From Tomocerus qinae (taxonomy: Eukaryota; Arthropoda; Collembola; Entomobryomorpha; Tomoceridae): a stretch of 64,000 nt of DNA. The stretch covers positions 84,568,001 to 84,632,000 of the forward strand of contig CM034546.1 of assembly GCA_020055645.1 (NCBI GenBank), given 5' to 3'. The notes under the pieces were generated by a model. That model made no database searches and was not told the origin of the DNA. It worked only from the letters and a program-made list of their open reading frames with translations. Shown here in pieces: positions 1 to 64,000 of this stretch. The translations under genes and the position numbers were made by a program. Within the stretch, counting starts at the first letter, position 1. Each line of letters opens with the position of its first letter.

Positions 1-1034
1 TTCAAGCGTTTGATTCAAATCGTCCTGCCGAAATTCAAAAAGCGATTGTCACGGGAATAAGAAAACGGGGTTCCAGAAATTGCTCCAGGAGGGGTGGTGA
101 CCCAAAGGAAGAGTCTGGCGTAGACGCAAAAGGTACCTTGCTGTCATGGCCGTCTCTTCCTTGGGAATCTTCAAGATCTGCTTGGAAAGTAATTCTTTTA
201 TTTTTCGCAAAACTTTAATTGTTTTAAATATGATGAGTGGCTATTACTAAAGTTGTAATGTCGTTTAGGTACCCTTCATCTATCGCGGAGACCTAATTCC
301 CGAAAACGGCTACGTATTCTACGATGTTGAGAAATTGACTGTAAAAACCGAAGGAAAAGTCCATGAGCAAGTTGGGTCATGCATAGCGGTAGTTAATGAA
401 CAAAAAGATTTAATATTTTGGTGTTTTATTAAACCTGAAAAAGAAGTGTGCCAATACTTTAAAAGTATGACAGGAATTGATAAAATGAAATTGGAAATAG
501 GACTGCCATTGCAAACTGTAAGTAGGAAATTATCAGGGCTATAAATTCTATTAACTTATAAATACACATATTGGAACTAAATATCAAATATGATAATTGT
601 TGCAGGTATTGTTTTTTGTAAATCTGTGCTTTCAAGGGAATACCATAGTGGGTTATGATATGGAGAATGATCTCAAATGCATTGGGCAACCAACCGTTAC
701 TAGTAAAGATGACCTGTCTGAATATTTCTTCGAAAAGAAATCAGCCCCAAATTCGAACAAAGCAATCCAAGAGAAATACTCATTAAAGGATTTAAACTAT
801 CATTTCTTCAAGACAGACATCCAATGCAGTCTTCACTCTGCAATAATTGATGCAAGGACAACAAGAGACCTTTGGGTTAAAAAAAAGGAGCTTATCGTTA
901 CTCAGCCTGTATTCATGGAAAATGTTGCTAGATCCGCCAAGAAATCGTTTGTGTTTGACAAAACTGATGTCTGCAAATGTCCTAACACCAAAGCAAACAA
1001 GAAGCGCACGAATCCATTGTATTTCCCCAATTAA
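1..1034 (+). CDS. DEDDh 3'-5' exonuclease domain (REXO4/ISG20/AEN-like), 3' part of gene
   Basis: Three exons join in phase 0: 3-188 (5' end outside the window), 269-517 and 606-1034, with GT-AG introns 189-268 and 518-605. The product resembles the RNA exonuclease 4 / ISG20 group, metal-dependent enzymes that trim RNA or DNA from the 3' end. Catalytic residues are visible in order: FYDVE (Asp and Glu of motif I), GYDMENDLK (motif II Asp) and HSAIIDAR (motif III, His five before Asp), so the active site looks intact. The first exon, with DPKEESGVDAKG, is low complexity and uninformative. The C-terminus is a lysine-rich tail ending at a TAA, and an AATAAA lies about 30 bases downstream. It appears to be a host gene; the missing 5' end prevents naming the orthologue. 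Confidence 0.75.
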
Positions 1035-1554
1035 TTTTTTCTCAGGCTACCTCTGATTGCGCGGAAATAAACTAATTAAATCTATTATCTGTAAATAATA
1101 ATTGACCATTACAAGTAATTATAAGTACTAATAATTATTATTAATATAAAATTATTGGCATTATTAGTAATAATAACAAGTATGTAGGCAGTATTGAAAG
1201 TTCTAGGTGACGCGGGAATAAATCAAATATTGATCCCAATTTTGATTCTTAATGATTGAATTATAATTGGCTTATTGATTAAATAATGAATATAGGTGAC
1301 AATAATTTTTTAAAAAGTGATGGATTTCAGAATTTGTTATTACAGTGAGCAGATATTAAACCATTTGGTAAATTAAGTCATATTTATTATGCTACAATCA
1401 CATTTCGGTTAAACAGGGATACATAAAGTACTACTAATTAGGCTTAAGGTAATAATTAATATTACAACTAACTTCATTACAATAAATGCAATAGTATATT
1501 TCAATTCCATTTCTATTGTATATATTCTATTAATTGTATTTTTTCCTCAAGAAC
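1035..1554. other. AT-rich intergenic stretch, no gene seen
   Basis: The stretch holds the 3' flank of the exonuclease gene (AATAAA near 1066) and AT-rich sequence with many ATTAAT/AATAAT runs. No open frame of note and no clear terminal repeat for the neighbouring P-like element was found by eye. Confidence 0.5.
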
Positions 1555-4500
1555 TTATTGATTGCGTAACTCACGTCTAGTTTGATTCCACGATTTAGAA
1601 AGCTTTACACAGTCATTCTTGTCCTTTACCAAACGAAACAATATGATACGTAAATATTTAACCAAAATGTTTTTTCTGTGTTGACATTGATTATTATCTA
1701 GCCATTTCTTAACCAACGGAATTGAATTGTACATAGTTAGCATATTTGTTATTATATTAACACCGGTACAGGTAAGAGTCTTATTTAAAACCAAACGAAA
1801 AGACTTAGCGACATAAAAAAATACGTCAAAATGGCAAAGTGTCATTACAGATTTGAAATCTAGCTTACCCATATTTCTCTGACAAATTGAATAAGCCTTT
1901 TCAAAGCACAACATTTCACTTTTTGATGTCAAAGTGCTATTGTGTAACATATGCTTACAATTTCGGCATCCTGTCTTACTAAGGCTGTTTTTAATGCAAA
2001 AACTTCCAACATACATTGCAACCATTTTATTATGCTCATCAGTCTTAATTTCTTTTTCTTGTTTGGATTTAAATTCTGTAAAGAAATTTGTGTCTATACT
2101 TGTTTCTAAACTTCGACTACAACCTTCACTATTTTCGCGTTCCTCAGAAGGATTACCTGGGTTCGGAATAGGTATAATTAAACCATCATTAACATTATTA
2201 TTGTAATGTAATACATTTTCAGAAGACACCGATTTTCTTAAATCTGACAATGTTACTAGTGACGACAAAGAATTATTTTCGCAGTTAGAGTATTTTGACA
2301 CTTTTAAAGAACTATTGAATGTTAAAAAGCGAAAGTTTTCTCTAAATTGCCTTGCTGTAGGATTTTTGCACCAACCGCCTTTGGATCTGATTAATGAAAA
2401 AAAGTTTTCACAACAATCTTGTTGAATTTTCCGGGTATACACTTTTTTGTATCCACTGCATTCCAAATCCTTAACGATCATTTTAATCCCCACAAGCGTT
2501 ATCTCCAGACCTCTTAAAAAATCTGGGATTCCTTCTTTTGCCTTTGGTATTTCAATGGATTTAACCAAATTAATATATTTGTCAAATAAAAAACTATTTT
2601 CAAATATTTTGTTTGCACATTTAACCGGTTTAGGGTCTGTCAGTTTGGAAATATTACACAGATCAAACATTGTGTCGATATCTTTAACAAAAGCAGCAGT
2701 TGCTTTAGCTAATACATTAAGTCTCTTGCTTCTAATCATTGTCATCATGCCTGAATAAACTGAATGACTTAATATTTGCACTGCTAGCTTTACTTTCATC
2801 TTGCTAAAATCTTTAACATGCAAATGACCGTCAGTAAGTTTAGGTGCCATTCTCAATGTACATTTTCTATCTTTCTTGGCAAATTGATTAATGTACAGCC
2901 ATTTTATCAATTTTCTTTTTTTCCCTTTGCCAATAGCAAAACTATATTTCATTAAATTGTTTCGTATCAATTTGATTAGGTGAGGAATATCAAACACCAT
3001 AATAATTTTGCGAGTGTCTACCATAATGAATGGCCTTGCTGAAGAGATTCCCCACGCGCGATACAAACCCTGATTACAAAAACCCATGTCGCACACACAA
3101 CCACGCAATGACAAACCTAAGGATAAAACAGTGGTAATATTCTCCATAACAATATTTTTCAAGTTTTCAGTTGTTGTACTCGAGCAGGAAAAATAATATG
3201 AAAATGGTAATTTCCATTCACCATATAATCCTTGGACCATGAATACGAGGCACTCTGTGGCAAGTTCCAACTTTCGAAATCCCTTTCCCAAATCTGTTAT
3301 GCCTGTCAATCGGTCTTTGTTTCGGTCATATTCGAGTAATTCCTTAACAGAAACTTCATCCCACACCAGAATGCACTCCTTTTCTTCCTGTTTTAGGGCA
3401 CTAACTTTTTCCTTTACCGCTTCAACTAGTTGCTTATTTATTCCAACTTCAAAATTAAACTTCATTAACCAGAATTGAATGGTAGATACGCTTGGCAATT
3501 TAAACCCTGTTTGTAGAAGAGTCCTAAACATACACCATTATACAATTTATGATAAATCAAAGTAATAATAAACTAAGAAATGCGATATACAATTTTGTAC
3601 ATTTATAATTACTTGTATCCTTTTGAGCCGCAGGAGTAATATAAGGTCATAGCAGTAGACTTTTCTTCTTCTGTGTAAAAATGACTTCCTTTGTGTTGAT
3701 AGCGTTTTACTTGAGATATAATAATGTCTTTCATTCTAGGGTTCTTTTGAAATATTGATTCCAATTCCTGGTGCAGTGTTTGATTCTTTTTTAATCGCGT
3801 CTGTAGTCGAAGTTTAGATTGCCTACACTGTCGTAGACGTTTTTTTAAACTCATATCTTTGCCATCAATTGTGTCCAATCGTCTAGGTTTTACAGTATAT
3901 TTGGAGGCTGTCTTACAGTAACAGGAATTTTCGGATGAATTAATCGATGGTTTTGGTAGAATTTTTCTGCGGATATTACGTATTGTAATTAGTCCTTTTA
4001 ATAAGAAATCATAGATAGACGTGTCGAATGTTAGAAAAGTACCTGTATATTTTGTGAGAGGGAGGAGTATTTTCCTTATTAATCGGAGACTGCATTTGAC
4101 CATGTGGACATTGGGTGGATGGAGCCGAGGGATACGCCACTGCTGTACATTGCAGGGCCATTCCACTAGTATTCGGAGACAAATGGTATGGTTTCAAAGG
4201 CTGTAGAAGGCTGAAATAAAAAACAAAATTATTTAATTTTCCACATCGAGGGTTAATTCAACAAATATTTTGTCGTTAGTGCATTAAATTATGATTTAAT
4301 ATTACGCATACTATTCATCACTGGTATCAAAAGTTTCTTTAGGAGAGGACCTCTGTCTGCTTGGACATTGGGTAATTGGAGGCGAGGGATACGCCACTGC
4401 TGTACATTGCAGGGCCATTCCACTAGTATTCGGAGACAAATGGTCTGGTTTCAAAGGTTGTAGAAGGCTGAAATAAAAAACAAAATTATTTAATTTTCCG

Positions 4501-5121
4501 CATCGAGGGTTAATTAAACAAATATTTTGTCGTTATTGCATTAAATTATGATTTAATATTACGTATACCATTGATCACTGGTATTAAAAATTCCATTAGA
4601 AGAGAACATCTGTCTCCTTGGATATTGGGTTTTTGGAGGTGAGGGATACGCCACTGCTGTGCCTTGCAGGGCCATTCCACTAGTATTTGGAGACAAATTG
4701 TTTATCCTCAAAGATTGCAGAGGACTGAAAATAAAAATAAAAACATTTAATTCCTTGTATTATAAGATGCCATAACAGATAGGTTATGTTACTTTAAAAA
4801 TCGATACGATGACATCGTTTTTCATTACCTGCGTGTTGACGTTGTCGACCCAATTTCGTTATTTATTGATAGCGGAGTAAAACTTTCATTGTTTGATGCA
4901 CTAAATGGAAGGGCTTTTTTCTTTAATCGACACATTACTTTTTGATCAGATGTAAAATGTCTGTCGCAAATAACACTTGAGGCTTTTAAATTTTGATCGG
5001 CGATATGAAGGATTTTCTTCCATTTTTCTCGACGTTCGGGTGTTTTTGGAAGTGTATAAAAATATGATTTACGAGAGCACGTTTCTAACACCCCGCAATA
5101 CAAGCACCTACGACTCCCCAT
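1555..5121 (-). CDS. P-element / THAP9-like transposase, six exons, apparently intact
   Basis: Exons on the minus strand are 5121-4829, 4724-4569, 4467-4312, 4210-4043, 3966-3613 and 3523-1555. All joins use GT-AG and preserve phase, giving 3096 nt, 1031 codons plus stop. Exon 1 is a THAP zinc finger of C2CH type: CLYC near residues 7-10, VICDRHF near residue 50. Exon 5 encodes a basic leucine-rich stretch, probably a coiled coil, followed by a helix-turn-helix-like region. Exon 6 carries the RNase H-like catalytic core: ILVWDEVSVKE (first Asp), GCVCDMGF (second Asp), VFDIPHLIKLIRNNL (typical P/THAP9 motif) and CCENFFSLIRSKGG with the candidate Glu. The family cuts and pastes DNA using GTP as cofactor. 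Exons 2, 3 and 4 are copies of each other, which is unusual (see the repeat entry). It could be a domesticated THAP9-like gene, but the transposon-rich setting favours an element. Terminal inverted repeats were not recognised. Confidence 0.82.
4043..4740 (-). repeat. Three tandem copies of a 257-bp exon-plus-intron unit inside the P-like gene
   Basis: Acceptor sites at 4724, 4467 and 4210 are exactly 257 bp apart, and donors of the first two copies (4569 and 4312) are also 257 bp apart. Each copy encodes a variant of LSPNTSGMALQ followed by TAVAYPS. Two copies are 156-nt exons (52 codons, same phase both sides), so tandem copying keeps the frame. The third uses a different downstream donor (CAG-GTACTT) to give 168 nt. 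Confidence 0.88.
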
Positions 5122-5353
5122 TTTATTTAAATTATAATTTATAGTTTTTTTCTCTCATTTCAGTTAAAAAGAATGATCTCTGAATGTAGTTGTAGCTGCT
5201 CAAGTGGGTCTTGTGGTTGTGTCTTGTTCTACTTGCCGCGGTGAAACTGTAAAGCATGTGGTCAATACTCAGCCTCCTCCTAATCTCCGCCTACAATGAC
5301 GTTGCTCATAATTTATTCATTGTCATTGGCTGTCGATTACCTAATAGTAATGC

Positions 5354-6255
5354 TTAAATTATGAGAGATGGTATCAACCTTAGCATAGACTTTGGGCATA
5401 TTAAGCTGTTCAGGCTTAATCTTAGTATATGCATTAATTTAATGATTTTACCCGGTACACAGTTCAACCCAAGTGTTAAACTAATTTCTACTTTCATTAG
5501 CAATTTGTACACTTCATTCTCACTTAATCTAAAAAAGTCTGAAGTTGTGAAAGTCTTCCACATACTCATTAACTCACTAGTTTCATTTTCATGACTCAAT
5601 GTAAATCTATCAATGAAACATTTTGCTATTTCTTCATTTGTGGACATAACAGCATTATCAACAGATAGTTCACGCACTAGAGTAGAGCTTACATTATTAT
5701 TAACTAAACTATTGTATGTTACCCAAAGATGGCTACTTTCTTTACTCTTGGAGAATTGAGTATAATAGTAATTATTTTTAGCGTTCTTAATAATAGCCGT
5801 AGTTTTATTTCTAAGTTTCTTATACATAGCTATTAGATTTTGGCCTTTTAATTTTATATACTTGTTTTTTCACATAATTTCTATAATGTATCAGCTTTTT
5901 GATTTGAATAGTAATCCAAGGTGCCGGCTTGGACTTGACACGACGAGTAACAATAGGCACATGCTCATTTATTATATCCATACACAGTGTATTAAACGTA
6001 TCAAGCATAGCCTCAGCACTTTCAGAGGAATCCAGAACAGACCACGGAATTTGTTCCAAGGCTGCCTTTAATTTATCATTATTTACGGCCTTATAATTAC
6101 GTGTTTTAATGCATTTAGAAGTGATAGAATATTTTGGTTTCTTGCGAACGCAATAGGTAATGTCATGGTCAGAGAAATCACAAGAAATGACACCTGCCTG
6201 TTGAATAAAGTCAGGTCTATTACAATAATGTGGTCTAACAAAGATGTTATGACAA
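5354..6255 (-). pseudogene. Non-LTR retrotransposon ORF2 fragment (endonuclease end to start of RT)
   Basis: Two overlapping minus-strand frames (6059-5820 extending up to about 6255, and 5827-5354) form a piece of a Jockey/CR1-type ORF2. The upstream part shows a SDHDITY motif typical of the C-terminal end of the AP-endonuclease. It is followed by the linker (AVNNDKLKAALEQIPW) and a stretch typical of the approach to the RT domain (SENEVYKLLM, LGLNCVPGKIIK). The element is broken by a frame change near 5823 and truncated before the RT catalytic motifs. No function is expected. Confidence 0.7.
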
Positions 6256-6960
6256 TACTACAACTTTTTTACGCTTATTTACAATCTTTGTATACGTAGG
6301 TTCATTTATAAATTGCTTAAGGTTCAGGGGTGGTTCAAAATTCGGGGAAATTCAATGAGAGGCAGGTAATGGGGAAGTATCTATGTCTACGATTTAAAAT
6401 ACACAGAGCCATAGGCATTTACTCTATGACAATACAGCAAAATGAATAGGGCATAAAAGGGACGATTTTTTTGGGAAACTTAGATCTAGTCCGAGAATAT
6501 TGGTCGTAGAGAAATAGTCAATTTATAGCAGTACTCGATTTTAGACACACGCTCAACGATTTTGGTTGTAATCTGAAAATGTCGATGTAAGTTATGTAGA
6601 TTATGTAAGTAGCTACCCACAGAGGTTTGGAATAAAAACGTTAAATTCAGAAAGGTTTCGTTCTATGTTACCCCCTTATCATATTAGTAACAGTAAAACA
6701 AGAAATGTCACGAAGTACCTATTACAACCACACAGTGCTAAAATTAAGAAAAGATATGAGAACTCTACCATTCCAACAACTAACCTTAATTAACAAAATG
6801 TATGACGAAAACTTAATTAGTTTTAACAATAATATTGTATTTAGAAAATAGGCATAATTAATTACATTAATTCTATCCTTTAAATTGTAACTGATTACTA
6901 TTTCAACTGTGAAGTTGCCAGTATCTTTTCGAAATAAAAACCAATCAATCAATCAATCAA
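6256..6960 (+). other. Possible 3' end of another retroelement, ending in (ATCA)n
   Basis: A frame of about 55 codons runs from about 6625 with the peptide SERFRSMLPPYHISNS and ends in TAA near 6795. An AATAAA follows near 6930, and an ATCA microsatellite (about 6941-6960) ends the block, as in many non-LTR 3' tails. The peptide was not recognised, so this is only a suggestion. Confidence 0.3.
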
Positions 6961-7679
6961 CCTTGTATCAAATACCCTCAACCTTTGAGTTAAAAACCAC
7001 CCTCGCTAACTAGAGTGCATTATCTACACAAAGGGGTTGTTTAAAGTTTCTACTCAGCACTTGAGTAAAGTTTACCCAATAGTTGAATAAACGATCACTT
7101 AATAGTTGATTAAAATTAAATCAACAAAAGTAAAGTGTGTAAGTTGCCCTTTAACCAACATATATCTTTCAATTTAAATACCCGAATTTGGAATTAAGGG
7201 AATGCCCGATATTTAATAATTTGTTCTAAAGTCATATTTGAATCTTATAAGCATAATTATTCTTTATTTTACCCATTGTTATCAGGGGCATTTTTATAAT
7301 TAATCGTCACAGTAAACCGGTTCGTTGTGGAAATTGATATTACAGTTATGCCAATGAATGAATACAATGCCTTTAATCGACTAAAAGTTATAAAAAAGAT
7401 GAAAGAAACCCACTACTTGCCGAGGCCAAACAGCATTGTGCCAAACTTAGTGCTAGGAAGAAATCGGTTATGCAAGGAAGTTAAGCTATATGGATAGATG
7501 AAAATCTACAAAATTTTTTATATTAGAGCAATGTATTAAGTGGGGCAACATATTAAAAGAATTATTTGATAAGTAGCCAAACTAGGGGCAAATACACCAA
7601 TACCAATTGGGGCAAATTCGACCCTTTTGTTCATAAACTTAAAATATTTTCGGAAACATTTTGGTTTTGTGGTGTCAGG
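6961..7679. other. No gene seen
   Basis: AT-rich sequence without a credible open frame, tandem repeat or splice-connected exon. Confidence 0.4.
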
Positions 7680-7900
7680 TAGTTAAGTTTCGGGTGGGTA
7701 GTTTTCGGGTGTCAGTTGGTTAGGTTTCGGGTGACGGGCAGGGTGGGTAGGTTTTGGCCATTGTCGGCTCTCGGGTGGGCTGCCGGCTGCCGTCGGGTAT
7801 TTAGTGAGTTTCCGCTGTCGGGGAATCGGGTGGGTAGGTTTCGGTTGACGGGTGGCCTGCCGTAAGGGATCGGATAAGTAAGGTGAGCCCAACTTCATGT
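7680..7900 (+). repeat. Degenerate G-rich repeat
   Basis: Imperfect repetition of GGGTGGGTAGGTTTCGGGTG-like units over about 200 bp. Runs of three Gs recur on the plus strand, so G-quadruplex formation is possible. The minus-strand proline-rich reading frame is a by-product of composition. A similar but distinct G-rich stretch occurs near 47880-48030. Confidence 0.6.
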
Positions 7901-7927
7901 GCTAAATTCAGTACATGGAGGTATGTG

Positions 7928-7965
7928 TTGGGGTACATTATTGAAAACATTAATTAGAATTGTGT
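7928..7965 (+). repeat. Fragment of the hairpin family seen at 15926-16089
   Basis: The sequence GGGGTACATTATTGAAAACA and what follows matches the outer end of the right arm of the 15926-16089 hairpin with few differences. Only this half is present. Confidence 0.55.
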
Positions 7966-8242
7966 AAGCAGTTCTAGATGCAAATTGCATACGACAAACG
8001 CGATGATTGAGAGGATAAACACAACGATTTCCTCCTAATTATTAAAATTTTACTACAGTATGAGTATGTAGATGTAAGGATTTAACAACTATTCTCGGTA
8101 TTCGCATATCTTCTTATATATACTACAGATAGGTAAAGTAAAATAAATGTTGAATGTGTTTGGATGCTAGGACACGGTAGAACTTGTCACGCTGGCTACA
8201 CAGTCTTCTGACGTAAAGTATTCTGAGAAGGTGACAATAATC

Positions 8243-9161
8243 ATGGAGGCCGGGAATAGCCACAAAATGAGGTAATTGTATTATATTTACTGTCCCCTCT
8301 GTAGTAATCGGAATTTACTGTGTTACAAATCTTGTTATAACGTCACATAAATATTTGGGAATGAAAAACTATCTACATCTAGCCGTTGCCATTATTACAA
8401 GTAATAAGAAATGAAGATTCTTCTAAAAGCACAACCATTCCTATTGGTGTACAAAGTGTTTGGATGTAATCATCGATATTTTAGCATGACTTTTCATTTT
8501 TTTTAGCAACTATCTCGGAGAAAGGATTATTCGGGAGCCGAGTCCAATCATTGGAATCAATTGGAGCAATCCCAACTACGTGATGGGGGCTGAACTGAAA
8601 GTGCTGATTGAGAGTGTGGAGTGTGACGACGGGGAAGTCTCTGCCTCCATTATCGAGGCGGGAGACGAAACGCGGCGATGGAGGATCTACAGACAACTGC
8701 GGGGTCTGGAGGAGGAGAACGAGGTCGTGGATTTTACTGGGGCCTCCTTATCGTCACTAACCAGCACCTATGGCAAGTCCCTCTACATGACCGAGATGCG
8801 GGAGAACGTCAAGATCATGTGCAGAGTCGTCGCTCCCACCTGCATCCCTTGTCGTTCTCATGCCCAGAGTGAATCTATGGTGGATACACCGGAAGTGGTG
8901 GACAAAGTGTTCTTGATAGACTACGCCAGGTACCAGAAGAAAGTGGACGTCTCCCGCTTGCATCTTCTGGTTGAGCCCAATTTGTACCTCCACCCGCCCC
9001 TTGCCGTCAGAATGAAGCTAACCCACGAAGCATCAGATCTCGACAGATTGACGAAGAGGTTGAGAGGTCAAAGGAGGGAAATCAAAATTACAGCTGTAGA
9101 GATAAGGACATCGCATTATGGAAGAGTCATGGAGACCTGGATAGAAGCCGAATTTATTTGA
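8243..9161 (+). CDS. Two-exon gene, 227-residue protein, possibly Tudor-like
   Basis: Exon 1 is 8243-8271 (ATG in context AATCATGG, nine codons plus two bases) and exon 2 is 8507-9161. The donor is AG-GTAATT, the acceptor is a T-run followed by TTTTTTTAG, and the joined codon AGC keeps the frame through to TGA. Exon 2 is clearly richer in G+C than its surroundings, as expected of a host exon. The stretch VFLIDYARYQKKVDVSRL (about residues 140-160) followed by LHPPLAVRMKL resembles the core of a Tudor domain (F-x-DYG-x3-V...L..L, then a proline-rich loop and AVRC-like strand), but the usual Gly after DY is Ala. Tudor proteins bind methylated Arg or Lys, often in germline RNP granules. The family call is tentative; the gene structure is better supported. 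Confidence 0.62.
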
Positions 9162-9599
9162 TTCCTGATACTTTGCCTACTCTTAGGAAACTCTCATAAT
9201 ATCTATAATATAGCCAAGCATTTCGGAAGATATTTGATCAGGTATACTATACTTATTTATAATTAATTAAACTCTGTTAAAACCAAACCGTATTTCTTGC
9301 CTATCTGAGAAATATTAATAGAGACTAGATGAATTTTATTTTGTAGCAGGAAGAGTTGATCAATTTGATTTTTGTAAAATAAAACGTTACTCTATAATTT
9401 TATTTTCAATTATGGTAGGCTGCCTGTTATGTGCAAGATCATCCATGTACGGTCTAGGTAGGTATTCTATAAGTACACCATTAAACTCAAGATGCCTCTA
9501 TTACAAGATGAAGGCATAGAGGGATATTTATTTTTCGATTTTGTACCCAATTCGAATTCCACATATTGCCACACAGAGGTAGGCACCCAAGCCATGCAA
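9162..9599. other. 3' flank of the 227-residue gene, no gene seen
   Basis: AT-rich sequence with AATAAAA-type signals near 9380 and no credible open frame. Confidence 0.4.
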
Positions 9600-9830
9600 C
9601 CATGGTTATTTGGTTTGGGTGCCTACATCCAACCCAGTGCTGATCTCTATGGAAAATGAAAAGTGGTATGCGAGCTCACCAATGACGTCATTTTCACCAA
9701 TGACGTCACAACGTATTTTAAATGTCAACCCCCGAGGGGTGGCCTGATTGTTCCGAAACCCCAATAGATTGATTTTATATGCCATTCCTTTTCAGTAAAT
9801 TATATTCTATTTTCATTGCCTACATCTCTG
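9600..9830 (+). repeat. Dispersed repeat, copy 1 (other copy 48455-48680), with TGACGTCA sites
   Basis: Shares with 48455-48680, in the same orientation, the blocks GGAAAATGAAAAGTGG, a TGACGTCA-containing stretch, CCCCGAGGGG- or CCCCAAGTGGGG-like palindromes, TTCCGAA(A)CCC and TGCCATTCCTTTTC. This copy has two perfect CREB/ATF-type palindromes TGACGTCA (about 9683 and 9702); another TGACGTCA lies near 9884. Confidence 0.6.
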
Positions 9831-10679
9831 TGGTAGTAAGTAGAATACATAGTTATATCAAAGAGAGATGGGAAATTGAAATTGTGACGTCACATTTCAT
9901 TTCTGTCTTGATCCTTGGTTTATCCTAACAAGCTGTTTTCGTCAATTGATTAAGAGCTGACTTTGGAAGTCGCGGAGAGGGAAGGACGAACAATGCATTG
10001 GTTGGTATACGGGAGTGCAAAATTCACTCCTAGCAGGTTTGTTGTCGTTGCCGCAGGCTTCAGAAATGCATTATTCATTCGTTCCCTCCACTCTTTTTTA
10101 CAACCAATAAGTGAAAAGTGGTGGTAATGATATGTCAGGTAGAAATGAGACAACTGCATGAAAATTGAAATAACACAGGCAGATACAGCATTTCCAATCT
10201 ACCCTTTCCAAAATCTATTGTAGAATACGATTGGGAGCAAAAATCAGGGAAACCCCCTCTATGTCTCCACCTTGTAATGGCGTTGCTATAGAGTGACAAA
10301 TTCGAGGCATTTTGATTAAACTACTACTGAAAAAGGCTTCAATTTTTCATGTACTTCTTTTTTTCACTTCAAGTTTGGTAATATTATTTTCTTCCGCTTA
10401 CATATTCACTTCATTTATTATCCTTTTATTTATCATTCTATTTAATTGAGTAAATTGAAAATAAGGAAAATGTTTTTTGCATAAATCATATATTTAGCCT
10501 AAAGGCCACTTTAGACTCATTCTATTCCTATCGTTGTCATATCATATTATTAACAGTTTCGAGTGGTGTTCCCAGCAACACTTTACACTATTTTTTAGAT
10601 AGTCATGTTTGCATTGCATTTTTCTATCGTCTTCGTGTATCATTCAAACGTCAAATCGAAGGTATAAAGTGATAAAATA
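9831..10679. other. No gene seen
   Basis: AT-rich sequence. The short minus-strand frame near 9950-10159 has no recognisable domain and no supporting signals. Confidence 0.4.
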
Positions 10680-11092
10680 GTAGTAATCAAAAGTAAAATC
10701 GAATCGGATTTGATTTAGATTCAGATTGAAGAAAATGGATCAAATCCAACATAGCTTTTGAGTGCTCTGATTAAAATAATTTGACAACTACGACGATTCA
10801 ATAACAAAAGTAATGATATTCTACAGTTTAGCCAAGGTGAGTGAAATTGTCATGGTAATTGTCCCCAAAACAATTTCACTCACTTCCGATGACTTGGCTG
10901 ATTCCGCACTTTAACACTACAACCTGCGATTTTCCAACCAAAATCTTTCTAATCCGAATCTAAATCGTCCCAGGAGACGATTCGAAAAATTCCGATGAGA
11001 ACGATACGATTTTCTTGTTCGCGCATGAGCAGACGCAGTTTTGATGCAAAAAAGTAAATCAAATCGTATTCGATTCTACTTTTGATTACTAC
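10680..11092. mobile_element. Foldback MITE with TA target duplication
   Basis: The ends are inverted copies: GTAGTAATCAAAAGTA at 10680 and its reverse complement ending at 11092, each flanked by TA (10678-10679 and 11093-11094). The arms continue inward through a TCGAATCGGATTTGATTTA-like stretch, and a second inner inverted repeat (CCAAGGTGAGTGAAATTG near 10832; CAATTTCACTCACTTCCGAT near 10869) makes most of it self-complementary. TA duplication suggests mobilisation by a Tc1/mariner-class transposase. There is no coding capacity. Confidence 0.78.
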
Positions 11093-11684
11093 TAATGACG
11101 AAAGACACAGAGGCTGGCACTCCCACTACAGTATATCCGTAACTGTGGCAACTAAATGAGCTTGTCAGTCGAAAAACGTCCTATAATTTGTTGCCAAAAA
11201 TAAATAAAAATGTAACTAAGGACTTTTATTAGAAATCTAAACAATTTTTAACCCTTACACTCGGGTGTTAGGGTTAGCATAGGCCCTTTGGGAATTGTGT
11301 TGTGTACCATACACACTTACACATGAAATCGTTAAATCATTAATTGAATCTTTACTGTTAATAACCACTTATCATAATTTTTAGAATTGCGAATTAAATA
11401 GTAGTCATGGAATATAACAAAGGTTTCTCCAAGGGGAAATTCGTTAACTAAATAATTCTGCCATTTTCCAGTTGAAAAATAATATCGTGATTAATAATGG
11501 GAATAAACATTCAAACGCAGATTAATATTATTATACCATTGCTAATAGATGAATTTATCACAATCACAATCCTCCTGACATTATATTGAATGCTAAATAA
11601 CGTAACGGTAAACTAAACGTAACAAAGCGGACAAGTGTATCTACATGATAGTAATAACAACATAACAAATAATATAGTTAGATT

Positions 11685-13768
11685 TTAAATCGAAACTAAG
11701 TTAGTGCAGAAATCTCTGTAGACAGGGAGGAGGTACGGACACATCGCAAGCAAATCGTTCTTTTTCTGGACAGTTATAGGCAATGGATGTTCATATTTTT
11801 TAATAAATTCCAGACCATCTAGGTAGTGTTCTACCCAGGGTAGCCTCTGATTGTAAGGAACGCCAAATTGTCCAGGACCCAATATCAAGTGTGCATTCAG
11901 TGCTGTTGGTAGATTATGATACTCTTTAGTAAATATAATCCCTGGGTACTGTGAATCTATACAAGCATACAGTATTGCTTGAACTTTCAGAGATTGTGGC
12001 TTTGGAATGATGTTTAAAAGTTCTTCAATGGCCAAAAAAGATTCTCTAGGCATCCGTTGAATTAAAAAGGGTTTTATAGGCTGTGCATCTAAAATTACAC
12101 CAATCCAATCGTCAGGGACATAAACTGGCTTCCTTTTCTTCTGTTTTTCTATAAGCGCAAAGAGGCGGTCACATTGGAGAAAAGAATGACCCGTAGTTAA
12201 GAACTTTTGCTCGACTTTTGTGAAAAGTTTCAATGTTAACAAGTATTGATAGAAACATAAGGTAAGCCAATTATTATTTTGCCCACCACACCGGTCGGAC
12301 CACACTATCAAACTTCTTTCGCCTTCTGTTAACGCTTGAAATTTTTGAGTCGGATATGTGTGCAAGCAGTTTAAAATTTCAACAGAACCTCTTTTTCCTT
12401 CATGTTCATGCCAAACGCACATAGTACCAGTATCTTCTTTTGCGTTGTAAATGCATAAATTAAAAGAACTGAACTGTCGCTTGTAAAATACATCTGCATG
12501 AGATAGAGTTGGTGAAAACAAAACCTAAAATATTTTAAATGTATAAGCTTGTCAGGCGAGCTAAAAAATTGTATCAGATAATTAGCATAGTAGTGGAGTT
12601 TTTACAAAAGGTTGTATTATACCTGCTCCAAGTCGATGCAAAGAACAATCATATTTTCTGTTTGCCGTGATAATTCAATATCTAGCGACATTTGATCATA
12701 ACCACCTTGTGATACTGCCCAATGAAGGTTTTGTTCAGTGACAGCAGCGTCTCTTGCTGGTCCTTGTAGATGATTTACTTCTACCTTCAGTCGATCACAC
12801 TGTGCACAGGTGTCTGATTTCGGTTGGCCAATTTTTAATCCCATTTCTTTTAATTGCATGGAGTATATGTTAGTAATGTTATGTCCTAAAGACGCATCAG
12901 AATATTCATCTTGGAAAAGTCTTGCCATTTTAGATAAAGTGAGATCACTGGTGAGAAATTCTTGATCACCGTTTCGGGCACGGGTATAATGGCTTATGTA
13001 TCTGGGAAACCGACTAATGTGTTCCATTATTATTCCAATTAACTCTTCAGAAATTGTTCGTGGGCGATTGGCATGCAATCCTCTTTCGTCTTTAGCCATA
13101 ATTTCACCCCCTGATAATTTTCTTCGGATTGTCTTTACTCTTTCTTCTGTTATTTTAAAAATGTTCAAAAATGTCTTTTTGCACACAGGAAGCAATTCCC
13201 CTTCTAATGGTACTAGATACCTGTACAATAGGAATAATGGCTAAAATTTATATTCACCTCTCGTATTTTTTTAAATTTTAAAACCAACTCAAAGAATATA
13301 TACCTAATTGAGCATTTTCTTCTGCTCTCACCAGCAGGAATGCTTCTATTTTCTAGATGAATCTCTCTGATGCATCTCATCAAAAATGTGCTCTGAAGCT
13401 CCCAGTCTCCATTGCGGTAGAATAAACTGAAGAGTCTTTGTTTAGCTTCTGGATTCATGTCACAACCTAGTTTGTTACATTTGTAGCCGCATACTTTTCC
13501 CTTCCAAAAATTGAAGCAACATTTATTTTCCACAATAATAGGTATTGCAATCTTTTCATTTAAATGAAAATAAATTTCTATTGGTCATTACATTGGCCGG
13601 TGGATCTTTTCCCAGGTGCTCTTGTCCATTACGCCCAGTATAACCTTGACCTGAATTCCTCAGTCTTTTTGCTAATGCGTCCTTACTGTCAGATATATGA
13701 AGGGGTCTTTTCTTGTAGGAATTTAAATGATGTTCACGATTTAAAGTTATTTTTATTGATTCGGCCAT
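11685..13768 (-). CDS. Transposase of element 1 (unassigned, DUF7869-like family), four exons, intact
   Basis: Exons are 13768-13592, 13500-13304, 13220-12623 and 12524-11685. All joins are GT-AG and in phase, 1812 nt, 603 residues. Exon 1 is basic. Exon 2 opens with GKVCGYKCNKLGC, probably zinc-binding. Exon 3 has SDTCAQCDRL, a second CxxC pair, then VLCIDLEQV. Exon 4 has VLFSPTL, LIVWSDRCGGQNNN and TGHSFLQCDRLFALIEKQKK. The acidic residues in those last three motifs are candidate catalytic residues of an RNase H-like DDE/DDD fold; this is inferred from spacing and conservation with the gene at 16696-18601. I recall similar animal proteins annotated as DUF7869-type, but cannot check this. 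The ATG at 13768 was chosen because it matches the start of the related gene; an upstream in-frame ATG at 13846 is possible. Confidence 0.8.
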
Positions 13769-14284
13769 TTTAATACTACTATTTTTTAAGTTGAAATACA
13801 GTTTGCGCTGCTTTTGGAATACTAGCTTACGTATTTCTAAATTCAAATTTTAAAAATTTGCCGCACTGAAAGTTTTCCAGTTACGAAACATTGAAACTTT
13901 CGATATTTCCCTTGACTACATATTAAATAAATAATGCAATACATACAAAAATTATGATAAGTGGGTATTCACAGATTTCTCTCAATTGACATTCGATTCA
14001 AAACTAGCTAAGGAGTTTAGAAGGACAAAGGGACCGGTAAAGGTAGGTAGTGAGCTAAACGAGCAAAAGTACTGAAACTTCAAACCTATGCACCAATTTT
14101 TGACTTTTACCCCTTTTGATCTCTAGCCACCCATCAATTTACCCGCCCAATAGCCAATATTGCTCCCTATTGGTCATTGGTATACCCAACAGCTACTAAC
14201 CTTTCTACGGAAATTTTTTAACGCTTTTTTTGAAATTTTTTAATACTTCCAAATAATTTCCGTTACGTTGCCGGTGACTTTAAA

Positions 14285-14490
14285 ATTTTTTAGATAATTT
14301 TCGAAAATTTTAGTATTCATTTTAAAATTTTCGATAATTTTATAATGCATTTTTAAAATTTTCGAATATTTAGAATGCACTTATAAAATTTTCGAATTTT
14401 TTAGAATGCATTTTTAAAATTTTTGAATTTTTTAGAATGCATTTTTAAAATTTTCGAATGTTTTAGAATTCATTTTAAAATTTTCGAGCA
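14285..14490 (+). repeat. AT-rich tandem repeat, ~32-bp unit
   Basis: About six imperfect units built on TTTTAGAATGCATTTTTAAA followed by ATTTTCGAA, within element 1. Confidence 0.7.
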
Positions 14491-14686
14491 ATGCCGAGTA
14501 TACTAAAACGCTACGCCAGTTATTCGAAGTACTTCTGAATACCTTTGGAGTAGTATCGAACATTTTAGAATTACTTCGTCAGCTTTTCAATACCTTCGCA
14601 TACGCATAATTTTAGCATTTTAGAAGTACTTTGACGGATGTTGAGTTAATTAAGGGAGGCTAATAGCGGGGCAACCTAGCCTGTAT

Positions 14687-14915
14687 TTATTTACCAAAAT
14701 TCTTCAAAATTTCCACAAGGTGGCGGAAGGTAAATACTCGGACTTGTGGCTCCGAAAAATGTAACACGTTTTGAATTGTAGCGTTAGCGGTAAAACGTGA
14801 TTTTTCGCTAACGCTTTAATTTAAAACTAATTAGAAATTTTCCTGAAAGCCCGAGCTATTCACCTTCTGCCACATTTTGGAAATTTTGGTAAATAAATAC
14901 AGGTTATACTCTAAT
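14687..14915. mobile_element. Hairpin MITE-like element inside element 1
   Basis: AGCCTGTATTTATTTACCAA near 14688 is inverted as TTGGTAAATAAATACAGGTT at about 14888-14907. The arms continue through a TCCACAAGGTGGCGGAAGG-like stretch and its counterpart CACCTTCTGCCACATTTTGG. The centre holds a smaller stem, GCGTTAGCG near 14781 with CGCTAACGC near 14806. It is non-coding. Confidence 0.72.
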
Positions 14916-15925
14916 CCTAAGTAATACACACGAAGTGTATACTCAAGTTGCCCAAATCCTTTCCGAAGGTTTAAAATTTTCTGCTTGAAACATTTTGTAA
15001 AATATATTTTAGGAATTTCTAATAGTTTTTGGTATCAAGGAATAATTTTGAATTGTTTGGAATTTTTTTAAACGTATTTGTTAATGCAATATTTTAATAT
15101 TAATATTTATAATATTTGTTAGACATTATTTTAACAAATTTGTGGATTAGAATGCTAAATATTACTTGCAAAACTATTCGAAAAAGTATTTTAAAATATT
15201 CGATAATATAGATATCATAAGTATTTGAAACTGTATATACGTGTTTTAATAGTCTTAGTCTTGTATCTATTTGTGGATTAATCAATCCCGTACGAAAGAT
15301 GGGTATATTCCTAGGAATTTGTCTACGGAAGACATTCCAAGACTTTCGGAACTGTTCGAAAGTGTTAGCTAGAACTGTTCAATTATTTACCATTTGGATT
15401 GAATGTCAACTCGGCGCGGGTGATTTCATACTACTGAAGTCAAAGTTTGAAATTGTGTATTGTACTCAAATCCCAAAGCGCCTATGTTGGCCCTAACATC
15501 CGGGTGTGTCAGGGTTAAAAATTGTTTAGATTTCTAATAAAAGTCCTTAGTTACATTTATATTTATTTTTGGCAACGAATTATAGGACGTTTTTCCAGTT
15601 ACAAGCTCAAATAGAAAAGTCGTAATTTGAGTCCCAACAGCAGTTACACAAAATGGCTTTCAAGGGAGTTTCAATTTTCTGAAAGTTGAACTCTGTTCAA
15701 CTGAGGTTTTTCTTGACAACGATAAAATAAGAATATGAATAGCATGAGTATAAAATGTCCAAGAAATATATGAATATGAAAGTTATATGAATGTGATAAC
15801 ATCACTATAACAATACTATCAATCGAATTGTAAACTCAAAAATCTGTTTAAAAATAGCATAGCGATGGGAATAGGATGAGTCTAAAGTGTATACTAATTA
15901 TTAAACATAGTTGTAAATTGTAATA

Positions 15926-16089
15926 ATTAATGTTTTCGATAATGTATCCCAAAGCAGTTTACCCGAAGTCCAACACACGTAATGTATGTGCCTATGTCGG
16001 GTTGCTTCCACAGTTACCCGACATAGGCGCATTACGTGGTGGTGGACTTCGGGTAAACTGCTTTGGGGTACATTATCGAAAACATTAAT
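15926..16089. repeat. 164-bp near-perfect hairpin
   Basis: The left arm begins ATTAATGTTTTCGATAATGT and the right arm ends with its exact complement. The arms also share CAAAGCAGTTTACCCGAAGT and pair for about 75 bp around a short central loop (TGCTTCCACAGTT). A half copy lies at 7928-7965, so this is a dispersed foldback family. Confidence 0.82.
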
Positions 16090-16695
16090 TTTATTGTGAG
16101 GTTTTGCTTCATTTGTATAGTCCCTATGAATAGGTATGTCCTTGATAGGTGTCATTATTCATTATTACCTCACTACTACCAGAATACTAGAGGGCCTAGC
16201 TGTGATGAGTTGGCAATGTAACCAAAATATGATATTTGACGTTATCACGGAAAAGTCATGTATATGGACACGGCATAAATACTGTTACCTGTTCAAACTG
16301 GTGTCCACTAAACTGGTATAAGAAGTCATTTTATACATCCACTGCACTGCAACTGCAACTAAACTGTTACTACCATACCATATTATACTATTTTACATGG
16401 AAAAGAAATTAGACCCGTGCAAGACAGAATTTTCATAAGCGATTATTGAAAGGTTTTTAGAAATCTGCAAAATTTTATTGATGATATACTTTGGCAACTG
16501 AGAATCTGGGGGAAAGAAGGGCGTGGGGTTTTAATTTCCTTGACAACTTATGAAGTGACCTTTTAGGTCACGAACACGGGACCCGAAATTCTACTTGGCG
16601 GCAACATTTCATTTGCATTTTAAATCTATTTATTTCGATAAAATTAATTTGAAATTTAAAAAAGCATAAAATAGTATCGAGAAATCTGTATTGAA

Positions 16696-18601
16696 ATGGA
16701 GCACAAGGTGGTACTTACAGAACGGCAACTGAGTGAAATAAATGGTGGAAGAAAACGAGCAATAAATCTACAATCTAGGATAAACGAAGTGAGGAAGAAA
16801 AACAGAAATAGTGCACATCCATATCTCTCCTCTGCAGGATATCATGTACCGGGAAAGGTTCCTCCCGACGTAAAAATTTCAAACTTATTCTACATAATTT
16901 GTCAGTTTTTATATCAAAAATAATATTAATGCTAAAACTATTAATGCTAAAACTATTAATGCTTGGCAGGGCAAAGTATGTAATGCAAGATGTCAAAACA
17001 AAGGTTGTCTACTGAGTGTTTACTCAAAGCAAGAGATATTTAGGAGATTCTACTCAAACGGAAATTATGAAATGCAAAATACATTCTTGCTTGCCTGTGT
17101 TACCCAAGATGAAGATGATAGAAATGATGAAAACAACAGGCGTGTGAACACCTTCAGATATACCCTACCTTACAATGGAGAACGTAATGAAGTTTGTCAA
17201 GCGAGTTTGATGCATATTCTACAGGTTAAACAGAAACGCATTCGTATTATCCAGCAAAAACTGCTCCAAGGAGAAATTTTTGGTAGGGATCAACGTGGAA
17301 GACACAATACTCGACCTCATCGTTTAAATGCTTATGTCTTGGATTTGATCCGAGTCCACATATCCAGCTTTCCAACAACGTTATCGCACTACAAGAGAAA
17401 CGTGGGAGATCCGCAACGAGAATATCTTCCACCAGGACTAAATATGTCAAAAATGTTTAGGATGTTCGTGGACGCAAACCCAGAAAATATTCGAGTCCCG
17501 TTCCTTAAAGACGCATACTGCAAGGAATTAAAAACAACGGGACTACGATTTTCTAAGCTACGTTCAGACACATGCAGCGATTGCGAAAAACTTTATATAT
17601 CTGAAAAAAATGCCCGTAGTACGGAAGAGCGTAACATAATTCGTCATCAAACGGAAATGCACCATCAGATTGCAAATGAAGGGTATACACAAATGAGAAA
17701 TGACATAGAAATAGCCAAATTGGATCGCTCGGTTATCGTCCTATGTGTGGACTTACAGCAAGTTCTGTTTTCCCCTACGCTGGTACACAAAGATATGTTT
17801 TATCTAAGGCAATATTCCTCATATAATTATTGCATTTACAACACTGGTACTGATGATGCTACTATGAGCTTTTGGACGGAAACAATGGCCACTAGAGGAT
17901 CCGAAGAGATGGTTTCATGTTTGTGGCGTTATATAAATGCTAATTTTCTCCCTTTGGCGGAAAATGAACAAAGAAGTCTGATTTTGTGGAGTGACCGCTG
18001 CTCGGGTCAAAATAATAATTACTTAACACTCGTATTTGCCAAACTTTTGATCAAGCACAGATTTTTTACGACTGTAGATCAAAAATTTCTGAGTAGCGGC
18101 CATTCTTTCCTAGTTTGCGATCGGTTATTCGGACTCATTGAGAAACAAAAGAAGATTTGCAAAGTGTTTTCACCTGAAGAGTGGCTTACTGTGTTTCAAA
18201 ATTCAAGACCTAGCAATCCTTTTCAGAACCAAGTAATGAAAAGGGAAGACTTCTTGGCTTTCGATGACTTGTTAGAAATGGTTCCTAAACCGCACACTTT
18301 AAAAGTTTCGCAATCACTATGGTATAGAATAACTTTGGATGACACGTCTGGCATTTTGAGTAAAGAGCGTCATAATTCTCATAATTTTACTCGGCACGAA
18401 ATTCCTCAACCGTTTCTGGCTGGTTTACAACACAGTCAGCGAGCCTCGTGGACAGATGATTGGTTAGACAATGTTGCGTTTAGAGTCAGAAATGAGGCTG
18501 ATCTGTTGATTGATTCTAAAAAATATGTAGATTTAATGAAAATGCTAGATTTTCTGGATCCACAGTACCGTGATTTCTATAGAAATCTTCCACACTATTA
18601 G
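16696..18601 (+). CDS. Transposase of element 2 (same unassigned family), two exons, intact
   Basis: Exons 16696-16869 and 16970-18601 join in phase 0 (GAC-GTAAAA / GGCAG-GGC), 601 residues. The protein aligns along its length with that of the gene at 11685-13768. It shares the N-terminal cysteine cluster GKVCNARCQNKGC, the second pair SDTCSDCEKL, then VLCVDLQQVLFSPTL, LILWSDRCSGQNNN and SGHSFLVCDRLFGLIEKQKK. Aspartates in the last three blocks are the candidate catalytic set (inference). It has kept the first intron but lacks the introns present in the relative after CSI and before VLFSPTL, so intron number has changed between relatives. The gene is uninterrupted and may encode an active protein. 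Confidence 0.82.
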
Positions 18602-19023
18602 TTGTGCGCTAAAAGATGTAAAATTTACATATAGATTGCTACTGGAGTTTGTTTACGTTTAGATAACTTTTGGTTTGTGTAATAAATTATTTTAGTATTG
18701 TTAAAAACGAAACCAAGATGTGCATCACATTGTAATATACAGTAGTTATTATTTATTATTTTATGCCATCATTACTGCTGTTTGTTACTACTTATTTCGG
18801 CCAGACACTCAAAATCTCTCTCGTCAGATATCAGAACAGTCGGGTTTCGGGTCTTTTATACGTTCAATACTTTTTGAAAAGTTGTTTACAAATTCAGAAT
18901 TTTGCGCCACGCCCTTCTTTCCCCCAGCTTCTGAACTGTATAATGTCACTATTGAATTTATACTTGCTGAATGCAAAATCTAATTTAAAGCTTATCTCAT
19001 TGCTTAGATACAAATTAAGTAGG

Positions 19024-20361
19024 ACGTACTGTTACTTCCTCATAGCAATGGTATTACCCATTGCGGAGTGGCACTTGGATACGCATTCTGATTGGCTGAA
19101 ATTTTTTGAAATCCAGCCTTCTGATTGGCTATTGCTATAACGAATATTTTATAGATTCCCCAGATGGGGGAATTTTAGTAATACTTTACAATTTACTACA
19201 AATTACAATGCACTACATGAATATTATACACAGAATGCACACAAAGACACTTTGCATGGTACAACAACAGAATCGTTCTCATTCTACTAGTATGAATCAT
19301 TTACTGCGTGCGTATAGTAATTAAATACCCTGATGTTGTTGAAGTGTGAAATGCGAATTATTGATAAACTGCCTCCGTTTCAAACAGATGATACATTCGG
19401 TTTCATTTTAATGCATTGACAATTGCAAACACATAATTTAACTCAACCTATAATAGCAATAACAATAACAAACAGAATTTTAAGACTCCAACTCCAACCT
19501 GACCATGTAAATAACCTTATACACAGAAGGATTTTGCATGAAGTCTGAAAGTTAGCTGGTACATCGGAGTCATGATATTATTATTATTGCGACTTCGATG
19601 TACCTTATCGTATCATTTACGCATCCATACTAGTAGGTAAACATCAATTATTTCTAAAAATTTAATTAATTAAAATCATTTAGAAAGTAAAGATAGTAAC
19701 ATCTCTCATTTCTCATTCTTCCATGATTTATGGCAAAAATAATTAGTTTACACAACTAGTATGGTTACATCCAATGTGATTCGAACGTAATAAGGTGATG
19801 TCAATAGCCAATTTCAACATGACTGTCATAGGTTCGAATCACATTGGTTACATCTCTCGCTCTGTACGTTAAGTCTGAATGTGTGAATTCTTTATAATAT
19901 ATTACTATATAATCGAAGTATTCTGTATGTTATATTGCTATTATAGGTTGAGTAAAATCATGTGTTTGCAACTGCCAATGCAGTAAAATGAAACCGAATG
20001 TGTCATCTGTTTGAATTGGAGGCAGTTTATCAATAACTCACATTTCACACTTCAACAACATCAGGGCATTTAATTACTATACGCGGTAAATGATTCATAA
20101 TAGTAGAATGAGAACGAATTGTTGTTGTGCCATGCAAAGTGTCTTTGTGTGCATCCTATGATATTCATGTAGTGCATTGTAATTTGTAGTAAATTGTAAA
20201 GTATTGCTAAAATTCCCCCATCTGGGGAATCTATAAAATATTCGTTATAGCAATAGCCAATCAGAAGGCTGGATTTCAAAAAATTTCAGCCAATCAGAAT
20301 GCGTATCCAAGTGCCACTCCGCAATGGGTAATACCATTGCTATGAGGAAGTAACAGTACGT
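19024..20361. mobile_element. Foldback element with ~450-bp inverted arms
   Basis: The arm from 19024 (ACGTACTGTTACTTCCTCAT onward) to about 19480 is repeated inverted at about 19920-20361, with very few differences in the outer 300 bp. Short reading frames in both arms (for example MKSSLLIGYCYNEYF) are mirror images of each other and not genes. The 440-bp centre contains a smaller inverted pair, CCAATGTGATTCGAAC near 19770 and GTTCGAATCACATTGG near 19832. No transposase. Confidence 0.82.
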
Positions 20362-20745
20362 TGGCAACCGGCAAATTATTCTGACTATCATATTGCCTCT
20401 TAACTTTTTTTGCAGCAAAAGAATCAACTCTAAAACCAAAAGAGCTACAATAAAGTTTAAATAGGGAAAAAGATGCTCCATAACCTACAGCATTCGGCTC
20501 CGAAAGAATATTTTAAACTTTTCTCTGTAGTTGCGATTAATTGCAAATTCCGCACTAAAACGTTTATATCTCCAGATTGGACCAATATGTTTGAAATATT
20601 CTTTCGGAGCCGAATGCAGAGGATTGTGGAGGATCTGTTTCCCAATTTAAACTTTTTTGTAGGTCTATTGGTTTTTGAGTTGATTCTTTTGCTGCAAAAA
20701 AAGTTAAGAGGCAATATGATAGTCAGAATGATTTGCCGGTTGCCC
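20362..20745. mobile_element. Foldback element, 384 bp
   Basis: GGCAACCGGCAAAT at 20363 and ATTTGCCGGTTGCC ending at 20744 open an inverted repeat whose arms of about 150 bp share TATTGCCTCTTAACTTTTTT and ATTCGGCTCCGAAAGAATAT. It abuts the preceding foldback without a gap. Confidence 0.82.
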
Positions 20746-20849
20746 ACAGACACTTCCCTTAAAAACAAATAAAAACGAAATTCGCATTTCAGATAACCCA
20801 CAAATAATTTGTACGGGTCTAATTTCTTTTCCATGTACTAATAGACAGA

Positions 20850-22200
20850 AATTTGTCTAGAATCTATACCCATTTGCTGGCAAATGGGTCTAGAGAGGTT
20901 CCCTCTAAAAAAGTGCATCAGGTTTGTAATGATATTCATTACAAATTGTTGATGGCCGATGCGGAAATGAGGGGAAACGCCCAGAACATCCATGGTTATT
21001 ATAAGAAAAAATAAATCAGAACACAGTATTTCATTTCAAAATTTTACACGATTTTCATAAAATTTCTCAAGGGGAATATTTATTGCAAGATTTGACTTCT
21101 GGATTACAGTAGTTTGATATTAGAATATATTACATACCTTTCAGCATATCATATTATTACCACCATCCTAAGCTACACTTACTACATTGCGTACTCAACT
21201 CTATGAATAGTAGTTATAATTGAGTTTGAGAGTTCTAAAAGTACACTTTTAAGTAACAATCTCTGTCTCTAATGGAGACAACAAAGTGTCACTATTGTCA
21301 CCCAATAGCAATACCCGACAGTCTTTAAATAATCAAACACATTTAGCCGCTGTCCAAGTTACTAGCCGATTTTATTCGCTTTCCAATTTACTAGCCAATT
21401 TTAGTTGCTGTCCTATTTATTAGGTAATTTAATTGGACAACTGGTAAAAATGGTTTTGGTCGGATAAAATTGAACGCCAAATGTGGCTTTAATGTCGCCT
21501 GTTAACTATAGCTAAGCAAATAGGGTGGCACTGGCGCTGTAAATCACTTTAAAAAGAATAAAACTCACTGATAAATGAGTAATATTGCAGTGACTTGCAA
21601 TATTGATGATGTATAACCGAAAAATCTACCCTAACTAAGCCCTTTAGTATGCCTCATGATATGCTAAGGCAAGATTCGTCTATATGGTAACAGGTTAGTC
21701 GGTCCGGTAGTTGACAAATTAAAAATTCACTTTTGTCACTTCTGGAGGACAAATCCTATAATTTGTCCTCCAGGGCTTGGATAGGATAAAGGACTGCCAT
21801 TGCTAACTACCATGGTGATTACAGGCAGGTGAATATGGAGGTGAAAAAAGTGCACTTTTAATTTGCCAACTCCCGGACCAACTAACCTGTTTAGACGAAT
21901 CTTGATGCTAAGGTATGTAATATATACTGATGTCAAACTACTGTAATGCAGAAGTCAAATGTTGCAATAAATATTCCCCCTGAGAATGTTTATGAAAGTC
22001 ATATAAAATTTTGAAATGAAAATACTGTGTTCAGATTTATTATTTATTATAATAACCATGGATATTTTGGCCGTCTCCCCTCATTTCCACATCGGCCATC
22101 AACAATTTGTAATGAATATCATTACAAACCTGATGCACTTTTTTAGAGGGAACCTCTCTAGACCCATTTGCCAGCAAATGGGTATAGATTCTAGACAAGA
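20850..22200. mobile_element. Foldback element with ~310-bp arms
   Basis: Left arm: CTAGAATCTATACCCATTTG, then TTTGTAATGATATTCATTAC and a stretch around CCATGGTTATTATAA. All of these recur inverted between about 21900 and 22200. The unique centre is 0.7 kb and holds another foldback (21652-21915). Confidence 0.8.
21652..21915. repeat. Nested foldback
   Basis: GCAAGATTCGTCTA / TAGACGAATCTTG and CAGGTTAGTCGGTCCG / CGGACCAACTAACCTG form the arms. A short palindrome GGACAAAT...ATTTGTCC sits near 21748-21771. Confidence 0.7.
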
Positions 22201-22205
22201 CAGAA

Positions 22206-22956
22206 ATGTGTGTGTTAGGTTAGGGGAGAGCACGGCTACTACTATTGATTAGTAGAGCTATGCTACCGCTCAAGCCTACTAGACAGAGATAGCCAAGGTC
22301 ATCTTCTTAGTATATCCATCGTAACTAAGCGATAAGTCATTTTAAGTATTACCTAAATGAGAAAGTTCTTTCGCCCTTCAGTTAAACTGTCAAAAATACT
22401 TTATTGTCAATTTCTAGGAACACTGCACAAAGATCATAGAATCCATATTATTACATCTTCAATTACTTTATAATATTATTACAGCTTCGGCTGTTACATA
22501 ATATTATTTTTAAAAGTGTATACACACATCCATATTATACCATATACCTATAACTCGTTCTACTCGTTCAGGTAGTACATTGAGCACGCACGCATAAAAA
22601 TAATATCATAACTGAAGGAACAATTATATATTCCTACTTAATCATAAATAATACTTTTATGTGCACTAACTTACACACAATAACGATGAAATCTAAAACA
22701 TTATAATTAGTTTATTATATAGGGTTTGATTGAAGGCTATTTGTTCGATAAACGTCATTGGATGGGTAGGATAAAAAAGTGATCAACACATGCAAATAAC
22801 ATAATGAATTATTTGTCACAAAGTGGAAAGCACATCACTATACATTAGAAAACATACATATACTCAATTTATTTTAAGAAAATTTATTTTAATTAACTAC
22901 TTCGAGGTAATTCTTCCTCCACATCATTATAGTATTATAGTATTATTTATTTAGTG
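22206..22956. other. No gene seen
   Basis: AT-rich intergenic DNA. A small hairpin (ATAATATTATTACAGC / GCTGTTACATAATATTAT) lies near 22471-22508. Nothing else was recognised. Confidence 0.4.
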
Positions 22957-23500
22957 GAAAATAGCCGAAGCCGTAAAATTTTAGCCCACGCCGAATAGAA
23001 GTTAGCCTACACCGAAGCATCTGCGCCGAAGCCGAAGGAAAATAGCCGAAGCCGAAGTGGAAAATAGCATAGCATAAGTTTGTTGAAATTGGCCAACGCC
23101 GAATGGAAAATAGCCGACGCCGAATCAAAAGTGAAAAGTTGTCGGCGCCGAAGTAAAAATATACCTGCCGACGCAGAATAGAACACAGCCGACGCCGAAG
23201 TGGAATTTAGCCGAAGCCGAATAGAAATTAGCCGACGCCGACGTGGAAATTAGCCGAAACCGACGTGAAAATAACCGAAGCCTAAGTGGAAATTGGCATA
23301 CGCCGATGCCGTAGCATAAATTGCCGAAGTTGTGGTGTAAATTTAACCGCCGAAGCCGAATAGAACACAGCCGACGCCGAAGTGGAAAATAGCCGAAGCC
23401 GAATAGAAATTAGCCGACGCCGACGTGGAAATTAACCGAAGCCGAAGTGGAAAATCACCGAAGCCGAAGTGGAAATCAGCCGAAGCCGAAATAATATATC
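22957..23500 (+). repeat. CCGAAG-type minisatellite, left arm
   Basis: Imperfect units of about 22 bp of the form AGCCGAAGCCGAAGTGGAAA repeat about 24 times, varying between CCGAAG and CCGACG. Reading frames across it are by-products. Confidence 0.85.
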
Positions 23501-24944
23501 TGTGATCCTACAAAATCATATGTAATGTCAGTATTTATGATGTCAGGATGGTATTTTTGCATCTATATAAATGCATGTAGTATGCATGTATGCATGGCTG
23601 TATATATGTAGTATATATGTATATGTTAGCGGCAATAAGTGAATTCAGGCATTAGGCCTAATGCCTAAAAATGCCCGGTATTAGACCTACTGCCTAAAAA
23701 TGCCCGCATTAGACCTAAAGACTAGTCTTTAAGCTTAAAGCCTAGGCTTAAGACTAATGCCTGAATTTTGCTCGGCATTAGGCTTAATTCCTGGTCTTAT
23801 TACCTGATTTTTGTGGAAAAGACAGTAAAAAACAAAAACTTAAGTCTAATACACACTTTCGCTGTGTATTCATGTAAAATATAAATGTATAATAAAATAT
23901 GTGCATCTTGGTAGGTAATACTAATATGTACATGTAGAACATGAAAATGATTGAAAAAAATCATCACCAAAGAAATAGAACTCACTTATTTTTATTTTTG
24001 AAAATTTAATTATAAAATCTTGACAGAAGAAGAATGAGGGAAAAAAAGTTCTTAATGAGATCGGGTATAAAGTGTGAACAATGTCAACTAAAGAGAACAA
24101 GAGTTTCCAAATCAATTGTGGTAAACCCAAATGTATAAATGTTTTATGCATTGCCGGGTCGCAATTTAAAAACTGCTATTTTTTCTTAATACATTCCTTC
24201 CACCGTGACCGCTAACGACTAATGTCATAAATCTTCCGTAGCAGAAATATCTATATTGTCCATGCTATATAACAAAGTAGTCACTTCACCAGTAACATGA
24301 TCTTGGAATTCAACAACTTGACATTGAAATAAGTCGAATCTTTGTTTTCTGTAACTAGTCTCACTATTTAATTTCGTCCATATTCGTCTAACTAAAAGAT
24401 TTGGATTTTCGCATGTTACACTTTCTATTTTTTCGTACATATTAGTATTACCTATAAATATATATAAATCAGTTCAGTTCAGTCAGCCGTTGCGAGAAGG
24501 TCCTTAGTGAAGGGCTGTCCCTTATCACTATCGAACTGCAAGTAGGGCCGAGTGACTGTATTAGATTACCTGTCTCATTTCCTGTTATTTATTTATTTAG
24601 TACTGTTAGAATACAAGTTAAGTGAGTAAAAATTGCTAATGTAAGCTTTAATAAAGTACTATCTACGAACTGTGCAACTGGCTGTCTGGACTGGACGGGT
24701 TGAGGGTAACTGTAATATTATTGCAGTTCTGGCCCTCTTATTTTTGGTGTACTCTGACTGTACACAATTACGGTTACCTAATTACCATAATAAAGTTATG
24801 GACCTGCTATTATAGTGAACTCTGTGTTTAGTTATATTAAGGACTTTGTCTTAATCTATTGAACATTTGTGTTGCTATTTTTATGGACTCTTGTGCTAAT
24901 CAAATTGTATTGCTAAAGTGCTAAGTTATTATTATTAATTAACT

Positions 24945-25838
24945 GTGACTAAGAATATTGTTTGTAAAATGCCTCAAGTGAAATGTAGTAATTGTTCGGA
25001 TGATGTAAATGGGGGTGTGTGCTGCGGATATTGTAACAACCCGTTTCATCATAGCTGCGCTTCTGGGTATGTTAAAGACTTAACTAACTATATCTGGATC
25101 TGTGATGACTGCAAGGTATGTAAAGTTTCACTACTCTCCCTTCACAATAGGCTACTTGAACTAGAAAACAAGGTAAAAAATTTAAAAATTGATGAACATG
25201 AGCCTGTTGCTGAACAACTAGATCTTCTAACAAATAATATTAGTTCGAACTCCGAAAAAATTGTTAGACTAGAGCAAAAAATTGAAATTGAAAGCCGTAA
25301 ATACAATCTAATAGTACGAGGTCTAGATTTGTCTCAATGTGATCCAAATTACATACCAATAAATGAATTGTCAGACATTTTGCTAAATATTAACTGTAGT
25401 ATTGGTTATGTAAGAGATGTGCTGGTACTAGTTAGGGGTTTTAATAGCATCATAAAGCTAACATTTACTAGCCTTATAGAGCGTAGAAAAGTTTTATTGT
25501 CAGCGTATAAACTTAAAAATAACTTTATGTATACCAATATTTACATAAACCCTGACTTAACTAAACAGCAAGTCGCTGAAAATAAACTTAAGCGGAATAA
25601 ATTAGTTATCCAAAATCCTAATCTAACTGTACTCAATGTCACTGATAATATCCTACCTACCTGTCCTACCCAAAATATTACTGTACCTAATAACCCTGTT
25701 AATGACCATAATGATAATGGACCATCCACCTCTGCCTCTCTTGTACAAAATAATTCTATTAGAAATGACTCAGGTGTTACCATAAGGAAAAACTCGAACC
25801 ATTTTCGGAAACCAAGTCTAGCCAGTGCACTACGATAG
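24945..25838 (+). CDS. Non-LTR ORF1 protein with PHD-type finger and coiled coil
   Basis: 297 residues if the first codon is taken; a second ATG (24969, MPQVKCSNC) is the likelier start. Residues about 11-60 form a C4HC3 PHD-like finger: CSNC, CCGYC, FHHSC, WICDDC. A coiled coil of about 80 residues follows (LLSLHNRLLELENKVKNLK, KIVRLEQKIEIESRKY), then a region starting YNLIVRGL that resembles the RNA-binding part of ORF1 proteins. The tail is Asn/Thr-rich. ORF1 proteins coat the element RNA and act as chaperones. The stop TAG lies inside the beginning of ORF2, which reads in another frame. Confidence 0.82.
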   Translation: MTKNIVCKMPQVKCSNCSDDVNGGVCCGYCNNPFHHSCASGYVKDLTNYIWICDDCKVCKVSLLSLHNRLLELENKVKNLKIDEHEPVAEQLDLLTNNISSNSEKIVRLEQKIEIESRKYNLIVRGLDLSQCDPNYIPINELSDILLNINCSIGYVRDVLVLVRGFNSIIKLTFTSLIERRKVLLSAYKLKNNFMYTNIYINPDLTKQQVAENKLKRNKLVIQNPNLTVLNVTDNILPTCPTQNITVPNNPVNDHNDNGPSTSASLVQNNSIRNDSGVTIRKNSNHFRKPSLASALR

Positions 25839-28693
25839 CACATCTAAATGTTCGTGCACTTAAAAATAAAACTTTTCAACTCTCCTATCATATACATGCA
25901 AACAATATAGATGTGTTATGTGTCACGGAAACATGGTTAAATGAATCTATTACTCCCATTAATGTACCTAGCTATAGGTTCTATCGTAAAGATAGAAATG
26001 TTAGTAACAAAGGAGGAGGAGGTATTGGTATGTATATCCATGATGCACTTAAATTTACAGAATATGTTTTCAAATGCCAGCAAGACTTAGAAACTAATTT
26101 AAATATTGAATATCTTGCTGGAGACATACAATATAAATACTATAAATCTTTTGTGGTACTATGCGTGTACCGTCCCCCTACATACACCTGTGAATCTATA
26201 AATAATGATATTAGTAGTTTGGATACTATGCTTTCTGAACTCTGTGCTCTCAATAAGGCTGTGTACATACATGGAGACTTTAATCTTAATCTTAACTATA
26301 AGCCATACTATAATAAGATAATGTCAACTCTTAATAGCTATAATTTAATGCAATATGTAAAGGTACCCACAAGAAAAGATTCCATACTTGACCTTTTTAT
26401 ATCTAATACTCATGACTCAATTAGTAGTGTTACTGTTAGTGACCCATTAATTTCAGATCATAGCTTAGTTACTGCAACTATAGTATATGTGCATAAGAAA
26501 AAATATCCTAAAAAAGTAATTACTTATCGTAATTACAAAGCTATTGACCTATACAATTTATCTAATAATCTATCAAATACAATCTTTAATAAAAATAATG
26601 TAAACCTTGAGAATAGACTAACCGAATTTATTGATAAAATCTTAAATATCTTTGACGTAAATGCCCCTTATATAAGTAAATCTATAGTTTTATATCCTAA
26701 TAAACTTAAGTTTTCTGAATTAACGCTTGAGACAAAAACTAAACGTGATAAAGCTTATAGATTGTACCGAAAGGAACCTAACAATGTTAATTTAGATAGC
26801 TTTACTAATTTAAAAAAAACTGTTAAAAGACTCATGTCTGCCGATACCAGAAACTATGTAAATCTAGTAATGGAACAGAAAGGCCCTATCAGAGGTATAA
26901 AATCTCTGGTAAATTTAAAACCTAAGAATCAAGTAGAGATACCACTAGATGCTAATAAAATTAACAATTACTTTGTAAGTATAAGTACCCCTAGTTTATC
27001 AAATACGTACCCTACATTTCCTAATAAGCCAACATCCATTGTATTGGAAAGTAATTTTAGAGTTGATATGGTTGATATGACCACACTATTTAAAGCATGG
27101 AAGAAATGTAAAAACAATGAAGGAAAAGATAGTGACTGTCTAGGCATATCAGCGATTATGATACACTATACCATGTTAACTCCTAACATGTATCTAGAAA
27201 TACTAGATATAATTAACCTAAGTTTAAATAGTGGTATTGTACCTGATAATCTGAAGACATCGAGGGTTAGGCCTTCCCCTAAAGTTCCAATCGTACTTGA
27301 ACCGAAGGACCTAAGACCTATTAGCAACCAACCTCTCTTTCTAAAAATTATGGAGAAATGTGTTTATGGTCAGCTAATGGATTATCTAAATACTAATAAT
27401 GTACTATGTAAACAGCAATTTGGTTTTAGAGCTGGACACTCTACCGTACATGCCCAAGTGGCCCTCACAGATTTTATGTACACTAATATAGATAAAGGTC
27501 ATATTTGTTTACTATTATCACTAGATCTAAGCAAAGCTTTTGACAAAATTTCAAGGGAATTATTACTTGAAAAACTATCATGGTATGGTATAGACCCTTT
27601 CTGGTTTGAGTCTTATCTCCATAATAGGGAACAGTATGTAATTGTAGATGATAATAATGTATCTAATATTAAATCTACATATTTAGGAGTCCCTTAAGGA
27701 AGTGTATTAGGCCCTATTTTATTTTCTATATATATTAATGACTTGCCGTTAGCAATTAAAAATAGTATAAGTATCTTATTTGCCGATGACACCACCATAT
27801 CTATTTCTGGCCCTCCAGAAAACATTGCCATGCTACTCAAACTATGTGAACAGGATATGATAAGTATAAATGAATGGATGGTTAAAAATAGAATGGAGCT
27901 TAATGTAAATAAAACTCAATTTATGATTGTAGGTAGACCACACATTGTAAAGGCACTAGGTCCTGTGTGTCTTAAAGTTGAAACTTACACTATTAAAGCG
28001 GTTGACAAAATTAAATGTTTAGGCTTAATTATCGACTCTAAATTAGACTGGACTCATCACATATGTGATGTTAGAAATAGGTGTAACTCAATTCTATGGT
28101 CCTTATATCCCCTTCAACCTTACATGTCAATCCTTAATCGTAAAGCAGCAATGAACTCCTTTATAATGCCCATTGTACAATATATGTCATTGATTTGGGG
28201 TAGCGCACCTCAGTTCAATATAGACTTAATGAACAAACTTATAAGAACTATGGGACGCTTTGTTCTATTTAGAAATAAGTATGACTCAATAGCAAATGAC
28301 ATTTCCACGGATTTAAAATGGTTATTCCCCTCTTATATGTACAAATATGAAGCTATTAAACTATCATACACTGTTTATAATAATATATGCCCTCCATATT
28401 TTGAAAACTATCTTGACTTTAACAATTTAAACACTATATCAACTCGTAGTAATACGTATACTACTCCAGATTATCAAGGCAATACACAAATGTATAAAAG
28501 GTCTTTTATATTTACCGGCTTAGCTCTATGGTTTAATTTACCTGACGATATCACATGTATTGATAATTTTGATAAGTTTAAGGAACAATTAAAGCTGTAT
28601 TTGCTAAAGCAACAAATATTAGAATACTTACCTATAATTGATAGTGAACTAAATTATTCATGTATTGAGGAAGTAGCAATAGGGGTTCGATAA
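25832..28693 (+). pseudogene. Non-LTR ORF2, endonuclease-reverse transcriptase with one nonsense codon
   Basis: A single frame runs from about 25832 (TIAHLNVRALKN) to TAA at 28693, broken only by TAA at 27695-27697. That stop sits where GVPQGS is expected in the RT (here GVP-stop-GSVLGP), so one C-to-T change in a CAA Gln codon explains it. The N-terminal AP-endonuclease shows CVTETWLN, HGDFNLN and SDHSLV. The RT shows DLRPISNQPLF, LLSLDLSKAFDKI (motif A) and LFADDTTI (catalytic FADD). The C-terminus is the usual basic region (FIFTGLALWFNLPDDI). ORF2 has no ATG in its first 25 codons, so translation after ORF1 would need reinitiation or frameshifting. Confidence 0.85.
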
Positions 28694-29094
28694 TATTATA
28701 TTGTATACACTAGTAATACTCTCACATTATACTGTCAACGTTTGTAAGTATTCTGATATTTTAATGACCTCAATGAAGGGTAATATCTGTGCAATAAATA
28801 AATAAATACCTAACAAGATGCACATATTATACATTTATATTTTACATGAATACACAGCGAAAGTGTGTATTAGACTTAAGTTTTTGTTGTTTACTGTCAT
28901 TTCCACCCAAATCAGGCAATAAGACCAGGAATTAAGCCTAATGCCGAGCAAAATTCAGGCATTAGTCTTAATGTCTAGACTTTAAGCTTAAAGCTAGTCT
29001 TTAGGCCTAATGCCGGGCATTTTTAGGCATTAAGCTTAATGCCTCACTTATTGCCGCTAACATATGCATGGCTGTATATGTGCAGTATGTATGA

Positions 29095-29765
29095 ATCCAT
29101 GGATGTATATATCGTCCCTTAAGGATGGAAAAAGCCTCTATCCACTTTCAGATTGGTACAGGAATAAGCCTATATCCATTTTTTGTTTGGCACAGGAAAA
29201 AGCCAAAATCCATTTTTTGTTTGGTACAGGAATAAGCCTAAATCCACTTTTCGTTTGGTGCAGGAAATAGCCTCTATCCTCTTGCAGCATTACGTAAAGT
29301 TGTCGGGGCACAGTAAGAATAAACAAGTTGACTGAATGAAGTATTTACTATTTTTATTGATACTTAAAATATATCATGCTATAATGTACATAAACATTAT
29401 AAAATTTTAGCTAATTACACAATAAGACAAAAACAAAACTTTTAACGACTTAAATTCGGATTTTGATATTGGATAAAACTAAACTGGCTGGAAGGAAGAA
29501 TGAAAGTTCAATATTACCGCCGCCCATATTAAGTATGTATCAATACGCCCCTATAAGCTGCAAGAGGGTAGAGGCTATTTCCTGCACCAAACGAAAAGTG
29601 GATTTAGGCTTATTCCTGTACCAAACAAAAAATGGATTTTGGCTTTTTCCTGTGCCAAACAAAAAATGGATATAGGCTTATTCCTGTACCAATCTGAAAG
29701 TGGATAGAGGCTTTTTCCATCCTTAAGGGACGATATATAGTATACATGTATCCATGGATGTGTAT
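29095..29765. mobile_element. Foldback element with internally repeated arms
   Basis: Arms 29095-29290 and 29566-29765 are inverted copies. Each arm contains four related units of about 34 bp on the pattern GGAATAAGCCTATATCCATT + TTTTGTTTGGCAC. The unique centre (29291-29565) is AT-rich with no gene. Confidence 0.8.
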
Positions 29766-29766
29766 A

Positions 29767-30360
29767 CAGGGTGGCCCAAATTGATGTATACATGAACTTT
29801 GACCTTTAACATCTGAAAGTCTGAAATACGCCGGTATCCAATCTTGCAAAGTAACTAAACGATTGTGATTTGGAATAACTGGAATTAGGATACTATTTGG
29901 AATTAGGCTGGCCATATTAAAGCATTTAGCATTGCCAAATGGCGCAACCGGCGCATATCAATTTTTCAGATGTTACAGAATGGTTTGACACCCATTTCCT
30001 TGGCATATGGATGGGTGAGGGAGGACCACCAAGAATCACCGCGGACTTATCACCTTGTGATTTCGGTCGTTGGGAAGTCGTTGAGGATAAGATTTATGCC
30101 GCAAAGGCGGCAACATCATTGAAACTACGCCAATGCATCGTTACAAAAATGGAAAATAAGTCAAAAGTTTTGTAATAATTCAGGTCGGTCAGTGTTGAAG
30201 CGATAACGCCGGTACCTGGAAATACAGGGACTTCAAATTCAGAAATCTCAATGAACAACGCATGCTCTTTCACATGGTGTGCTTATCATTGTAATACCCC
30301 AAACCGATCGTCAGTTATTAAAGGTCAAAGTTCACGTATACATCATTCTGGGCCACCCTG
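29767..30360. mobile_element. Mariner-like relic with TA target site
   Basis: The ends CAGGGTGGCCCAAATTGATG at 29767 and CATTCTGGGCCACCCTG ending at 30360 are inverted, share about 43 bp, and are flanked by TA, as expected for the mariner group. A plus-strand remnant (29939-30175) retains DLSPCDFGRWEVVEDKIY, corresponding to the end of a mariner-type transposase (usual pattern DLSPCDFFLWG..KD..Y). Just upstream, GGPPRITA matches the usual Pro-rich turn. It is far too short to be active. Confidence 0.78.
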
Positions 30361-30429
30361 TATATACATCTATGCATACATGTATACTATATATATACAT
30401 ACATCCATGGATACATGTAGATAGGTAGA

Positions 30430-31805
30430 TTTATTTATTGCGTTTCCAGCGGGCCGTAGCCGATCACACAAATGTCAGAATTATATATTTTATCTTAAGA
30501 TGCATAAGGACCATAATTAAAGTATAACCAAATTGAGAAAAGCTTAAATTAAAATTAAGTTACAAAATTAACGTGTACTATATTTATAAATTTAACAATT
30601 TCAAATTGACACAATTTAGAGAAAAATTATCTTTATCAAGAACATAACATTAAACAATAGTAGAGGGAGCGGGAGATACTTCAGAGTTACTCATTGATTA
30701 ACCATGATCTTAATCTTAAGGAATTCGAGATGTAATTGTATAAATTAAGAAGTTGTTCTTTAGATCCAATATTGAATAACTCATGATAGTTGTCCCTACA
30801 AAAATTTACATCTCTCCTCTTAAGATGGCAAGATCTAATAGGGTTGTACACTTTGCAATTAAATAAAAAATGGAAGAAATCATCATTTTCTTTGTCAGGA
30901 TTGTAACATACACTGCATAAATTATCCTCGTCCAGAGAATACTTTATGCCGTGAATGACGAAACCTCTAGAATATTTACAGTACTTTCTAGCCCTGGCGA
31001 TCACCCTGATTTTATTTAAAGAGACATTAAAAGTGAGATACTTTTGTAAGCCATTATCCCTAATTAGTTTTTTATAGTACAAAGAATAAATTGAGTCATT
31101 TAGTTTCGCTTCATCTTCTTGCTTACTTACATCTATGGCTCTGAGGCAAATGTCAGTTACCTTATTACCAAGAAAATTAGCCGATTGCAGTTTCCAAACT
31201 TCTCCGAACCCCAATCTCTCTAATTTGGTGCGAACTTTGGTGCACCAATTGAAATGTGAAACTGAATCTCTTTGAGAGGTTACTGGTTCTCCTTCGAGGG
31301 CTACATCTAACTCAAACAGTTTTTTGTAACAAATTTTAGGCAGACGACTGTCGTCCATACAGAGTAATTTGTATAGGTAACCCAGGTTAAGGCTAAGGAC
31401 TTTACATTCTGTATTTACCCTGTTTGTCTCAAGTCTAATAACATAATTAGGTGTACTCGATGGGAGGTGCAAAAGCTTTTTAAAAAACCGAACCTGAATG
31501 GTTTCAATCACGTCTACATAGAATAGGCCTCAGATAAATGCATCATATAATAAAGTTGGCTGGCATATCGAATCAAAAAGTTTACACCTTGCCCCCCAGG
31601 ATTTCATCTTAGAACTGTACAGAGTTTTCCACACTGAGATTATTTTAACATTGGTTTTATGTCTAGCGTGTTCAGCCGCGCTTCTAAAACTGCCAGTATA
31701 TGAGAACATAATACCTAAGTAGCAAAATGTGTTGACTATTTCTAGAGATTCCCCATTGTACTGAAAAATGCAGTTTTGGCTAAATCCTAGTATACCGACG
31801 CTCAA
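30430..31805 (-). pseudogene. Non-LTR ORF2 C-terminal fragment
   Basis: Two frames (31805-31530 and 31511-30687) form the region after the RT core. NTFCYLGIMFSYTGSF is the usual post-RT strand, QPTLLYDAFI follows, and a C-terminal zinc-knuckle-like pattern is visible (CSVCYNPDKENDDFFHFLFNC, split here as CSVC and FHFLFNC). It is 5' truncated at about 31805; the 3' end near 30430 has an ATAAATAAAT tail. It belongs to the same family as the next entry but is clearly diverged. Confidence 0.78.
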
Positions 31806-32059
31806 CGTAATAGACCGATATATAGCTCATTCGAAAGATCTCCTCGAGTACATCACGAATATGGTATTGGTTTTTGGGGGAACCCACCAAATAAGAAAGT
31901 TATGGTCGGTTAAAGTTGAAAATATGAGTATTTCGATGCCTATATTTTTAGAAAACCAAGAGTTAGTTACAAGTTCTTTAGGACATCGTTGGTTTGCTCT
32001 TCATGGTGAATTTACTTGTAACTATGGCAACGTAGCTAATAACAACATGCAGGTTCGGT

Positions 32060-33995
32060 TTTGTAAAATTGTACAATAGCTATAACCCGTTGTACAAGAA
32101 AGGATCTCAGGATCTACCGGAAAACCATCGTCCAATAGCTCTAATGCAAACTGTACTTAAACTCTTCACATCAGTCCTCTCGGCTAGACTTCAAAAATGG
32201 TCCCTTTCTAATAACAAGCTATCCCATTTCCAAGCTGCTTACAAAAAAGGCAGTGGCTGCGAAGATCATATCTTTGCTCTCACAACAGCCATACACATCC
32301 AGCTGAACAAAAAAGCAGGAAAACTTTATCTTTGTTTTGTTGACCTGTCAAATGCTTTCGGAAGCGTCTCACATCAACTGCTGTTTAAAAAATTATACGA
32401 TTACGGATTATCATCAAAATTCGTCGATATGATAAAGGGAATATACAATAACGCCAGAGCTTGTGTGACAACCCAATCCGGGCATACCGACACTTTCCCA
32501 ATCCTTCGCTCCATAGCCCAAGGCGAGACCCTCTCGCCCAACCTGTTTTGCATATTTATAAATGATATTATCAAACGTTTAGAGGAAAGCGATGTAGCTG
32601 GCATCCAAGTCCTCAATCGATCGGAGAAGATACAACTCATTATTCACATATTATTATTTTCGGACGACAAAGTACTACTAGCTACAAGCAAGCTACAACT
32701 ACAAAGGAAAATCAACATCCTCAAAGCTTACCTTTCTGTCAACCTGGGGAAAACAAAAATCCTCGTGGTCTCAAAATTTGGTCGAATTTCTCCCAAAGAT
32801 AAATTCTTTTGGGGCCCTGACAGAATCGACAATACTAAGGAATACACCTTCCTAGGTATAGTTTTCTCCGAATCTGGACTCTTCAACTCCCATACCATTA
32901 CGGCGATTAACAAAGGGAAAATGGCCTGCGGCAACGTTCTCTCAATTGTGTCTAAAGGCAAGATGGCAAATGCCGACGCCAGAGCGAGTCTCTTTGAATC
33001 CATCGCTAACTCTACGGTCCTCTACGGTTCACAAATATGGGGCCTGACACACATAGAAAACCTCGAAAAAGTCCCTCAGTTTTTTAACAAACGAGTCCTT
33101 AAACTACCACTTTCCACCCCTCGGTATTTCACCCGTCTGGAAACCGGAACTACCCATATCAAATTACAAGTAATAAAAAATTTCCTCAACTTTTGGGTAA
33201 GGGTCCTTAAAAAAGAGAATGACTCTCTAGTTAAGACATGCTATTACCACCTACGTAACTTAAAATGTAAAGATATTAGATACAATTGGGCCGCCCAAGC
33301 CAGAAGGTTGTTAGAGGAAGTAGACATGCAACACCTATGGGGTACAGATAACTTAGACGAAATCCTTGTTAGTTATAATATCATAATTACAAAATTCGAA
33401 TCCCTCTTGCAGGAATCGGACCTGAAAAGTGTCTCGGAATCCCGCTTTCACGAACATTATAAAGGCATGAAAACTACCATTGGGAGAGAGGACTATTTAT
33501 CATGTAATTTGCCCAGTTCAATCACATCATTGTTAGCCCAAATCAGACTAAATAGAGACATTGTTTACCTCAGAGGTAAAAGCGTAAAAATGTCACGATG
33601 TAAGTTTTGTAACGAATTGGATATTGACTGGTGGCATGTGTTTTTCACCTGTAAACATAACGATATAGTTAACCTACGATTACAATATAATATTTGTCAA
33701 GGTTTTATCCCCAATGCTAACGAATGTAACTATTTATCTATAATTTTTAATGTTAACACTAAGGATGACTATTTAAAGATTTATTATTTTGCTTCAAGCG
33801 TATTGTCATAAGCTGATTAAAACTAATCTGTAACGCATTTAACCTTATATCACTACTTCTCCACTTTACCTAGTTATTTAAGTTTTTGTAAACCGTAATT
33901 ATATTACTCGTTATTGTAAATAGTGAGCTGTTGAACGGGCGGGACCCATGTTCAAATAATAAATACAATACAATACAATACAATACATACATACT
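32060..33995 (+). pseudogene. 5'-truncated non-LTR element, RT to 3' tail, frame open
   Basis: One frame of 580 codons (to 33811) starts in the middle of ORF2. ENHRPIALMQTVLK opens the RT; FVDLSNAFGSVSHQLL is motif A; GETLSPNLFCIFIND is the PQG-type block; LFSDDKVLLA is motif C, with Ser replacing the usual Ala of FADD. The C-terminal CKFCNELDIDWWHVFFTC is a CCHC knuckle. The 3' UTR ends in (AATAC)n at about 33966-33995. The endonuclease is missing, so this is a dead-on-arrival copy despite the open frame. It lies head to head with the fragment at 30430-31805. Confidence 0.8.
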
Positions 33996-34000
33996 ACATA

Positions 34001-34482
34001 TACAGTATGTATTGAAAGTGGGTATACATAGGAGTTTATGGGTATACATTTAATTTTAGTATCCATAGCACTTTCATTGTTAGTATGCAGTACACAAGTT
34101 CAATTTGCAATTTTTACCAGCCAATTATTATTTCATTGTTCGTCTCTCTTTCCTCCTTTTCTGATGCTAACTGTCTTTCCAGGATAGTGAATTTCTCAGC
34201 CACCTTTCGTAACGACATTGTTGTCCGCATCTTTACAATTTCAATTCGCTCACTTATTGAAAGTTTATCCATATTGAGTTCTTCAGATTGAAATAACGTA
34301 TTATTTATTACGAAAAGAAGGATAGAGAGACGAACAATAAAATAATAAAAGGGAAATCTGGCTGGTAAAAATTCCATATTGAGCTTTTGTACTGTGAACT
34401 AACAATGAAAGTGCTATGGATACTAAACTCCTATATATACCCATAAACTCATATGTATACCCACTTTCAATACATACTGTAT
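34001..34482. mobile_element. Inverted-repeat element with a possible HTH remnant
   Basis: TACAGTATGTATTGAAAGTG at 34001 is inverted at the right end (to 34482). The arms are about 100 bp and share GTATCCATAGCACTTTCATT. The minus-strand centre encodes LSISERIEIVKM followed by MSLRKVAEKF, which resembles a helix-turn-helix of mariner-type transposases, but is too short to be sure. Confidence 0.65.
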
Positions 34483-34569
34483 ACAGCCATGCATACTACA
34501 TGCATTTATATAGATGCAAAAATACCATCCTGACATCATAAATACTGACATTACATATGATTTTGTAGG

Positions 34570-34996
34570 ATCACAGATATATTATTTCGGCTTCGGCTGA
34601 TTTCCACTTCGGCTTCGGTTAATTTCCACGTCGGCGTCGGCTAATTTCTATTCAGCTTCGGCCAAATTTCACTTAGGCTTCGGCTACTTTCCACTTCGGC
34701 GTCGGCTGTGTTCTATTCGGCGTCGGCAGGTATATTTTTACTTCGGCGCCAACAACTTTTCACTTTTGCTTCGGCGTCGGCTATTTTCCATTCGGCGTTG
34801 GCCAATTTCAACCAACTTATGCTATGCTATTTTCCACTTCGGCTTCGGCTATTTTCCTTCGGCTTCGGCACAGATGCTTCGGTGTAGGCGTAGGCTAACT
34901 TCTATTCGGCGTGGGCTAAAATTTTACTTCGGCTTCGGCTATTTTCCACTTCGGCTTGTGCTAATTTCTATTCGGCGTAAGCTAATTTCTAGTACC
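34570..34996 (-). repeat. CCGAAG-type minisatellite, right arm
   Basis: Same array as at 22957-23500 in inverted orientation (TTCGGCTTCGGCTATTTTCC). The same variant units appear in the same order in both arms, so the arms are copies rather than independent amplifications. Confidence 0.85.
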
Positions 34997-36720
34997 CTTG
35001 GAGGGCATTGCTAGATTGCTACCCTAATATCAATCTTAGCAATTTTTTATTTTTATTAAAACTGACTTGTCAGATCAGAGAAGGGACTTGTCCAAATAGT
35101 CAAAAATATGGGAAGAAGCGGATGAGACAAGTTTTTTGTAGTTAGTCACCCGTAGAATACGTGGGATATATTTATGGTACATAAATAAAAGTATACATTT
35201 TTACACCAAGTTGCGAATTTTTATTTATTTTTACATCATTCTTGGAACCGTGTATAGACCATTTATTGATTCGCCTTATTATAGCCGTCAACATTTAATT
35301 AAACGAAGATACTAAAGTACTAATACAACGTTGTGAAACGTAAAAGTCAAGGGGGGTTTAATGACATTCCAACTACATGATTATCATAATGTATCTATCA
35401 TGTACAATCCACTCTCGGCTTATGTTTTGTGAGAAACATGAAAATGTTGATTATGGAAGCATCACAAGTGTTTATTTGTCACTATATTATAATAGATATA
35501 ATATTATGTATAAGATAATATACATATATAAAAGATAAGATAAGAATATAAGATAAAGATATAATAGTATAGAAATAATATACAGGGAAGTATGCATGAG
35601 TACTCACTAAACAATGATGAGTGGGGGAAGGTGAAGAATATTTATTTAATCAACAACCAAGTGACTTAAATGAGATCTTTTCATCAACAACCCTCATTAT
35701 GTATGACACGTATTTATGCTCCGCCGGCAATTTTCACAGCGTCTCGATATCCGTCCCAGTCCACAACAGAAATACCCCAAAACAACCAACTATCGCCAAT
35801 CCATATGAATATCACTCACAAATTCATTTACTATGCACAGCCAGACAGGTTTATGATTTACTACATTCTGATTGAATTATGCAATCTTTGTGGCCATGTA
35901 CTGCTTTCTATCTCTTTTGTTGATAGTCAATTGCGTCTATCCAATCAGATGAGTTATTATAGAAATTCTATCACTATCCATTACATTTTGTTAGTATAAA
36001 TATAATAGTATCTCTGCTCTGCTGTGTACTTAGATGATTAGATTTAGATGAATGTCTTCTAACTTCATTCGGCTGGCTAAATACAATTCTGAACAACTTA
36101 TTATAATTTCGTAATAACAAAGTAATTATCTCAAGGTGTTCGATTTGCTATGATTTCTAGTTGTACCATTTAATTTACAATTATTGGATGTGAATCTATC
36201 GGCAGCTTATCATTACTATACTTATCAGTTAGATTTGAAAGTCAGAGAGACAGCCTACACTTATCCTACCTTATCTTCTGAAATATCTCAAATTACTTTC
36301 AGGCGATCTGTGAATATGCAAGTGCATGCTAGCAAATAACATTCTTCCCTTGATAATTTTTAATCAATAGTTATTTGCACGTAAATAAAATAATTGATGC
36401 ACCTAGCAATAAGGAAGGTGCATGAAAAAATGAGGTATATCAAGTATACTTACCTGATTACTAGGTAAGTAAACTTGAACATAATAACACTAAAATCGTA
36501 TCGTGACGTGGCTGTCGCAAGTGGGTGAGTGAATGAGTTATGATGAGCAGTTGGGGAAGTGCAATGCGATTGACGACAGAGCCGGGCATCTGAATTGAAC
36601 ATCAGCCAAGTCCCTGGCTTCCTCATCCAAGCACAAAACAATAATGATAAATTAGATATTTAGCCACTGACTCCGAGCTATAGCAGTGTAATAAGATTAG
36701 ATCTGGTTAATGACAGACAG
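34997..36720. other. No gene seen
   Basis: AT-rich intergenic DNA. A low-complexity ATATAAGATAAGATA tract lies at about 35500-35580. Short frames near 35621-35999 and 36450-36641 have no recognisable domain. Confidence 0.4.
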
Positions 36721-37284
36721 GTAAATGGTCAGCCCGATGGCTTCCGAAATGCCATTTCCTTCTCTCTACATGATGGGAATGGGAACAGGAACAAACAACT
36801 TGCAGGAAAAAAAATCATTTTTGACCCTGACAGTATAGTCATATGAAAAAGACCTCTTAAAAAGGAAAGCAAAATAACTTTTGAACCCTTGAGCGGATAT
36901 TGATGAAAAATGGTATGGAGACCCCTCATAAGTGTATCTCCTGATGCATTTAGAACAAGATGTAAATTCTCGGTTTTTCGATTTCAAAAGACCCGGCAAA
37001 GTTTCAAAAAGTGGGTGTTTTCGGATTTTTTCCAGAATGAAAAAGGTTTTTCAAAAATCTGTTCGGTTTAAATTAAAGAAATTATAAAACTACACTTTGG
37101 GGGCATATCAAGTATTTTACTTTCGTTTCGGTGACTCCTGCTTGGAGTCAAAGGTCATAACTTGGTATTAAGAAGAATTTCATGAGGTATCAAAATCGAA
37201 AGCTAACAAGGACCTCGATGTCGCTAAAGGCATTATTTGGCTAATAATAACATCTAAAAGAGTTTAAGGGTCATATAATGTAAT

Positions 37285-37765
37285 AATACTGCAACATTAA
37301 TGTATATGAACTTTCCCAAAATCGATAAATAATTTGGAAATAATATACCTATTTCTGCATACTAAAGGCTACCACCATGTGTCGTCTACTTCTAACATAT
37401 ATCTTTGGATGTTAACATAGCAATCTGGGTGGGTAGGAGCTATTGTGATTTTATAAAGAAGGATTATTGATCACTCATAATATAATTGTGCAGTTAACCC
37501 GTATTCCGAATCCAATTTAATACACGGGGCCGTGCCTGGCTATGTGTATATACTTAATGCATGGAAAAAAAATTATGACTTGATATTATATATTCAATTA
37601 TTCAAACACTTCCAGCCGACCCGGATTGCTGTGCTAACATTGAAATGACATCTAACGACATGTTAGATGACACATGGTAGCCTTTAATATGCAGAAATAA
37701 GCATAATTTTTCGGAATTACGTTGCAATTTTGTGAGTGTTCATATACATTAATGCAGGCATCGAA
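37285..37765. mobile_element. Hairpin MITE-like element
   Basis: TGCAACATTAATGTATATGA near 37291 is inverted at about 37745. The arms also share the block CTACCACCATGTGTC / ATGACACATGGTAG. It is non-coding. Confidence 0.68.
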
Positions 37766-37818
37766 AATCTCTTGCAATCTTGCAACGTGGTTGCTGTGGA
37801 AATCAGACCTTGCTCCTC

Positions 37819-37861
37819 CCACACTAAGCCCCGCCCCCTTCGGGGGCGGGGCTTAGTGTGG
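37819..37861. repeat. Perfect 20-bp GC-rich stem with 3-nt loop
   Basis: CCACACTAAGCCCCGCCCCC at 37819-37838, loop TTC, then the exact complement at 37842-37861. A second small palindrome, CATGCCCCC-GCA-GGGGGCATG, lies near 37938-37958. Both are striking in an AT-rich setting. Confidence 0.9.
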
Positions 37862-39180
37862 AAATTGGAATGTGGAGTGTGGAAATTGAAAATTTGAAAA
37901 CTGGAAATCGGAAAGTTGGTCTCGGGGAAAACGTTTCCATGCCCCCGCAGGGGGCATGAAAGTTGTTTTGTCCGTTAAATTTTTTTTTTAATTGAATGGA
38001 AATGGGTTTTTTGTATGAAACACATCAAAGATGAGTATGACGTATGAGTCGAGTAAAAATTTGGAGAAACTGGAACTTCGGGAAAAAATTACATATTTGG
38101 AGAAAATTGGAAATTAGGAGAACAATTAAAATTTGGAGAGAAACTGAAAAAATGCGACAAAACTGGAAATTTGGGAAAAGACCAGAGTTTGCGTTGTCAG
38201 GATGAAATTGGTATTGTCCACTGGATAAACCTATTTCGTCCACTAGACACAACCATTTTGTCCGGATGAAATTAATTTTATCCGGAAAAAATCATTTTTT
38301 CCAGTGGACAAAAACCATTTTATCCAATTTGTCCACACCTCCCTTTGGGAATACCGCAACCCTGGAAAACACTAGAAATTTGGGTGAAAAATGGAAATTT
38401 TGGGAAAAACTGGAAAATGAAAATATTCGACAAAAATGGGAATTTTAGGGAAACTGCAAATTTGGAGGAATATGATAATTTAGGAAAAACTAGAGAATTA
38501 AAAAAAACTGGAAATTTGATAGAAATTATAAATTAAGGAAAAAACTAGAAATTTGGGGTACAAATGGAAATTTGGCAAAAGACTAGAAATTTGGATGAGA
38601 ATGGAAATTTAGGGAAAAACTGGATATTTAGGGGGAAACTGAAAATATGGGACAAAACTTGAAATTTGGAAAAAAATGAAAATTTGGAGTAAAAATAAAA
38701 ATTTCTGAAAAACTGGAAATTCGGAGGAACCTTAAAATTTGGGAGAAACTGGAAAGCTTTAAAAAAACTGGAAATTTTAATGAAAATATAAATTTAGGAA
38801 AAAGCTGGAAATTTGGAAGAATACTGGCAATTTGGAAAAAAACTGGCAAAATTTGAAAAATAATTGGCAATTTAGAAAAAAACTGGCAATTTAAAAAAAA
38901 TGGAAATTTGGGAAAAAACTGGAAAAACTTGGTGAAAGTAGAAGTTTAGTATTACACCGGAAAATTGGGCAAAAATGGAATTTAGGGACACAGTGGCAGA
39001 TTGGAAAAAAAGTGGAAAATTTTGATGAAAATAAAAATTTAGAGAAAAACCTGGAAAATTGGGAAAAAAATGGAAAATTTCGGGAATACTAGAATTTTGG
39101 GAAGAAACTGGTAAATTTCGGGGAAACTGGAATTTTGGGAAAAAAGTGGAAAATTTCGGAAAAAATTGGAATAAAAAAAA
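37862..39180 (+). repeat. Degenerate 18-bp minisatellite, 1.3 kb
   Basis: Variants of GGAAATTTGGGAAAAACT repeat for about 1.3 kb, interrupted near 38190-38350. Strongly purine-biased on the plus strand. The apparent reading frames on both strands are compositional. Confidence 0.85.
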
Positions 39181-39458
39181 TTATGTTGCACTGGAAAGCT
39201 GGGCTAGCCCCAGCTTGTTACTGTGGAAATTTAAATTTTTTCGATGCCTGTTAATGTTGTAGTATATTAGCTTGACTCAAATACAACGCACCCTCGCAGA
39301 ATATCGGTTTCGCACATTATTGACGCATGCGTAGTTTAACGACGCAAATGTGCGATTGCATTTTTCTGAGTTGATATTGCAGGTATTTGGGCTGAGGTAA
39401 AATTGTTTTCTTCGTCTTTCTCTACAGAATTTCGAAACGAAGTTCTTAATTAATAACG

Positions 39459-40830
39459 ATGGCGAAACCTGTACTTAAGTCACAGTTAATTAACTCTATT
39501 GTTAAAGACACTTTAACCGCTATAAAAAACAACGACAATTCAGAAGAAAGTGACGAAATTTTTGACAATGCGTTTGATGAAATTGAAGCCATTTATATGC
39601 ATCGGTATTTGACACCCCGAACAAAAGTAAGCCAAAACTAATGACAAGGTCTATTTAATATTTTATATCCACTAACTTGTTACCTTGTATTTTTATTTCT
39701 GGTTTTACTTGTTCTGTTCTGATTCAATTTCAGGTTTTGAAGTCGTCTGAATGGTGGGCAAAAATTCTTCCTAACTGTAACGACAAATATTTTAAACAAG
39801 AAATGCGAGTCACCAGAATTGATTTTGACAAGATACTTCATTTAATTGAAGAAGACAAAATCTTTTCACCTCGCCAATTACCTGTTAGCCACCAACTTGC
39901 AGTAGCACTAGCCCGATTTGGAGAAAGTGGAAATGGGAGTTCATGGTTAAAAAAAGCAGCAAAATTTTCACTGGGCGAAGGAACCGTGGGGGACTGTACC
40001 AATCGTATTATAAAAGTTTGTTTATAGTTTATGCAAAGCTATATTAATTTATGGTTATGATTATTGACTTATTTGTATGTAATCCCGATTAGGCTCTGAT
40101 AAACATCAAGAATGTTTATGTACAATGGCCGGATATTGACGAACGAGAAAACATTTGTGCCGACATGGAATCTAAGCTACCTAACTGTATCGGTTATCTT
40201 GATGGTACGCACATTAATTTAGAACACGCCCCAATGGACGACCCAGAATCTTATTTTTCACGGAAGCAGCGCTATTCTATTCAGCTCCAAGGAGTAGTAG
40301 ATAACCAAAAAAGATTTATTGATGTTGTCGTCGGTTATCCTGGGAGTGTCCACGATGCCTGAGTATACGCAAATTCAGCCATTGGTATTAATCCAACACA
40401 ATTTCTGTCTAATGAACAATGGATAGCTGCAGATTCAGCTTACTCCTTATCTCCTTACATAATCACTCCGTTTCGCAAAAATTGCAATACAATTTCAGAT
40501 TATGAAAAAAAAATATTTCAAAAGTATTTCTCGCGTTATCGAGTATTAGTAGAAAATTCTTTTGGTATTTTGAAAGCCATTTTTCAAAGCTTGCGCGAAT
40601 TACGGATAAGAATTAATAAAAATAAGGGTCACTTAAAAGCATGTGAATGGGTATACGCCTGTATTGTGATTTACAATATCATCATGCCTAATGATGAAGA
40701 ATACTTTTTAGAAAATGTAGATGATACGGAAGACAACGAAGAATATGCAGTTGAAAACACAAATAATGAAAACGCTGAAATAAAAAGAAAAAACTTGCTG
40801 GAATGGATCATCAGAAACAAATTAGAATGA
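39459..40830 (+). pseudogene. Harbinger DDE transposase, three exons, one nonsense codon
   Basis: Exons 39459-39626, 39734-40015 and 40093-40830 join in phase 0, 395 residues if read through. The DDE_Tnp_4-type core shows IGYLDGTHI (first Asp), VVVGYPGSVHDA (conserved block), IAADSAYSL (second Asp) and RVLVENSFGILKAIF (Glu). The frame is broken once, by TGA at 40360-40362 directly after SVHDA, where the family normally has Arg (HDARV/S). CGA to TGA is a single CpG-type transition. The exon 2 region includes a helix-turn-helix (VALARFGESGNGSSW). The N-terminal exon is acidic. Otherwise intact, so inactivation looks recent. Confidence 0.83.
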
Positions 40831-40895
40831 ATCTGTATTTTCTCCAAATGGTCAAATAAATGAGTACAACTAATCAGATTCAATCTAATATTCAC

Positions 40896-41872
40896 TTATT
40901 TGTCCTTCATTCTCTTGCTTTCTAACTCTATTTTCTTTTCTTCGATTTCCAACTGTTTCCGCTTCAATTCCATTTCATCGTTCCATTTTTGTCTTTCGAA
41001 CTCCAATTTCATAATTTCGAATTCTATTTTTTTGTTGTCTAAAGCATTTTTTTCCATACGACAGGCTGCTAAAGCTGCAATGCCACTGTTTTCTCTTCTT
41101 TTAGAGCTGGAAATCAATGCCTTCTTTTTCTCAGGTTCCTCAAGTTCTTGTTTTTCGTTTGCATTGTCCTGAAAAACACATACATGGCTATTTAACATGC
41201 TCTAAATCTTTTCAAAAGCTATAAATGTCAAAATGTCTATATATTTAGATAAAATTACCCTTTTTTCTTCTTCGGTATCTGGAGTTGGCAAATCATTTAC
41301 TGTAGCTGACTGGAGAACCACAGGAGGAAAAATATTCAGTCTAGTTCCGTAAATCTCATCGAGATCTTCGAAAAAGGGACAGCGTTTATTTCGAGCATCT
41401 AATAAAAAATTTGGCTTAATAAAATATTTCAAAAAATTAAAAGCTATATTTTTAAATCCATAATTACTTTCGAACGATTCTTTTCCTTCTTCATCTAAAA
41501 CACCTTGACCGGTCTTTTCTCTCCACTGAATAGTTGTGATATAAGACTTTTTCAGGTGCCGAACTTTGTTTTTTAATTGCGACACGGTACAATCCGGAAA
41601 TTTTGCCACTTTGAGAAAGCCAGCATAAAAAGTGTCGGCAGTTGGTTTCTGAAAAATATTTTTAGTCGTTAATCAGACATCAGCGCAAAGTATGAAATAA
41701 TAACTAGTACTAACCAATTTTTAATTTGTATATTTAACTATCTTACTTCAATAGCCTTTCCCGACTTAGTTTCCTTCAGAAGGACAAGAATTGTCTCTAC
41801 TTCCAAACTTGTCCATCTCCGTTGTTGTTTACCGTCCCCCGTCGTTAATTCCGTTGTCGTTCTTGTGTCCAT
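40896..41872 (-). CDS. Harbinger accessory Myb/SANT-like protein, intact
   Basis: Exons 41872-41747, 41648-41259 and 41168-40896 join in phase 0, 262 residues. QRRWTSLEVETILVLL through SQLKNKVRHLKKSY (about residues 18-80) is the trihelix Myb/SANT-like DNA-binding region, with Trp at the start of helix 1. The C-terminal exon is a charged coiled coil (KIEFEIMKLEFERQKWNDEM). In Harbinger elements this protein partners with the transposase, helps its nuclear import and binds the termini. It converges on the transposase gene with a 65-bp gap between stop codons. A stop-free frame argues for recent function. Confidence 0.82.
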
Positions 41873-42775
41873 CGTCGTTAATCACTTTAATGACTTATGA
41901 TTATTAATCGAAATAAATAAAGCAACTGTATAAAATGCCCAAACGGCTATGGTGTTGACTTAAATGCTCAAATTTTGGTTGTTATGAAAGTAGGAAAAAA
42001 ATTATAGTCGTCAACTACAATAGAATGTGCAAAAGTATACATGCCTTTTTGGTGAGCACTCTCGCACTCCTTTTGCAGATGCTTAGACCAATTAAAACAG
42101 GTTATGCGGTTCAAAATATTTACCGCCTTCGCAATTGCTCGCAAATGTGCAAATCCGCGAGGGTGCGAAACTGCGAGCTAGTATCTGAGTGGTGCTATTG
42201 TCTGTTGCCCTTAAACTCTTTTGGAGGTCATTATTATAACCAAAATAATTCCTTTAGCGGCATCGAGGTCCTTGTTTGCTTGATACTTGGTATGGTATCA
42301 ATTTTTGACCTTTGACACCAAGCAGTGGTCATCGAAAGTAAAATACTTGATATGCCCCCAAAGTGTAGTTTTATAATCTCTCTAATTTGCGAACAGATTT
42401 TTGCAACAACTTTTTCATTCTAGAAAAAATGTGAAAAAACCCACTTTTTGAAACTTTGCCGGGGGTTTTGCAATCGAAAAACCGAGAATTTACAGCTTAT
42501 TCAAAATACGTCCGGAGATATACTTATGAGGGGTCTCCATACCATTTTTCATCAAAGTCCGTCCAGAGGTTCAAAAGATTTTTGCTTTCCTTTTTAAGAG
42601 GTCTTAGTCATATAACTACTGACAGGAATAAAAATAATTTTTTTCCTGAAAGTTGTTTGTTCCTATTGCCATTCCTCACATGTAGAGAGAAGGAAATGGC
42701 ATTTTGGAATCCATCGGGTGAACCATTTACTTATATCAAATAAAATCTGTCTAATACTATTTAGTACCCTGTAGC

Positions 42776-42808
42776 CATACTACTACTACTACTACTTACT
42801 ACTACTAT
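42776..42808 (+). repeat. TAC/ACT trinucleotide microsatellite
   Basis: About ten ACT/TAC units with one interruption. Confidence 0.8.
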
Positions 42809-43238
42809 ACATCTAATTAACCTGTCTTATTTTATGTTTGTTTTGTATACCATTTCATTATTGGTACAAAAAAATATTGGAAGGGTTACCTTCACATTTT
42901 TTACGTACATGGCTATTATATCTACGTAGTTGTCTTCGTGTCTGTCTAGGACTATGAAATTGCCATGCATAACTGATGAACTTGTTTACAATTCGTAGCA
43001 AAGCAAAAACGAGTTGCTTCTGTTAGACCTGCCCAGCGATATTATAATGACAAATGGTGAGCCTAAACAGTCTGATGCTGTGTAATTAATTAACACTACC
43101 GTGCATCTAAATGGCTAAAATTGCGAATAAATACATACTATTACATATTAAATATCATCGTATGCCTACCTACTTAATTACAAGTCGAGGAGTAGAGTCT
43201 GCACACCAAAATGAGCGATAGAAAATAAGGCTGACTGA
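42809..43238. other. 3' flank of the metalloproteinase gene, no other gene seen
   Basis: AT-rich sequence downstream (in gene sense) of the MMP stop codon. It probably contains its 3' UTR. No repeats recognised. Confidence 0.4.
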
Positions 43239-44923
43239 TTAAATGTACACATTGGACTTCTTCCTCCTCATGTGACGCACTTTCCGAAAGTCTAGTTTAA
43301 TGTCCGAGCACCCAAACCACCAATCGTGGGCTGATCTTGGATACGCTGCAGCCTGGGAAAAATATACATTCAAAACATGCTGCAATAAACATGTCCATTC
43401 TGGCGTATTAATGTGGAGCATAATGGCAAAACAAGCACAACCTAATCTACTTCAATTCCTACATGGTGCCATGCAAATAGAGACTAACCTCGAGATCCGA
43501 GTCTGGATCATGGAACTGCCAATACTCGCCCTGTTTGAAGAAGTAAGTTCGGCCGTTGGGAGCCCGAAAAGCATCTTCTACTCTGGAGTCTGGAATACCA
43601 GGCCAATTCGTACTGATTTTCTTTGGGTAGACGCTACTATCCACCGAATTTTTCTCAAAGTTGAACCTCCAGTACCGATTTTTCTTGAAAAAGTAGACCA
43701 AGTTGTTCCACGACCACACAAAACTGGCATCTAAGTGATTCGGCAACCTAATGTCCGTAAATACATTAAAGTTCAGTACGAAGTCCAAATTTTAGCAATG
43801 CGGAGACTGAGGAGATTAGAATATTTCATTTATTCTTCATGATCCGCCTTATCTTTCTTCATCATTTCTCTTTTTCTAAATTATGATAACTGAATCTACG
43901 ACGAAGATATTCTTACCCTGGAAAATTGCTTGATATCTTTTTCGGATAGCCAATGTCCATATTTGTTCCTGTGGATCGCCAATACTGTTTACCCTATAAC
44001 AAACATGATACACATACTACGTGTAAATATCAAGTGCTGACAGGGAAGATTGTGTACATGTCTTTGTAAATGTAGATCAGAGTAAAGTGGTGGACTCACC
44101 TTAAAAAAGTAGGTCTTTCCTGTTAAGAGAGTAAGGACTGTGTCCAGCGGCCCTCGGATACCTTTGAAAGTCTCGTTAATTATTTTAGGGTAGTGGTCGC
44201 TGATTTTTTGTCCTATTTTGTCCAGTCGGAAATAGTAGACCCCTTTGAAAATGTAGATGTGTCCATCTGCCAATGTGGATATAGCATCGATAGACGAGTC
44301 TGTGCAAAGATCGGTGGAATTGGAGATCATATCTTGGATGCCTTCCATCTTAATCGAATGTCTCAAATGGCCTTTCATCTCCGACTCGGCGAATTTCGGT
44401 CCATACAATCTTTGAATGGCGCTGATGTCTTCCTTGTGAAGTTTAAGTTGGTCTTTAAATCCCTGGTACATTAAATACATAACAGCATTCTTTTCCAACG
44501 AGTGGGATAGTCCGAGAGAATGCCCTTAAATTCCAATTAATCTCATTTTAGAAATCTAGAAATTTGGTATGGGATCATGCTGCACTAGCACTGCCTACAG
44601 CCTTTGCACTCGAAAGAAAGGGTGCTGCATCTTACCGATTTCGTGGACAGCAACAGTACGGAGGTTGTGGCCCCTGCGGGTGTCGGCGGTCCATTTCTCG
44701 TCATCATCTAGATGAATATCTCCTCTTTGGGGGTAGAAAGCATGAGCGAGAGTATTGCTATCCACACAAGATTCTATTTAATCGCAGTGACGGAAATCAA
44801 CGTCATACATCTTATGGACATAGTTAAGGATAATTATAAGTCAGACAGAAGGACCAACCTGGGCCCGTCGAAGGATTCTTCGTCACCGTGGTCTCCTTTC
44901 AAGAAAGCTAATTCAATATCTGG
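43239..44923 (-). CDS. Matrix metalloproteinase, last six exons (catalytic domain end and hemopexin domain)
   Basis: Exons 44923-44859, 44757-44636, 44524-44100, 43993-43917, 43747-43489 and 43352-43239 join in phase, 1062 nt, 353 residues plus stop. Order: end of the calcium-binding part of the catalytic domain (GDHGDEESFDGP, AHAFYPQRGDIHLDDDE). Then the zinc site HEIGHSLGLSH, complete only after splicing of exons 2 and 3, and the Met-turn AVMYLMYQG. Next come DISAIQRLYG closing the domain, a hinge, and four hemopexin blades from CTDSSIDAI to a C-terminal HDWWFGC whose cysteines should form the closing disulfide. The protein is a secreted or membrane-bound endopeptidase of extracellular matrix; the tail RRKKSNVYI shows no GPI or transmembrane signal. 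Signal peptide and cysteine-switch exons are upstream, beyond repeats or outside the window. All catalytic residues are present, so it should be functional. Confidence 0.92.
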
Positions 44924-45129
44924 CTAAATAAATTGCACATTTTATATTATATAAACACTATTCACAAAATATTATCCTTAAAATTATTGATACGCATAAT
45001 ATGGTCCATAAATGAGATAGGACACCGAGATAGTATACAATTTTTATTCATAAATCGGTAGATCCCTGAATGCTTAATTTTAGAGGGAGGTCAAATTATT
45101 TATTTGGGCAGTAAAAATAATTAATGGCT

Positions 45130-46060
45130 TTATTGAGACGATATGGCCTTTGGCCTTTACATCTTTTTACAACAAATTATTTAAATGTGTTAGTTTTTGC
45201 GAAAGTCGCGGAGATTAATCCGTGTCATATTTATGATAGATAGAGTTATATACTACTTCTTCTTATCTATTTTCATTTGAAACAGGATTCTAGTCATAGC
45301 CCAAGGCATATTCAAGTCAAGGTAATTTTGTTTTAAAATGTGTGTTTTTCTTTGAGAATATGTTTTGAGCTTGTTACTACTTTTCATGCAGCTAATATCC
45401 AAGAGCATCAATTTTTCTTTAATTTTTGATTGACATTCAATTATTTTGGGATTTAAGGTTCTATTACTGTAACTACAGTTTTGATTCACGTTTATAACTC
45501 CATCTAGATTACAGTTTTTAAACAGATTGGACAATTGATTAAACCATGTTTGTCCTTTCATCGACTGTAGCTCCACAAATGCTTGGTATACAATACTATC
45601 TCGTGGTTTCTTTAAAATTCTATGCCAAAATTTAATTACCCTCCTAATTAAAAACGTTTGTATTGGACGAATCAGTGTCTCTATTCTAAATAGCCATCAA
45701 GGTGTCCATTTCGAAACACAGAATAGCCTGCGCAAAAAATTCATTGGAAATACCTCTAATTTTTCAAAACAAGATAATCCCCAAATTGGAACGCTGTATG
45801 TTAAGACCGACCTCACCAACGATTCAAATAGATGTATGTGGTTTTTTAGTTTACGAAGTCTAGACGTATAAAATAGATTAAATAGTGAAGACTCATTGAT
45901 GAAGACTGATTTTGCTTTATTGATAAAGTATTCTGCCGCGGCGTCAATTTTATAAACTGCTTTAAAAGGCACCCCAAGATAAAAGTACTGTTCAACAATT
46001 TCGATTTTATTATTTTCCCAGTAGATTTTAGGAAGAGAGGTTAAAGGTTTTAGTTTTTTT
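45130..46060 (-). pseudogene. Non-LTR ORF2 C-terminal fragment
   Basis: Two broken minus-strand frames (45972-45697 and 45576-45253) carry SVLTYSVPIWGLSCFEKLEV and LRRLFCVSKWTP. This matches the post-RT region of the element at 32060-33995 (NSTVLYGSQIWGLTHIENLE). It is frameshifted and 5' truncated, and lies in what is probably an intron of the MMP gene. Confidence 0.68.
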
Positions 46061-46572
46061 CAGTAAAAATAATTAAAACTATGTTTTTGGCAGTTTTTAT
46101 ATAGCTTAAAAGCAGTAAAAAACAAATACGATAGGCAGTAGAACCAACGAACCAATATTAAGGCTTTCCATGCATGGACTTGTTGACTTCTTATCCAGGT
46201 GTCGCATTTAAAATTCAAAAGTGCCGATTCAGGATTTGAACTTCCTCAAGAAGTTCGTTAATTTCTCACATAGGCGCATGGGGTCAAATGAGTTTGGAGT
46301 CTTTCCAAACCTTTCCAACTGCTACGGAGCTACACCGCTCCGGCGTCGCGTAACCCCTTCACGGCCACTACACCTTTTAGTATATTTTAATTTTACCAGA
46401 CCACTTTAATCTCAGTGCAATCAGGTGTAACTGGATGCTTCACGATTCCAAACATGCAGGTTTCATTAATATAAGGGTTGAATTTTGGAAGAAATAGAGC
46501 TGGATGTAAGAGTAGTTTCTCGAACAATGAAGAATTTCAAATTCGATGAAAGTCGACCGGAAATGCTATCAT
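46061..46572. other. No gene seen
   Basis: A short frame near 46221-46409 has no recognisable domain. No repeats noted. Confidence 0.4.
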
Positions 46573-46910
46573 GGGAATATCCAAGAAGCATAAACTGTAA
46601 TCATACCGCTGTATAAGGAGAGTCCAGTAGCGAATTTTGCTGAATAGATTTCTGAACATTTATAAGGGATTTTTTCTGAGAAAAGTCCCTTACCTCTAAC
46701 TTTGCTGTAATGCTTCAACACTGATTATCGCACTACAGTATCAAAGTAATCGTTCTGCATTTATTCCATTTCCAACAACATAGCAACCACTCAAAGTTGA
46801 TATTTGGGGATAAAATTAGGGAAAAATGTCCCTTATAAACTTTCAAAATCCCTTACGGGAAATTCTGTGTTGGACCCTCCTTTTACAGTTTATGCTTCTT
46901 GGGAATATCC
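46573..46910. mobile_element. Foldback element, 338 bp
   Basis: GGGAATATCCAAGAAGCATA at 46573 is inverted at the right end (TATGCTTCTTGGGAATATCC ending at 46910). Inner arms share the pair ATAAGGGATTTTTTCTGAG / GGGAAAAATGTCCCTTAT. It is non-coding. Confidence 0.75.
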
Positions 46911-47284
46911 GAGCGGTATCCGGAGATTTCGTCAATAAAATTTCGACAATTGACAATGGTGATTCCGACAATAGGTATTAGGATATGCATTTTAGTTTTC
47001 TGAATAGACCTTGAGAACATTAAGATTGAAAGATAACAACACAATGAAAGCTCTCGCTCGACTCGGCTCACCGAGGTATATGCGTACCTAGTGAAGGAGT
47101 GCACACTGTGTCTAATCAAGTGAACTAGCGGACATAATGGCGCAATGTATTGAGTTATGACTAAGGACTAGGAGATGGTTAAAGAGCATGAATTAAACAT
47201 TGTAAAGTAGCACACAAATAAATAAAACACAAAACACTCAAAAATTAAACAATTAAAATTTCTTTTTAAATCAGCAGTCTTAAA

Positions 47285-47720
47285 AATTATAAAAGCGATT
47301 TGCTTCGACAAACTCGCAAAAAAACGACATTTTCGTATAAATATGAGTTGCTTCGACAAGCTCGCACACAAAACGACATTTTCGTATAAATGCGAGTTGC
47401 GTCGACAAACTCGCACAAAAAATGACATTTTCGAATAAATTCGAGTTGCTACGACAAACTCGTACAGAAAACGACATTTTTGTATAAGTGCGAGTTGCTA
47501 CGACAAACTCGCACAGAAAACGACATTTTCGTATAAGTGCGAATTGCTTCGACAAACTCGCACAGAAAACGACATTTTCGTATAAGTTCGAGTTGCTTCG
47601 ACAAACTCGCACAGAAAATGACATTTTCGTATAAGTGCGAATTGCTTCGACAAACTCGCACAGAAAACGACATTTCCGTACAAGTGCTAGTTACTTAGAC
47701 AAACTGGCACAGAAAACGAC
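47285..47720 (-). repeat. 49-bp tandem repeat, nine units
   Basis: GACAAACTCGCACAGAAAAC recurs every 49 bp, with ACATTTTCGTATAAGTGCGA completing the unit. Because 49 is not divisible by 3, the array gives long overlapping frames in all three phases on the minus strand; these are not genes. Confidence 0.88.
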
Positions 47721-47737
47721 ATATTTTAATAGTCAAC

Positions 47738-47850
47738 ATTAATCAATTTTGATTTTCGGTTGATTTTTATATTCAACATTAATCAATTTTGATTTTCTGT
47801 TGATTATGATAATCGATATTAATCAATTTTGATTGCCTGTTGATTTTAAT
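47738..47850 (+). repeat. 40-bp tandem repeat, three units
   Basis: ATTAATCAATTTTGATTTTC begins at 47738, 47778 and 47818. The unit contains the palindrome ATCAATTTTGAT. Confidence 0.85.
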
Positions 47851-47869
47851 ACCAAAACCAAACTGCACA

Positions 47870-48030
47870 GTAATCACTGTTGAACCAAAATGTGCACACG
47901 GTCCCCATGTGGTCTGGAGTTGGGTCTTGTGTTGGTGGGTGTCGGGCCTCACCTGGACGGCTAACGGATTTATGGGTGTTGGGCCCCATGTAGTCGGCTG
48001 TCGTTTTTGTGGGAGTCGGGTCGAGGTAGG
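47870..48030 (+). repeat. Degenerate G-rich repeat
   Basis: Loosely repeated GGGTGTCGGGCCTCACCTGG- and GGGCCCCATGTAGTCGG-type units. Compositionally like 7680-7900. Confidence 0.45.
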
Positions 48031-48454
48031 AAATTTCACACTCTCAGTCAAAACGACTGCTAGTTTGCATTACAGTGGAAGACGGAATAAGTGATGGACG
48101 GCTTATGGTAAAGGGAGGCTTATAGTCGCAGCTGGGACGACAACTCTTGCGCTTAATATATCAATGTTTAATGTTCATGCTCTTCAACCATCTCCTAATC
48201 CTTAGTCATTACTCAATACATTGCGCCATTATGTCCGCTAGTCCACTTGATTAGACACGGTGTGCACTCCTTCACTAGGTACGCATATACCTCGGTGAGC
48301 CGAGTCGAGCGAGAGCTTTCATTGTGTTGTTATCTTTCAATCTTAATGTTCTCAAGGTCTATTCAGAAAACTAAAATGCATATCCTAATAATCAATACAT
48401 CTTAGTGTGTCGGTTAGGTTAGGATGTGGATTTCGGTTACGATTTGTAAAGCAA

Positions 48455-48680
48455 TATTCAGGGGCAACCCGTGGCAGATCCCCATGGAAAAATGAAAAGT
48501 GGGTGGGAAAGCTCGCTAATTGACGTCATTGGCGAGTGTGTATTTAAATTGAGATCCCCAAGTGGGGGGAATTAGGGATCGGCTGTAGTCATGTAAATTT
48601 TCCACACATTTTCACTTGTTCCGAACCCTCAATAAATCGAATAATCTGCCATTCCTTTTCTATAATATTATATTCTAAAA
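48455..48680 (+). repeat. Dispersed repeat, copy 2 (see 9600-9830)
   Basis: Same order of blocks as at 9600-9830, including one TGACGTCA site. The palindromic core here is CCCCAAGTGGGG. Confidence 0.6.
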
Positions 48681-50159
48681 TCCTTGATTCAGGGGTAAAT
48701 CTTGGAATAAATTTTTTTCGTTAGCAACAGCAACCAATCGACGAAGCCCATCCTTAAATGACCGGCCGGTTGAAACTCTTTGTTAACCAGTCGAATTTTT
48801 CAAAATTCGACATTTTATTGGTTATTTCCATGACGAAAATTCTATAGGTAACAACTATTTTTTGCAAAAGGATGCATTTCATAATTTATTGTTGCATTGA
48901 GCAGACAATGAAATATTTTGTAAACTAAATCACACTTTCAACTTTGCTTTTTATTATATTGTAATCACTGTTCATTTAAAAGCTTTAATTGTCATTTTAC
49001 TTTGAAAAGGAACTTATATGAGTGTTCGAATTAATATTATGATTAAATAGCCTGTCACCATGGCCATTTTGTAAAATTTCAGTGTTTCGAAATTAAAAGA
49101 ATAGGGGATAAGTTGGGATTAAGACTACTTTGTGGGAGTTAACAATCTGTCTGTCTGTCCATTTTTCTGTAAGCAATGCTTACTAAGAATAGTATTATTT
49201 TGATTGAGAAAAGATTAAGATAAGTATCCAAACTATTTCAAATCTGGTGGTCAAAAGCACTGTTTAGTTTGAAAATCAGCAAAATCAGACGTCCTCCCTA
49301 TGCCTTGTCTTTTGTCTAGGGAGGATTAGAAGATCAAAATAGAAGTAGATTGTAAATGTAACCCTGTACTGACCAGGTTTCCTTTTCCAGTGAGGTTCAA
49401 CATTCTAACTGGATACCCCACAAACCTAATTTAGTTTATCACAATATAACCTAACCATAGAATAGGGCGGCTGCATACTTTATTAATTTTAGCTTTAGTC
49501 CTTTGCCGGCAGACAGAAAGCAAAACAGGCTACTGTCGTACTGTCAACGGCCAGGGTCCACACAGTTTTTCTAAGTTACGTTGAACCTGGCTGCAGACAA
49601 AGAGTAAAACAGGAGCTCGTCACTTGAACGACTTGAAGTAACAGGAGCTGTCACTGTCATAGTAACATTTTTGAAAATCGTGAGCTAGAGCCTGATTTGA
49701 TTGAAAGTACACTTTTTGATCATGCATCTAAAGGACTAGGGATGTTACATCTAAAGATGTTTGCGTTCTAATGACTTAACCTCCGCTACTTTTTTACATC
49801 CGTTTGAACAATATTTCAACATTCTGGTTTCTAATTTTGCTGGGAAATATAGGGGAAACTCCCCCGGGGGAAACCCTGGCTATTTTCCATAGATACAAAT
49901 TAATATACAATTTCGAAAACTCATGTAGGTTCTTTTTCAAAGTAAAATCTCAATTACTGATGCCAAAAACATATGACATTTGCCGACACGACACAGTATA
50001 ACATTAAATAACTGTTGCAAATAAATAAATCCTTAAAATTAAGCTAAGAAAAAGCATTAAGTTTTGTATTAAATGATTATCATGATTTAGGTTTTAAGTT
50101 TGAAGAGGTGATTATGCAATATTTTGCATGATTCTCTTAGCACAGATATAACTACTTTC
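48681..50159. other. No gene seen
   Basis: AT-rich DNA without a convincing open frame, array or inverted repeat. A short GGGGAAACTCCCCCGGGGGA palindromic patch lies near 49852. Confidence 0.4.
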
Positions 50160-50350
50160 TTCGTCAAATAAGAGCTCGTTGGAAATGTCGGATGATAACT
50201 TGGTTCGTGAAGTTCCGTTATTCTTTATATCTGTACCCTGATTCCCCATAAGAGGGGATATGTGATTAATTCAATCAAAATTGTAAACTTATGGAACTTT
50301 ACGAACCAAGTTATTTCTTTAGCTTTTCAACGAGATATTTTCCGACTCTG
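50160..50350. repeat. Small foldback
   Basis: AACTTGGTTCGTGAAGTTCC near 50198 pairs with GGAACTTTACGAACCAAGTT near 50294. The pairing continues weakly outward (CTCGTTGGAAA / TTTTCAACGAG). Confidence 0.7.
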
Positions 50351-50727
50351 TAGCTGTTGTAGAACGGCTGGATCTTGGAATCTAAGTTGACAAGTTTTCC
50401 ATGCAAGCTAAAGGATGAACCTTGATGATTAAACGATAACTTACGACAGTTTGAAGTTTAATCCAAATTATGATAGTCCTTTTTTCCGAGTATTACCCCA
50501 TACGAAAAAATTTTTTTGAACATGTGAATACTATGGAAATAAAACTTCTGTTCTTTTTCACATGTAAATACGTATTAAAACAAGTACAATGGGAACTAAA
50601 TCTTCATTTGTGTCACTATGCAAAAACATCATGTATTAACATGTGTTATAAAACATTAAAAAACATGTTTATATACAATAAGCCCTTTATTTTATTCCCG
50701 ATCCTATCCCAACTCCTATGTACTAAA

Positions 50728-51370
50728 CAGTGTACAAAATTTACCACTTTTTAGCCTTTTTTACCATCACAGTGGTGAAAATGCACTTAATGGTAAAAAT
50801 GCATTTAATGGTAAAAATGCATTTAATGGTAAAAATGCATTTAATGGTAAAAATGCATTTAATGGTAAAAATGGTAAATTTTAGCGATTGATTAGTAGGC
50901 TGAGTACAGATACACTAGACTTCCTGAAATACAAGTTTTAAAACTTTATTTTCTATGAAATATTTCCAATTAGCCCCTTAATCAATTAAATTAATCATGT
51001 TGTTCACCAAAAGTTATAAAAAATGAAGAGAGAAAGGGTATATTTGGTATCGCCCATTTAAAATTGATGCTAATTTAATTGCAATTAATTTCTCAATCGG
51101 CAAGGGTTGTTAGCGCCCCCATTGGTTGAATCCTACTCTGATTGATGAACACTTATCAATTTGTGACAACAATGATCATCTGCTAAGCTATTTCATACTT
51201 AGGCACCGAATTTTATTCAAAATTCCAACACAAAATTTAAATGAAACTATTTTTTACCATTTTTACCATTTATACCACTTACCACTACATTTTAGGTAGT
51301 GGTATTTAACGTTAAATGCCATTAAAAACCACTTACCACTGGTAAGTGGTAAACGGTATTTTGTACACTG
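50728..51370. mobile_element. hAT-like MITE with 8-bp target duplication
   Basis: Ends CAGTGTACAAAATTTACCAC and GTGGTAAACGGTATTTTGTA + CACTG are inverted. The 8 bp on either side are GTACTAAA and ATACTAAA (7 of 8 the same), the duplication length of hAT elements, whose ends usually start CAG. Inside is a five-unit 18-bp array. Confidence 0.8.
50773..50880 (+). repeat. 18-bp tandem repeat, five units
   Basis: GGTAAAAATGCATTTAAT repeats exactly, the first copy differing by one base. Confidence 0.9.
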
Positions 51371-51589
51371 ATACTAAATGAATAATTTGAAATTATTTTT
51401 GGTGGGAACATCGTCTTGGATGTACCATCTCGCTAGACTACATCCGAGACGCTGTCACAACCAAAAAATAATTTCAAATTATTCATGTAGTACATAGGAG
51501 TTGGGATAGGATCGGGAATAAAAAAAGGACTTATTGGTTTGCAATTATTAGCCGATTGCAAAACACTGGTGTCAATTGTTACTCAATTT

Positions 51590-52790
51590 AAAAAAATAAG
51601 TATAACTGCTAGGTCAGTGACCTGGAATTAATTAAATGTATTTCACCCTCCAACTTTATTACTGATCAATTTGATACCCAATACTGACTTGAAATATGTT
51701 GGCGGGATTTGGTATCGCTATTTTAATTCCAATATTGAACAATTAAATCAGATTAAACTGCTAAAAACTGTTAGCCAGTGACCCGAAATCGATGAAATAT
51801 TTTCTACAGTACTCCAACAATATTACCGATCAATTTGATACTTAATACTGACTTGTAATATGTTGGCGGGATTTGGTATCGCTATTTTAATTCCAATATT
51901 AAACAATTAAATCAGATTCAGTTGCTAAAAACTGCTTAGGCAGTGATCCGAAATTGATAAAACGTTTTCTACAGTACTCTAACAATATTACTGATCAATT
52001 TGATACCCAATACTGACTTGGAATATGTTGGCGGGATTTGGTATCGCTATTTTATTTCCAATATTAAACAATTAAATCAAATTCAACTGCTAAAAACTGC
52101 TTAGCCAGTGACCCGAAATTGATGAAATGTTTTCTACAGTACTCCAACAATATTACTGATCAATTTGATACCTAATACTGGCTTGAAATATGTTGGCGGG
52201 ATTTGGTATGGCTATTTTAATTCCAATATTGAACAATTAAATCAAATTCAAACGCTAATAACTGCTTAGCCAGTGAGCCGAAATTTATGAAATGTTTTCT
52301 ACAGTACTCCAAAAATATCACTGATCAATTTGATATCCAATACTGACTTTAAATATATTGGCGGGATTTGGTATCGCTATTTTAATTCCAATATTGAACA
52401 ATTAAATCAGATTCAACTGCTAATAACTGCTTAGCCAGTGAGCCGAAATTGATGAAATGTTTTCTACATTACTCCAACAATATTACTGATCAATTTGATA
52501 CTTAATACTGATTTGTAATATGTTGGTTAGATTTGGTATCGCTATTCTAATTCCAATATTGAACAATTAAAGCAGATTCAACTGCTAAAAACTGCTTAGC
52601 CAGTGATCCGAAATTGATAAAACGTTTTCTACAGTACTCTAACAATATTACTTGTCAATTTGATACCTAATATTTTCTTGTAGTATTTTGGCAGGATTTG
52701 GTATCGCTGTTTATATTCTAATATAGTACAATTAAATCTCATTAAAGTGCTTATAACTGCTTAGCCAGTGATCCGAAATTAATGAAATGT
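51590..52790 (+). repeat. 165-bp satellite, seven units
   Basis: GGCGGGATTTGGTATCGCT (with variants) occurs at 51701, 51865, 52030, 52195, 52360, 52525 and 52690, spacing 164-165 bp. Each unit also has TTACTGATCAATTTGATACC and CTGCTTAGCCAGTG. Units diverge towards the right end. No coding content. Confidence 0.92.
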
Positions 52791-53250
52791 TCCATAAAAA
52801 CTATTTTCCAAATGTTATATCTTACGTGTATTCCACAGTTGATAAGTACGTGTGTAGCCAAAGTTATATTTCCGTATGGGACATATGTAGTACCTACATC
52901 TATCTGTGCTAACAGACACAGGTATATATATTTCAAAGCTAAAAAATGAAATATATATACCGCGCCTTCTCCGCAAATGCTTCATACTTTAAAGAATACG
53001 CACTGAAGAAAGGGGTAATTGTTGGTTACAACAATTAAAGACATTGGGTTGGGTGGGAGTGTAATACTCGGATGAAAGGACACTCATAATTTGGATTAAA
53101 CTTTAAACTGGTAAGTCCTTTCATCCTTAGTATTATATATGTAGATTTTCAAAGAATAAGTACGTTAAAGAGTGCAGTCTTATTATACTTAATTATTAAA
53201 TTTTATTCTTGCAAATTCATTGTCATAATATCATTCATTATCAATGACTC

Positions 53251-54060
53251 TTAAGATAATACTGCCGTAGAAAATGCGGCTGTATTTACTAATGGCCGAT
53301 TATAAAGTGGAGGTATACAGTAAAGTGGAGTGGAGGAAGTATCTTTCCAACCTGCACATTGTGGAATATGCTCAATATTAACCCCTCTTCTGGCCGATTT
53401 GGAGGTCGAAGCATGTCTGATACTATGCGCCGAAAACTTTGAGATGTACATCAAAAGTTATTGAGTCTTCCTGAGCGTCTCTGCAGATATACCATAGACT
53501 AACAATGGAGAGTTAGTGAGGTATAGAAGATGGGACAATTCTTTGTTTTTGTTGAAGCCACTAAGCCGCTGCTCACAAGTTGAATCATATGTGTTGACTG
53601 GCTGAGCGGATCAGCTGACTTGAATCAAGTGTGTTGATTGGCTTCACAGTAATAAATAGCATGCCATTTCTCTTATTAAAGTCTTGACACAACACGATAG
53701 ATGGCGACTATTCTGTGAACGTATACCTGAGCGACACAAATTACAGAGTTTTAGGATAACTGCTTCAAAAATCACAAAGGTTAATAACTTCCCGGCTTAG
53801 ATGTTTTTCAGTATAGCAAGAATGTAAATCTGATACCCATCATCAATTTTCTTAATGCTACGTAAGTGAATTGATTGTAACGTTTGAATTCTCTGCGCAG
53901 TGACGATTGATAAAAGTCTCACTAATTTTAAGGTCAACGCTGTAAGGTCCACACTGTTATTAGCTGGCAATGTACTGAAGTAATTGAGAAATTTGGGGGT
54001 CCCAAATCTGCTTATATTTAGGGCAGAGAGGCCTACTTCTTGAAACACCCTTGATAAAAC
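53251..54060 (-). pseudogene. DIRS tyrosine recombinase remnant
   Basis: The C-terminal part shows FSAHSIRHASTSKSARRG (HxxR box) and PLYNRPLV with the nucleophilic Tyr, plus an AGW motif between. The upstream piece (54048-53797) has VTAQRIQTLQSIHL, the region of the first catalytic Arg. The two pieces are separated by about 340 bp of damaged sequence. This enzyme would circularise and insert the cDNA without target duplication; here it is broken. Confidence 0.83.
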
Positions 54061-54399
54061 GAGTTATAATAGAGTCTTCTCCGATAGTCTTGTTTATTGA
54101 TAGTAAAGAAATAGCAGATCTCCTTGAAACTATAGAGCTATAACTTACGCCACTGCTGTATCTTGATTGTAAGAATAAAATTAAAGAGTTAGTTTCTGGA
54201 CACAGTGGATCATTTCCTGATGTATTGCTAAATGACCATCATAGCTTATATAAGGAGTCATACTGACTCCTAGTAGATTTAGACAGAGATGATGATATTA
54301 CGGTTTCAGTAGTAGGTAGTTTCAGAAGTAGTACCTCGTTGCTTTAATGATTCTAGGACAAGATTCCTGCCACCAGGGTAAGTGATGCTCTCAGAGTGT

Positions 54400-55800
54400 G
54401 CAGTCTGTCATTAAAAAAATAAGATGTTATTAGCTGGCCCGATATAAATAGGCTCAGATATCAATAACTCGGTAAACAGTGGGTACCATGCTTGTGTTGG
54501 CCAATAAGGGGCAACCATTATGCCGCCAGCATGGTCTGTATTAATTTTCCTGAGGCATCTTAAAATAAGAGCAAAAGGTGGAAAGGAGTAAAAGAAATCC
54601 GCCGACCAGTCAGTTGTAAAAGCATCAACCTCTTCCGCATATGGATACCTAGATACATATTTCTTGCACTTGTTGCAAATTAAATCGAAGAAATTAGAAT
54701 TTAATTCCCATTCATACTCTGTATCCGATCTGCGCTATTCTCTGTCTGCTAAGAAATTGTCCTTGGACGAAATATAACATGCTGTAATTGACAGTTTTCT
54801 CGATTCACACCATTATTGCCATATTTGTCGTGTTATTTTATTTAGTATGGGAAAACGAATTCCTTATGTGAAAAATTGCGGTGGTGTTGTTAATCCGCAA
54901 AAGGATTTGACAATTGCTATACTCTTTAGTCTGTAAGTCATAAAAAGCTGCTTATAGTTCGAGTATATTAATATGCAACTTCCTATCCTCGGTCGACCAC
55001 CAACCATTTTCTGTGCGCAAACCACAAAAGATACCCCACCCAGTGAACGAGACATCTGAAAATATTGTTAGTACATATTTATCGCATAAGATTGGAGAAT
55101 ATGTACCAGACAAGTTTCTTATCCACCACTAAAAATCCTCTTTAACTTAGGTTCAAAATTATTATTCGATTTTAGGAGTGCTATATATTTTTCACGTTCC
55201 AGAATTTTGGGGTATAAGATTCCCAAATAAACACCAAGACAAGCAGCTACTAAAGTTCAGACAAGGACAGAAAAATTACGAATCTTAATTCTTTTGCAAA
55301 TTAAAGCTCGCTTGCACATCACTAATATCCAATTTTGTCTTTCCCCAGGAAGTGAAATGTGGAATTTTTAGGAGTCTAAAATAAAGCCTAAATACTGAAT
55401 CGATTGAGAGGGAGGGAAACTAGACTTGCTATAAATAATAACAAATCCTAACCTCTCCGAAGTCTAACAGTCTCCGTTACATTACTGTAACAGAGTTCTG
55501 AACTTTTTGCAAAGCAAGAAATGTCAATATAAATTACTGACAAATATCTCTTCGACCCCTTCGATTATAATAAATGGGTATATGTAAATACGCATTTTTA
55601 ATGTCAATCGTTGACATAAAACAATTCGGCGTAATAATTCTCCATACAGGCTTTAGGTTTAGCCCCTTTAAATTTATAATTAAACGTGAGCCTACGTCAG
55701 ACTTGGAGACAGTAAATATGGGAGATAAAAACTGATCACTACATACAGCTCTCCACAGGATTAATAGCTCCAAAGAAATTGTTTTTTAAATTTCGGAATC
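54400..55800 (-). pseudogene. DIRS reverse transcriptase-RNase H remnant
   Basis: RT part: FLSPIFTVSKSD, RLIINLKGLN and FMSTIDIKNAYLHIPI (motif A Asp), at about 55773-55545. RNase H part near 55070-54955: FTGWGIFCG and WWSTEDRKLHINILEL. Then, about 54620-54430: SFPPFALILRCL and APYWPTQAWYPLF, both characteristic of DIRS polyproteins. The RT YxDD segment lies in the damaged stretch 55080-55530. Confidence 0.78.
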
Positions 55801-55936
55801 GATATTCTTTTCTTTGGAAACTGAATACCCTTGGTTCGGTACTGAAACCTGGATCGGTTTACAGATTAGGAGTAATTTGTCCTTGTCTATTGCCGGTGTG
55901 TATTCGATGGCTTCTGAAGTTTTTGGTTGGATTGGA

Positions 55937-57442
55937 TCAATATGATGGGCGATGATAGTTTAAAGAGATCGTTGTAGGGCTTTTGGTAGAAGAGTACTTT
56001 TTTGGTGCATTAGAGGACGGTTTGGTTTCGTTGGGACGTTTAGATCGAACGCGAATTTCTTCTCCAATCTTCACTACATCCTGAGCCAGTTTTGTTTTGG
56101 ATGGTAGATCCAAATAATCGCAATCCAAATAATAAATTTCCAAATAATTTTTCACCAACCTCAGTGTGCAAAACTAATTCTTTAAGCTTGGTTTCAAGCT
56201 AGGAACAATCAAATTTTTCCTATGTGTAAGTAAAACATATTGTAGATCCAAAATAATCTTCATCGAATCACTTTGAGATGTGACAATGTCATTGGGATCT
56301 ACTCCAGCGCTCATCATAGCTTTCTTGGAGTTAATTGTCGAATTTAAAGCCGTAAGGCCTGAACACATTTTCTGAAATGTCTGTATTTCTTTGTTTATTG
56401 ATACAGTCCATTGGTTCAGAGCTGCCTCCACCTTAACAATTAAGGATGGTTGTCGAAGAAAGGGACAGTTAGAAGGTGTCGGGTAGAAGTTGAAGGTTCG
56501 GTCGGTCATCATTGGATAGACCTCTTTGAGTTATGGGTTTCCACCGTGCAACTAAATTGTTGTACATTGGTTTTCCTATTGATTCATTATCATTAGGTAT
56601 GTCCTCAGTAAAACTAAGTCCCCTTCATTTAAACCGTCTCCTTGGGTTAACTGATTCGGTCCATTTTAAAAACTCAACCCCGGACTTGAGCGTATCCTTT
56701 GGAACGACTTTTGGCTCCTCATCTATTTTATCTGAACGACTTTTTAAATCAAATTCAAAAGAACTTGATGATATTGAAATGTTGGCTCGTCTAGGTTTTA
56801 ATATGTTGAAGTTAACTTGGCCTACCAGTTATGCTTTAGATGTACTATGGTTGGTTTGTACCACTCGTGGTTGAAATGCTTAAATGAATGTATAAGTACA
56901 ACGTATGAACTGGTTGGTGTATTATTGGTTCGTTTATTCACGCTTGATGTTTCCAAACTTCCGGCAACAAGTGATCTCTTTAGTACACTACATTCCACTA
57001 TTATAACAATTCTATCACGTCCCTGCCTGTGAGTTGTTGACGGATGCGTGATCACTACGTGCTCACCCATCCGACCCCACTCACTCGGGGAGACCATCAC
57101 TTTACAAATAGCAAACTTCACACAGTTTATCATGCATGAATTCCGGAGCAACACAACAATATAGATGAGCTTCGCTGTTTCCTACCAAAATTGGAAACAG
57201 GGGAGCGGTCATTCAATCTGTTAACTAAATTGTTAACAGTTGACGTGAGGGAGGACCGTTAAGGAATCTTCCATCCGATCCACACTGTCGCGTTCATAAG
57301 ACGTAGACCTTCGCGATGATTTCTTGAGTTGCTGGTGTTTCCGCTTACGATTGTGACCGTCGTCTGACATGGCGAACCGTAAACAAATGCAAAACCTCTG
57401 ATCTGAAGAGACCAAAAATAACATTCGATATGATAATATCAA
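55937..57442 (-). pseudogene. DIRS gag-like region, decayed
   Basis: Broken frames at 57442-57233, about 56600-56174 and 56158-55937. The N-terminal piece is basic (RKRKHQQLKKSSRRS). A middle piece reads KPMYNNLVARWKPITQRGL. The C-terminal piece is Ser/Lys-rich. Position and composition fit the gag of DIRS elements, but no diagnostic motif is present. Confidence 0.5.
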
Positions 57443-57720
57443 CTAGTAAAGTACAAAATACAATAAATATATAATTAAATGCAATCAAATTAATATATTA
57501 AACCCAAATCCGGAAAGCAATCTTTTCGCGATTTTGTTGAAAAATGCTGCAAATAAAAAGCCAAATTTCGAAAAACCACCAGATGCGCTCGTAGTACTTG
57601 CGCTAGCACGAGACACAATGTAAGAATGAAGCATCTGCGGAGAAGGCGCTGTATGAATATTTCATTTTTTAGCTTTGAAATGGTGTCAGTTAGCACGGAT
57701 AGGTGTGGGTACTACGTCAC

Positions 57721-58662
57721 TATAATAATAGATAAACAATTACCCTTTAACATCAACCTACGACATTCAAATTTTTATTGGAACCTTAAATGATCATTTT
57801 CATAACAATCGGTTTCATAGAAATCGTTTTCTGAATTATTGAAATTAAAATTTCAACATGGGATAGGGAAAAACTCAAATTACAAAACCTATCTCCTCCA
57901 ACAGTTTTCAACCAATCACGATCAAATTTTTTTGCAGCTTCTAAGGACCAAAACTGAGGTCCTCAATTAGCGGATTTTTGATATTTTGATACTATGATTT
58001 TAAAGCCAGCGTGTTCTTAGTTACAGTTAGTTACACTGACTATCATATTGGCCCGTAACTTTTTTTAACAAAATCCCTAAGCATCTGAGACGACTGGTCC
58101 TACACACATATAGTAAAAGATGGTACCGCTTAAGAATCTTGAGTGGGCTAAATTTTAAAGCTGATTTAAGGTTAGGGCACATACAGCTAGAGTTATGAAA
58201 TTCAGAACAGTGATTAACTAACTTATTAGGAACATCATACTTAATTTTTAGAGATGTCTTTTTTGTTTTTTTTAAATTATGGAATTTTAAAAATTCTAAC
58301 TTTTTCCATGCAATGGAATGGAAGAAAAGTTTTGTCTACAGTTTTCATCAAAAAAGTCATAGGGCACACGCACGTAGAGACATCAAAATCACACCACATG
58401 TACTTCAACTATTTTTACATAACATATGTGATTTTTATGAATGTCTTATTCGTATTTTTAAAAATATTGATTTTCAAAAATAATTTTTAGTAAGCACTTA
58501 AAGAAAAGATACTTAAAGTGCATATCCAAGGTTGTAATGCTATCCCACATTTGGTAAATATAAGTGTAGCTAATACATTTATTGCTACAGTATTAATATA
58601 CAACTAGATTTAAAATTAAAAATTCACTCATAAGTGAAAATGTTAATCAATTATTATTTGCA
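57721..58662. other. No gene seen
   Basis: AT-rich DNA. The 78-codon frame at 58254-58490 is Phe/Leu/Ile-rich with no sign of a real gene. Confidence 0.4.
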
Positions 58663-58805
58663 GTGACATAGTGGTCATTATCAATGCAAAAACCAAAAGA
58701 GCATTAAAAATAGATGATGATAACATTTTAAAATTAGGTCGTAGGATAAAGGATGACTTTGAAAATTGCAGGCGTACTTGGAAGTCGTAGCATCCTAAAC
58801 AGCTA
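58663..58805 (+). repeat. Direct repeat copy 1, possibly a coding exon
   Basis: From a TTTGCAG acceptor-like site (58656-58662) the frame IINAKTKRALKIDDDNILKL then GRRIKDDFENCRRTWKS runs to TAG. The same ~125 bp recurs at 59655-59785, where the frame has an internal stop. Which gene an exon here would belong to is unknown. Confidence 0.55.
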
Positions 58806-58855
58806 AAATATTATCGTGTGCGAGAAAGGGATTAGGCAAGCATTGTAGTGACACA

Positions 58856-59416
58856 ATGAAACCTTCCAAGGTAAAATCTCGTATGGCTCGAAAAGAGCAG
58901 TATGAGGCAGCCAAGGGTACTCCCTCTGTTAAGCTGTTGGAATATGCTAAGGCCACAGAAAACGAGGAGCATCCACATCGTCTCACTGTTGTGTTAGATT
59001 TGCTGGACAAAAAGCGGTATGTGCGTAGACTATCATCTACGCTACGAGCTTTTGAAGAGAGAAAAGGACGAACCCGTCTGACATTTAAATCAGGGGCGAT
59101 GTCCAAAAATCATATATTACACACACTTGTACAGATGTCAAATTCAAGTAGACAATGGACGGATGCTTCAACGTCTCCAATAGCTCGACGTCTCCTAGCG
59201 GCTCCACCACCTCCAAAAGGACCAAGTCCCGTTGTCTCCCCATGTAGTCAAATGGAAGGAGGACTTCCAGTCTCACCTCCAAGAAAGCAGCCGACAGCCG
59301 AACAATCTCGTTTGCGCAAAGAAGCTGCACTAAAAAGAAAGCAAATGGCAGCGGCAACAGTTTTGCAAGAGACTTATGACTGCTTATTTGGACGATATGT
59401 ACCTCGAGTAGATTAG
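58856..59416 (+). CDS. Uncharacterised basic 186-residue protein
   Basis: An ATG-initiated frame of 186 codons, much richer in G+C than its flanks. The N-terminal part is basic and helical (KSRMARKEQYEAAKG, LLDKKRYVRRLSSTL). The middle is Pro/Ser-rich (RRLLAAPPPPKGPSP). The C-terminus is a basic helix (SRLRKEAALKRKQMAAAT) followed by VLQETYDCLFGRYVPRVD. I do not recognise the family. It lies between two direct repeats of about 125 bp and 0.9 kb upstream of the DDE-SWIM transposase gene. It could be the accessory protein of that element, or a host gene. AATAAA signals follow near 59475. Confidence 0.6.
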   Translation: MKPSKVKSRMARKEQYEAAKGTPSVKLLEYAKATENEEHPHRLTVVLDLLDKKRYVRRLSSTLRAFEERKGRTRLTFKSGAMSKNHILHTLVQMSNSSRQWTDASTSPIARRLLAAPPPPKGPSPVVSPCSQMEGGLPVSPPRKQPTAEQSRLRKEAALKRKQMAAATVLQETYDCLFGRYVPRVD

Positions 59417-59654
59417 AATAAATTGATATTACATTATAATCAAATGTATTGAATGTATAAATGTAAAGAACGAAATAAAGAGTAAAAAAATAAAGCTTGA
59501 AAATGTAAAGAAAATAAATAAAGTATTAAAAAAGCACGTAGAAATTAAAGCAGTAAAACACGTTTATGATGTTGTACAGGTTGCAAAACTGAATTTAAAG
59601 TAAAATATTCATAGTTTTTAATGATAATTAATATCTATTGTGACAAAATGCTCT

Positions 59655-59785
59655 TTATAGATGCAAAAACCAAAAGAGCATTAAAAATAGATGTTGACTA
59701 TATTTTAAATTTTGGTCATAGGCCTTAGGATGACGGAGATAATTACAGTAGTACATGGAAGTCGTAGCTACCTAAACGGCTGTAA
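59655..59785 (+). repeat. Direct repeat copy 2
   Basis: Starts GATGCAAAAACCAAAAGAGC and ends at CATGGAAGTCGTAGC, matching 58681-58795 with scattered differences and a stop after FGHRP. Confidence 0.75.
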
Positions 59786-60356
59786 TGGTGTCCTGGTCAA
59801 TTGATAGATACAAGGCAAGCTTATTCGTGCTGTGGACCTGGAATGCTTTCATGACCTGGTGGTTTCACGTATTGCCGTCTGGAACCACTAGTTGTAAGTC
59901 TTTGGATTCTTTGTCTGGTTTGTCCTGCGTGGTAGCCGATTTCGGTTTCACGCAGAGCTTCGAAGCCCCTGTTTTCAGGTCTTCGTTGTATCCTTGGTAG
60001 CCGATTTCGGTTTCAAGAGTGCACTTTACACAACACTTTTCACACTTTGCACATATTTTTCGGGGTTTAATATGTGGGGATTGTTGGATTTGCAAAAGAT
60101 TAACTTTTATTGTAATTTAATGGGGATATAATGGAATTGCATTTTTTATTTATTCTATTATTTGCTGTTGCTATACTGTATGGTAAAATCGATTTCTTTG
60201 TATTTGTAGATTTCTAAAACTAAGTCCATCCTAAATGATCTCCACCAGTAAAACTTTCTAGGATTCTTTAAAAAAGTAATTATATAATTTAAAAATATAT
60301 TTTAACAGTATATGCGGTTTTAAAAATCGAAAGCTAAAATATGGTTTTTTATTAAA
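59786..60356 (-). other. Cys-rich minus-strand frame of doubtful status
   Basis: A 76-codon minus-strand frame (60095-59865) encodes CAKCEKCCVKC followed by LETEIGYQGYNEDLK. The short duplicated block GTAGCCGATTTCGGTTTCA (59931 and 59998) lies within it. It has no splice or domain support and may be chance. The rest of the stretch is AT-rich. Confidence 0.25.
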
Positions 60357-62771
60357 GTGCCTGGAAAGCTCGAATACTGTTCTGCATGCAGTGGGCGTAT
60401 CAAAACAAAACTTGAAAAGCGTAGGGCTGGTGAAGATTCAAGTTGGGAAAATGTACAGAATTTTGCTCAGTACTTGGCAGAAAATCAAGGAGTGAACAAA
60501 ATATTTTACAAACAGGATAATTTATGTAAAACGTGTCATTTTGCAATACTTAATGGGCAATTCTCCAGTATTAATGTTAGCCAAACTGCAAATAGCAACA
60601 ACTTTAGAGAGCCCATGGAATTTGAATCTCAGTCAAGTAAAATCGATATCTTAGAGTCATCCTTAAACGAATCGTTTCAGTACTCATCAATGGAAACAGA
60701 TAATGATATTTCATCAATGTTAAATGAATCCATGGAGTTTTCAACACAATCGTCTATAACTTCAGTGTCTACTAACTATCGTTCATCTGGCTCTATCGAC
60801 TCCCATGCAACAACTGTATCCTATGATTCTCAAATGTCTTTGGCATCAGCTGGGAACTCATTTGCTCTCAATCTATCACAAACCCCTTTGTCAAGTCAAT
60901 GTGAACTCGAGTCATTAACAACGCAGCACCCAACCTCAACGGTTATCTCTGAAAAGACCCAGGCTTTGTCTTCCGTCTCTAATTCAAGATCTTCAAGTTC
61001 ATCGTCCATAAAAGTTGACATTCCTTCATGCACTAGCACTGAATGCATGTGTTTCATTTGTGGGAATAAACAAAGAGATGGTCGTTGCCGAATTCCTAAA
61101 AAAGCAATTATTGCACTATGGTTCCAACGCAAAATATTTGTTCCTCTTAACAATCGGTGTTGTGCTATTCATCTAAACTGTGACAAATATTTCACCGCCG
61201 AAGCCATAGAAGATATAAGTGTTACTCAAAACTCAACTGCTATGACTGCAAAACAAGTGGAATCATTTTTTAATCTTTTCACCAGCGATGTAAAATCAAT
61301 CAATTTCGATGAAAATTCTTACTACTCAAGCCACGACTATGAACAACTGACAGGTGTGTCCAAAGACAATTTCAAAATCATGTACGATTGTATCTCTTCG
61401 GATATTCGAGCAAGCAGTAATAGAAGTAAAAGAAATGCTTTAGGTATGTTTTTAATGAAGTTGAAAACAAACGTGTCCCAGGAAGTACTATCAATCCTTT
61501 TTAATATAAACTCACAGCAGCGAGTAAGTGATACCTTTGAAAGTATACGAGTCGCATTAGAAAAACGATTTGTTCCGAAATACTTAGGATACGCCCATCT
61601 TACCAGAGAAGAAGAAAAGATTCACCAGTCTAAATTTGCTCATGCATTATTTGGCGCTGAGGAGGAATCTATGTGTTTAATTGCTGATGGTACCTACTTA
61701 TTCATCGAAAAATTATCTGATCACGATGAACAAAAAAAGACATTTTCGAATCATAAACATGACAATTTAGTGAAGCCGATGTTAATCATTCATCCAGATG
61801 GTTATATTCAAAACGTCGAAGGGTTGTATTATGCTGATAGCGGTAACAACGACTCTAATATACTTAAGGCGATTCTACAAGATCCAAATGGCTTGCAATC
61901 GTATTTACGACCCAACGATTTTCTAATTCTTGACCGAGGTTTCCGAGATGCAATTGAATCACTTGAGCAGCAAGGATTTAAAACATATATGCCATGCTTA
62001 CTGAGAAAAAAACAGAGTCAGTTTACAACATTGGAAGCTAATGAAACTAGAAAAGTGACAATGATCAGGTGGACCGTGGAAGCAAAAAACGGCCATGCAA
62101 AGAAATTCAAGTTTGTAAGCGGAAAAATTGAGGCCACTTATCTCCCGAAGTTAAATTCCATCTTTCGTATTATTTGTTCAATTCTGAACGCATTCTCAGC
62201 ACCTTTATTTAAGGATGACGAGGAACACATGGAAATAGCAAACAACGCTGTATTGAGAACAAATATGGAAAATGCTTTGCAAAGTTATATTGAAAAATAC
62301 GAGTTAGAAAATAAACGCAGCTGTTGGATAGAAGCTTCGAAAGACGCTATTATAGACTTTCCAGCTTTGACTGAAGAAGATATTAAGGCAATAACGATGG
62401 GTAAATATCAAGCTCATAATGCAGTGTTTTATACCAGAAAGCACTTGAAACGTGACTCCAGCTATCAATACTGGAAGCATCGAGATACACCTGGGTTGCT
62501 TAAAGTAAAAATGGAGTCTCGGTTCCGACAAGGTAGTCATCAACTGTGGGTAAAATACGATAATACGATGTCAGGAAAGGATGCCATTGTTGGTTACTAT
62601 TGCAAATGCAAAGTGGGTTCCCGTACTATAGGATGTTGCAGCCACGTAGTTTCTGTTATTTGGTATTTGGGGTATGCGCGTCGCCAGGAAAAGGATGTCA
62701 TTTCATGTAAACGTGGTTTGGCGGACAATATCTTGGACGCGGCGGAACTTTTAAGAAAACAGCTTGGGTAA
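60357..62771 (+). CDS. DDE transposase with N-terminal zinc fingers and C-terminal SWIM finger, intact
   Basis: An uninterrupted frame of about 804 codons. The first codons follow an acceptor-like TTATTAAAG (60356), and no ATG precedes PGKLEYCSAC in frame, so an upstream exon probably exists. Order: zinc pairs CSAC and CKTC (residues 8-65); a Ser/Thr-rich linker; a second finger CMCFICG...RCCAIHL (about 225-275). Then comes a DDE_Tnp_4-like core with LIADGTYLFI (first Asp), KPMLIIHPDGYIQNVEG, NDFLILDRGFRD (second Asp) and RWTVEAKNGHAKKFK (Glu). Last is a SWIM finger YYCKCKVGSRTIGCCSHVV (CxC, CxH) at about 755-780. The core is of the Harbinger/ISL2EU type. It would cut and paste DNA; all three acidic residues are present. 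It could also be a domesticated copy. Confidence 0.82.
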   Translation: MPGKLEYCSACSGRIKTKLEKRRAGEDSSWENVQNFAQYLAENQGVNKIFYKQDNLCKTCHFAILNGQFSSINVSQTANSNNFREPMEFESQSSKIDILESSLNESFQYSSMETDNDISSMLNESMEFSTQSSITSVSTNYRSSGSIDSHATTVSYDSQMSLASAGNSFALNLSQTPLSSQCELESLTTQHPTSTVISEKTQALSSVSNSRSSSSSSIKVDIPSCTSTECMCFICGNKQRDGRCRIPKKAIIALWFQRKIFVPLNNRCCAIHLNCDKYFTAEAIEDISVTQNSTAMTAKQVESFFNLFTSDVKSINFDENSYYSSHDYEQLTGVSKDNFKIMYDCISSDIRASSNRSKRNALGMFLMKLKTNVSQEVLSILFNINSQQRVSDTFESIRVALEKRFVPKYLGYAHLTREEEKIHQSKFAHALFGAEEESMCLIADGTYLFIEKLSDHDEQKKTFSNHKHDNLVKPMLIIHPDGYIQNVEGLYYADSGNNDSNILKAILQDPNGLQSYLRPNDFLILDRGFRDAIESLEQQGFKTYMPCLLRKKQSQFTTLEANETRKVTMIRWTVEAKNGHAKKFKFVSGKIEATYLPKLNSIFRIICSILNAFSAPLFKDDEEHMEIANNAVLRTNMENALQSYIEKYELENKRSCWIEASKDAIIDFPALTEEDIKAITMGKYQAHNAVFYTRKHLKRDSSYQYWKHRDTPGLLKVKMESRFRQGSHQLWVKYDNTMSGKDAIVGYYCKCKVGSRTIGCCSHVVSVIWYLGYARRQEKDVISCKRGLADNILDAAELLRKQLG

Positions 62772-63030
62772 TTGTGTGCAATACTTAAAGTATATTTATG
62801 AAATGTCTAACTCAATTAAATATATTTATTTTAGTAGTTAACTAAAAGTAAACTAAACTAAAATTTTAGTAGTGTATAGTAGTTAACAAATGTTAAATGT
62901 ACAGAATAGCATTTGCTACGTAAAAAAGTGTTAATAATTTGGCTCTTATGTAAGTTTAAACGTGTTGCGTAAAGTCTAGAAAACTGATCCTTTACCCCTA
63001 ACAAGTTTTTACATTTATTTTAGATTTTAG
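62772..63030. other. 3' flank of the DDE-SWIM gene
   Basis: AT-rich, with repeated TTAGTAGTTAAC-like words near 62833-62885. No gene seen. Confidence 0.4.
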
Positions 63031-63510
63031 GTTGTAAGTGCATCTTTTAGGTTGTAAGTGCATCTTTTAGGTCGTAAGTGCATCTTTTAATTTGTAAGTG
63101 CATCTTTTAGGTTGTAATTGCATCTTTTAGGTTGTAAGTGCATCTTTTAGGTTGTAAGTGCATCTTTTAGGTTGTAAGGGTATCTTTTAGGTCGTAAGTG
63201 CATCTTTTAATTTGTAAGTGCATCTTTTAGGTTGTAAGTGCATCTTTTAATTTGTAAGTGCATCTTTTAATTTGTAAGTGCATCTTTTAGGTTGTAAGTG
63301 CATCTTTTAGGTTGTAAGTGCATCTTTTAGGTTGTAAGTGCATCTTTTAGGTTATAAGTGCATCTTTTAGGTTGTAACTCCATCTTTTAGGTTGTAAGTC
63401 CATCTTTTAGGTTGTAAGTCCATCTTTTAGGTTGTAAGTCCATCTTTTAGGTTGTAAGTCCATCTTTTAGGTTGTAAGTCCATCTTTTAGGTTCTAAGTG
63501 CATCTTTTAG
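63031..63510 (+). repeat. 20-bp tandem repeat, 24 units
   Basis: GTTGTAAGTGCATCTTTTAG repeats in exact 20-bp register 24 times. Variants (TTTGTAAGTG, GTCGTAAGTG, GTTGTAAGTC) are clustered, showing block-wise spread inside the array. Confidence 0.95.
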
Positions 63511-64000
63511 GATTTTTATGTCATGTATTTGTGAGCCATGTTCAATGGTAGACAAGGACTTTATGAGTCATGAAAACATATTTCAATATTGCAACTAAAG
63601 TTTTATATCTCATCTACATTTCATTCTCTCAACAGTCTCATACACTATTCACCTATATTAAATGAATGATTATTTAATGAATTAGTATACTTATAAACTG
63701 TCACTCGTATCACTTTATGATTTGGCATTTATTTTTTTGAGATAGGATAAATGTGCCAATTGGCACTTTCATTTTTATCCCCCAACCCTTAGCTAGAGCC
63801 AACAACCTGCTTACTCCTTTTAGTCTATTTTATAGTAGCACTATTATACGATTCTTTGTTTGCATCTTTAATTTTTTAAGAATAACTTTTTATTTTGAGA
63901 TTTGAATTATTTAGTTTTATTTTGTAATTGTAATGAAATGGTTTTGTAAGTGGATCTTAGTAGTTTTACATCCATTAACATACTAAAAATCAATTGACAG
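63511..64000. other. No gene seen
   Basis: AT-rich sequence to the window edge. No open frame or repeat of note. Confidence 0.4.

Follow-up and report, generated by a model that had tools for sequence, protein, structure and literature searches.

The stretch of DNA analysed here (64 kb, hereafter the window) opens within a complete P-like DNA transposon, which has ends and a target duplication (TSD) and whose transposase gene contains a modular array of exons, placed between those for the THAP finger and the coil/HTH segment. A second gene, convergent to that of the transposase, is predicted to specify an exonuclease. The features of the element are as follows.

-536 to 5431 (1-5431 within the window), no strand: complete transposon, delimited by TIRs and a flush TSD; its left part is locus L017
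4829-5121, minus strand: THAP zinc-finger exon, carrying the start codon (Pfam and joined frame)
4569-4724, minus strand: array unit 1, 156 nt (joined frame); a probable chimera, with its 5' part of the c1 type and its 3' part and downstream intron of the c2 type
4468-4568, minus strand: intron between units 1 and 2, 101 nt, predicted from GT..AG
4312-4467, minus strand: array unit 2, 156 nt (joined frame)
4211-4311, minus strand: intron between units 2 and 3, 101 nt, with 96% identity to the intron between units 1 and 2
4043-4210, minus strand: array unit 3, of the last type, 168 nt, with the tail SPINKENTPPSHKIYR (joined frame)
3613-3966, minus strand: coil/HTH exon, 354 nt (joined frame); the Tnp_P_element HTH match crosses the junction to the catalytic exon
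1555-3523, minus strand: catalytic exon, an RNase H-like domain split by a GTP-binding insertion (Pfam and PDB alignment)
1-1034, plus strand: ISG20/REXO4-like exonuclease gene, convergent to the transposase gene, with introns predicted from GT..AG
About -57 to 186, 269-516 and 607-1034, plus strand: coding exons of the exonuclease gene, preceded by an ATG-only exon near -178 (GT..AG)

Joining the six predicted exons on the minus strand from 5121 to 1555 yields an open frame of 1031 codons, with five introns that are each bounded by GT..AG and each in phase 2, and with the exons in the order THAP, three array units, coil/HTH and catalytic. Using Pfam, we identified an N-terminal THAP zinc finger (PF05485, 4.2e-9), an RNase H-like core with a GTP-binding insertion (PF21787, 7.8e-33; PF21788, 2.4e-19; PF21789, 3.5e-11) and, when the coil exon and the beginning of the catalytic exon were taken as one joined sequence, an HTH domain (PF12017, 4.2e-6; on the frame of the coil exon alone this match scored 0.079, under the cut-off). 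The single structure matched in a PDB search was the Drosophila P transposase (6p5a, E 1.5e-35), and D, D and E of the window transposase align at the catalytic stretches of that protein, with what we take to be its catalytic residues. With a THAP finger, an HTH domain, a split RNase H-like core and D/D/E all present, the protein belongs to the P superfamily (THAP/P-like), and its arrangement of THAP, coil/HTH and an RNase H domain split by a GTP-binding insertion is that of the Drosophila P transposase (PDB 6p5a/6pe2). A preliminary description of this DNA, which had proposed a P-like transposase with in-frame exon copies between its THAP and catalytic parts and an intact predicted frame, is borne out in this respect. 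The dN/dS of the catalytic exon is 0.12 between the window copy (W) and a related copy, L015, with dS near saturation, while that of the THAP exon is 1.17 between W and L010, a value based on few changes; constraint is thus not uniform across the transposase. The transposase coding sequence also contains a perfect 17-nt inverted repeat (2105-2121 and 3802-3818).

The array comprises three copies of a 257-bp exon-plus-intron unit (4043-4752, minus strand). This period, as previously proposed, was recovered by tandem-repeat detection, which reported an array at 4105-4752 with a period of 257, 2.5 copies and a score of 1002; the array amounts to 2.5 periods because what all three copies have in common is limited to the acceptor side and some 106 nt of exon. 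For the same array a duplicated exon of 156 nt had been claimed, which holds for units 1 and 2 (156 nt each) but not for unit 3, which is 168 nt long with a 3' end of its own. Direct repeats within the array are 96% and 81% identical over 134 nt, and a 30-mer from the core described below occurs three times in the window (at most 3 mismatches) compared with no occurrence in 100 shuffles. Copies 1 and 2 of the exon differ at 27/156 positions and copies 2 and 3 at 6/106 over their shared part; exons 1 and 2 are 83% alike, and the two window introns 96%. An assembly artefact is unlikely, as a second locus has the same array.

The product of the convergent gene aligns with ISG20/REXO4-type structures (PDB 1wlj, E 6.5e-5; PDB 7yw5, which we take to be REXO4, E 0.0037), and the gene had no match to any Pfam family. 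In the exonuclease rows shown, the motifs VF(Y/F)DVEK, GYDM..DLK and HSAIIDAR are each present in 7/7, and their D.E, D and H....D are presumably the DEDDh exonuclease motifs; on this motif content the accessory gene is a predicted DEDDh exonuclease of the ISG20/REXO4-like kind. It keeps the GYDM..DLK and HSAIIDAR of ISG20/REXO4-type enzymes and differs from them in being borne by a transposon, in its additional N-terminal exon and in its lack of a Pfam match. Exonuclease exons were found in the window copy, in its twin D (see below), in L010 and in L012-L016, with a low dN/dS (0.09-0.24) in three comparisons and dS saturated in five others. At least 11 of 32 transposase places (taken from an 82-row table) have an exonuclease match at a distance of 7 kb or less, and three exonuclease-paired places (C1:74.49 Mb, C1:81.95 Mb and C5:17.12 Mb) have just 36-38% transposase identity. 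The genome holds at least 153 exonuclease matches; among the matches listed, most are short, 37-47% identical and confined to one exon. No account of a P-like transposase paired with an exonuclease was found among the titles and abstract openings retrieved from an open-licence library.

Element ends and related copies

The TIRs of the element (CATAGACTAAG / CATATACTAAG) are imperfect, with 11/14 positions matching, and the element is flanked by a 9-bp TSD, CATTAATTT, that is flush at both ends. A comparison of W with itself gave no inverted repeats that reached 25 nt at E<=1e-3, and hence nothing like the 31-bp TIR of the canonical P element. An exact flush TSD of at least 9 bp, not the canonical 8 bp, was present in 6/6 copies for which both ends were located (window, L010, L013, L014, L015 and L016); that of L013 is 10 bp, and L013 and L015 carry additional DNA close to the right end. 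The element couples a P-like transposase with a co-inherited predicted exonuclease and a 9-bp target duplication.

In the parts of the sources considered, the TSD is 8 bp for the Drosophila P element (PMC7776569) and for zebrafish Pdre2, which has a 13-bp TIR beginning CATA (PMC10983969), and 7 or 8 bp for Galileo of the P superfamily (PMC4168063), which has long Foldback-like TIRs (PMC3688188). The window element departs from the Drosophila P element in its TSD (9 bp rather than 8), in TIRs that are short and imperfect, and in the presence of both a second gene and an exon array. Its likeness to Pdre2/THAP9 lies in the 13-bp TIR beginning CATA and in a putatively disordered, linker-like insertion, the insertion of Pdre2/THAP9 being disordered and suggested by its authors to be a structural linker (PMC10983969); it differs from the 8-bp TSD there, and the parts of PMC10983969 considered describe no repeated exon units. 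With Galileo it shares membership of the P superfamily and a TSD length other than 8, but has 9 bp where Galileo, in the parts considered, has 7-8 bp and long Foldback-like TIRs. Among titles and abstract openings retrieved from an open-licence library, we found neither such an exon array in a P-like transposase nor an account of a 9-bp TSD.

The twin copy, D (L009, C1:88.6 Mb), lies 4 Mb away and has 99.8% identity to W: over 5.94 kb the two are separated by 10 substitutions and a single 3-bp gap. Its right end is 31 bp short and adjoins a flanking repeat of 7 bp that is imperfect, a pattern suggestive of the use of an internal end. The difference between W and D is only 0.2%, and the three-unit form has thus moved recently. 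A domesticated host gene is not favoured, given the TIRs, the TSDs and the 99.8% identical second copy. Nor was any relative of the catalytic exon confirmed among viral contigs.

Comparison of genomic copies for the number of repeat units, as the preliminary description had proposed, revealed relatives with four, three, two or about one (counts of copies in this single genome are lower bounds). Three units are present in the window copy, D, L010 and L011, and also in L012, in which a deletion has cut the last unit and the coil exon is deleted. Two units are present in L013, L014, L015 and L016, which are 97-98% alike and each have an exact TSD, indicating that the two-unit form has moved too, by means of its own or a sister's transposase; L015 combines an exact TSD with open exons. 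Four units are present in L027, L028 and L035, which belong to a subfamily with 65-73% identity to the window copy in the catalytic exon; the first unit is fused to the THAP exon (with unit ends set in L027 only), and L027 and L028 have an apparent THAP frameshift. L029 has one last-type unit of 165 nt that lacks the core together with an open catalytic frame, and the core is therefore not strictly needed. Within the 3.5 kb fetched, no unit was found in L030-L032 (34-36%), which have a coil match, or in L034; in L033 no THAP or array match was found.

Of eight copies examined for stops, W and D (three units) and L015 (two units) are stop-free in every exon, W having been checked as a full joined frame and D and L015 exon by exon, while L010, L011, L013, L014 and L016 (5/8) are broken somewhere. 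All 23 units with both ends set (19 + 4, with D, L028 and L035 not counted and the truncated L012 unit dropped) are in phase 2-2 and multiples of three, in nine distinct lengths; ends were placed by eye, at AG..GT in homologous positions. As every unit pairs a symmetric exon (phase 2-2) with an intron, gain, loss or recombination of units can leave the frame unbroken. Tandemly duplicated symmetric exons, with the same phase at both ends, are found in cellular genes; here they lie in a transposase, and their number varies among copies within one genome.

Two of the relatives are rearranged. In L010 with L020 (C7:810-819 kb), one element copy contains about six head-to-tail repeats of a segment of the catalytic exon, their period being near 1362 bp. 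In L011 with L021 (C7:536-556 kb), a second right end (corresponding to window 5431-5303) lies inverted about 3.5 kb off and the catalytic part is missing, an arrangement that is a foldback-like derivative.

The repeated core and probable exchange between units

Common to the units is a 16-residue core, TSGMALQGTAVAYPSP. Between subfamilies, 66/80 core residues are identical compared with 57/169 in the flanks (p=3.5e-13, from five dependent pairs in which two window units are used twice and right flanks are compared without gaps). A genome-wide search with the 36-nt core (at most 3 mismatches) gave 18 matches, 18/18 of them in these arrays, and none with a reversed control, and a host origin of the core was rejected on these grounds.

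In some of the comparisons, synonymous sites in the core are also kept: 12/12 compared with a background of 118/227 for W_c2 and L012_c3 (p=5e-4), and 11/13 compared with 411/730 for W_c2 and L015_c2 (p=0.035), within a set of 15 uncorrected, dependent tests whose p ranges from 5e-4 to 0.26, with 8/15 at p<0.05. A peptide motif alone does not account for this, and the conservation hints at an additional role as nucleic acid. The core might even act entirely as nucleic acid, serving as an exonic splicing element, forming a small RNA hairpin or providing an internal binding site, with the peptide a by-product. Codons kept beyond background in part of the comparisons would agree with such a role, as would two base pairs of the drawn core hairpin in which both partners are altered, each pair in a single sequence out of 13. 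However, the hairpin does not exceed shuffles in stability (z -1.5 to +0.9 for 6 sequences), its pairing measures were reached by 25 to 109 of 500 shuffles, and Rfam gave no match in window 3500-5200; conversion between elements could likewise keep synonymous sites, and the residues are conserved too. We consider this explanation improbable, and an RNA hairpin in the core a weak candidate, as neither stability nor covariation stands out.

Several comparisons point to recombination among units. In window unit 1, the sequence 5' of the core is 95-97% identical to unit 1 of L010 and L011, whereas that 3' of the core is 68% identical to those units and 93% to unit 2 of L011; unit 2 of L010 and unit 2 of L011 are identical over the 38 nt before the core and 82% identical after it. 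As we read these patterns, exchange would have occurred in or near the core at least twice, and from the half-exon comparison window copy 1 looks like a chimera of two unit types. This also accounts for the 96% identity of the two window introns despite 83% for exons 1 and 2, the 3' part of copy 1 and its downstream intron being of the c2 type. Copies 1 and 2 differ at 27/156 exon but 4/101 intron positions (p=0.0014), and 18/21 codon differences between them are nonsynonymous; positive selection on the array exon was set aside, as recombination explains at least part of this excess, the 3' part of copy 1 and its intron being of the c2 type. The 3' parts of copies 1 and 2 still differ at 10/50 positions, with no synonymous codon among the differences.

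The earlier "triplication of one exon" does not survive these comparisons: the array is old, with units in elements of about 65% protein identity, elements differ in unit number (about 1 to 4), and copy 1 is recombinant-like. A recent simple triplication was likewise rejected, since relatives at about 14% array divergence also have three units and copy 1 looks chimeric. Most of the half-exon data fit an ancestor with four units (c1-X-Y-c3) and the loss of a single unit in each of W, L010 and L011, every time at a different junction; the third junction, in L011 c3, points weakly the same way (92% identity to W_c2 compared with 87% to W_c3 over 38 nt), and four-unit relatives exist. Template switching in gap repair or unequal exchange would do as the cause of unit loss.

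Possible roles of the array

The array had also been suggested to act as a splice-regulated switch. If the last unit were omitted, unit 1 or 2 would join the coil exon, and in the window element the resulting junction codons, TG|A and TA|A, are stops; one-unit versions would end after 149 codons, as a short THAP-only repressor, and according to the part of PMC7776569 considered, retention of IVS3 gives rise to a 66 kDa repressor in the P element. Across the window element and its relatives, however, the junction with a coil exon whose first letter is A would be a stop in 4/12 non-last units (W c1, W c2, L010 c2 and L011 c2; 4/10 without L012) and an open codon in 8/12, with 0/2 stops in L012, for which the junction is hypothetical given its deleted coil exon, and 0/4 in L013-L016. 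The suggestion is weakened accordingly: a conserved splice-to-stop switch is not supported, and we regard this explanation as highly improbable.

On balance we lean slightly towards the array being a length-tolerant, flexible linker that repeats a short docking motif, with units normally spliced in and their number changed by exchange at the core. If all units are included, the linker would span about 55 to 180 residues and repeat TSGMALQGTAVAYPSP. It would be disordered, and the core motif would probably dock a partner, which could be a host factor or a different part of the transposase or of its DNA complex; repeated motifs would increase avidity and give the THAP finger access to sites whose spacing varies, and unequal exchange or template switching at the core would change the number of units. 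This reading is favoured by the intact 1031-codon frame, with phase 2 throughout and 23/23 units in multiples of three; by the retention of the core over its flanks and the mosaics in the half-exon and intron identity matrix; and by the stop-free W, D and L015, the exact flush TSD in 6/6 copies, the catalytic dN/dS of 0.12 and the four-unit L027, L028 and L035. It is weakened by the breaks in 5/8 copies and by the apparent THAP frameshift of L027 and L028, and also by the uneven constraint seen in the THAP exon (dN/dS 1.17), by the core-less unit of L029 and by the synonymous conservation of the core.

The main rival parts from the linker reading on a single point, the role of the motif, which it denies: exons that are symmetric and share a repeated core would recombine readily, a disordered linker would tolerate this, and the number of units would have no function. 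Related elements with open catalytic exons do carry about 1 to 4 units, unit types change in or near the core, and L010 has also tandemly expanded its catalytic segment, which implies that such elements amplify segments. The retention of the core between subfamilies (66/80 residues, flanks 57/169) and of the frame in 23/23 units with ends set nevertheless argue against it, and we think it rather unlikely, though a serious contender. A stronger form of the linker reading, which strikes us as distinctly doubtful, is that in a lineage of P-like transposons the recombining array is an adjustable linker whose unit number (about 1 to 4) would change fast and retune the span of binding sites or the number of host factors, with exchange at the core, conserved in peptide as well as nucleotide sequence, keeping every variant in frame. 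Related transposases whose linkers hold about 1 to 4 units thus occur as a natural series in one genome, and at least three of these have open exons together with element ends, which makes it directly testable whether the spacing from THAP finger to catalytic core sets P-type transposition.

Other features of the window

Elsewhere in the 64 kb, two GCCGAAGCCGAA-type arrays lie in opposite orientation about 11 kb apart (23025-23490 and 34586-34989), possibly marking the two ends of a single large foldback-like element. Arrays with a 34-bp period are present at 29127-29283 and 29572-29718, with consensus units that, by eye, are near reverse complements. An open frame on the minus strand (11688-12524) matches DUF7869 (5.4e-10) and is possibly another transposon gene. 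Strong tandem arrays are located at 51648-52791 (period 165 bp), 47288-47722 (period 49 bp) and 63025-63511 (period 20 bp).
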